From: an uncultured bacterium
Lineage (GTDB): Bacteria; Patescibacteriota; Saccharimonadia; Saccharimonadales; Saccharimonadaceae
Assembly (NCBI GenBank): GCA_903900345.1
Contig: CAIUMO010000008.1
Span: 1 to 39,461, forward strand
DNA: 39,461 nucleotides
Reading direction: 5' to 3'
Shown piece by piece: positions 1 through 39,461 of the stretch. The position numbers and the translations under genes are program-made. The notes under the pieces are model-generated. The model searched no databases. It was not told the origin of the DNA and saw only the letters and a program-made list of their open reading frames with translations. The first letter of the stretch is position 1. Each line of letters starts with the position of its first letter.

Positions 1-27
1 ACTATCGAAAGATAGTTATTTTCTTTT
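1..27 (+). terminator. Terminator-like hairpin at window start
   Basis: A 6-bp stem (ACTATC/GATAGT) closed by a GAAA tetraloop is followed by a T-rich run (TATTTTCTTTT). On the plus strand this looks like a short intrinsic terminator for something upstream of the window. The stem is short and AT-rich, so it could also be just the end of an RNA structure. Confidence 0.4.
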
Positions 28-170
28 GGTAAGTTAAAAAGCTCTAAACTCCACACCTGTGGATGTGAGAAGTGCAAGTCTTCAGTGCGCAATGAAACAT
101 ACCGATGCAAACTATGTTTGCAGTCGTGAATTTTCGGGGTAGCGGAACGTGACCGAGTCCTCTCTCGCGT
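28..170. other. Structured intergenic stretch, possible small RNA, identity unknown
   Basis: No ORF was found. Several short perfect hairpins can be seen: CCACA/TGTGG near 51-62, GAAG/CTTC near 69-83, and GCAAAC/GTTTGC near 107-121. The block lies between a terminator-like hairpin and a very strong bidirectional terminator, an arrangement that would suit a small plus-strand RNA of about 150 nt. I compared it by eye with RNase P RNA, tmRNA, SRP RNA and 6S RNA and found no convincing conserved core. Strand and function are unknown. Confidence 0.25.
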
Positions 171-213
171 ACCAAAAAGAAAAGACGGCTTTATGCCGTC
201 TTTTCTTTTTGGT
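171..213. terminator. Bidirectional intrinsic terminator with 19-bp perfect stem
   Basis: Positions 171-189 and 195-213 are perfect reverse complements around a 5-nt loop. The stem has a GC-rich top (GACGGC/GCCGTC) and A/T-rich outer parts that supply a U-run in either direction. On the minus strand it terminates the recG-rsmD operon. The stem reaches into the rsmD reading frame, so the last six codons and the stop of rsmD are part of the terminator. Confidence 0.85.
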
Positions 214-739
214 AAAAAGCTAGAGCCGCGGTTCCGTAACTACGATTGTCCACCACAACAATTCCGATGTCGGGCGGCACTTCACCTCTACCTGGGTATG
301 ATAGTACCATAATCCCATTTGGGCTTAATAATTGAGCTAATCTGGAAACTGTGGAAAACTGCATATCGCTATAGGGAGGGTCTGTAAAAATTACATCGTA
401 TAATTTGTCTGTGTTTTGGCTGATCCATGTACCAACATTCATCTGTAAAACAGCTGTTTGAGCTTTGGTGTCAAGTGTCGTGATATTCTTGTTTAAAATA
501 TCATTAGCTGATCGATCACGTTCAATAAAAGTAACGTGAGAAGCACCACGACTAAGTGCCTCTAGACCGATTGAACCTGAACCAGCAAAAGCATCCAAGA
601 CCTCGGCGCCATTAACTTTGCTGCCAAGTATATTAAATAGTGAACCACGGACACGCTCGCTCATAGGATGAGTGACTTTGCCTTCTGGCGCCTGAATTAG
701 TCGTCCACCAAATTTACCAGCAATTATCCGAACATTCAT
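191..739 (-). CDS. rsmD: 16S rRNA (guanine-966-N2)-methyltransferase RsmD
   Basis: This 182-residue protein has the usual RsmD length. RsmD methylates G966 of 16S rRNA in the 30S subunit using SAM. The N-terminal MNVRIIAGKFGGRLIQAPEG matches the family start. The SAM-binding motif DAFAGSGSIGLEALSRGA lies at about residues 49-66 and the catalytic DPPY motif (FTDPPYSD) near residue 120. It is the last gene of a recG-unknown-rsmD operon, 3 bp after the preceding stop, with an AAGAGAT ribosome-binding site. Its 3' end doubles as the stem of the operon terminator. Confidence 0.93.
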   Translation of the reverse strand: MNVRIIAGKFGGRLIQAPEGKVTHPMSERVRGSLFNILGSKVNGAEVLDAFAGSGSIGLEALSRGASHVTFIERDRSANDILNKNITTLDTKAQTAVLQMNVGTWISQNTDKLYDVIFTDPPYSDMQFSTVSRLAQLLSPNGIMVLSYPGRGEVPPDIGIVVVDNRSYGTAALAFYQKEKTA

Positions 740-742
740 GAT

Positions 743-1555
743 TTATTTATCTCTTGCAATGATGATCGCTTGACTCCACGCCAAAGTAACGACCTTGATG
801 ATTTCTGGAACAAGTATCTTTTTCGTCTTTGCGGCCAAACTTCGCGTCCAACCTTTTTTTATAAATCCATCATACATTTTCAGATCATGAATCTTGTGTA
901 AAGATTCCATGAATAAGGTCTCAAAGCCATACTGATCAAGGCGCTTAATATCATGACTAGTTGGACCAGCCTGACTAAAGCTATCTGAGGCAATCGCTGA
1001 GGCTACTCCCCACTCAAACATTATGTGAGCGATGACTCCACGCGTTCCCCAATGCTCCCATCTCTTTAAAATCGCCTCTTTGCGGCTAAGATTAAGTACG
1101 ATTTCTTCATCATCGATAGTCAAAACCTCATGGTTCGGATCAATCAGCCGACCTTGGGCCTTTTTACTACTCAATGGATAATGGTGTGCTGGCGTTAAAC
1201 CGTCAACAATATCATGTGCCAACCAGGCAGCTTCAAAAGCCGCCCGCGTATCATTATGATCACCTAACGCCTTTGCCAAATTCACTATGCGATTGTCGAT
1301 TTGCTGCAACAACACGCGATCATCTGGCTCGACAGGATCAATGTATGGCCAAGGTTCATCTTGCAGCGAGGATCCTTTGAGCTTTAATCCATCCGGACCA
1401 TTTTTGCCTTCAAAGTGAATAATATTACTTATAGTAGGAAAGTTAATTGCTGCCGGAATATGCTTAGTCAAACGACGACGAGCGATCCGATCAATTTTTT
1501 GATGGACGCCGACAATTCTGCCTGAACCTCGACGAAAAGTTGTGCCTGAATACAT
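743..1555 (-). CDS. Conserved-looking protein of unknown function, possible metal-binding helical enzyme
   Basis: This 270-residue soluble protein has no signal peptide or membrane segment. I do not recognise the family. The most distinctive stretch is AWLAHDIVDGLTPAHHYP at about residues 109-126, in which histidines and aspartates are spaced along a helix. This recalls metal-binding helices of zinc-dependent phospholipase C/P1-nuclease-type folds, but the resemblance is weak and I assign no activity. The N-terminus is basic (RRGSGRIVGVHQKIDRIARR) and could contact nucleic acid. It lies between recG and rsmD in the same orientation, 30 bp after recG and 3 bp before rsmD, so it is almost certainly co-transcribed with them. 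Confidence 0.75.
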   Translation of the reverse strand: MYSGTTFRRGSGRIVGVHQKIDRIARRRLTKHIPAAINFPTISNIIHFEGKNGPDGLKLKGSSLQDEPWPYIDPVEPDDRVLLQQIDNRIVNLAKALGDHNDTRAAFEAAWLAHDIVDGLTPAHHYPLSSKKAQGRLIDPNHEVLTIDDEEIVLNLSRKEAILKRWEHWGTRGVIAHIMFEWGVASAIASDSFSQAGPTSHDIKRLDQYGFETLFMESLHKIHDLKMYDGFIKKGWTRSLAAKTKKILVPEIIKVVTLAWSQAIIIARDK

Positions 1556-1585
1556 ATATTTTAGTTCTTATTTAGATAATATTTG

Positions 1586-3616
1586 TTAGTTTAATGTTGT
1601 TAGACGCTGATAATATTCAACCTGCGTATCTAATTGTTTATATTGTAGCATGTCAAAGCCACCACTGGCGAAAATTTTGGCTTGTTTTTGGGCCCGAGCA
1701 ATCAGCTTTGTGTCAGCTAGGGTTGCAATCTGCAGATTCAAGGCACCGTGTTGCGCTCGACCGTAAATTTCACCTGGACCACGCAGTTTTAAGTCAACCT
1801 CGGCCAAATAGAAGCCGTCATTACTCTTTTCGATCTCACGTAACCGTTGCGACGGTTTGGCGCTGGTACTGTTGATCAAATAGCAATAACTTTGATAAAC
1901 GCTACGACCAACTCGTCCCCGCAACTGGTGTAATTGCGACAGGCCAAATCGATCAGCATTTTCAATTACAATTACCGTGGCTTTCGGCACGTCAACACCA
2001 ACTTCAACAACCGTTGTACTAACTAGAATATCAAGTTCACCCCGACTGAACCGTTGCATAACTTCATCTTTTTCAGCTGGTTTGAGCTTACCATGCAATA
2101 AACCGATTCGACGATGTTTAAATATCGAGTTTTGTAACTTTACATACTCAGCTTGAACGCTTTTGATATCATTTTCAGGATTATCTTCAATCAAACTACA
2201 GATGATATAAGCTTGGCGACCAGCCGTAATTTCGGCGTCAACTTGTGCGTATAATTGCGCTCGGCTATTTGGTGACCAAATTTTCGTCGAAATCGGCTTA
2301 CGTCCAGACGGCAACTCATTTAAAATGCTAATATCTAACTCACCATAAACCGTCAACGCCAAACTACGTGGAATCGGTGTTGCTGTCATCGCCAGCATAT
2401 GAGGCATATGTTCCGATTTATCAAGTAATAGTTGACGCTGCTTGACACCAAATCGATGTTGTTCGTCAATCACCACAAAACCTAATTTATAAAATTTAAC
2501 CGTTTCTTGAATCAAAGCATGGGTACCAACGACAACCTGAACCGATCCAGTGGCAATTTGTTCGTACAGTGTTTTACGGGCCATACCTTTGACACTACCA
2601 GTCAACAAACCAACGGTTATGCCTAGTGGTTGCAACAGCTTACTAAGCGTCTCGGCGTGCTGTGAGGCCAATATCTCGGTCGGAGCCATGATTGCCGTCT
2701 GAAAGCCAAAATGTGCCACTTGGCAAGCCACCAGGCCTGCAACGACAGTTTTACCTGACCCGACGTCACCCTGCAACAGCCGATTCATTGGCGTTTGGCG
2801 TTCCATATCTTGAATAATCTCCCAAGCTGCTCGTCGCTGAGCACCAGTCAAAGAGAATGGCAGTTTACTGACAAAATTCGCTACGATCGGTTGCTCAAAC
2901 GGTATCGTCCAGCCCGTCAATTTAGAATTCTCTTGACGATTGAGTTGACTAGCCAGTAGCAACTGGAATAATTCTTCAAAGCCCAATCTTTCACGCGCCT
3001 TATCAACATCAACCATATTTTCAGGAAAATGCATCGATAGTATTGCGTCACTACGTGACATCAGTTTTTCAGATTTTATAATTTCAGCCGGCAAAGTCTC
3101 GGGCAACATTGTTATTAATGGTCGCAGTTCTGCCAAAATTTTGCGAACCAAAGTTGTTTTTAGACCTTTAATGGATCGATAGACTGGTAATATTCGGTCA
3201 GTTTGGACCGGCATATCTTTGACCATCTCGGCACTAGGATTTGTCAGTTGGTAACGGTTGTAATTAAATTCAAACTCGCCCGAAAAGTAAAACTCTTCAC
3301 CTGATTTAAGTTGCGTCTCGCGATACGGCTGATTAAACCAAACCGCCTGTAATTTGCCAGTACTATCGGCCAATGTAGCAGTTGTAATGCGTAAGCCCCT
3401 GCGAACTGGACGAGTCGCTATCTTTTCACAGCGTGCCTTTATCGTTGCTTTGCCAGGTTTAATATCGACAATCGTCGTAATATGCGAAAAATCTTCGTAG
3501 CCGCGTGGTAAAAACTCAATCAAATCACCAACCGTATTAATGCCAGCCAATGTGAATTGTTCGCCAGTCTTGGCGCCAATACCCTTGACTTTATCAAGTG
3601 GAGAAAATAGGTTCAT
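1586..3616 (-). CDS. recG: ATP-dependent DNA helicase RecG
   Basis: This 676-residue superfamily 2 translocase regresses stalled replication forks and remodels Holliday junctions and R-loops. The wedge/OB domain covers roughly residues 1-200. Walker A GDVGSGKT is at 283-290, the Walker B variant DEQH at 384-387, followed by the TATPIPRSLALT motif III and the LRGRVGRS motif VI. The length is normal for the family. The ATG is preceded at 6 bases by an extended -10 box and has no Shine-Dalgarno site, so it is probably leaderless and leads the recG-unknown-rsmD operon. Confidence 0.95.
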   Translation of the reverse strand: MNLFSPLDKVKGIGAKTGEQFTLAGINTVGDLIEFLPRGYEDFSHITTIVDIKPGKATIKARCEKIATRPVRRGLRITTATLADSTGKLQAVWFNQPYRETQLKSGEEFYFSGEFEFNYNRYQLTNPSAEMVKDMPVQTDRILPVYRSIKGLKTTLVRKILAELRPLITMLPETLPAEIIKSEKLMSRSDAILSMHFPENMVDVDKARERLGFEELFQLLLASQLNRQENSKLTGWTIPFEQPIVANFVSKLPFSLTGAQRRAAWEIIQDMERQTPMNRLLQGDVGSGKTVVAGLVACQVAHFGFQTAIMAPTEILASQHAETLSKLLQPLGITVGLLTGSVKGMARKTLYEQIATGSVQVVVGTHALIQETVKFYKLGFVVIDEQHRFGVKQRQLLLDKSEHMPHMLAMTATPIPRSLALTVYGELDISILNELPSGRKPISTKIWSPNSRAQLYAQVDAEITAGRQAYIICSLIEDNPENDIKSVQAEYVKLQNSIFKHRRIGLLHGKLKPAEKDEVMQRFSRGELDILVSTTVVEVGVDVPKATVIVIENADRFGLSQLHQLRGRVGRSVYQSYCYLINSTSAKPSQRLREIEKSNDGFYLAEVDLKLRGPGEIYGRAQHGALNLQIATLADTKLIARAQKQAKIFASGGFDMLQYKQLDTQVEYYQRLTTLN

Positions 3617-3622
3617 ATATAT

Positions 3623-3631
3623 AGTGTAGCA
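3623..3631 (-). promoter_or_regulatory. Extended -10 promoter of recG (leaderless)
   Basis: TGC-TACACT on the minus strand lies six bases before the recG ATG, so transcription should start at or next to the start codon. It is just downstream of the stop of the HAD gene. Confidence 0.6.
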
Positions 3632-3634
3632 AGA

Positions 3635-4393
3635 CTAGTTGGTAACAGCCAAAATACCTTCCAGTACCAACGCCGTATCTTCCCAACGTTCAACTGCAAT
3701 TGTATCGATTCCCATAGCTTTGACAGGGTAATCATTACCACCTTCCATCAATTTGTCGCCAATAAACAGAATGTCATCTTTACTGATGTCCAATTCTTCA
3801 ATTAGTTTTTGCATGCCATAGGCTTTATCAACACCGATCATCGTGACGTCAATTGAAGTTGTACCGCCAGCCCGAACTTCTAAATCCATCAGTTGCGGTG
3901 CAATGTGGTCACGAATTTTTAATTTCTTTTCGCCAGTTGGATCCCATTTGTACTTTAATTCAGCCGGTGCTTTTTGACCCAAGGCTGAATACGTCACCTG
4001 CGACCCACGATCTTCAATAATGTCGCCATATGGGTTAGCTTCCCATAGGCCCAATTCTTTGGCGCCTTCCTCGAGGGCTCGAACAGTTCGCTGTTTTTGA
4101 TCATCAGTTAGCGAATTCTCATACTGCTTTTCCCAAGCTTCAGATAATTCGTCATAACGATAATATTTAGTGCCACAGGTCGGCATTAGATGTAGTCTGG
4201 TTAAATCACGCGACGAGGCCTCTAGCCTGTCAACTACTTGAATCTTGAACTGTTCAAATGCGCCACCCGAAATTACGCAAACATCATATTTTTGGAGTAA
4301 TTTTACCAATATCTCACCCATGCGGTCAGATATAGGTGATTTAGTTATAGCTAATGTATCGTCCAGGTCGAATGCAATCACTTTTTTAATCAT
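3635..4393 (-). CDS. HAD-superfamily IIB phosphatase, phosphomannomutase-like
   Basis: This 252-residue protein has the HAD motif I DLDDT at residues 9-13 (catalytic Asp nucleophile and acid/base), motif II Ser in VISGG near residue 42, and motif IV GDKLMEGGND near residue 217. The segment GTTSIDVTMIGVDKAYGM resembles the cap/substrate region of alpha-phosphomannomutase-type HAD-IIB proteins (there, VSFDV...GWDKT). It may therefore be a sugar-phosphate phosphatase or a PMM that makes mannose-1-phosphate. The substrate cannot be decided from sequence alone. It lies between tyrS and recG with its own TGC-TATAAT promoter 7 bases before the ATG. Confidence 0.82.
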   Translation of the reverse strand: MIKKVIAFDLDDTLAITKSPISDRMGEILVKLLQKYDVCVISGGAFEQFKIQVVDRLEASSRDLTRLHLMPTCGTKYYRYDELSEAWEKQYENSLTDDQKQRTVRALEEGAKELGLWEANPYGDIIEDRGSQVTYSALGQKAPAELKYKWDPTGEKKLKIRDHIAPQLMDLEVRAGGTTSIDVTMIGVDKAYGMQKLIEELDISKDDILFIGDKLMEGGNDYPVKAMGIDTIAVERWEDTALVLEGILAVTN

Positions 4394-4400
4394 AAATACT

Positions 4401-4409
4401 ATTATAGCA
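4401..4409 (-). promoter_or_regulatory. Extended -10 promoter of the HAD gene (leaderless)
   Basis: A perfect TGC-TATAAT lies on the minus strand with 7 bases to the ATG. There is no room for a Shine-Dalgarno site between the expected start of transcription and the start codon. Confidence 0.7.
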
Positions 4410-4414
4410 AATGA

Positions 4415-5629
4415 TTAACGGACTAATATAAAGCTGTTCTTGCCTTTTTTGATTAGACTAACGTTGGTAATTTGACGATCTTCGGTTACTTTTTGATCGT
4501 TAATTGTGACAGCATTACCTACTATCAAACGTCGAGCATCACCATTACTGCTGGCAATTCCAGTCTCAACCAAGCTGTCAACTATTGTTTTACCAACAGC
4601 TGCAGTCGGTATTTCGGCCGCCAAAGCGTCAAGCTCCGCCGTTGACAGTGAGTTTATATCAGCAGTACCAAACAATACATTAGTGACTCGTTCAACACTA
4701 GCTGTACGCTCAGCGCCATGAACCAAAGTCGTCACAGCAGTCGCCAAGGCCTTTTGAGCTTGACGTAGGCCTGGATTCGATTGTCTTTGTTGGTCAAGTT
4801 GATCAATTTCCTCTTTGGTTAGCAATGTAAATATTTTTAGATAATCAATTACACCAGCGTCATCAGCATTAAGCCAAAATTGATAAAATTTAAAGACACT
4901 AGTTTTATTGGCATCCAGCCAAATTGCACCGCCTTCAGATTTACCAAATTTAATACCAGTTGTCTTATTAATAATCAGTGGCGTCGAATAGACATGCGCC
5001 TCTTTACCATTCAACCGTCTAATCAAGTCAACACCAGCAATCGAGTTGCCCCACTGGTCAGCGCCGCACAACTGCAGCGTAACGCCATACTGACGGAATA
5101 AATGGACAAAATCATATCCTTGCATTAATGAATAGCTAAATTCAGCGTAACTGATGCCAGCACCTTCACTGCCCAGACGCGATTGGACAAAATCTCGTCC
5201 CAACATTTGGCTCATTGGTACATACTTACCAACATTGCGCAAAAAATCTAAAAAGTTAACGTCTTTGAACCAGTCATAATTATCAACCAACGTAAATTCT
5301 TTGCCAGCGAAAACTTGCGAATATTGGGCGCTAATGGCGGCCTTGTTTTTGGCGATTTCTTCAAGTGTTTTCAGATTACGTTCATTAGCTTTACCATCGG
5401 GATCGCCAATCATGCCGGTTGCGCCGCCGACTAACAAATATGCCTTGTGGCCATGATCGATAAAATGTCTGACCATCATAGCTGCTGCAAAATTACCGAT
5501 TTGCATACTGTCAGCACTTGGGTCAACACCAAAATAGAAACTAACTGGGTTTCCGTCTAATACTGATATATCCTCGTATGTCGTTTGATTAACAAAACCA
5601 CGCCATTTTAGTTCTTCAGAAAGCTTCAT
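4415..5629 (-). CDS. tyrS: Tyrosyl-tRNA synthetase
   Basis: This 404-residue class I aminoacyl-tRNA synthetase charges tRNA-Tyr. The Rossmann active site begins at FYFGVDPSADSMQIGN (residues 31-46), where MQIGN stands in for HIGH. The KMSKS loop is KFGKS at 227-231. The tRNA-binding S4 domain occupies about residues 345-404 and carries the typical RRLIVGNAVTIND stretch. Length and domain order are normal for bacterial TyrRS. A GGGGA Shine-Dalgarno site lies a few bases before the ATG. The gene is divergent from the penicillin-binding protein gene. Confidence 0.96.
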   Translation of the reverse strand: MKLSEELKWRGFVNQTTYEDISVLDGNPVSFYFGVDPSADSMQIGNFAAAMMVRHFIDHGHKAYLLVGGATGMIGDPDGKANERNLKTLEEIAKNKAAISAQYSQVFAGKEFTLVDNYDWFKDVNFLDFLRNVGKYVPMSQMLGRDFVQSRLGSEGAGISYAEFSYSLMQGYDFVHLFRQYGVTLQLCGADQWGNSIAGVDLIRRLNGKEAHVYSTPLIINKTTGIKFGKSEGGAIWLDANKTSVFKFYQFWLNADDAGVIDYLKIFTLLTKEEIDQLDQQRQSNPGLRQAQKALATAVTTLVHGAERTASVERVTNVLFGTADINSLSTAELDALAAEIPTAAVGKTIVDSLVETGIASSNGDARRLIVGNAVTINDQKVTEDRQITNVSLIKKGKNSFILVR

Positions 5630-5665
5630 TTTATCCCCGTTGATGTTATTAGATATTCATCTGGT

Positions 5666-5674
5666 AGTATAGCA
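5666..5674 (-). promoter_or_regulatory. Extended -10 promoter of tyrS
   Basis: TGC-TATACT on the minus strand gives a leader of about 30 nt that contains a GGGGA ribosome-binding site. There is no room for a T-box leader. Confidence 0.6.
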
Positions 5675-5705
5675 AAGTTTAAGAACAGATGCACATAATT
5701 ATATT

Positions 5706-5734
5706 TTGATGTGGCCTGGGCGTAGTGCTATAAT
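5706..5734 (+). promoter_or_regulatory. Promoter of the class A PBP gene
   Basis: A -35-like TTGATG (5706-5711) is separated by 17 bp from TATAAT (5729-5734), which is extended by TGC. The start codon is about 33 bases downstream, with a GGGGA Shine-Dalgarno site, so this transcript has a short conventional leader. Confidence 0.7.
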
Positions 5735-5767
5735 AAGTTCTATTAATGCTTATGGGGAATAACTAAC

Positions 5768-8419
5768 GTGGCGAAAAAATCATCAAAATCGCACAAGCTC
5801 AGTTTGTATTCAAATTTGTCACATTCTCGTCGGACCAAAAAGGATGCCGAGAACCGCAAGCACGCCCAATATCTGGCTTCACTACCAAAACACCCAGTCA
5901 AGCGCTTTTTTTATCGTCTTAGTCCAAAACACATGATTAAATACTGGTTCAGTAAACGCGGTTTAATCATGAGCCTTAAGATTACTGGAGTGACCGTATT
6001 ATTAGTACTGTTATTGATCGGTGGATTATTTGCTTATTTCCGTAAAGACCTTGACTCTATCCGTCCAGGTGAACTTGCTAAACGCGTCCAAACAACAGTT
6101 ACGACCTACCTTGATCGTAACGGCCAAGTGCTATGGGAAGACAAGGGTGATGGCAACTATAAATTAGTCGTAGACGATAGTGGCCTTAGTAAGTACCTCA
6201 AAGATGCAACCGTAGCCATTGAAGACCGTAATTTCTACATCGAAGGTGGCGTCAGTGTGCCTGGTTTAATGAGGGCAGTTTTTAATAATATTTCCGGCGG
6301 CAGCACTCAAGGTGGATCGACATTGACTCAACAGTTAGTCAAACAGGTTTTCTTTGCTGATCAAGCCCAACTAAGAGGCCTGAGCGGCATACCACGTAAA
6401 ATCAAAGAAATGATCTTGGCAATTGAAGTTGAGCGCATGTATAACAAAACTCAAATTCTGGATCTATACTTGAACGAATCACCATATGGCGGTCGTCGTA
6501 ATGGCGCTGAATCGGCTGCGCAAACATATTTTGGCGTCTCAGCCAAAGATTTAACAATTCCAGAAGCGGCCCTGCTGGCAGCTATTCCTCAAAACCCAGC
6601 TGTCTATAACCCATATAACTTGGCTGGACACGACTCTTTAATTACCCGTCAACACACCGTCCTAGACAATATGGCCGATCAAGGCTATATAACCAAAGCT
6701 CAAGCCGACGAAGCCAAAAAGTTCCCAGTCCTCGATCACATCCTGCCTGAATCAACTCAGTATACTAATATCCGCGCACCGCACTTCGTCGAGATGGTCA
6801 AAGCTGAACTTGAAAAAGAATTAGGTAAAGCAACTGTCGGCAAGGGCGGACTAACCGTCAAGACTACATTGGACCTACGCGTCCAAACTAAACTCGAAGA
6901 AGCGATGAACACTATGTTTAGTTCGTCAAAGCCTAAATCAGCTGGTTTCACCAACGGTGCGGCAACAGTCGAAGACACTAAAACTGGACAAATTGTAGCC
7001 CTAATGGGTAGCCGCGACTTCAACTATCCTGGCTTTGGTCAAGATAATGCCGCCGTTGCTTATCTGCAACCTGGATCAACTATTAAACCATTGGTCTATT
7101 CGCAGCTTTTCCAAAAGAAGGCAACCGGCCAAGCAAATTACGGCAGTGGTAGTATCTTTAATGACGTTAATATTGATTCAATTTATGGCGCTCAGTTGTT
7201 TGATGCCGACCACGTCTTTAAAGGCCCATTAACCATCCGTTCAGCCTTAGCTACATCACGCAACATTCCAGCCGTCGAAGCGATGCATATATCTGGCATC
7301 AAGCCTACACTCGATACTATCCATAGTTTAGGTGCAACTAGTTATTGTACTGAGGGCAGCGAAACGCAAGTTGGACTAGCTGCAGCGATTGGTGGCTGTG
7401 GCCTTCAGCAAATCGATCTAGTTAACGCCTATGCGTCACTAGGCCGCATGGGAGCATACAAGCCCCAATCAACTATTTTGGAAGTCAAGAATAACTCTGG
7501 TGAAGTTTTGAAAAAGTGGACTGACACTGCCGCTGTCCAAGTTATCGATCCACAATCCGCCTATATCGTTAGCGATATCCTATCAGATGACGTTGCGCGC
7601 GCACCACTCGACGGTCGCCATGCTAAAGGTATGGAAATTCCAGGTGTCAGAACCTCTACTAAGACAGGCACGTCTGATAAAGGCGGCAACGCCAAAGATA
7701 TCTGGATGGCAAGCTATAGCCCAGTCCTTACTATGGCGGTATGGCTTGGTAACTCGGATGCAACTATTCTCAAGAATGGTACTTCATTAATCCCTGGACC
7801 GATTATCGCTACTGTTATGGAATACGCTCACAAAGATGTATATGCCGCCCAAGGACTCTGGAAATCTGGTGACTGGTTTACTCAACCAACTGGTATTCAA
7901 AAGGTTGATAACGAACTTTACCCTTCATGGTGGAACAAGACTCAGGGTCAAACCAATGCTAAATTAATGTTTGACAAAGTCTCTAAAAAGAAAGCGACTG
8001 CTTTAACACCAGACGGCGCCAAAATCGAGCTTGATGTTAACAAGATGGTTGATCCTATAACTAAAAAAGATGTCTATACAGCAGTCGACACTAGTTACGA
8101 TGCTTCAAAAGACGACGACGTACACCTTGCTACAGATGTTAGACCAAACATTTCCAGTATAGATGTAGCGTCTGTTGGCGGCTCACATGATTATACCGTC
8201 ACTGTCAATGTCGACGCAGGCAGTACTTATCCTGTGGCTGGCGTTCAAGTCACTATTGGCGGCCAAAGCTTTGTCGCTGTCGCCTCAACTCCTGGAGTCT
8301 ATGCTTATACATATTCAGCTCAATCATCAGACAGCGGCTTATTGATATCAGCAATCGCAACCGACAGTGTATTCTACGCCAGCCCTACTGCTAGTGCTAG
8401 CTCAACGATTAGTTACTAA
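5768..8419 (+). CDS. Class A penicillin-binding protein (bifunctional transglycosylase/transpeptidase)
   Basis: This 883-residue PBP1A-type enzyme polymerises and cross-links peptidoglycan. A basic cytoplasmic N-terminus (1-70) is followed by one membrane helix (about 72-91). The GT51 transglycosylase has catalytic Glu in EDRNFY (residue 152) and STLTQQLVKQ (184-193). The transpeptidase has nucleophile motif STIK (437-440), SRN (497-499) and KTGT (632-635). After about residue 700 there is an extra beta-rich, Ser/Thr-rich domain, probably Ig-like, ending in a Ser-rich tail. The start is GTG with a GGGGA ribosome-binding site. The gene converges on the PIN-TRAM gene, leaving 8 bp between the stops. 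Confidence 0.95.
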   Translation: MAKKSSKSHKLSLYSNLSHSRRTKKDAENRKHAQYLASLPKHPVKRFFYRLSPKHMIKYWFSKRGLIMSLKITGVTVLLVLLLIGGLFAYFRKDLDSIRPGELAKRVQTTVTTYLDRNGQVLWEDKGDGNYKLVVDDSGLSKYLKDATVAIEDRNFYIEGGVSVPGLMRAVFNNISGGSTQGGSTLTQQLVKQVFFADQAQLRGLSGIPRKIKEMILAIEVERMYNKTQILDLYLNESPYGGRRNGAESAAQTYFGVSAKDLTIPEAALLAAIPQNPAVYNPYNLAGHDSLITRQHTVLDNMADQGYITKAQADEAKKFPVLDHILPESTQYTNIRAPHFVEMVKAELEKELGKATVGKGGLTVKTTLDLRVQTKLEEAMNTMFSSSKPKSAGFTNGAATVEDTKTGQIVALMGSRDFNYPGFGQDNAAVAYLQPGSTIKPLVYSQLFQKKATGQANYGSGSIFNDVNIDSIYGAQLFDADHVFKGPLTIRSALATSRNIPAVEAMHISGIKPTLDTIHSLGATSYCTEGSETQVGLAAAIGGCGLQQIDLVNAYASLGRMGAYKPQSTILEVKNNSGEVLKKWTDTAAVQVIDPQSAYIVSDILSDDVARAPLDGRHAKGMEIPGVRTSTKTGTSDKGGNAKDIWMASYSPVLTMAVWLGNSDATILKNGTSLIPGPIIATVMEYAHKDVYAAQGLWKSGDWFTQPTGIQKVDNELYPSWWNKTQGQTNAKLMFDKVSKKKATALTPDGAKIELDVNKMVDPITKKDVYTAVDTSYDASKDDDVHLATDVRPNISSIDVASVGGSHDYTVTVNVDAGSTYPVAGVQVTIGGQSFVAVASTPGVYAYTYSAQSSDSGLLISAIATDSVFYASPTASASSTISY

Positions 8420-8427
8420 TAAAATAA

Positions 8428-9255
8428 TTAACGATTAGCTAAATCGACTAGGTTTTGTTCGTGTTGATCGGCCTTGTTCTTGTATTGTCTTTTGTGGTTA
8501 GAGCGATTAACAGTCTTAGGCTTAACGTTGACTACATTTTGTTGCTTGCGATTGTTATTCTGTCGACTTTCGGTAACCTTAGCAAACATCATCTTGCCAG
8601 CAGCTGTCTGGAGGCTACGAATAAATTCAATTTCGACAGTTTTACCTACCTGATTGCTGGCGTGCTCAACAACGACCATAGTGCCATCCGTAAGGTGTCC
8701 AACAGCCTGATGTGCGTCCTGGCCCTTTGCAGTCAGCTCCAGCAGCATCTTTTCGCCTGGTAAGTACGCCATACGAAGACTCATAGCTAAATCATTAACG
8801 TTTAAGACTGTAATCTCTTCAACCTGAGCAACCTTATTCAAGTTATAATCAATCGTACAGATTGAACCGTGGTATTGTTTGGCAAGTTTTAATAATCGCT
8901 CATCAACACCTTCTTCGGCTCGACTGCCATCTTGGATAATCTCAACTTTGACGCCTGGCATATGTTGCAATTCGGTCACGATATCTAGACCATGACGAGC
9001 CCTAGAACGCTTTTCAGTATCAGCGTGATCAGCCAAGAATTGCAATTCACCAATTACACTTCGTGGAATGCTCAACGTGCCATTAATAAAGCCTGATTTA
9101 GCGACAGCAATAATGCGGCCATCGATTAGGACCGAGGTGTCGACAAATATTGGCCTAATTTCTTTTTTGTGTGATAACTTTTTTGTATTAACAGCTACCA
9201 AATATGATGTCTCGGCTGCAATGATTAGTAGCAATACGGTTTTAATAATTTCCAT
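8428..9255 (-). CDS. YacL-type membrane PIN-TRAM domain protein
   Basis: In this 275-residue protein a hydrophobic N-terminal helix (about 4-22) is followed by a PIN ribonuclease-like domain starting at IFVDTSVLIDGRI (about 36-48), with later acidic positions in ICTIDYNLNK. A TRAM RNA-binding domain follows (about 165-225, YLPGEKMLLEL...GQDAHQAVGHLTDGTMVVVE). The basic Asn/Lys/Gln-rich tail is probably disordered. This layout matches Bacillus YacL. YacL-type genes are often found beside radA, as here (29 bp downstream of the radA stop). The AAGGAG Shine-Dalgarno site is strong. RNA cleavage is likely but unproven for the family. Confidence 0.88.
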   Translation of the reverse strand: MEIIKTVLLLIIAAETSYLVAVNTKKLSHKKEIRPIFVDTSVLIDGRIIAVAKSGFINGTLSIPRSVIGELQFLADHADTEKRSRARHGLDIVTELQHMPGVKVEIIQDGSRAEEGVDERLLKLAKQYHGSICTIDYNLNKVAQVEEITVLNVNDLAMSLRMAYLPGEKMLLELTAKGQDAHQAVGHLTDGTMVVVEHASNQVGKTVEIEFIRSLQTAAGKMMFAKVTESRQNNNRKQQNVVNVKPKTVNRSNHKRQYKNKADQHEQNLVDLANR

Positions 9256-9284
9256 TTTTTCTCCTTGACCCGTCGAATGACAGG

Positions 9285-10640
9285 TTATTTTTGTAGGTAG
9301 TCAATCAGCGCGGTGCGCAAATCACTGACACCTTTAATAAATGTGTTTTTGGCGACGCTTTTGGGGGCAATTGCCACTGTAAATCCTAGTTTTTTAGCTT
9401 CGGCGACACGTCGATCGGCCGATAATACCGAACGAATCTCGCCACCGAGTCCAACTTCACCAAAGACAACTACGCCGTCATCAATGCGACGGCCAGCCGC
9501 GGCGCTGGCAATAGCCATACAAATGGCAAGATCTGCTGCTTGGTCATTAAGCTTGAGGCCACCGACTACGTTAATATAAATGTCTTTATCAGATAAATTC
9601 AGTTTAGTGCGGCGCTCTAGGACTGCAATCAGTAAGTTTAATCGATTCAGATCAAACCCACTAGCAGTACGCTTAGGATAACCGAAACTGGTCGGATTAA
9701 CAAGGGCTTGGATCTCAACCAGCAGCGGACGCGTGCCCTCCAGGGTCGCTAAAACCACCGATCCATCCGAATTTTGACGTTCAGCCAGTAGTGCTGCCGA
9801 TGGATTTTCGACCAGCCGCAAACCTTCTTGATACATTTCAAATATAGCTGCTTCACTAGTTGAGCCAAAGCGATTTTTGACCGCTCGGACAATCTTGAAG
9901 CCGCCGTAACGGTCACCTTCAAACTGCAAGACGACATCAACTAAGTGCTCCAGGACTTTTGGACCAGCGATACTACCTTCTTTGGTAACATGACCAACCA
10001 AAATCACCGCGGCACCTGATTGTTTAGCCGCTCGAATAATAACATTGCTACTGTTGGTAATTTGACTAACCGTTCCTGGAGCTGAAGTAATTTCATCTAG
10101 CGCTAAGGTTTGAATCGAGTCAATTACGACCAATTTATAGCCGCCCGATCGGATTGTGGCGGCTATATCGTCAGCACTAGTACTAGATGCAAAACTAAGC
10201 TGTTCACTAGTTTCAGCCCCTAGGCGCTGCGCCCGTAATTTAACTTGGCCAGCCGATTCTTCACCACTGGCATACAGTACAGCTTCAGTCTTTGCGATAT
10301 ACGCCGAAACCTGTAATAATAGCGTGCTTTTACCAATACCAGGTTGGCCAGCTAACAAGACTACACCGCCTAGTAATATTCCACCGCCCAAAACATCGTC
10401 TAGATCCTTGAACCCAGTTGCTAGACGTTTAATACTATCTTTACTGGATATCGAACGCATTGTTTGAACGCTGAGAACTTTGCCTGACGATTCACCCCTA
10501 GCGACAACTGATTTACCACTAGAAGTTGGCACTTGCTCGACCAACGTATTCCATTCGCCACAATTATCACATTTACCAACCCATTTAGGATAAGTTGCAC
10601 CACAATTTTGACAGACAAACTGAGTTCTTGTTTTAACCAT
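9285..10640 (-). CDS. radA: DNA repair protein RadA (Sms)
   Basis: This 451-residue RecA-like branch-migration helicase acts in recombination. An N-terminal C4 zinc finger uses Cys10, 13, 24 and 27. The RecA core has Walker A AGQPGIGKST near 97-106, and the RadA-specific KNRFG motif follows. The Lon-protease-like C-terminal domain (about 285-451) includes GGLKLNDQAADLAI and GEVGLGGEIR. Length and order are normal. The promoter box TATAAT is 7 bases before the ATG, so the mRNA is probably leaderless. It is followed by the yacL-type gene. Confidence 0.96.
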   Translation of the reverse strand: MVKTRTQFVCQNCGATYPKWVGKCDNCGEWNTLVEQVPTSSGKSVVARGESSGKVLSVQTMRSISSKDSIKRLATGFKDLDDVLGGGILLGGVVLLAGQPGIGKSTLLLQVSAYIAKTEAVLYASGEESAGQVKLRAQRLGAETSEQLSFASSTSADDIAATIRSGGYKLVVIDSIQTLALDEITSAPGTVSQITNSSNVIIRAAKQSGAAVILVGHVTKEGSIAGPKVLEHLVDVVLQFEGDRYGGFKIVRAVKNRFGSTSEAAIFEMYQEGLRLVENPSAALLAERQNSDGSVVLATLEGTRPLLVEIQALVNPTSFGYPKRTASGFDLNRLNLLIAVLERRTKLNLSDKDIYINVVGGLKLNDQAADLAICMAIASAAAGRRIDDGVVVFGEVGLGGEIRSVLSADRRVAEAKKLGFTVAIAPKSVAKNTFIKGVSDLRTALIDYLQK

Positions 10641-10647
10641 TAAGCTA

Positions 10648-10653
10648 ATTATA
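10648..10653 (-). promoter_or_regulatory. -10 promoter of radA (leaderless)
   Basis: TATAAT on the minus strand lies 7 bases before the ATG. The upstream bases are GGG rather than TGC, so this one is not extended. Confidence 0.6.
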
Positions 10654-10655
10654 CC

Positions 10656-11654
10656 CTAAACAGACGGAGCTGGCGCCAATGAACTGTCAATACTGTTGTA
10701 TAGCTTCTTGGACTGACTGGCGATTGAATTATATTCGTCTAGAATTGCATTGTATTTAGCAATATCACTATTAATCGATTTACTCTTTGTATTCGTGCTG
10801 GTGATTCGAGCTGACAGCACTGCCCGTTCGGTATCAAACTGACCCTGAGACGTAAAATCACCAATTTTAGCCCGCTTATCAAAGGCTGTGACGTCCTGAG
10901 TTAAAGTCTGAGCATCAATATTATACTGCGCCGACTCATCTGTAATAGTTTTAGCTAGCGCTGTCAGCTGATCAGACAAAGAACTAGCCTTAGTAGCTAA
11001 ATCCTGAAATACGCCATTATATTTGACATATAACTGAACAACGTTTTGGCGATCTGAGAAATATTGCTTGTAATAAGTCTCTAATGCTGGTGCCATATCA
11101 ACTACTTCGGTAGCAATGACTGAATGTAATTCGTTATCGCGTTCGCCTGGTTCAGTACGATCATAGAATGCGATCAATTCGGCGAAATCTTTATTGTTTT
11201 CAAGTTTTTTGTATTCAGCCTCTAGCAATACATTAACCTTGTCCTTTTCGTCTTTACCAAGCCGAACGTAAGCTGCATGTAATGTCTCGTGAGCGGCAGT
11301 AACTTCACGAATACCATCCAACTGAGTATTAGTTACGTCGTAAATGTACATCCGATAGTTGCTATAACAACCCAAAATTGAGGTTGTAGTTTCGATCCGA
11401 CTACAAACCGAGTTAAAATATTGAGCCGCATCAAGTTCCGGTTGGCTAGCGTAAAAAAGAAATTTGCCATAATCACTCATACCATCGCGTTTGGCAATGT
11501 TCGATATTTGATCTGATGGCTTGAACTGCCAAACTGTCATCTGATCTACGATGCGCTGCCTAAATAATACGATTAAAGCGGCGCTAGTAATCAGCACCAA
11601 GCAGACGATAATACTAGTTATTACGCCAACTTTTTTACGCTTCGGCTGAAACAT
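10656..11654 (-). CDS. Membrane-anchored HExxH putative zinc metalloprotease with coiled coil
   Basis: This 332-residue protein is not recognised as a named family. A basic N-terminus and one transmembrane helix (about 10-31) place the rest outside the cytoplasm. Residues 122-126 are HETLH, an HExxH zinc site in a helix (REVTAAHETLHAAYVRL). About 50 residues later NELHS (174-178) could supply the third ligand Glu175, as in gluzincins. The remainder (about 205-325) is predicted coiled coil rich in Gln, Ser, Asp and Lys. It overlaps the 3' end of clpC by 20 bp and has a GGAGAGG ribosome-binding site, so it is translated from the clpC mRNA. Peptidase activity is inferred from the motif only. Confidence 0.72.
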   Translation of the reverse strand: MFQPKRKKVGVITSIIVCLVLITSAALIVLFRQRIVDQMTVWQFKPSDQISNIAKRDGMSDYGKFLFYASQPELDAAQYFNSVCSRIETTTSILGCYSNYRMYIYDVTNTQLDGIREVTAAHETLHAAYVRLGKDEKDKVNVLLEAEYKKLENNKDFAELIAFYDRTEPGERDNELHSVIATEVVDMAPALETYYKQYFSDRQNVVQLYVKYNGVFQDLATKASSLSDQLTALAKTITDESAQYNIDAQTLTQDVTAFDKRAKIGDFTSQGQFDTERAVLSARITSTNTKSKSINSDIAKYNAILDEYNSIASQSKKLYNSIDSSLAPAPSV

Positions 11655-14115
11655 CTAGGCAAACCTCTCCATTTTTTATTCCTACTATTAATACAGTACC
11701 TTTTTCGTACTCGCCTGACAATACGCCATCGGCAATGCGATGTTCCAACTCGTCCTGGATAGCGCGCCTGAGTGGACGAGCGCCATATCTTTCGCTATAA
11801 CCTTTCTTAATTAGTGATCGTTTAGCCGCTGGTCGAATCACTAAATGAATCCCCTTTTGGACTAATCTTTGCTGTAATTCATCAATCAGATTATCAAAAA
11901 TCTTACTAATTTGCTTGCGAGTTAGCGCCCTAAAGGTGACAATACTGTCAAAACGATTGATCAATTCTGGACGCATTATATTGTTAAGGGCAGCTTCGGC
12001 GGCAGCGGCATTGTCGTCGTGAATTGTTTCAAGTTTCTTTTGATCGCTTTTTGATGACGCATGAAAGCCTAAACTGGATTCTTTCATCATTCGCTCAGCG
12101 CCAAGATTACTGGTTAAAATAACAATTGTGTTACTAAAGTTAACTTTTTTACCCTTGGCGTCGGTTAACGAACCGTCTTCTAAGATTTGCAATAACAAGT
12201 TAAATATTTCTGGGTGAGCTTTTTCAATTTCATCAAATAACACCACGCTATAAGGCTGACGGCGAATCTTGTCGGTTAACTGACCGCCATCATCGTAACC
12301 AACATAGCCAGCTGGAGCCCCCAATAAGCGACTAGTGTTATGTTTTTCACCAAATTCACTCATGTCGATTTTTATAAGCGCACTTTCACTGCCAAAAACT
12401 TCGCGCGCCAAAACCTTGGCTAGCTCAGTTTTGCCAACGCCAGTAGGGCCCATAAAGACAAATGAACCAATTGGACGCTGACTACTGGCCACACCACTAC
12501 GACTACGGCGGATTGCTCGTGACACTTTACTGACAGCCTCTGACTGACCGATAATATATTTACCAAGATGTTTTTCGAGGTTGCGTAATAATTTAGCTTC
12601 CGACTTTTGAACGTGCTGAACTGGGATGTTCGTCATTGAAGCAATGGCATAAGCTATATCTTCACTGCTAAGGATTATCGGCTTACTTTTGTCTGATTCT
12701 TGACGCATTTCATCCAGCTTGGTGGTAATTTGACTAATTCGCGTTTTATACAAGGCGGCTCGCTCGTAATCTTCGGCCAAGACTGATTCTTCCATCTTTT
12801 CATTCAAATTTTTCAATTGTTTAGTAAAATCACGTGACCGACTAGGCTTCTGGGCTGAACGTACGCGGATTAACGCAGCTGCTTCGTCAATAACATCAAT
12901 AGCTTTATCGGGCATAAAACGCTCGTTGACATAACGGTCAGCCATATAGACGGCATCGTCAATCACCTCGTCAGGAATACTGACGGCATGATGTTTTTCG
13001 TAGCGCTCGCGCAGACCTTTCAAGATTGCAACCGTATCTTTTAGGCTAGGTTCGGGTACAATAATCGTTTGCAAACGACGGTCTAGGGCCGTATCTTTTT
13101 CGATATACTTTCGATATTCGTCCAAAGTTGTAGCCCCGATTAACCTAATGTCATCATGCGCCAAGGCTGGTTTTAAAATATTAGCCGCATCCAGCGAGCC
13201 TTCAGCCGCACCAGCACCGACCAAAAGGTGGATTTCGTCAATAAATATAATAACGTTTTTTTGTTGTTGTAATTCACTGATAACTTTTTTAAGTCGATCT
13301 TCAAATTCACCACGGTATTTAGTGCCAGCAATCATGCCGGCCAAGTCAAGTTGGATAATACGTTTATCAAGTAAATGATCAGGCACGTCTTCGCTGGCGA
13401 TTCTCTGCGCTATGCCTTCAGCAATCGCTGTCTTACCAACGCCAGGTTCACCGATCAAGACTGGATTATTTTTGGTACGACGACTTAAAATTGTAATGAC
13501 TCGTTCTTCGATTTTCTCGCGGCCGATGACTGGATCGAGTTTACCGGCTTTGGCCATAGCCGTTAGATCAATGCCAAAAGTGCCCAAAGCGCCCTTTTGT
13601 TTAGTTGGTCGGCTAGTATGTTGTGAGGATATCGATTGATAGTCGTCTTTGGTCGAATCTTGTTGCCTGTCCAAAAATTCTTCAGTTTCAGAAGTTAATT
13701 CCATTAAGTCAACGCCTAAGTCGCGCAACAAAACTGACGCTCTGGCATTCTTTTGGTTCAAAATACTATAAAGAATATGTTCAGTGCCTAATAAATCTTG
13801 ATGAAAGTCCTGCGCGGCGTCCCAACTCATTTTCAAAGTTAATTTAGCTGTTTCGCTAAGACCTTTGGCTTCGGTGCCAACGATCACGGTCAATGGCACC
13901 ATTTTTAAAGCTGTCTGAACTCGGTCAAGCGTCACTCCAGCATCAGCTAGTAATTTTGCGCCCACCGAGGAGCTTTGCGCTAATATTCCAAGTAATAAAT
14001 GTTCGGTACCAATATAAGGACTGCCGTTAGCCTGGGCAATAATATTAGCATGATGCAAACTAATCCGAGCGTTATCGGTCAAATGAGCCACAAATTCCGA
14101 AAAATCATCAGCCAT
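11635..14115 (-). CDS. clpC: ATP-dependent Clp protease ATP-binding subunit ClpC
   Basis: This 826-residue AAA+ unfoldase feeds substrates to ClpP. Two Clp_N repeats occupy about 5-145. AAA domain 1 has Walker A GEPGVGKT (222-229) and [10 protein letters not shown]. The short UVR-containing middle domain lies around 430-480, which makes it ClpC rather than ClpB. AAA domain 2 has Walker A GPTGVGKT (556-563). A later LGF tripeptide (SSLGFHASS) is the expected ClpP-binding loop, so it should act with ClpP encoded elsewhere. The D2-small C-terminal domain is complete. TATAAT lies six bases before the ATG, so the mRNA is probably leaderless. Confidence 0.96.
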
Positions 14116-14121
14116 ACTGCT

Positions 14122-14127
14122 ATTATA
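14122..14127 (-). promoter_or_regulatory. -10 promoter of clpC (leaderless)
   Basis: A perfect TATAAT on the minus strand lies six bases before the clpC ATG. No CtsR-like direct repeat was seen in the 60 bp up to the pilin stop. Confidence 0.65.
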
Positions 14128-14176
14128 ACTTAATGATAAATATTATGCTCGGCAAGGCAAAAGCTTTAGACTTCTA

Positions 14177-15370
14177 TCACTTAGAGACACGGAAACCAAT
14201 AGCTGAGCTCGAACCGGTAGGCAAATAATCTAAGAATAAAGCAAAGACTCCAGCACTACCGTGGTCCCACCAGTTGCCGCCACGCCTAAATGGACGCGTA
14301 GACGTATCGCCACTATTAGAATAAAGCTGCCCAATTCCCTGAGTTGAACTCCAACCACTGGCGCCAGATATACCGGTAAAGCTAGGTAAAGCATTAGCAG
14401 GTAGGCCATTCCTAAGTAATGAGCCGTTATTCCATTGCTTAGAAGAATAAGCTACCTCGCCCGACAAACCAGGCTGTTGACCACTAGCCAATGTACTATT
14501 CGTCCAATCATAAACATTGCCTGCCAAATCCCAAATCACTTCTCCGTTAGATAATCTCAAAGTACGACGTTGATCCGCACCTGAAGACGATGAGTCACCT
14601 GTGCCGATATAGCCATTACCGTCATTAGTATCAGCTGCCAGTGCATTAGCTGGTACGTTGTCATTATGCCCACTATAAATATAACTAGAGCCAACTGATC
14701 CGCCACTCCAGTTTGAAGCAATATTGAGAACATTTTGAGCTATTGTTAACCATTCGGTTTCAGTAATCAAGTGACAACCGGTACAGCCAGCTACATTAGG
14801 GCTGTTAGCTATAGCGGTAGTCTGTGAGATAGATGTCCAAGGCAATCCTGCTGCTTGGCTAATAGGTGTAGTAGTTGAACCAACCTGTTTAGCTTCGTAT
14901 TTCATGACACAGAAGTCAGAAGTGCCATAGGTACTGCTGCCAGGTACAACAATGAAGTTAAGTGGGCAGACTAGGCTAACTGGTGTTGGTGTAGTGTTAG
15001 AGTCAGTTAGACGATAGTTGTTAGTGGCATTGTTATTATTAGAGCTAATGAGACTAAAGGATTGGTAGTCAGTTGGATTGGGTTGGTAGGTTAGAGTGTT
15101 ATTGGGACTAGACTTCAGACAGATGTTAGGTGGCGTTGGCGAACTAGCGCAGTTATTGGTTTGCGGGTAGTTACCGTTATCTATGGAATAGAGCTTTAAC
15201 TGTTGAGAAGCATTAGCTAGATCAGATTGTAAGGCAGAGTTAGTGGCTCTTTGAGCTATACCGGTATAGCTGACGATGGTTATGGCGGCGAGGACACCGA
15301 TAACTACTATTACTACGAGGAGTTCGACGATGGTGAAGCCAGGAGAGTAAGAACGGTTTTTAGATGCCAT
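14177..15370 (-). CDS. Type IV pilin-like protein with C-terminal FGE/C-type-lectin-like domain
   Basis: This is a 397-residue minor pilin. The type III signal is short: MASKNRSYSPG then FTIVELLVVIVVIGVLAA, with prepilin peptidase cutting after Gly11 and Glu at +5. The C-terminal half matches the formylglycine-generating enzyme/sulfatase-modifying-factor fold: FCVMKYEAKQ, HLITETEWLTIAQNV, GNVYDWTNS, RRGGNWW and the terminal IGFRV. The fold is a C-type-lectin variant, so binding is more likely than catalysis. I chose the ATG at 15370 over one at 15412 because a GAGG ribosome-binding site precedes it, and it overlaps the upstream stop by 11 bp. The extreme C-terminus resembles a DGR variable region (see the separate entry). 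Confidence 0.85.
   Translation of the reverse strand: MASKNRSYSPGFTIVELLVVIVVIGVLAAITIVSYTGIAQRATNSALQSDLANASQQLKLYSIDNGNYPQTNNCASSPTPPNICLKSSPNNTLTYQPNPTDYQSFSLISSNNNNATNNYRLTDSNTTPTPVSLVCPLNFIVVPGSSTYGTSDFCVMKYEAKQVGSTTTPISQAAGLPWTSISQTTAIANSPNVAGCTGCHLITETEWLTIAQNVLNIASNWSGGSVGSSYIYSGHNDNVPANALAADTNDGNGYIGTGDSSSSGADQRRTLRLSNGEVIWDLAGNVYDWTNSTLASGQQPGLSGEVAYSSKQWNNGSLLRNGLPANALPSFTGISGASGWSSTQGIGQLYSNSGDTSTRPFRRGGNWWDHGSAGVFALFLDYLPTGSSSAIGFRVSK
14180..14285 (-). other. DGR variable-region-like C-terminal segment of the FGE-type pilin
   Basis: The last ~35 codons encode RRGGNWWDHGSAGVFALF, then LDYLPTGSSSAIGFRVSK. This follows the pattern I recall for C-type-lectin targets of diversity-generating retroelements, in which a conserved scaffold (GGNW, AGVFAL, L, P, IGFR) is interrupted by positions that are Asn in the template. 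Here those positions hold F (ttc), D (gat), Y (tat), G (ggt), S (agc) and A (gct), most of which can arise from AAC/AAT by changes at adenines only. No template repeat or reverse transcriptase is present in the window, so this is a resemblance and not a demonstrated DGR. Confidence 0.45.
15246..15342. repeat. 97-bp direct repeat, copy 1 (pilin N-terminus coding)
   Basis: By eye it is identical over 97 bp to 16246-16342, exactly 1,000 bp away. It encodes the conserved prepilin helix and the following TGIAQRA segment. A third, diverged version lies at about 17300-17400. Confidence 0.9.
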
Positions 15371-16379
15371 AGCGACCTCGAAGGAAATTAAAGTTTTGAT
15401 TAACTTCATCAACAGATAGGGCTCGATTATAAACTGCTAGATTTGCTAGATTTCCCTTCCAAAATCCATAACAAATAATAGTCCTACAACCTAGATTCAT
15501 ATTAGTAGCCGCTGGAAAGTTTCCAGAGACTGCTCGCTGATAAACCAATACGCCATTTTTATAAGATTTGGCGTTCGCACCGTCAAAAGTCAATGCTATG
15601 TAGTCCCATTGTGATCCGTTATGTATAAATATCACATCACCAGACACAAAGCCACCTTGACCGTACCATTGGTAAGTATTAGCTCCAGCTTGTTCAACTC
15701 TCGATGCAGTACCGTCAACTCCCGTATCAATCGTTAGCACGTCAGACCATGCGCCAGGGCTATTATCTTTAATAAAGAAGCTAATAGTTCCATTAGTGCC
15801 ACTCAATTTGTTAGGAATAACAGCATAATCGTCAATCCCATCAAAAATTAAATATCCTTTATTAGCGCTACTATAGCCAACCCCACCATACAAAGTCCCA
15901 CTATTACCACCTCCACTCAAATCAGTCCAGGTAGTACCAGAGCCAGGGTATGAGGTTGGATTGCCAGCGTCTAGGTTAAGGACTGGGCAGATGCCAGGTG
16001 ATATAACACCATCTTGGGTTGTATTATAGTTTTGGCCACTTTTGGCAGCACTCAGGCAAAAGGTAGGTGGATTAGTTGTAGAGCTAACTGTATAAGCAAG
16101 AGTGGTGCTCGAATCTACAGTTATACCTCTAGCGCCATTAGCTAAAGCTAAGCTAGCTGGGTAGTTATTAGAACTGTCGACAACTTGATCGAGCTTTAGC
16201 TTTTTAGCAACATTGTCTAAATCGACTGAAAGTGATGAGGTAATAGCTCTTTGAGCTATACCGGTATAGCTGACGATGGTTATGGCGGCGAGGACACCGA
16301 TAACTACTATTACTACGAGGAGTTCGACGATGGTGAAGCCAGAGGAATGATTAAGTCTATTATGATTATTTCGTAGCAT
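15360..16379 (-). CDS. Type IV pilin-like protein with LamG/ConA-like domain
   Basis: This is a 339-residue minor pilin. The prepilin signal ends at Gly14, followed by FTIVELLVVIVVIGVLAA with Glu at +5. After a variable pilin head comes a LamG/concanavalin-A-type jelly roll (about 160-339), marked by LIFDGIDDYAVIPN and ending in NLAVYNRALSVDEVNQNF, a typical LamG_3 terminus. Such domains bind carbohydrate or protein. It overlaps the stop of the upstream pilin by 14 bp and the start of the downstream pilin by 11 bp. AAAGG is the ribosome-binding site. The first ~97 bp of the helix-coding region are identical to the downstream gene. Confidence 0.85.
   Translation of the reverse strand: MLRNNHNRLNHSSGFTIVELLVVIVVIGVLAAITIVSYTGIAQRAITSSLSVDLDNVAKKLKLDQVVDSSNNYPASLALANGARGITVDSSTTLAYTVSSTTNPPTFCLSAAKSGQNYNTTQDGVISPGICPVLNLDAGNPTSYPGSGTTWTDLSGGGNSGTLYGGVGYSSANKGYLIFDGIDDYAVIPNKLSGTNGTISFFIKDNSPGAWSDVLTIDTGVDGTASRVEQAGANTYQWYGQGGFVSGDVIFIHNGSQWDYIALTFDGANAKSYKNGVLVYQRAVSGNFPAATNMNLGCRTIICYGFWKGNLANLAVYNRALSVDEVNQNFNFLRGRYGI
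16246..16342. repeat. 97-bp direct repeat, copy 2 (pilin N-terminus coding)
   Basis: This copy is identical to 15246-15342. The perfect match at synonymous sites suggests recent duplication or gene conversion. Recombination between the copies would delete 1 kb and fuse the LamG pilin signal to the FGE-type head. Confidence 0.9.
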
Positions 16380-17418
16380 TGTAAACAGCCTTTATTTGAT
16401 CGGCCGAAAGGGCTTGACCATAGATTCTGACACTCTTAATTAATCCTGGGAAATCTCCATTACCGTTAGGACATGCACTTGCGGCCGCTTCTGATAAGAA
16501 TATACCACCCGTGTCAGGGCTGATAGGCACGGCAGGGACCGACTTTGATGACATTAAAACACCCTCCAAATAATACTGCTTGGATCCAGTACTGTCATAA
16601 ACAACTGTCAAATTAGACCACGTATTCATCGGCAAGACTGAACCTGATGGCCACCACCTATCAGACGTTCCGGTGCCAGTGTCCCAAGCAATTCTTCTGT
16701 CTTCTTCGAGTACTATATCAAAACCAATCCAACTACCACTAGTCGCCGAACTAGTGCGTATAAGCGATCGCCAATTGTTATTAGCGTCACAATCTGGATT
16801 ATCTCTTATGTAATACCATACAGACACTGTCACACTACCAGTTCTTAATGACGCACTATCGGCTATCTGAACATAATCATCCAAACCGTCAAAGCTCATC
16901 GATCCGCCACCACTATTACTATAGGTAATGCCATTCAATAGTGTACCGTTATTATCATTACCGCTCATATCACGCCAGGTTGTGCCAGTGCCAGAATACG
17001 AGAATGGGCTGCTAGCATTAATGTCTAGGACTGGACATGGGCTATTAAGCAACTGCCCGTCCTGGTTGACACTATAGGTTTTATTATTAGCACTATTAAT
17101 CGCTTCAAGGCAGAATATATTAAGATTAGTCAAGCTAGTTTTGTAATTATACGAGTTACCACCGCTATATCTCAAACATTTATTAGTTGAGCTATCAGGC
17201 TGACTACAATTTATAGTGCTCGGGTATGCGCTGTTAACTACTTGAAATAACTTGATCTGCTTTTGAGAGTTTCCCAGATCTGACTGCAATGAAGCAGCGA
17301 CCGCCCGTTGGTTAATGCCGGTATAGCTGACAATGGTTATGGCGGCAAGAATACCGACGACCACTATGACGACTAATAATTCGACAATCGTAAAGCCATA
17401 ATGCTCACGCTTTTGCAT
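16366..17418 (-). CDS. Type IV pilin-like protein with LamG/ConA-like domain, first gene of the pilin operon
   Basis: In this 350-residue protein the leader MQKREHYG is cut before FTIVELLVVIVVVGILAA, with Glu at +5. The pilin head (about 40-140) contains paired cysteines (INCSQPDSSTNKC, FCLEA). A LamG-like domain follows (about 165-350: SMSFDGLDDYVQIADS, VTVSVWYYIRD, IKSVRIYGQALSADQIKAVY). It is probably a surface-presented adhesin or minor pilin. Its own promoter box (TGC-TATAAT, six bases before the ATG) lies downstream of the nusA stop, and it leads the three-pilin operon through overlapping stops and starts. Confidence 0.86.
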   Translation of the reverse strand: MQKREHYGFTIVELLVVIVVVGILAAITIVSYTGINQRAVAASLQSDLGNSQKQIKLFQVVNSAYPSTINCSQPDSSTNKCLRYSGGNSYNYKTSLTNLNIFCLEAINSANNKTYSVNQDGQLLNSPCPVLDINASSPFSYSGTGTTWRDMSGNDNNGTLLNGITYSNSGGGSMSFDGLDDYVQIADSASLRTGSVTVSVWYYIRDNPDCDANNNWRSLIRTSSATSGSWIGFDIVLEEDRRIAWDTGTGTSDRWWPSGSVLPMNTWSNLTVVYDSTGSKQYYLEGVLMSSKSVPAVPISPDTGGIFLSEAAASACPNGNGDFPGLIKSVRIYGQALSADQIKAVYNATK

Positions 17419-17424
17419 GGGGTT

Positions 17425-17433
17425 ATTATAGCA
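17425..17433 (-). promoter_or_regulatory. Extended -10 promoter of the pilin operon (leaderless)
   Basis: A perfect TGC-TATAAT lies on the minus strand with 6 bases to the ATG of the first pilin gene. Confidence 0.7.
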
Positions 17434-17469
17434 TTAGCAAGATGACAGTGACAAGTTTATAAGATCAGT

Positions 17470-18591
17470 TTATTCAGCTGATTTTTCGACGGCGTCAAGC
17501 AAGCTATCTTCGATATTTTTGCGGTGAACTGGAGCAGCTGGCTTAGCAGCAACGGCTTGCTCGATATCAAGTTCATAACCAGTTAGACGGCTAGCTAGGC
17601 GAACGTTTTGACCAGCACGGCCGATCGCAATTGATTGCTGATCTTCGGCAACTGATACCGTAGCACGTTTAGTAACTTCGTCAATCACGACTTTAGCGAT
17701 TTCAGCTGGACTAAGTGCATTTTTGATAAACTGTTCAGGATTTTCGTCATAAGCAATAATGTCAATTTTTTCTTGATCGCCGATTTCATTCATAACTGCT
17801 TGGACGCGTGAGCCATGACCACCAACAAAGGTGCCAATTGGATCAACTCCAGACATCGTGCTAGCAACAGCTAGTTTAGTGCGTCGACCGGCTTCACGAG
17901 CGATAGCTTTGATTTCAACAGCACCAGTACCAATCTCAGGAACTTCTTGGTGAAAAAGATATTCAACAAATTGTTCGTTACCACGGCTAAGAATTAACTG
18001 TGGACCGCGATTATCGCGTTCGATATCTTTGATATAAACCTTAATACGACTACCGACATTGTAGAATTCACCCTGAATTTGTTCGCCTTGTGGAATAATA
18101 CCACTAGCTTTGCCAAGATCAACTCGAATCACACGTGGTTCAACTCGTTGAACAATACCGTTCACAACCGTACCGATTTTATCCTCGTATTCAGCCAAAA
18201 CAACTTCACGCTCAGCTTCACGCAGACGCTGCAAAACAACCTGTTTAGCAGTCTGGGCAGCCACACGGCCGAAAGTTGTAACTTCGTGTTTTTCTTCGAT
18301 AGAGTCACCGATTACGGCATCTTTTTTGATCTTTTTAGCATCAGCTAAGCTAATCTCAACAGCATTAGAGCCGACTTCTTCGACAACTTCACGCGCTACA
18401 TAAACACTAGCCGTACCGTCATTAATATTTAGCTCACTGCGAACTTCTTGATCGCGCTCACCGTTATCACGGCGCCAAGCGGCAGCAATAGCCTGCTCAA
18501 TAACAGCTAGAACTGTCTCTTCGGGCAAGTTTTTTTCCTCAGCAATAGTATGCACCGCCAAGATTAGTTGTTTGACATTAATTTCTTCCAT
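17470..18591 (-). CDS. nusA: Transcription elongation/termination factor NusA
   Basis: This 373-residue RNA polymerase-binding factor modulates pausing, termination and antitermination. The N-terminal polymerase-binding domain covers about 1-130. The S1 domain is around 135-205 (GTVVNGIVQRVEPRVIRVDLG). KH1 and KH2 span about 230-345 (DPIGTFVGGHGSRVQAVMNE; SIAIGRAGQNVRLASRLTG). It ends soon after KH2, as in short NusA proteins that lack the acidic repeats. AGGAGAATAAC before the ATG is a strong ribosome-binding site. No rimP or infB neighbours are seen, unlike the classic nusA operon. Confidence 0.96.
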   Translation of the reverse strand: MEEINVKQLILAVHTIAEEKNLPEETVLAVIEQAIAAAWRRDNGERDQEVRSELNINDGTASVYVAREVVEEVGSNAVEISLADAKKIKKDAVIGDSIEEKHEVTTFGRVAAQTAKQVVLQRLREAEREVVLAEYEDKIGTVVNGIVQRVEPRVIRVDLGKASGIIPQGEQIQGEFYNVGSRIKVYIKDIERDNRGPQLILSRGNEQFVEYLFHQEVPEIGTGAVEIKAIAREAGRRTKLAVASTMSGVDPIGTFVGGHGSRVQAVMNEIGDQEKIDIIAYDENPEQFIKNALSPAEIAKVVIDEVTKRATVSVAEDQQSIAIGRAGQNVRLASRLTGYELDIEQAVAAKPAAPVHRKNIEDSLLDAVEKSAE

Positions 18592-18663
18592 GTTATTCTC
18601 CTTTTATTGATTCGTATTAAAAAAGTCGACCTGCCGGCCGACGAAACGCAATGTACTAATATC

Positions 18664-18669
18664 ATTATA
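18664..18669 (-). promoter_or_regulatory. -10 promoter of nusA
   Basis: TATAAT on the minus strand gives a leader of about 66 nt. The leader contains a small GC-rich hairpin (around 18625-18642) and an AGGAG ribosome-binding site. It overlaps the intergenic end of the HNH nuclease gene. Confidence 0.55.
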
Positions 18670-18677
18670 GCTCACTT

Positions 18678-19376
18678 TTATGGACTTGGCAATAATTGAC
18701 CATGACATTTACCTAAAATATTCATCATCGCGTCATCTTCGGCCTGAGTTATCCATAAGCCATATTTTTGCTTGACGGCGATTTGTCTGGCGATATATTG
18801 GCACCTAAATGGCTTATTAGATGGCAGCCAAGTAGCAGCATCACCGTCACTTTTTTCCAAATTAGCCGCACCATCAACGGCTAATAATTCTAACGGGTCA
18901 TTAGCTAGAGCCATGCGCAAAGCTGGTGTAAATTGCTGAGCGCCCTTTTGCCAAGCATCAGACAACGCCACGACGTGATCAATCTGAATCGCGCCGCTGG
19001 TATCACTACCTCTTTTAAATAATATCGTCTTGCCAGTGTAAGGATCATATAGCGTACCGGTCGTGACTTCACATTTGTCATTGACGACCACATCCTTTAA
19101 ATCACGATTTAAGATGATATTACGAGTATCACAGCCATTGGTCACTGACCAACTACTGCCGAACTTGTCCCTTGTATAATCGGTTTTGGGCGCGCGACCC
19201 TTGATTGTTAATTGACCTAATGCACTAATTGCCGAGTCGGTTTTAACTTCAACCGAGGCTGACTTAACCTCTGGTTTTGGGTTCAGTTGGTATGGAGTAT
19301 TAGTAAATATCACGAAAGCTAAGGCGATTAATGAAGTCATAACAACCGCAGCTCGCCTTTTTTGATAGATATTCAC
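18678..19376 (-). CDS. Secreted or membrane-anchored HNH endonuclease (GmrSD/DUF1524-like)
   Basis: This 232-residue protein has an N-terminal hydrophobic segment (about 9-25) that directs export. The HNH-type nuclease core includes CDTRNIILNRDL (82-93), the catalytic IDHVVALSDAW (132-142), a later Asn in AANLEKSDGDAATWLP (170-185) and FRCQYIARQ. This is the secreted DUF1524/HNH pattern common in actinobacteria and CPR. A plausible role is degrading extracellular DNA for nucleotide salvage or uptake. I chose GTG at 19376 because the longer frame (from 19451) would start upstream of a plausible -10 box and run into the divergent gene. Confidence 0.83.
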   Translation of the reverse strand: MNIYQKRRAAVVMTSLIALAFVIFTNTPYQLNPKPEVKSASVEVKTDSAISALGQLTIKGRAPKTDYTRDKFGSSWSVTNGCDTRNIILNRDLKDVVVNDKCEVTTGTLYDPYTGKTILFKRGSDTSGAIQIDHVVALSDAWQKGAQQFTPALRMALANDPLELLAVDGAANLEKSDGDAATWLPSNKPFRCQYIARQIAVKQKYGLWITQAEDDAMMNILGKCHGQLLPSP

Positions 19377-19421
19377 GATATAACTATTATGCACTGCTAG
19401 TTGAATGCTACAATGGATAGC
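19377..19421. promoter_or_regulatory. Compact divergent promoter region between the HNH nuclease and M1 aminopeptidase
   Basis: Only 45 bp separate the two start codons. On the plus strand TGC-TACAAT (19406-19414) lies 7 bases before the aminopeptidase ATG. On the minus strand a CATAAT-type -10 lies about 9 bases before the nuclease GTG. Each promoter's -35 region would fall inside or beyond the other's -10, so the two probably compete for polymerase. Confidence 0.5.
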
Positions 19422-21944
19422 ATGCAAATCGTCTCTAAACTTATCGAACAATTCATTCCAGAAAACTATAATTTATCACTTTATTTCAACCGATCTGAAC
19501 GAACCTTTAATGGTATCGTCACCGTTCAAGGTCAAGCTTTGTCTGATAATAATATTACATTGCACAGCAAAGGCTTGGTGATCGAATCAGTTATTTTTGA
19601 CGGCAAGCAGGCCGAATTTTCATACGGTTCAGACGATTCATTAATCATCACCCATCCAGACCTACATCCTGGCAATCATATAATCGCTATCGCTTACAGT
19701 GGCGAAATTACCGATTCAATGCACGGACTATACCCATGTTATTACGAACATAATGGCGTCAAAAAAGAGTTGCTAGCGACGCAATTTGAAAGCCATCATG
19801 CTCGTGAAGTTTTGCCATGTGTTGATGAGCCAGCTGCCAAAGCTACATTTGATGTAACTTTAACAACTGAAATCAATGTTAATGTGATCGGTAATATGCC
19901 AATCAGAAAACAAACAACCGACAATGATCGCCTAATTACGACTTTTGATACGACGCCTCGTATGAGCAGTTACCTGCTGGCCTGGGTAGTTGGCGAACTT
20001 CACAAAAAGACCGCTCACACCAAAAGCGGCGTCGAAGTCAACGTCTGGGCGACACCAGCTCAGCCAGCTGATAATCTAGATTTTGCGCTCGACATTGCTG
20101 TTCGATCAATCGACTTTTTTGAAGAATATTTCAATACACCTTATCCTCTGCCAAAATCCGATCAAGTTGCCCTACCAGACTTTTCATCAGGTGCAATGGA
20201 AAACTGGGGGCTAGTAACCTATCGCGAGATTGCCCTGCTGGTTGATCCAAAGTTAACTTCAATCTTTAGCAAGCATTACGTCGCCTTGGTTGTGGCGCAC
20301 GAATTAAGTCATCAATGGTTCGGTAATTTAGTAACTATGGAATGGTGGAATGATTTATGGCTCAATGAAAGTTTTGCAACTTTGATGGAATATATCGCCA
20401 TCGACGCCATCGAGCCAAATTGGGATATTTGGCAAGATTTTAATGATCATGAAACAATCGCCGCTTTGCAACGCGACAGTTTAGAGGGTGTTCAGTCGGT
20501 TCAAGCTGATGTTAATCACCCAGACGAGATTCACACTCTATTTGATGGTGCCATTGTTTATGCCAAAGGCGCCCGATTACTTAGAATGCTAAGGCAATAC
20601 ATCGGTGACGAGGCCTTTAAATTGGGGCTCAAAAATTACTTTGCGGCCCACGCCTATAAAAACACCAAGGCCGTCGATTTATGGTCAGAACTGGATAAGA
20701 CCAGCAACAAAGACACTGCTAGTTTAATGAGCAGCTGGATCTCTCAACCTGGTTTTCCAGTTTTGCATGTGACAGTCCAAGACAACCAGATCAACCTAAC
20801 CCAAGAACGTTTGGTTAATATAACTGACACTATTCCTGAGACGTTATGGCCAATACCACTTAATTCTAATTATCCTGAATTACCAGAGATACTTGATCAA
20901 CATACTGTCAGCATTACAAAACAAAGTTCGACGCCTTTGCGATTTAATATCGGCAATACGGCACATTTTATCACCCATTACTCTCACGAGTTACTTGATC
21001 AACTAATTAGCGAGATCAAGGCCGGTACTTTGTCACAGATCGATCGATTACAGTTACTAAACGAACAAACTATTTTGGCACGAGCCGGAATTATTAGCAG
21101 CGCCGAATTAATTCCACTGCTGAACGCCTTTAGCGACGAGACGAGTGAATCGGTTTGGAGTACGATCAACCTGGCAGTAAGTGAAATCAAAAGGTTTACC
21201 GAGAATGATAAAGAGGCTGAATTAAAATTGCGTTCATACGTAACTTCACTAGCACGAACTCAATACGAACGTCTTGGCTGGTCGGCAAAACCAAACGAGC
21301 CAGAGACTGATACCAAGTTGAGGCTTTATATTGCTGGGCTTATGACTTTTGGCGAAAGCCCTGACGTGATTGAATCGGCCATCAAGATATACAATTCAGC
21401 GCCGTTTGATAAATTAGCACCCGAAATACGCAGCCTCGAACTATCCGTCGCTGTCCGTAATTGTACTGACGCATCAGTTATCAGCTCGCTACTCGGAACT
21501 TACCAAACAACTAATTCAGCTGGTTTAAAACAAGACATTTGCTCGGGCTTAACTTCTGTTCGAGAAGCTAACATCATCGCCCTGCTACTAGATACAATCA
21601 AAGACACAACGATTATTCGCGCCCAAGATACATTCAGATGGATATTATATCTGTTGATGAATAAATACTCACGTCTACAAGCTTGGCAATGGGTTCGTGA
21701 TAATTGGGACTGGATAAAAACGACTTATAGCGGCGATAAAAATTACGACGATTATCCTCGTTTTGCGGCTATGGCGCTATCGACACCAAAACAATTAGAC
21801 GAATACCGTGAATTCTTTAGCCCACTCCGATCTAATCCTTGCTTAACACGCAACATCGACATGGGCATTGTCGAGATCAAAAATCGAGTCGAGAGAATTC
21901 AACGCGATGGCGCGTCAGTTCGCGAAGCTCTCTTAAAGCTCTAG
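19422..21944 (+). CDS. M1-family zinc aminopeptidase (PepN/APN-like)
   Basis: This 840-residue enzyme removes N-terminal amino acids from peptides. The exopeptidase motif GAMENWG is at 257-263. The zinc site HELSH is at 293-297 with third ligand Glu316 (LWLNESFAT). The N-terminal beta-saddle and C-terminal ERAP1-like helical domain (about 510-840) are both present, giving full family length. There is no signal peptide, so it is probably cytosolic and processes imported peptides. I start it at the ATG at 19422 because TGC-TACAAT ends 7 bases before it and the upstream candidates overlap the promoter. Its 3' end overlaps the convergent rnhB-yraN gene by 12 bp. Confidence 0.94.
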   Translation: MQIVSKLIEQFIPENYNLSLYFNRSERTFNGIVTVQGQALSDNNITLHSKGLVIESVIFDGKQAEFSYGSDDSLIITHPDLHPGNHIIAIAYSGEITDSMHGLYPCYYEHNGVKKELLATQFESHHAREVLPCVDEPAAKATFDVTLTTEINVNVIGNMPIRKQTTDNDRLITTFDTTPRMSSYLLAWVVGELHKKTAHTKSGVEVNVWATPAQPADNLDFALDIAVRSIDFFEEYFNTPYPLPKSDQVALPDFSSGAMENWGLVTYREIALLVDPKLTSIFSKHYVALVVAHELSHQWFGNLVTMEWWNDLWLNESFATLMEYIAIDAIEPNWDIWQDFNDHETIAALQRDSLEGVQSVQADVNHPDEIHTLFDGAIVYAKGARLLRMLRQYIGDEAFKLGLKNYFAAHAYKNTKAVDLWSELDKTSNKDTASLMSSWISQPGFPVLHVTVQDNQINLTQERLVNITDTIPETLWPIPLNSNYPELPEILDQHTVSITKQSSTPLRFNIGNTAHFITHYSHELLDQLISEIKAGTLSQIDRLQLLNEQTILARAGIISSAELIPLLNAFSDETSESVWSTINLAVSEIKRFTENDKEAELKLRSYVTSLARTQYERLGWSAKPNEPETDTKLRLYIAGLMTFGESPDVIESAIKIYNSAPFDKLAPEIRSLELSVAVRNCTDASVISSLLGTYQTTNSAGLKQDICSGLTSVREANIIALLLDTIKDTTIIRAQDTFRWILYLLMNKYSRLQAWQWVRDNWDWIKTTYSGDKNYDDYPRFAAMALSTPKQLDEYREFFSPLRSNPCLTRNIDMGIVEIKNRVERIQRDGASVREALLKL

Positions 21945-22880
21945 AAAAGTCTCAACAATTGGCGGTTGTCCAGTTAGCGATATAGCCGCTAGTCGTAGAT
22001 TGGTGTCTGAAATTTGATTCGATAGCGCGTAAAATTCAGCTGCAAACTTCATTTGTTTTAGTTTTTTGGGCGTAATGACCGCCAGTCCGCCACCTTGATC
22101 TGGTTTTTGACGATATTTTACTTCCGTAAAATAAATTATTTCGTTACGCAGCGACACAATATCAATTTCACAATATTTAGTCTTCCAATTGCGATCAAGT
22201 ATCTTGTGGCCATTTTTCTGCAAATATTTTGCCGCTACATCTTCGGCGCTATCACCAATTTGCTTGGTTGTAACTATATTTGAATCATTATTTGGCTCAT
22301 AGGCTTTACCAAGATTTGGGGCGTACTTTTTAAGTGGCGCAAATGACAATCTGTGTAGTGGCGTCACGCCTAATTTATCAATGGCGGCAATGTGCGCCGC
22401 CGTGCCATAACCAACGTGTTTTTTAAATCCATAGCCTGGATAAATTTCGTCTTGCTGCTCCATATAATTGTCCCTGGCAACCTTGGCTATAATTGATGCT
22501 GCTGACACACTTGGCACCAGCAAATCGGCTTTCTTCATAGTTGTAACATATTTGCCTTTACCGGTTTCAGCCAAAAAGTTGACTGTACCGTCAATAATAA
22601 TTTCGTTATATGGAACCTTGATTTGTTCAACCGCTATTCTAGTAGCTAGCTTCAGAGCCTGTGATAGACCGATCTTGTCAATTTCGTCAGCTGGCACCCA
22701 ACCAAGTCCAAAACCAGCGGCTTTTTCCCTAATTTCGATATCCAATACGTCTCGCCGTTTTTTAGATAACTTCTTACTGTCAGTTAAGCCTTCAATCGTG
22801 ACACCACCCAAAACAACTGCTCCAACCACCAATGGTCCCGCCCACGGCCCCCGCCCAACCTCATCAATACCCAAAATCAT
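21933..22880 (-). CDS. rnhB: Fusion of ribonuclease HII and YraN-like (UPF0102) nuclease-fold protein
   Basis: The 315 residues hold two families. Residues 1-~195 are RNase HII, which cuts RNA in RNA-DNA hybrids: ILGIDEVGRGPWAG carries Asp6 and Glu7, and PSVSAASIIAKVARD a later active-site region. From about residue 205 the protein is YraN/UPF0102-like: IGDSAEDVAAKYLQKNG and CEIDIVSLRNEIIYFTEVKYR, i.e. the D...E.K pattern of PD-(D/E)XK-like folds. The two genes are neighbours in many bacteria, but here they form one frame with no internal stop. The promoter TGA-TATGAT is six bases before the ATG. The gene follows rplS, as is common. Confidence 0.9.
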   Translation of the reverse strand: MILGIDEVGRGPWAGPLVVGAVVLGGVTIEGLTDSKKLSKKRRDVLDIEIREKAAGFGLGWVPADEIDKIGLSQALKLATRIAVEQIKVPYNEIIIDGTVNFLAETGKGKYVTTMKKADLLVPSVSAASIIAKVARDNYMEQQDEIYPGYGFKKHVGYGTAAHIAAIDKLGVTPLHRLSFAPLKKYAPNLGKAYEPNNDSNIVTTKQIGDSAEDVAAKYLQKNGHKILDRNWKTKYCEIDIVSLRNEIIYFTEVKYRQKPDQGGGLAVITPKKLKQMKFAAEFYALSNQISDTNLRLAAISLTGQPPIVETFLEL

Positions 22881-22886
22881 ATATTC

Positions 22887-22892
22887 ATCATA
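22887..22892 (-). promoter_or_regulatory. -10 promoter of rnhB-yraN (leaderless)
   Basis: TATGAT, preceded by TGA on the minus strand, lies 6 bases before the ATG. It sits after the rplS terminator, so the gene is transcribed separately from rplS. Confidence 0.5.
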
Positions 22893-22917
22893 TCATCGTC
22901 ACAGTCTAATAAATTAA

Positions 22918-22939
22918 AACCCCGCCATTTGGCGGGGTT
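22918..22939 (-). terminator. Intrinsic terminator of rplS
   Basis: A 9-bp perfect stem AACCCCGCC/GGCGGGGTT with an ATTT loop is followed on the minus strand by TTTAATTT. It lies 20 bp after the rplS stop. Confidence 0.88.
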
Positions 22940-22959
22940 AAAAATGGTATAACTAATTA

Positions 22960-23484
22960 CTACGCTTCGCTAGAATGACGAGCTTCGACTTCGGCTTGTT
23001 TAGCCAACAAATCAGCCTCAGCAGCGGCTTTTTCAGCCTCTTTAGCTTCGTGAGCAGCCTGAGCAACTTCTTTTAGACGAGCTTCTTCGGCTTCAACAGC
23101 AGAGTCGTGAACGTCATTAACACTCTCGCGATCAAAATCACGGTTTTTAAGACGAGCACTTTTACCACCACGGTCACGTAGGTAGCTTAGGAAGTTACGA
23201 CGAACCTTTGATCGACGAACGATCTCGATTTTTTCAACAAGTGGGCTGTGGATCAAAAAGCTTTTTTCAACACCAACACCGCTAGCAATTTTGCGAACAG
23301 TGATGCGTGAAGTATGTGACGCACGACGATCGGTGCGAATCACTACGCCTTCAAAGATCTGAATACGCTCTTTGTTGCCTTCTTTAATTTTTTGATGGAC
23401 ACGAACCGTATCACCACTTCGGGCGTCAACTACGTTCGCTTTTTTCTGGGCTTCATTAACCTTTTTGATTAGTTCAAAACTCAT
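22960..23484 (-). CDS. rplS: 50S ribosomal protein L19 with C-terminal extension
   Basis: This 174-residue protein is longer than the usual ~115. The L19 core (1-~118) includes VDARSGDTVRVHQKIKEG, IQIFEGVVIRTD and KVRRNFLSYLRDR, and binds 23S rRNA at the 30S-50S interface. The extra ~55 residues are charged and Ala/Glu/Lys-rich (AEEARLKEVAQAAHEAKEAE) and probably form a long helix. AAGGTGAG serves as the ribosome-binding site. It is a single-gene unit with its own terminator. Confidence 0.95.
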   Translation of the reverse strand: MSFELIKKVNEAQKKANVVDARSGDTVRVHQKIKEGNKERIQIFEGVVIRTDRRASHTSRITVRKIASGVGVEKSFLIHSPLVEKIEIVRRSKVRRNFLSYLRDRGGKSARLKNRDFDRESVNDVHDSAVEAEEARLKEVAQAAHEAKEAEKAAAEADLLAKQAEVEARHSSEA

Positions 23485-23566
23485 TTTTTACTCACCTTTA
23501 CGTTTATAATACAATCAACTACTGACTATAACACAATAATTTAATCTTTAAAAGGGGTAGCCAGGT

Positions 23567-25189
23567 CTAAATTGCCTGATTTATTTCATCAAGTGTCGTT
23601 TCACCACGAAGTGCCGCCAGTACACCAGACTCTAGCAGCGTCACCATACCGCCCTCGCGCGCAGTTTTTTCGATAATCTCAGTGTGAAGATCGTTCTCGT
23701 CACCGCGCAAAAACCTTTGAATACGGTCCGTCACCACCATTTGTTCCATAATAATAATCCTGCCTTTAAAACCGAACGGTGAGCTATCACTGATAACCGG
23801 TCGCCACAGTTTAAAATTATTAAGGTCAGGCTTTTCGATGTGAGCTGGTAAATCTTTTAAGGCGTTTTGAACCCACTTACGAGTGGCTTCATCGGGCTCA
23901 TATTCTTGCTTGGACTCATCATCTAACTTGCGCACCAGACGCTGAGCGATCACTAAACGAATCGCCGAGCTAAAGATTGGATTAACGCCAATCATATCAA
24001 TTATTCGACTAAAAGCCGCCGAGGTCGTATTAGCATGGAAACTCGATAGCACCAAATGTCCAGTAATTGACGCCTGAATAGCAGTCTTGGCGGTATCGGC
24101 GTCGCGAATTTCACCGATCATCACAACATCTGGATCAAGTCGCAAAACAGACCTTAAACCATCGGCAAAACTTTGTCCCTCAGTTGTATTAATTGGAATC
24201 TGAGTAATACCAGAAATACCATATTCAATCGGATCTTCGAGCGTTATTATCTTGCGACTGGTGTTATTAAGAGCGTTAATAATACTGTATAGTGTGGTCG
24301 ATTTACCACTACCAGTCGGACCAACCATCAACACCATACCACGAGGGTGGCTGACAACTTCATCAATTTCAGATCGTTCGACTTGACCAATGCCCAGTCT
24401 GTCTAAATTCAACATTGACTCATCAAAGTTAAATAGACGCAATACAGCATCTAGCCCGTACATCGTTGGTACCATCTCGACGCGCATATTCAACAAATGA
24501 GTAGCGCCATCGCGTGTGATTTCTTTTTGCATATGACCAGATTGAGGCTCAGTCGCTGCCGTCGAAATATTAGCCCTAGAAGCAAGTGCACTCAATATAA
24601 TTCGATAACGGTCATTCTCAAGATCAGCCACAGGATGTAAAACACCATCAATACGCATCCTAATGCGCATATGAGTCCGCTGATTCTCAATATGGATATC
24701 ACTGGCGCCTAAACGATCCGCTTGACTGATTAAATAGTCAAAAATCTCATCACTACCTACTGAATTAAGCGTCTTACTTACTTCAGCGATGGTATTACTA
24801 TCACCTTCTTGGGCGATTTTAATGTCATCATGAACAACTCTGACGATAGGGTCATAACGATTCATGATTTGGTTATAACCACTATAGCTAATCAGTAAAA
24901 AGTTAATGTTATGACCAGCATCGTTATATTGCTTCGTCATATCACGAATAAAAGATTGTGGTGTCTGTGTCGTGATTCCAAATTGCCAAGGTTGACCGCC
25001 ATTACCAGCAACCAGCGGCACCAGACGATTCTGATGCATAGTCGGCACATCCAAAACACCATTGACTAACCCAATCGTAGCCTCAATCGGACGAGTGTCT
25101 AAATATTGAACACCCAAAATAGCCGCGCGCTGAGAAGTCGCCTGTTCATCTTGCTCACGACGATTTTGCTGAACTTTATCTTCTTCCAT
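23567..25189 (-). CDS. PilB/GspE-family type IV pilus or type II secretion assembly ATPase
   Basis: In this 540-residue protein an N-terminal N1/N2-like region (1-~140) precedes the ATPase core. The core has Walker A GPTGSGKST (290-298), an Asp box around TLEDPIEY, Walker B DVVMIGEIRD (about 356-365), a His box (TGHLVLSSFHAN) and the arginine region AQRLVRKL. It should power extension of the pili whose subunits are encoded at 14177-17418. The tetracysteine zinc motif usual in PilB/GspE after AQRLVRK is absent and is replaced by an acidic stretch (DDESKQEYEPDE). No pilC, pilM or pilT homolog is adjacent. TGC-TATGAT lies 8 bases before the ATG. Confidence 0.92.
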   Translation of the reverse strand: MEEDKVQQNRREQDEQATSQRAAILGVQYLDTRPIEATIGLVNGVLDVPTMHQNRLVPLVAGNGGQPWQFGITTQTPQSFIRDMTKQYNDAGHNINFLLISYSGYNQIMNRYDPIVRVVHDDIKIAQEGDSNTIAEVSKTLNSVGSDEIFDYLISQADRLGASDIHIENQRTHMRIRMRIDGVLHPVADLENDRYRIILSALASRANISTAATEPQSGHMQKEITRDGATHLLNMRVEMVPTMYGLDAVLRLFNFDESMLNLDRLGIGQVERSEIDEVVSHPRGMVLMVGPTGSGKSTTLYSIINALNNTSRKIITLEDPIEYGISGITQIPINTTEGQSFADGLRSVLRLDPDVVMIGEIRDADTAKTAIQASITGHLVLSSFHANTTSAAFSRIIDMIGVNPIFSSAIRLVIAQRLVRKLDDESKQEYEPDEATRKWVQNALKDLPAHIEKPDLNNFKLWRPVISDSSPFGFKGRIIIMEQMVVTDRIQRFLRGDENDLHTEIIEKTAREGGMVTLLESGVLAALRGETTLDEINQAI

Positions 25190-25197
25190 TGACTCTA

Positions 25198-25206
25198 ATC
25201 ATAGCA
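25198..25206 (-). promoter_or_regulatory. Extended -10 promoter of the PilB-like gene (leaderless)
   Basis: TGC-TATGAT on the minus strand lies 8 bases before the ATG, just after the stop of the upstream methyltransferase gene. Confidence 0.55.
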
Positions 25207-25214
25207 TAAAAGCT

Positions 25215-25805
25215 TTAGCGTTTTACATAGATTATGGCCAAGGAGTGTTCGACTTTTAAAGTTGCGACATGACTTTTCAGCCATTCATCAATCGCCCTAG
25301 CAACACCAGGTAGCGCTGCATTGCCATAATCATCAACCACAATTGTCGCACCTGGCGATAAACGACCATTTAAGGATCTTAGCGAATCAATAATTGACAT
25401 ATAATAATCACCGTCTAAATATGCAAAAGCTACTTTTTCAGGTAAATCGTCAGGTTTAATGTCAGCAAACCAAGCTTTTGTAATATGCGGCACCGGCACG
25501 CCATGTTGATGCATGTTTTTGATAAACTGCTTTTTTGACGCCAACAATTCACCCGCTTTAAAACTTACACCTAATGGACTAATGTCTTTGCTGTTTTTTT
25601 CAGGCAATCCAGCAAAAGAATCATAAACATATAAAGATCGTTCTGGCGTCTGCATTAATGTTTTTGCCAAATACACACTGGTTGTACCTAAATAGCAGCC
25701 AAACTCAGTCACATCACCAATAACGTCGTTACCCAGAACCTTTTTCAGCTCGCGAACAATAATTTCAATTTCTTTTTTATCAACTTGATCAGATATCAGA
25801 TTCAT
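25215..25805 (-). CDS. TylF/MycF-like SAM-dependent methyltransferase
   Basis: In this 196-residue protein the Rossmann motif I region is VTEFGCYLGTTSVYLAKTL (about 37-55). The TylF/MycF family pattern follows: YVYDSFAGLP (about 79-88), FAYLDGDYYMSIIDSLRSL (about 126-144) and IVVDDYGNAALPGVARAIDEWL, whose acidic residues bind Mg2+. Family members O-methylate sugars, so a surface glycan or glycolipid is a plausible substrate, but this is inference. Its promoter TGC-TATAGT gives a leader of only about 10 nt with no Shine-Dalgarno site. Confidence 0.82.
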   Translation of the reverse strand: MNLISDQVDKKEIEIIVRELKKVLGNDVIGDVTEFGCYLGTTSVYLAKTLMQTPERSLYVYDSFAGLPEKNSKDISPLGVSFKAGELLASKKQFIKNMHQHGVPVPHITKAWFADIKPDDLPEKVAFAYLDGDYYMSIIDSLRSLNGRLSPGATIVVDDYGNAALPGVARAIDEWLKSHVATLKVEHSLAIIYVKR

Positions 25806-25822
25806 GGTGTTTATTAAGATTA

Positions 25823-25831
25823 ACTATAGCA
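25823..25831 (-). promoter_or_regulatory. Extended -10 promoter of the TylF-like gene
   Basis: TGC-TATAGT on the minus strand lies 17 bases before the ATG, giving a very short leader without a ribosome-binding site. Confidence 0.55.
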
Positions 25832-25896
25832 AATTAAGGTGAATATTAATATGTTATCTACATCACCACCCCTCCATACCCTCATTCCTCTGAATG

Positions 25897-25981
25897 TCCT
25901 GTTTGTCTATTAATTTGACAATGGAAACTTATTTCGTCACCGTCCACCATTCCAACACTAATCTGAGCATCCTGTTTGTCT
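25897..25981. repeat. 12-bp direct repeat pair flanking the left side of palindrome A
   Basis: TCCTGTTTGTCT occurs at 25897-25908 and again at 25970-25981. The second copy lies inside the left arm of the large palindrome. Two copies only; not a CRISPR. Confidence 0.7.
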
Positions 25982-26130
25982 GACGCGCTTAAAATTAAAT
26001 CAACTAAACTATGTATCCTGCGTAACTCGTTACGACTCAAACATACTCGGATAGCATGGTTCAGTTGATTTAATTTTAACGGTCAAACAAAGGGATATTG
26101 TATTAGTATTGTTCATGGTGGACGGCTGGC
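25936..26130. repeat. Large imperfect palindrome A upstream of the TM2-Ltp gene
   Basis: The left arm (25936-26013) and right arm (26055-26130) pair over most of their length. The best blocks are CCGTCCACCAT with its complement ATGGTGGACGG, and TTAAAATTAAATCAACT with AGTTGATTTAATTTTAA. The 41-nt loop holds a perfect CGTAAC/GTTACG hairpin. No ORF of note is present. It occupies most of the 474-bp gap between the methyltransferase and the TM2-Ltp gene. It could be a non-autonomous mobile element, a structured RNA or a cruciform-forming site. Confidence 0.8.
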
Positions 26131-26187
26131 AATGATTCATATCATCGCTTTGTCAGCAGACGAAAATATATAAAACATACTATAACA

Positions 26188-26212
26188 TTTTCCAAGGTTA
26201 AACCTTGGAAAA
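26188..26212. promoter_or_regulatory. 25-nt near-perfect palindrome in the TM2-Ltp promoter region
   Basis: Two perfect 12-nt arms (TTTTCCAAGGTT and its complement) are separated by one base. They lie just after a TATAAC box (26181-26186) and are flanked by AACATT/AATGTT. This could be an operator for a dimeric regulator or a hairpin at the 5' end of the mRNA. Confidence 0.6.
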
Positions 26213-26279
26213 ACAATGTTAATTAACTTTGTTTTATGTTAATTTAGATATATCATATAAAACTTCATAGAGGAGTGTT

Positions 26280-26990
26280 ATGGCTACAAATCAATACGGT
26301 GTCGTTCAAAAAAAATGGTTAACAGCTTTCGTATTATCGCTATTCTTTGGAATCATCGGAGCTGACCGTTTTTACCTAGGTAAATCAGGTACGGCATTAT
26401 TAAAATTATTTACATTCGGTGGTTTTGGTATATGGGCATTGATTGACTTTATTATGATTGCCACAAAAAGTATATCTAGAGTAGAGTGGGTTCAAGATGG
26501 TAAGAATGACAAAAAGGCAGCATTGATCATTTTTGTAGTAGCAGTTGTACTTATTATAATAATTTCTTCGTCTTCAGTTAATAAAAATGTAAATTTACAA
26601 TTAGATAGTTTAACTAAAACTCCAACAATTACAACAAATACTGAAACGCCAGTAACTCAAACAAAAACAGAAGAGCCTACTATTCCAGCTGACTATAAAT
26701 CAGCACTTAACCAAGCCGACACATACGCAAATACATTACATATGTCTAAACAAGGAGTATATAACCAGTTAATATCAGAATACGGTGGTAAGTTTGCAGA
26801 GGAGGCTGCACAATATGCGATTGATAATGTCACATCCGATTGGGATGCAAACGCTTTAGCGAAAGCAAAGACCTACCAAAGCACAATGAGCCTATCGACT
26901 GCAGCAATCCATGATCAACTTACATCAGAATATGGTGAAAAATTTACTGAGGCTGAAGCCGATTACGCTATCCAGCACCTTGCTAACTAA
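26280..26990 (+). CDS. TM2-domain protein with two Ltp (host cell surface-exposed lipoprotein) repeats
   Basis: In this 236-residue protein a TM2 domain spans about 11-62 with the signature ADRFYLGKSG between two membrane helices. A third hydrophobic helix follows (80-98), then a Thr-rich linker (109-134). Two Ltp-type repeats (about 140-184 and 190-234) share the pattern A..YA/Q...MS...(V/I)...L.SEYG.KF.E..A.YAI. In phage TP-J34 the Ltp lipoprotein of this family blocks phage DNA injection, so superinfection exclusion is a reasonable guess, with TM2 replacing the lipid anchor. Unlike most lead genes here it has a strong AGAGGAG site 4 bases before the ATG and looks more AT-rich, suggesting transfer. 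Palindromes lie on both sides. Confidence 0.85.
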   Translation: MATNQYGVVQKKWLTAFVLSLFFGIIGADRFYLGKSGTALLKLFTFGGFGIWALIDFIMIATKSISRVEWVQDGKNDKKAALIIFVVAVVLIIIISSSSVNKNVNLQLDSLTKTPTITTNTETPVTQTKTEEPTIPADYKSALNQADTYANTLHMSKQGVYNQLISEYGGKFAEEAAQYAIDNVTSDWDANALAKAKTYQSTMSLSTAAIHDQLTSEYGEKFTEAEADYAIQHLAN

Positions 26991-27009
26991 AGTATTTGGA
27001 ATCGCTAGC

Positions 27010-27271
27010 CACCAACTCCGCCACAAACCACTAAGTCGGCTGTTAGATTACCGATAAAATACGGCTATTTTGTTCGTTGCTGGTCGAGGACCAACTGAAC
27101 CATATGTTTCGCTGAATAGCGAACATAATGCGTGAAGGCGATCCTTCACTTTACAGGTCCGTCCACGCGACCTGTACAGCGGAAGGTCGCTTAGGCAGAC
27201 CACAAAGAACGAAATAGTCTATTTTATAACGCGTAATCTAAGTGGCGACTTGGGGGTTTGGGGAGGAGTGG
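27010..27271. repeat. Large imperfect palindrome B with multi-hairpin crown
   Basis: The left arm (27010-27079) and right arm (27202-27271) pair imperfectly along about 70 bp, including GTTAGATTAC with GTAATCTAAG-type ends and AAAATA..CTATTT with its complement. The 120-nt interior has four short perfect or near-perfect hairpins in a row: TGGTC/GACCA (27081-27093), TCGCT/AGCGA (27105-27125 overall), GTGAAGG/CCTTCAC (27132-27149) and ACAGGTC/GACCTGT (27153-27175). It fills nearly the whole gap between the TM2-Ltp and SpoU genes and contains no credible ORF. Confidence 0.8.
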
Positions 27272-27300
27272 GTGGTATATAAGGAAACAGACAAAAAAGA

Positions 27301-27309
27301 TGCTACAAT
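27301..27309 (+). promoter_or_regulatory. Extended -10 promoter of the SpoU methyltransferase gene (leaderless)
   Basis: TGC-TACAAT lies 7 bases before the ATG at 27317. It decides the start, because the longer frame would begin inside palindrome B, upstream of the promoter. Confidence 0.65.
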
Positions 27310-27316
27310 AAAACCC

Positions 27317-27802
27317 ATGCGCGAAATTATTGTCATTGCCCATAACATTCGGTCAACCCACAACATTGGGTCGATTTTTCGTACCTGCGAAGGCTTTGGC
27401 GTGGTAAAAATAATTATCAGCGGTTACAGTCCGTACCCAAAATTAGCCGTCGATTCACGTTTGCCTCACATTTCCGAAAAGCTAACATCACAAATTCATA
27501 AAACCGCATTAGGCGCCGAAACAATGATACCATTTGAACACCAAGAAACACCTGATATAGGCAGCCTAAAACAACAAGGATATAAAGTTGTCGGCCTTGA
27601 ACAAGACAAGCGCAGTATCATGCTGACCGATTATGTCGCGGGCGACAAAATTGTATTATTACTGGGCGAAGAAGTCAAAGGTATTACCGATGACATGCGT
27701 GACATTTGCGATGATTTAATCGAAATTCCAATGGTTGGCAAAAAAGAATCATTCAACGTCAGCGTCGCCACTGGCATTGCACTTTACGGCCTAACTATTT
27801 AA
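27317..27802 (+). CDS. SpoU/TrmH-family RNA 2'-O-methyltransferase
   Basis: This 161-residue SPOUT (trefoil-knot) enzyme uses SAM to methylate a ribose 2'-OH in tRNA or rRNA. The three SpoU motifs are clear: NIRSTHNIGSIFRTCEGFGV (motif 1), VLLLGEEVKGI (motif 2) and IPMVGKKESFNVSVATGIALY (motif 3). It is a minimal catalytic domain without an N-terminal RNA-binding extension, so the target site cannot be assigned. The start at 27317 follows the promoter position. Its end overlaps the convergent dnaE end by 8 bp. Confidence 0.9.
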   Translation: MREIIVIAHNIRSTHNIGSIFRTCEGFGVVKIIISGYSPYPKLAVDSRLPHISEKLTSQIHKTALGAETMIPFEHQETPDIGSLKQQGYKVVGLEQDKRSIMLTDYVAGDKIVLLLGEEVKGITDDMRDICDDLIEIPMVGKKESFNVSVATGIALYGLTI

Positions 27803-30800
27803 TAACGACGCTATCTTCACCTAGAATCTTGACTAATTCATCAACCAATGAATTGTCGGCTTCAACCTTGAATGGCAACTTAACGGCTGACTTTTTGTCG
27901 GCACCCAAAACCAAAATGATATCGAATAATCCAGGATGATTACCACAAATTTGCTTTAATTGACGCAATGAATCTTGGTCATCAGGGTTTTTAATGTGAA
28001 CATACAACTTTTTGGCGATATCCTTGTCGAGTGGAATAATCGGCTTGGCTGCAGTAACAACCGCAGCCGCAACCATATTTGATGGGTTTTTGGCAGCAAC
28101 ACGCATTGCCTTTACTTTGGCGCTCATCTTTGGCGCATCCATCTTGCGACCAATCGACTCATAGCCCTTTAATTCTTGCTCGGATATAAACTGAACTTCA
28201 TCGGCAATCATTTTGGCATCTGTACCCAAATTACCATCACGATCGCGCGCGCTAATTTTACCAGACACTAAAACAACCGCGTCTTGGACCAACTTGGCAC
28301 CAATAGTTTCAAATAGATTTGGGAAAATAATCACTTCACCTTCGCCGGTTTTGTCTTCAAGCCCAATAAATGCCATTTTGGAACCACTTTTTGTGACAAT
28401 AGTTCTGACTGTCGAAATTAGCCCACCGATTGTCGCCTTTTTACCATCAACATCAGGTATCATTTGCGACAATGACACTGTTTGTTCTTCAAAATACGTA
28501 TCGTAATTATCAAGCGGATGAGCACTGACGTATAACCCCATCAATTCACGCTCCCATGTCAGACGCTCTTTTTCAGTATGCTTGACTGGCGATGATTGCA
28601 TGGTTACTGTCGGCTGGATACTGGCGCCAATCAGGTCACCAAACAAATCGGTCTGACCACTGAGGGCTTCTTTTTGCAATTTACTAGCAAAAGCCTGAAC
28701 AGTCTCCAGATTAAACAACAAGTCCGAACGATCACCAAGGCTGTCAAAACCGCCAGATTTAATCAACGAATCCCATGCTTTTTTATTGAATTTACTGGTT
28801 GAAACACGTTTAGCAAAATCTTCAACACTTGTAAATTTGCCATCCTTGCGGGCCCGCAAAATTTCTTCGACAGCGCCAGTACCAACGCCTTTGACGGCCG
28901 CCATACCAAACCTAATTTCTTTTTTGCCAGGCACGACCGCAAATTCGACGAAGCCTTCGTTAACGTCAGGTGGTAAAACTTTAATTCCCATATGTTTACA
29001 TTCATTAATTTCAATTGCCAGACGATCAATGTCACTTTGATCACTAGTCATCAAAGCCGCCATAAAGGCATCAGGATAATGCGCCTTTAGATAAGCCGTC
29101 TGATAGGCAATTAGTCCGTAACAAGCGGCGTGAGACTTGTTAAAACAGTAATTAGCGAACTCTTCCAACTGAGCCCAAAACTTTTCGGCCAGTTTCGGAT
29201 CAGCACCACTGTGTTTGACCGCACCGTCAACGAAGTCGGCCTTGACCTTGCGCATCAAATCAATTTTTTTCTTACCGACAGCCTTACGTAAAGTATCGGC
29301 CTGACCACCAGTAAAACCAGCAAAATCTTTGGAAATCTGCATAAACTGCTCTTGATAGACCAAAATTCCATAAGTTTCCTTCAATGAATTTTCAAATTTT
29401 GGATGTAAATACGAAATCTGTTCAGATCCGTGTTTACGTTTAATAAAGCTATCAATAAATTGCATTGGGCCTGGTCGATATAATGCCACCATAGCGATAA
29501 TGTCGCCAAAAGCCGATGGCTTTAAATCACGCAAATAGCGCTTCATACCAGCTGATTCCAATTGAAAGACGCCGGTTGTATCGCCACGCTGTAGCAATTC
29601 GTAAGTTTCTTTATCATCCAGCGGCAGACTACCCAAATCAATTTTCTCTTTGTAGACTTTTTTAATAATACGCAAAGTATTATTAATCGTCGTAAGGTTA
29701 GACAGTCCCAAAAAGTCCATCTTTAATAGTCCCAATTCTTCGACTAAGCCCATCGAATACTGTGTTGCTATCACACCTTTTTGCGCCATTTCAAGCGGCA
29801 CGAATTTGACAACATCATCAGGCGCGATCACCACGCCACAGGCATGAACGCCGTGTGAGCGAATTGTACCTTCTAGCCTGATAGCATAGTCAAATACGGT
29901 CTTTGCAGTTGGGCTAGATTCGTACTCACGTTTTAAATCAGCATCACTCACAACACTAACCTTCAAAGGAATATGCTTACCCTGCGCTGGAGGCGGAATC
30001 ATCTGCGATAAACGGTTAGCTTCGGCATAAGGCACCTGCAAAACGCGAGCCACGTCACGCACTGCTGCCCTGGCCGCCATTTTACCAAAGGTCACAATAT
30101 TTGCCACCCGCGCCGAGCCATACTTTTCAGTACAATAGGCAATAACTTCATCACGCCTGGTATCCTGAATATCAATATCGACATCAGGCATACTGATACG
30201 ATCGGGATTCAAAAAACGTTCAAACAGCAAATCATACTTCAGTGGATCAAGCTCGGTAATGCGTAACGCATAGGCCAAAATAGAGCCAGCTGCACTACCA
30301 CGTCCTGGTCCAAAAATAATACCACGGTCTTTGCCCCAATTAATAAAATCTTGAACAATCAAAAAGTAACCGTTAAAGCCCATACTCTCAACCACGCTTA
30401 ATTCATAAACCGTGCGCTGCATAACATTTTCAGGTATATGCTTTTTGGCTTCATCAATTGACATATTTAGTGCTTCATCGCGCGCTACGCCGCCATAACG
30501 CCAGGCTAGTCCACGATAAATTAATTCGTCCAGATATAATTTTTCACTTTCACAATTTGGTGTTGGAAAAACTGGGATCAATATGCCACCTAGCTCTAAT
30601 TTAACGTCACAACGATCAGCAATCGCTTTGGTATTTAAAATCGCTTCAGGATGAGTTTGACCCCAACGGGCAATAATTTCCAGTGGACTAGTAACATGCA
30701 AATCAAAATCCTTTAAACTCATGCGCTTTTCGTCACTCAAGAAAGAACCAGTACCAACACACAGCAAAATCTCATGCGCGTCTTGATCTTCATGCATTAA

Positions 30801-31463
30801 ATAGTGACCGTCGTTACTAACCACCAACGGCACATCAATATCTTTGGATAATTTGTCTAAATAGCCATTAATCTTGTACTGGACTTCCCAGCGGCCTGGA
30901 TGGTCAACATGGCCGTGATCCTGCATTTCCAGATAATATCGATCACCAAAGATTGATTTGTACCACAAAGCTATCTTTTTTGCTTCTTCGTAATTATCAT
31001 TTTTTAGATTCTCACCAAGCTCGCTACTAGCACAACCAGATAATATAATCAGGCCTTCATTATACTTTTCGATAACTTCATGGTCGATACGAGGCTTGTA
31101 ATACATGCCCTCCAAGTTAGCGATAGTCGAAAGCTGCATCAAGTTCTGATAACCTTGGTTATTCATGGCTAATACCGTCAAGTGATACCTAGCCTTATCT
31201 TTGGCTGGATCGCGGTCATGTCGTGACCTGGTAGCAACATAAAATTCTTGACCAAGTATTGGCTTGATGTCAACCTCAGTCGCCGCTTTGTAAAACTCCA
31301 AAGCACCAGACATCGTACCGTGGTCGGTCACCGCCACAGCTTCCATACCCATTTCTTTAACCATATTTACCAGATCGGGTATCTTTGTTAAACCATCCAA
31401 CAAACTATGATGTGTGTGATTATGCAAATGAACATAATCCGACGGTTTTAACTGAGCCCCCAT
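27795..31463 (-). CDS. dnaE: DNA polymerase III alpha subunit
   Basis: This 1222-residue family C replicative polymerase begins with a PHP domain (HLHNHTHHSLLDG at 13-25, AVTDHGTMSGALEF), whose metal-binding histidines look intact. The polymerase palm has GPGRGSAAGS and the catalytic PDVDIDIQD. The tandem HhH region and C-terminal OB fold (ATIGGLISTVRTIVTKSG...MAFIGLEDKTG) follow. Domain order is that of DnaE1. The PHP domain may supply proofreading in genomes without a separate epsilon exonuclease, but this cannot be judged here. TATACT lies 11 bases before the ATG with no Shine-Dalgarno site. Confidence 0.97.
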   Translation of the reverse strand: MGAQLKPSDYVHLHNHTHHSLLDGLTKIPDLVNMVKEMGMEAVAVTDHGTMSGALEFYKAATEVDIKPILGQEFYVATRSRHDRDPAKDKARYHLTVLAMNNQGYQNLMQLSTIANLEGMYYKPRIDHEVIEKYNEGLIILSGCASSELGENLKNDNYEEAKKIALWYKSIFGDRYYLEMQDHGHVDHPGRWEVQYKINGYLDKLSKDIDVPLVVSNDGHYLMHEDQDAHEILLCVGTGSFLSDEKRMSLKDFDLHVTSPLEIIARWGQTHPEAILNTKAIADRCDVKLELGGILIPVFPTPNCESEKLYLDELIYRGLAWRYGGVARDEALNMSIDEAKKHIPENVMQRTVYELSVVESMGFNGYFLIVQDFINWGKDRGIIFGPGRGSAAGSILAYALRITELDPLKYDLLFERFLNPDRISMPDVDIDIQDTRRDEVIAYCTEKYGSARVANIVTFGKMAARAAVRDVARVLQVPYAEANRLSQMIPPPAQGKHIPLKVSVVSDADLKREYESSPTAKTVFDYAIRLEGTIRSHGVHACGVVIAPDDVVKFVPLEMAQKGVIATQYSMGLVEELGLLKMDFLGLSNLTTINNTLRIIKKVYKEKIDLGSLPLDDKETYELLQRGDTTGVFQLESAGMKRYLRDLKPSAFGDIIAMVALYRPGPMQFIDSFIKRKHGSEQISYLHPKFENSLKETYGILVYQEQFMQISKDFAGFTGGQADTLRKAVGKKKIDLMRKVKADFVDGAVKHSGADPKLAEKFWAQLEEFANYCFNKSHAACYGLIAYQTAYLKAHYPDAFMAALMTSDQSDIDRLAIEINECKHMGIKVLPPDVNEGFVEFAVVPGKKEIRFGMAAVKGVGTGAVEEILRARKDGKFTSVEDFAKRVSTSKFNKKAWDSLIKSGGFDSLGDRSDLLFNLETVQAFASKLQKEALSGQTDLFGDLIGASIQPTVTMQSSPVKHTEKERLTWERELMGLYVSAHPLDNYDTYFEEQTVSLSQMIPDVDGKKATIGGLISTVRTIVTKSGSKMAFIGLEDKTGEGEVIIFPNLFETIGAKLVQDAVVLVSGKISARDRDGNLGTDAKMIADEVQFISEQELKGYESIGRKMDAPKMSAKVKAMRVAAKNPSNMVAAAVVTAAKPIIPLDKDIAKKLYVHIKNPDDQDSLRQLKQICGNHPGLFDIILVLGADKKSAVKLPFKVEADNSLVDELVKILGEDSVVIK

Positions 31464-31474
31464 ATATACATACT

Positions 31475-31480
31475 AGTATA
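31475..31480 (-). promoter_or_regulatory. -10 promoter of dnaE
   Basis: TATACT on the minus strand lies 11 bases before the ATG, giving a leader of only about 4-5 nt. Confidence 0.5.
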
Positions 31481-31524
31481 CCTAATTAGAGCCATTTTTT
31501 CTGTAGTAAAAAGTTAATAGGTTG

Positions 31525-31809
31525 CTATTTTTTCATAGCATTAATGATTTGCTGAATATAATGACCGATGGCCTGAGGGAAAAGACCAGCAAACTGACCT
31601 AGTATCCAGACCAAAATGGCTACTATAACAGTCGCGCCAATTAATGAGCCAAAACCAAAGAATATACCACGGAAAAAATTCATCCAATAAACTTGAGCTC
31701 GGCTACGGTGAAAATCGTAAAACAGATCCTCAATTATCGCCTGGCGGGCACCGCGTTCATTGTCATTTTTTAGTTTATTTATAACTTTGCTGTGTTTTTT
31801 ATCTACCAT
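31525..31809 (-). CDS. Small membrane protein, DUF5665-like
   Basis: This 94-residue protein has a charged N-terminus (MVDKKHSKVINKLKND), an amphipathic FYDFHRSRAQVYWMNFFRGIF stretch and one strong membrane helix (GSLIGATVIVAILVWILG). The pattern resembles DUF5665, whose function is not known. I start it at 31809 because AGGAG lies upstream and the longer frame (from 31842) begins inside the terminator hairpin of the upstream operon. It lies between the ytxH-like gene and dnaE, all on the minus strand. Confidence 0.7.
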   Translation of the reverse strand: MVDKKHSKVINKLKNDNERGARQAIIEDLFYDFHRSRAQVYWMNFFRGIFFGFGSLIGATVIVAILVWILGQFAGLFPQAIGHYIQQIINAMKK

Positions 31810-31835
31810 ATCTAGCTTATGCTCCTGTATATAAA

Positions 31836-31865
31836 ATAGCACACAACTTTAGGATTGTGTGCTAT
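31836..31865 (-). terminator. Intrinsic terminator after the ytxH-like gene
   Basis: Perfect 11-bp arms (ATAGCACACAA and its complement) flank an 8-nt loop. On the minus strand the stem is followed by TTTTATAT. It separates the DUF948/YtxH pair from the DUF5665-like gene. Confidence 0.75.
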
Positions 31866-31885
31866 ATATTAGAAATATTTCCAAA

Positions 31886-32161
31886 TTATTTTTGACTTTT
31901 GAAGCTTTTTTTAGCAGCTTTAACGGCACGCTCTGTGCGATTTTTTAGATCAGCGGCTTCAGATTTAACTTCTTTCACTGCGACTTTAGCTTGAGCTTTA
32001 GCCTTGGCAGCTTTTTTAGTTACATCAGCTTTGATAACTTCTTTTTTAGCCTTAATTTCGGCTCTAGTTTCTTTGCCACTTTTTGGTGCCGTCAAAATTC
32101 CGGCGACAGCACCGATAGCTGCTCCAAAGATTGCACCCAACGCAAATTTACCTTTTGACAT
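31886..32161 (-). CDS. YtxH-like small membrane protein
   Basis: This 91-residue protein has a glycine/alanine-rich hydrophobic N-terminus (FALGAIFGAAIGAVAGILTAP, about 6-26), then PKSGKETRAEIK, which is the YtxH signature, and a Lys/Ala-rich helix to the end. YtxH-type proteins are linked to general stress in Bacillus, but their mechanism is unclear. The gene begins 2 bp after the DUF948-like gene and shares its transcript. Confidence 0.82.
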   Translation of the reverse strand: MSKGKFALGAIFGAAIGAVAGILTAPKSGKETRAEIKAKKEVIKADVTKKAAKAKAQAKVAVKEVKSEAADLKNRTERAVKAAKKSFKSQK

Positions 32162-32163
32162 AA

Positions 32164-32421
32164 TTATTTATCCCCTTTTTCTTTTTTAAATTTCTTAATA
32201 AAACCGCTAACCATCTCAGCTACAAATATAGGTGAAATAGTCTTGGTGATTTTCGACACAACTGACTCTACGCTGCCAACTGTTCGTTCGGCTGCGTCTG
32301 TTACTTTACGAATTTGACGAGTTAGATTGATTAGGTAGATTGTTAAAATGATACCAAGAATCAAAAATAACGCCAAAAAGACTGATAGTATAATTACTAA
32401 AATTTCGGCTGCTAAATTCAT
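32164..32421 (-). CDS. DUF948-like small membrane protein
   Basis: In this 85-residue protein one long N-terminal membrane helix (about 5-31, ILVIILSVFLALFLILGIIL) is followed by an amphipathic segment (RKVTDAAERTVGSVESVVSKI) typical of DUF948. In many bacteria DUF948 and ytxH genes are adjacent, as here. Function unknown; an envelope scaffold or stress role is possible. AAGGG serves as the ribosome-binding site. Confidence 0.72.
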   Translation of the reverse strand: MNLAAEILVIILSVFLALFLILGIILTIYLINLTRQIRKVTDAAERTVGSVESVVSKITKTISPIFVAEMVSGFIKKFKKEKGDK

Positions 32422-32530
32422 TGTTCATACCCTTTTCTGGCATTCTATATTAAATGCCTTATGTTAAGTATGATATCATCAAAAACATAGTTTCGCAATT
32501 GATTGCCCGTGTGTACTACTTTTTAAGCCA

Positions 32531-33463
32531 CTATTTAGCTTTTTTGCAAATACTTTTAGTGTCTTTTACCTTGCTCATTAAATGCTCGGCAAATTCGCTA
32601 CAAAGCTCGGGGTCTTTTAGTCCAAAATCAACAATTGTTTTCAAATATTCCAGCTTATCACCAGTATCATAAAACTTGCCGTCTTTAATCTCGCGCGCAT
32701 AAAACGAATAGCCTTCGTTAATCATCTGCTGAACAATTGGCTGAAAAGCAAATTCACCTTCAATTGGCTGCTTGCTGGCCTTTTCAATATACTTAAAAAT
32801 ATCATGCGGCAACAAATAATTACTGACGCTAGCCAGATTAGATGGTGCATTTTCTTTACCTGGTTTTTCAACAATTCGAGATATCTTTAATGAATAATTA
32901 TCAGCTTTTTCGCCAGCAGCAATACCGTATTTGTTATATTCTTGATCTTTCTCAACTGCTTTACAGGCAAATACGCCGCCACCATGTTTTTCGTAAGTTT
33001 CAATTAATTGCTTGGTTGAGTTTGGCTCAGCAACAAAAAAGTCGTCAGCCCATTTATAAATGAACATTTCGCCCTCATTAATCAAATGGGCCGCATTCAT
33101 TAATGGCGTGGCGTTACCATATGGACCTTTTTGGCGAACATAAATAAAGTTAGCCAGATTAGCAATTGATTCGATCTTATCGATAAATGGCTTTTTCTTG
33201 TCACCACCAGCTCGCAGATTAGCCAACAAATCCTCATTTGGAGCATCAAAGTGATCTTCGATAGAACGCTTGTTGGAACTACCGACAATAATAATATCCT
33301 TGATACCAGCGGCGACTAACTCCTCGACAACGTACTGAATAATCGGCTTGTCGACAATTGGCATCATTTCTTTGGGCATAGCCTTGGTCTGCGGTAAAAA
33401 TCGCGTTCCAAAACCGGCAGCTGGAATGATCGCCTTGGTGACAAGTTTGCCTTTGTACATCAT
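32531..33463 (-). CDS. galU: UTP-glucose-1-phosphate uridylyltransferase
   Basis: This 310-residue enzyme makes UDP-glucose from UTP and glucose-1-phosphate for glycan and glycolipid synthesis. The nucleotide-binding signature AIIPAAGFGTRFLPQTKAMPKEMMP (about 12-36) includes the conserved G-GTR and K. KPIIQYVVEELVAAGI and the sugar-binding IVEKPGKENAPSNLASV follow. Length is typical of GalU. It begins 4 bp after the gatB stop with a GGAAAGGA site, so it is the last gene of the gat operon. Two ATG codons in tandem are both possible starts. Confidence 0.95.
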   Translation of the reverse strand: MMYKGKLVTKAIIPAAGFGTRFLPQTKAMPKEMMPIVDKPIIQYVVEELVAAGIKDIIIVGSSNKRSIEDHFDAPNEDLLANLRAGGDKKKPFIDKIESIANLANFIYVRQKGPYGNATPLMNAAHLINEGEMFIYKWADDFFVAEPNSTKQLIETYEKHGGGVFACKAVEKDQEYNKYGIAAGEKADNYSLKISRIVEKPGKENAPSNLASVSNYLLPHDIFKYIEKASKQPIEGEFAFQPIVQQMINEGYSFYAREIKDGKFYDTGDKLEYLKTIVDFGLKDPELCSEFAEHLMSKVKDTKSICKKAK

Positions 33464-33467
33464 ATGA

Positions 33468-34943
33468 CTAAATCCTTTCCTTGATTAATTTTTGAGCTAG
33501 CGCCGGATTTGCCTTTCCACCTGATTTTTTCATAATTTGACCAACCAAGAATCCGATCACTTTATCGTTACCATTCCTTAGATCTTCAACGGCTTTTTGT
33601 GATATTGGATCTGCCAAGACTTCATCAACAATTGCTGCAATTGCGCTCTCGTCACTGACTTGGATATAACCTTTTTCGGTAGCGTAAGTTTCGACGTTTG
33701 GTAATTCGTCCACGCCAATTAATTCACGAAACAGAACCTTGGCATTGGTCGAACTAAGTTTATTTGATTCGATTAAATCATAGATTGCCGTCTGTAGTGA
33801 TAAATAGTCAATTGAGCCAATATTGAGTGATGGTTCGCTGCGCAATATGGTAATGAAGTTATTGACGGTCCAGTTAGCAATAAACTTTGCCTTCTTGGTA
33901 TCATCAATCACAGATTCGATCATTTGTAAGATATTTATCTTGCCTCTAAATTCGTTCTCGGCATCCAACAAAGTCTCAATCGCCAAATACTCTAGACCGA
34001 GTTTTTGCAAAATAAGTCGCCAATCACCTGGCAGCCTTGGCATATCAGCCTGAATTGCTGCTATTTCGGTATCGTCCAAAATAATTGGCGGGATATCGGC
34101 ATCAGGCATATATCGATAGTCCTGAGCGTCCTCTTTGCTGCGCTGACTAGTAGTTTTTTGCTTAGCATCATCCCAGCCGCGAGTTTCTTGAACAACTTTT
34201 TCGCCATGTTCCAAAATCTCAACTTGGCGTTTAAATTCGTATTCTGCCGCTCGTTCAACACTTCGAAACGAGTTAAGATTCTTGACTTCAGCTCGTTTTC
34301 CAAGCTCAGCTGCACCTTTTAGAGCCGCCGAAACGTTAACATCAAAGCGCATATTGCCATGGAATAGATCACCATTTGTAACGCCAGCATAAGTCATTAA
34401 TCGATATAATTCATTAACATAACCTTTGGCGGCAGCTGAAGAATGAATATCAGGTTCAGATACAATCTCGATTAATGGTGTGCCGGCACGATTTAGATCG
34501 ACTAAACTGTAGCTACCATAATGAGTTAATTTACCGGCATCTTCTTCTAAATGAGCATGGTGGATCCGAACGTCAATGATACTGCCATCTTCCATCGGAA
34601 CATGAACGACACCAGCGCCAATGATCGGCTGATACATCTGAGTTGTCTGATAACCCTTTGGTAGATCGGGATAGAAATAATGTTTGCGATCAAATCGGCT
34701 AACCTTTGCAATTGTACTATTCAAAGCTTTGCCGGCCTTGATAGCTAAATCAACTGCCGCGCGATTTAAGACCGGCAACATTCCTGGCAACGCATAATCA
34801 ATTGGGCTGACAACACTATTGGGTGATTTGTCGCGAGCATCATTATCGACACCACTAAATAATTTGGTCTTAGTCGCCAACTGGACATGGCATTCGACAC
34901 CAATTGTCATATCATATTTTGCTAAAATTTCATCAGTCATCAT
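33468..34943 (-). CDS. gatB: Aspartyl/glutamyl-tRNA amidotransferase subunit B
   Basis: In this 491-residue GatB the kinase-like cradle phosphorylates the misacylated tRNA. The N-terminal signature MTIGVECHVQLATKTKLFSG (about 12-31) and RFDRKHYFYPDLPKGYQTTQ are clear. The helical and C-terminal YqeY-like tail domains (about 300-491, ending GQIMKKSGGKANP) are complete. It works with GatA and GatC to make Gln-tRNA and/or Asn-tRNA. The start codon overlaps the stop of the upstream HEPN-like gene (TAATG), with a GGGAG ribosome-binding site. Confidence 0.96.
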   Translation of the reverse strand: MMTDEILAKYDMTIGVECHVQLATKTKLFSGVDNDARDKSPNSVVSPIDYALPGMLPVLNRAAVDLAIKAGKALNSTIAKVSRFDRKHYFYPDLPKGYQTTQMYQPIIGAGVVHVPMEDGSIIDVRIHHAHLEEDAGKLTHYGSYSLVDLNRAGTPLIEIVSEPDIHSSAAAKGYVNELYRLMTYAGVTNGDLFHGNMRFDVNVSAALKGAAELGKRAEVKNLNSFRSVERAAEYEFKRQVEILEHGEKVVQETRGWDDAKQKTTSQRSKEDAQDYRYMPDADIPPIILDDTEIAAIQADMPRLPGDWRLILQKLGLEYLAIETLLDAENEFRGKINILQMIESVIDDTKKAKFIANWTVNNFITILRSEPSLNIGSIDYLSLQTAIYDLIESNKLSSTNAKVLFRELIGVDELPNVETYATEKGYIQVSDESAIAAIVDEVLADPISQKAVEDLRNGNDKVIGFLVGQIMKKSGGKANPALAQKLIKERI

Positions 34944-35368
34944 TAGATTGCTCCCAAATCTTTTAATGCTTTTCTAAAACAACTCAAAGCGTAACGAGCC
35001 TCATCGTAACTGACATTTACATCTGGTTCATGAGCAATTCGATTACGTAGTTTATGAGCCGTCCAAAGTCCGTTAAGGTCGCTAAAATCAACCGAAATAT
35101 CCTTTAGGCGTTCACCCATCGTCTGGCCTTTGGCGCCACTTTCGCGTAAAGCCTGGTCAACTAACTTATCGGCATTTAAAACCGACAAATGATACGACGA
35201 CACTTCGTCACGCTTCAATTGTTGTTCAATTGCTAGGCACTTAACTCGATATTGTTCAACGTTTAAATGTTTAGCGCACTTTTTAATAGTAACTTTACTG
35301 ATAATAGCGAATAACAAAGCTCCCACGATCAAGATTGCGGCGAGTCCAAAAACGATTGATTGATCCAT
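34943..35368 (-). CDS. Single-pass membrane protein with HEPN-like RNxxxH motif
   Basis: This 141-residue protein has an N-terminal membrane helix (about 5-23) anchoring a helical cytoplasmic domain. Residues 104-113 are AHKLRNRIAH, which contains R108-N109-x3-H113, the canonical RX4-6H (RNxxxH) motif of HEPN ribonuclease domains, followed by acidic residues and a closing helix (YDEARYALSCFRKALKDL). HEPN proteins can be RNases or nucleic-acid-binding partners. It lies between gatA (1 bp after its stop) and gatB (start and stop overlap), so it must be co-translated with the tRNA amidotransferase. Activity is not established. Confidence 0.72.
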   Translation of the reverse strand: MDQSIVFGLAAILIVGALLFAIISKVTIKKCAKHLNVEQYRVKCLAIEQQLKRDEVSSYHLSVLNADKLVDQALRESGAKGQTMGERLKDISVDFSDLNGLWTAHKLRNRIAHEPDVNVSYDEARYALSCFRKALKDLGAI

Positions 35369-35369
35369 A

Positions 35370-36755
35370 TTAAATAGTCTCCATTGAGCGCGCCAAAGCT
35401 AACAAGTTAGCATCACTACGCATTGGCCCCATTAATTGCACACCAACTGGTAATCCCGAAACGTCACTTTTACCAGCCGGAACACTGATAGCTGGCAAAC
35501 CAGCCAATGAAGTTGGTACCGTCATGATATCACCCAGATACATCTTGATTGGATCAGCTGTATTCTCACCAATTTTGAAAGCCGTTGTTGGCGCAACTGG
35601 CCCGATCAACAAATCATATTTTTTGAATAACTCGTTAAATTGGTTAATCAACAAGGTTCGTGCTTTTTGTGCCTGTAAATAATAAGCATCAAAGAAACCA
35701 CTAGAAAGTACGTAGCTACCAATCATAATTCGACGCTTGTTTTCAGTTACAAAGCCCTCATCGCGGGTGCGGCCATAAAGTTCGGCTAAAGTTTTAACAG
35801 CTTCAGCTCGGTGACCATAACGAATGCCATCATAACGTGCCAAATTACTACTCAGTTCAGCTGGAACTAAAATATAGTAAATCGCCAAAGCATATTCAGC
35901 CATCGGCAGATTAACTGATTCAATAATATGACCTTTGGCCTTCAAGCCATCAACATATTGGTTAACCTTGGCGCGAACATCAGCGTCAACGCCGTCGGTC
36001 ATGAAATCAGCAATCAGACCAATCTTTTGACCAGGCTTAACTTCAGTTTGAACCTGGAAAAAGTCAGGTAAAGTTGTCATGTCGCGGACATCACAACCGG
36101 CCATAATTGACGACACTAATTCGGCATCAGCCACGTTAGTCGTAAACGAACCAATTACATCTGTACTGCTGGCCATAGCAACCACGCCATAGCGGCTAAT
36201 CATGCCGTAGGTTGGTTTAACGCCGACAACGCCGTTGAAGCTAGCTGGTTGACGAATTGAGCCACCAGTATCACTACCGAGGGCGAAGGGCACGATATCG
36301 AGTGCTGTTACGACAGCCGATCCGCCGCTACTGCCACCAGAAACCCGTTCGGTGTCAAAAGCATTCTTGGTTGGACCAAAAGCTGAGTTCTCGGTGCTAC
36401 CGCCATGAGCAAAAGCATCCAGATTAGATTTGCCGATACAGATAGCGCCTTCAGCTTCAAGTTTTTCAACTGCCGTCGCCTGTAATGGTGCATCAAAATG
36501 TTCTAGCATTTTACTAGCTGCGGTTGTTGGCGCCCCAAATGCCAAAAAGTTATCTTTGACAACAAATGGCACACCGGCTAATTTACCGGTAATTTTACCA
36601 GCATCAACATCATCAGCTCGCTGCAAAGCACGCTCTTCTGTCAGGTTTAACAGCGCATGATAATCAGCTTTTTCGCGTGCTTTGGCAATTACCTTTTCAA
36701 CCACTGCTCGGGCTGAACTAGCTTTAATTTGATCCTGTATGTCTGAAATAGTCAT
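35370..36755 (-). CDS. gatA: Aspartyl/glutamyl-tRNA amidotransferase subunit A
   Basis: This 461-residue amidase-signature enzyme releases ammonia from glutamine for transamidation of Glu-tRNA(Gln)/Asp-tRNA(Asn). The Ser-cisSer-Lys triad can be placed at Lys67 (GVPFVVKDN), a Ser in GGSSGGSA (142/143) and nucleophile Ser166 (GSDTGGSIRQP). Length is normal. The gene starts 3 bp after gatC. Confidence 0.97.
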   Translation of the reverse strand: MTISDIQDQIKASSARAVVEKVIAKAREKADYHALLNLTEERALQRADDVDAGKITGKLAGVPFVVKDNFLAFGAPTTAASKMLEHFDAPLQATAVEKLEAEGAICIGKSNLDAFAHGGSTENSAFGPTKNAFDTERVSGGSSGGSAVVTALDIVPFALGSDTGGSIRQPASFNGVVGVKPTYGMISRYGVVAMASSTDVIGSFTTNVADAELVSSIMAGCDVRDMTTLPDFFQVQTEVKPGQKIGLIADFMTDGVDADVRAKVNQYVDGLKAKGHIIESVNLPMAEYALAIYYILVPAELSSNLARYDGIRYGHRAEAVKTLAELYGRTRDEGFVTENKRRIMIGSYVLSSGFFDAYYLQAQKARTLLINQFNELFKKYDLLIGPVAPTTAFKIGENTADPIKMYLGDIMTVPTSLAGLPAISVPAGKSDVSGLPVGVQLMGPMRSDANLLALARSMETI

Positions 36756-36758
36756 AAA

Positions 36759-37049
36759 TTATAATACCTTTGGAACTTTTACTTGGCTGTCGTCTGATTC
36801 TGGTGCCAGTTGCAATAATTGCTCACGGCTAATGCCATAATCAATAATCGTATCGTCACGCCAAACATTTTCGAGTCCAGTTATCTGATAAGTCGGTTCA
36901 ACGCCAGTTGTGTCGAGTTTGTTTAATTGCTGCACATATCCCAATATGTTACCTATATCAACCTGAAGTCCATCAATTTCACTGTCATTTAGCTCCAAGC
37001 TGGAAAGCTGTGCTAAATGCAGCACATCATCACGAGTTATTTGTGTCAT
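36759..37049 (-). CDS. gatC: Aspartyl/glutamyl-tRNA amidotransferase subunit C
   Basis: In this 96-residue protein the family pattern ITRDDVLHLAQLSSLELND (3-21) and the PTYQITGLENVWRDD stretch, which wraps GatA, are present. It stabilises the GatAB complex. It leads the gatC-gatA-HEPN-gatB-galU operon, with TATAAT 7 bases before the ATG. Confidence 0.95.
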   Translation of the reverse strand: MTQITRDDVLHLAQLSSLELNDSEIDGLQVDIGNILGYVQQLNKLDTTGVEPTYQITGLENVWRDDTIIDYGISREQLLQLAPESDDSQVKVPKVL

Positions 37050-37056
37050 GAAATAT

Positions 37057-37062
37057 ATTATA
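37057..37062 (-). promoter_or_regulatory. -10 promoter of the gat operon (leaderless)
   Basis: TATAAT on the minus strand lies 7 bases before the gatC ATG. Confidence 0.65.
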
Positions 37063-37163
37063 CCCTAATTGCTGAATGAAAATATAGTCCTTAAGTCATG
37101 TTGTAGCAATGTTATTTTTTATAGCCATATGGCCGACGAAAGCCTTAATCTTAATTTGTGAGT

Positions 37164-37169
37164 TATAAT
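37164..37169 (+). promoter_or_regulatory. -10 promoter of the GNAT gene (leaderless)
   Basis: TATAAT lies 8 bases before the ATG at 37178; no Shine-Dalgarno site is visible. Confidence 0.6.
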
Positions 37170-37177
37170 GTCAACAT

Positions 37178-37654
37178 ATGAATAACTCTGAAATAAATAT
37201 CCGAAAAGCCTCAATAAAAGACATTGAGACCGTGATCGATTTGGGGTCTATGTTGCAAGATGAATCAAAAATATACGAACCAAATTTAAATTTTGACCGA
37301 AAAAGTGCAATTGAACATTATTCAGCTGAATTAAACAACGACGATGCCCTAATTATAGTCGCCGAGATTGATAACAAAATTGTTGGTTATCAGTATAGCT
37401 ATGTAACAATACTGGACTATCTGGACAGCCAAAATATTCAATGTACGTTCGAAGCAATAATACTTCTGCCAGAATACAGGTCAAAAGGTATTGGCAACCA
37501 AATAACCACGGTTTCCGAAAAGTGGGCCGTCGAGGATAAAAAAGTTAACCGCATCAGAGCCAATATCTATAACGGCAATAACGCATCCGAACAGCTTCAC
37601 CTTAATGACGGCTTTAAGCCATATTCAACTGAATATATAAAATATATTAAATAA
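37178..37654 (+). CDS. GNAT-family N-acetyltransferase
   Basis: This 158-residue acetyl-CoA-dependent transferase has the N-terminal strand INIRKASIKDIETVIDL. The central beta-strand pair ALIIVAEIDNKIVGYQ is followed by motif A EAIILLPEYRSKGIGNQI, whose RSKGIG loop binds the CoA pyrophosphate. The terminal GFKPYSTEYIKY is also typical. The substrate is unknown. It is a single-gene unit between the gat operon promoter and a bidirectional terminator. Confidence 0.85.
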   Translation: MNNSEINIRKASIKDIETVIDLGSMLQDESKIYEPNLNFDRKSAIEHYSAELNNDDALIIVAEIDNKIVGYQYSYVTILDYLDSQNIQCTFEAIILLPEYRSKGIGNQITTVSEKWAVEDKKVNRIRANIYNGNNASEQLHLNDGFKPYSTEYIKYIK

Positions 37655-37656
37655 AA

Positions 37657-37682
37657 AAATACCCCCAGTTACGGGGGTATTT
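37657..37682. terminator. Bidirectional intrinsic terminator between the GNAT and DEAD-box genes
   Basis: A perfect 10-bp stem (AAATACCCCC and its complement) with a 6-nt loop has A-runs on the left and T-runs on the right. It serves both the plus-strand GNAT gene and the minus-strand helicase gene. Confidence 0.88.
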
Positions 37683-37695
37683 AATTATTCGCTTA

Positions 37696-38973
37696 TTATC
37701 GCCTTGAATCGATAAACGTATGAGCGTGACCAGATGCACCACCACGACCAGTACGGCCGATACGGTGAATGTAGTCATCATATGTTTGAGGAGTATCAAA
37801 GTTAATCACGTGCGACACATTTGGAATGTCTAAACCACGGGCAGCAACGTCAGTTGCAACCATAACACGAATGCGACCATCTTTAAATTGCTTCAAAGCG
37901 CGGGCACGTTGTGATTGGTTTTTGTTGCCATGAATCGCGATTGACGAGATTCCACTGTTGTCCAAGTGGTCACTTAGTCGTTGAACGCCGAATTTAGTTT
38001 CGCCAAAGACCAATACTTTGTCATATTTTGCACGGTCTTGTAACATTTCGGTTAGCAATTCGACTTTGTGAGCCTTGTCGCGAGCTTCAATCACATCTTG
38101 TTCGATATGTTCGTTAGTCTCGCTAGTACGAACCGATATAGTAACTGGATTTTTACTAAAGTTATTGATAATCGCTGTTATCTCTGGAGTAATCGTCGCG
38201 CTAAATAGTAGCGTTTGACGATCACTTGGTGTCTCAGTAACGATCGCACGAATGTCTGGCAAAAAGCCCATATCTAGCATGCGGTCAGCCTCATCAAGCA
38301 CTAAAGTATTAACATTTTCAAGGTTAATATAACGACGATTCATCAGATCCTTCAAACGACCTGGAGTACCGATAATAAAGTGTGGGCGGCGCTTTAATTC
38401 GCGAATTTGGCGCTCGGCTGGCATACCACCAACAACAAGCGTCGAGTAAAGGCCAAGGCCTTGTCCGAATTCACGGAACTGCTCATCAATTTGTTGAGCT
38501 AGCTCACGCGTTGGAGCAATAATTAGCACACTTGGACGTAATGAAACACCAGTCTGGCGCTCAATTATTGGCAATAGGAAAGCTGCTGTTTTACCAGTAC
38601 CGGTATTAGCAATACCGATAACGTCTTTGCCTTCAACGATAAATGGAATCGCTTGGTCCTGGATTGACGATGGGTCAATATAACCTTTTTTAGCGATATT
38701 GTGTTGCAATTGACCGCCGAATGGAAAATCAATAAACTTATGAGTTGATACGTAAGGTACTTCCTCGGCTTTTGGAGTCGCCTGGTTAATAAACTTACTT
38801 GGGTTAATATATTTTTTGACTGGTCCACGACTTCCGCCGCCACGACCACGGTTAAAGCTTGGTCGACCGCCGACACCACTTGGACGTGAGCCACCAGAGC
38901 GTTGGCCGCCTGAGCGTCCGCCACCATTATTTGTACGGGGGCGAAAACCGCCACCTGATTGTTGATATGCCAT
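37696..38973 (-). CDS. DEAD-box RNA helicase with N-terminal RGG-like region
   Basis: This 425-residue protein has a Gly/Arg/Ser-rich, probably disordered N-terminus (about 5-52, several RGG/SGG units). The Q motif follows (GYIDPSSIQDQAIPF, 97-111), then Walker A ANTGTGKT (122-129), PTRELAQQ, DEAD (227-230), SAT and the C-terminal HRIGRTGRGG. The protein stops soon after the helicase core. It unwinds short RNA duplexes and probably acts in ribosome assembly or RNA decay. RGG regions in DEAD-box proteins are more often C-terminal. AAAGG is the ribosome-binding site, and a ~150-nt leader precedes it. Confidence 0.93.
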   Translation of the reverse strand: MAYQQSGGGFRPRTNNGGGRSGGQRSGGSRPSGVGGRPSFNRGRGGGSRGPVKKYINPSKFINQATPKAEEVPYVSTHKFIDFPFGGQLQHNIAKKGYIDPSSIQDQAIPFIVEGKDVIGIANTGTGKTAAFLLPIIERQTGVSLRPSVLIIAPTRELAQQIDEQFREFGQGLGLYSTLVVGGMPAERQIRELKRRPHFIIGTPGRLKDLMNRRYINLENVNTLVLDEADRMLDMGFLPDIRAIVTETPSDRQTLLFSATITPEITAIINNFSKNPVTISVRTSETNEHIEQDVIEARDKAHKVELLTEMLQDRAKYDKVLVFGETKFGVQRLSDHLDNSGISSIAIHGNKNQSQRARALKQFKDGRIRVMVATDVAARGLDIPNVSHVINFDTPQTYDDYIHRIGRTGRGGASGHAHTFIDSRR

Positions 38974-39122
38974 ATGTAATAGCCTTTCTGTAATTGAAAT
39001 ATTGTTGTATGCAATTTTGAAAACAAGAGAATAATTCGGTGATAGCGCCTACACAATTATGTGTAAAATGTCACGGGTGCGCTCGTCTTTGAAAGAGGCC
39101 CTAGCATTTCATCGAATGCAAT
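38974..39122 (-). promoter_or_regulatory. Long structured 5' leader of the DEAD-box helicase gene
   Basis: About 150 nt separate the predicted start of transcription from the ATG, much longer than other leaders in this window. It contains perfect hairpins TACACA/TGTGTA (around 39049-39064) and GCATT/AATGC (around 39104-39119), and an AGCGC/GCGCT pair enclosing the first. A cold-responsive or autoregulatory leader is plausible by analogy with csdA-type helicases. Confidence 0.45.
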
Positions 39123-39128
39123 ACCTTA

Positions 39129-39157
39129 ATAATAGCATACTGAACGCCTTTTTGCAA
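39129..39157 (-). promoter_or_regulatory. Promoter of the DEAD-box helicase gene
   Basis: On the minus strand TTGCAA (39152-39157) is followed after 17 bp by TGC-TATTAT (hexamer 39129-39134), a full -35/extended -10 promoter. Confidence 0.55.
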
Positions 39158-39356
39158 GCATTACTAGCCTGTAACTTAACCGTCACCTCATTGTCACCTC
39201 TATGACAATTATGCCGAAAACTCTTAATAAGCCCCGCCCATATCACGGTTCCTGCCGCCCATTCCACCCTTTAGTTTCCTCTTCTTTGCCGCCTACACCA
39301 TACAGCCTATCAAATGTACTGCTTCGCTCCAGTCTTTCTTTTCTGCCGTTCACCAC
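39158..39356. other. Non-coding pyrimidine-rich stretch
   Basis: No gene was recognised. The plus strand is rich in C and T (notably 39230-39355). A small inverted repeat TTGTCA/TGACAA is found around 39192-39209. No credible ORF or RNA was recognised. Confidence 0.4.
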
Positions 39357-39461
39357 CACTTAGTCCAGGCAGATGGCCACTCTACGTGTGACCACGAAGT
39401 GGTCAGCACGTGGCGCTTGGCCTCCGCTACCGCTACGCATCCATCTGCACTGAACCAAGTG
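39357..39461. repeat. Large imperfect palindrome C at the window end
   Basis: The outer arms (39357-39376 and 39441-39461) pair through CACTT/AAGTG and CAGATGG/CCATCTG. Inside, GGCCA/TGGCC, ACGTG/CACGT and TGACCAC/GTGGTCA form a long hairpin with a GAA loop (about 39375-39422). It may continue beyond the window. Confidence 0.75.

Follow-up and report, generated by a model that had tools for sequence, protein, structure and literature searches.

The window analyzed here, a 39,461-nucleotide contig (C8) from an uncultured member of the Saccharimonadaceae, belongs to a genome assembly (G000) of 788 kb in 29 contigs that is 97.4% complete. On its minus strand, an open reading frame at 14177..15412 encodes a protein that begins with a prepilin signal and ends in a head of the formylglycine-generating enzyme (FGE) type of C-type lectin (CLec). 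As listed, the frame opens with a TTG codon at 15412; judging from the upstream DNA, the true start is likely an ATG near 15370 (MASKNRSYSPG/FTIVELL), which overlaps the stop codon of the upstream gene. The signal, GFTIVELLVVIVVIG, was matched in profile searches by N_methyl (PF07963) with 26.2 bits, above the cut-off, and by TIGR02532 above its own cut-off, and is thus a class III prepilin signal. The head comprises residues 147-411 of the frame (14180..14974, minus strand) and was delimited by PF03781, a structural model, and a fold match; the PF03781 score of 18.7 bits lies under the cut-off of 23.3, so the protein is not assigned to that family. Translation of the minus strand ends in RPFRRGGNWWDHGSAGVFALFLDYLPTGSSSAIGFRVSK, followed by the stop codon, which is the FGE-like C-terminal scaffold reported by the first-pass annotation. 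Directly upstream on the same strand lie two prepilin genes with overlapping ends (15360..17418) and ConA-like (LamG) heads, for which PF07963 and PF13385 both exceed their cut-offs, and clpC follows the FGE pilin gene. On sequence grounds, 15360-17418 and the FGE pilin constitute a predicted minor-pilin cluster whose members carry different binding heads. Among named records, the FGE pilin has its nearest homologs in Candidatus Saccharibacteria.

The model of residues 147-411 reached a pLDDT of 95.2 and a pTM of 0.93. Its best structural match was TaqVP (Z of 20.0 over 222 residues at 2.9 Å), well ahead of TvpA (Z of 14.2), Mtd (Z of about 13.4), and the FGE enzymes (Z near 13). In TaqVP, the variable region is the extreme C-terminus of the protein (PMC6328139). 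The modeled window protein is thereby predicted to possess the FGE/CLec fold with a variable face at its C-terminus, the fold and position found in the variable proteins of this subtype that are served by diversity-generating retroelements (DGRs; TaqVP, 5vf4; TvpA, 2y3c; Mtd, 1yu0-1yu4). Unlike those proteins, the window head sits on a prepilin stem, and a reverse transcriptase (RT), Avd, and template were not found in G000. With the formylglycine-generating enzyme itself (SUMF1, PF03781) it shares the overall fold (Z of about 13), but the PF03781 match is weak and below cut-off, the fold match is poorer than that to TaqVP, and the domain is borne by a pilin. Type IV pilins and pseudopilins (PF07963, TIGR02532) have the same prepilin signal over the curated cut-off, whereas in this predicted pilin-like protein a large FGE head replaces the usual globular domain.

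The last 38 codons of the gene (14180..14293, minus strand) align without gaps, codon by codon, to the DGR templates of four related genomes (G201, G186, G064, and G117). From these templates, ten columns were defined in which the template reads AAC or AAT (AAY columns), together spanning 14201..14275 on the minus strand. In order, the window gene encodes N (14273-14275), W (TGG, 14267-14269), D (14264-14266), S (14255-14257), F (14234-14236), D (14228-14230), Y (14225-14227), G (14213-14215), S (14207-14209), and A (14201-14203). Across 35 homologs, mean entropy was 3.02 bits at the AAY columns, compared to 1.23 bits at other columns of the variable region and 1.47 bits in the upstream FGE domain; the residues that had been called variable from the letters alone thus sit on hypervariable columns. 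It had also been noted that most of the corresponding codons can arise from AAC or AAT by adenine changes, with TGG as the exception. Both observations are correct, and TGG at 14267-14269 is indeed unreachable by this route. Nine of the ten window codons at AAY columns end in C or T, compared to 64% of the codons elsewhere in the FGE domain (p = 0.08). As proof of DGR diversification this codon pattern by itself was rejected, as it is weak and not significant; it is the comparison with relatives that makes the observation count as real.

Used as a query, the full protein gave hits in 114 of 151 genomes of the family, many of them over the pilin N-terminus only, and a family-level search found RVT_1 in 61 of 199 relatives. 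In G064, G117, G105, G186 (twice), G201, and an IMG/VR contig (L181), an RT encoded on the opposite strand lies about 1 to 1.5 kb downstream of the homolog; an Avd-like gene separates target and RT, and the template lies beyond the RT. In G064, Avd scores above the curated cut-off of NF033474 (DGR protein Avd) and the RT matches RVT_1. Over the last 114 bases, mismatches between template and variable region fell at template adenines in 18/18, 16/16, 20/20, 9/9, 12/12, and 10/11 cases, or 85 of 86 in the six pairs, and the L181 pair gave 16/16. The sister genomes G117 and G105 have identical templates and differ over about 5.2 kb of the DGR locus by 13 substitutions, all within the variable region and 12 of them at template adenines; apart from these, only a CT repeat close to the gene start differs, by a 4-bp indel. 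This pattern strongly indicates, on sequence evidence, that a DGR has recently acted on a prepilin-FGE target. A prepilin motif stands at the start of all four targets in G064, G117, G105, and G156. Judged by their sequences, these homologs in related Saccharibacteria are genuine DGR targets. The majority of the homologs examined have no linked RT, and those of G140 and G127 display no adenine bias.

Several further features were observed around these cassettes. DGR-linked pilin genes carry CT/TC repeats of 10 to 14 units close to their start, ahead of the prepilin signal (L088:4103-4130 and L098:7226-7245), and the 4-bp difference between G117 and G105 could reflect phase variation added to DGR mutagenesis. 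On other contigs of G186 (L122) and G201 (L134), variable regions resemble the template of the same genome, with mismatches at 15/28 adenine and 3/89 other positions and at 20/29 and 5/88 positions, respectively; one template may serve several pilins. Possible mobile-element genes neighbor the cassettes of relatives (L098:4341-6059 and L087:8166-10531): a serine recombinase (PF00239) in G156 and, as called by eye, conjugation-like membrane proteins in G064. Related FGE heads accompanied by an RT and by template pairs with 0 to 4 non-adenine mismatches were also seen in Candidatus Forterrea, DPANN archaea (L161, L164), and in the predatory Bacteriovoracaceae and Oligoflexia (L144, L175). As a possible mark of DGR targets, a hairpin following the stop codon on its 3' side was rejected, being present in G064, G186:C30, G186:C12, and G156 but absent in the DGR-linked G117, G105, and G201.

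The window lacks both RT and template, as the first-pass annotation had remarked, and this absence extends to the whole G000 assembly. No RT was detected there by RVT_1 or by protein search with a DGR RT, and no Avd by PF05635 and NF033474. NF033474 gave no match in 14 control genomes, and the run over the genus, in which Avd was found in other genomes, served as its positive control. No template repeat was recovered from G000 by BLAST or by patterns that let each base of the variable region also be A, both of which matched only the variable regions themselves. From these searches, RT, Avd, and template are likely absent from the organism. Since the assembly lacks about 3% of the genome and relatives frequently have their DGR loci at the ends of contigs, a cassette may have gone unseen.

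The C-terminal scaffold occurs in two genes of G000, which differ in how strongly they bear the imprint of adenine mutagenesis. Compared to the G201 template, the window gene differs at 17 of 28 adenine positions and 33 of 86 others (p = 0.03), and across the four templates its bias is weak (p of 0.01 to 0.05), with TGG in one of the ten AAY columns. About 38% of the non-adenine template positions differ, which is no better than the remainder of the gene. The second gene (L053, G000:C19:3546-5087, minus strand) encodes another FGE-type variable pilin, with its variable region at G000:C19:3549-3671 and an inserted F5/8 type C domain, and likewise has no template in G000. Against the G201 template it differs at 23 of 28 adenine positions and 17 of 86 others (p = 4e-9), and every one of its AAY-column codons ends in C or T. 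Neither gene has an adenine bias upstream of the variable region. By this comparison, the C19 gene looks recently diversified and the window gene looks like an older or weaker case.

The same columns were compared between homologs with and without a linked DGR, where "without" means none within the DNA stretch available around each gene. K, E, Q, M, and W together occupied 0 of 80 positions at AAY columns in DGR-linked genes and were depleted in the others (15 of 270; 5.6% versus 13.1%), and four-fold codons there ended in C or T in 24 of 24 and 73 of 101 cases, respectively. For unlinked genes, both figures are intermediate between those of DGR-linked genes and the background, which is what decay would predict. 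As the genes compared share descent, p-values for these columns serve as a guide only. Within the genus, the closest FGE homolog, that of G156 (71%), lies beside an intact-looking RT; its avd gene changes frame behind a run of G and so falls into two parts, where a sequencing error is possible, and no template was found in the G156 assembly. This locus could be a decaying intermediate. The window locus was not syntenic with any of the DGR-bearing loci examined, including that of G156. Loss of a DGR from the window locus itself was considered but found no support, as clpC, nusA, and the other neighbors lie beside no homolog examined and the pilin N-termini alone matched. A viral origin was also set aside: IMG/VR holds 11 homologs, one of them (L181) with a full cassette, and nothing links the window to a virus.

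We hold with moderate confidence, on comparative sequence grounds, that the window gene is a DGR-type variable minor pilin that is probably no longer diversified in its source organism. The proposal that its C-terminus resembles a DGR variable region is thus borne out as far as homology to the real variable regions of relatives and the fold match to TaqVP are concerned; the idea of a current target finds no support, with RT, Avd, and template undetected in a 97.4%-complete assembly, TGG at one of the ten AAY columns, and a weak adenine bias. Sequence comparison shows that, in several related Saccharibacteria, adenine-directed mutagenic retrohoming from a cassette of target, Avd, convergent RT, and template remodels this C-terminal face. 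The window gene would most likely have inherited a face so diversified from an ancestor, while RT, Avd, and template were not found in the assembly, and that face may now be fixed and either retained or drifting as part of an ordinary adhesin. Given the prepilin signal and the fold, prepilin peptidase would cleave the protein, which would enter the pilus as a minor subunit and bind a cell-surface ligand through its C-terminal face; adhesion at the pilus tip is plausible for such a predicted structure.

The clean imprint in the C19 paralog, with its excess of template-adenine differences and its uniform C/T endings, suggests recent activity and is what would be expected if a cassette missing from the assembly, or present in other strains only, were still rewriting both G000 genes in trans. 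The variable regions on other contigs of G186 and G201 that resemble the template of their own genome, as well as the relatives' contigs that stop at DGR parts, point the same way. Several searches of the nearly complete assembly nevertheless found nothing, and neither TGG nor the extent of non-adenine differences in the window gene fits an active target; we therefore regard active rewriting in trans as unlikely. Less probable still, and in our judgment doubtful, is that the gene was never a target, but an ordinary FGE/CLec minor pilin whose loops vary by selection and recombination among paralogs, the DGRs of relatives having recruited a pre-existing loop. Such a history would agree with the many homologs that lack a linked RT, with the unbiased G140 and G127 genes, and with the weak bias and nonsignificant codon pattern of the window gene. 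It fits poorly with the unlinked genes, where the shortage of K, E, Q, M, and W and the enrichment of C/T third bases are the expected fossil of adenine mutagenesis, with the C19 imprint, and with the nearest solved folds, which are DGR variable proteins.

DGRs, their CLec targets, and their enrichment in CPR bacteria are known (PMC8144416). In the largest survey, the targets of CPR clade 2 DGRs were described as typically without recognizable transmembrane or other conserved domains, for a reason left undecided (PMC8144416). The homologous Saccharibacteria pilins are likewise targets of complete cassettes but carry a prepilin motif. Putative pilin structures have been mentioned among DUF1566-type targets (PMC6642488). 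The searched literature, from which most subscription papers were missing, contained no account of prepilin-FGE targets of DGRs in Saccharibacteria or of copies of them without RT, and an earlier description is possible. Overall, we lean slightly toward a broader picture in which the DGRs of Saccharibacteria serve to hypermutate type IV minor-pilin heads, sometimes on several dispersed pilins per template, and lineages that lose the RT keep frozen, diversified pilins as adhesins; the window gene would belong to such a frozen set, or else be a remote target of a cassette that the assembly lacks. Targets that combine a prepilin signal with an FGE/CLec head point to the pilus surface of these host-dependent bacteria as the thing that is diversified and make host recognition by episymbionts directly testable, and the window gene would add a case of what remains without the retroelement.
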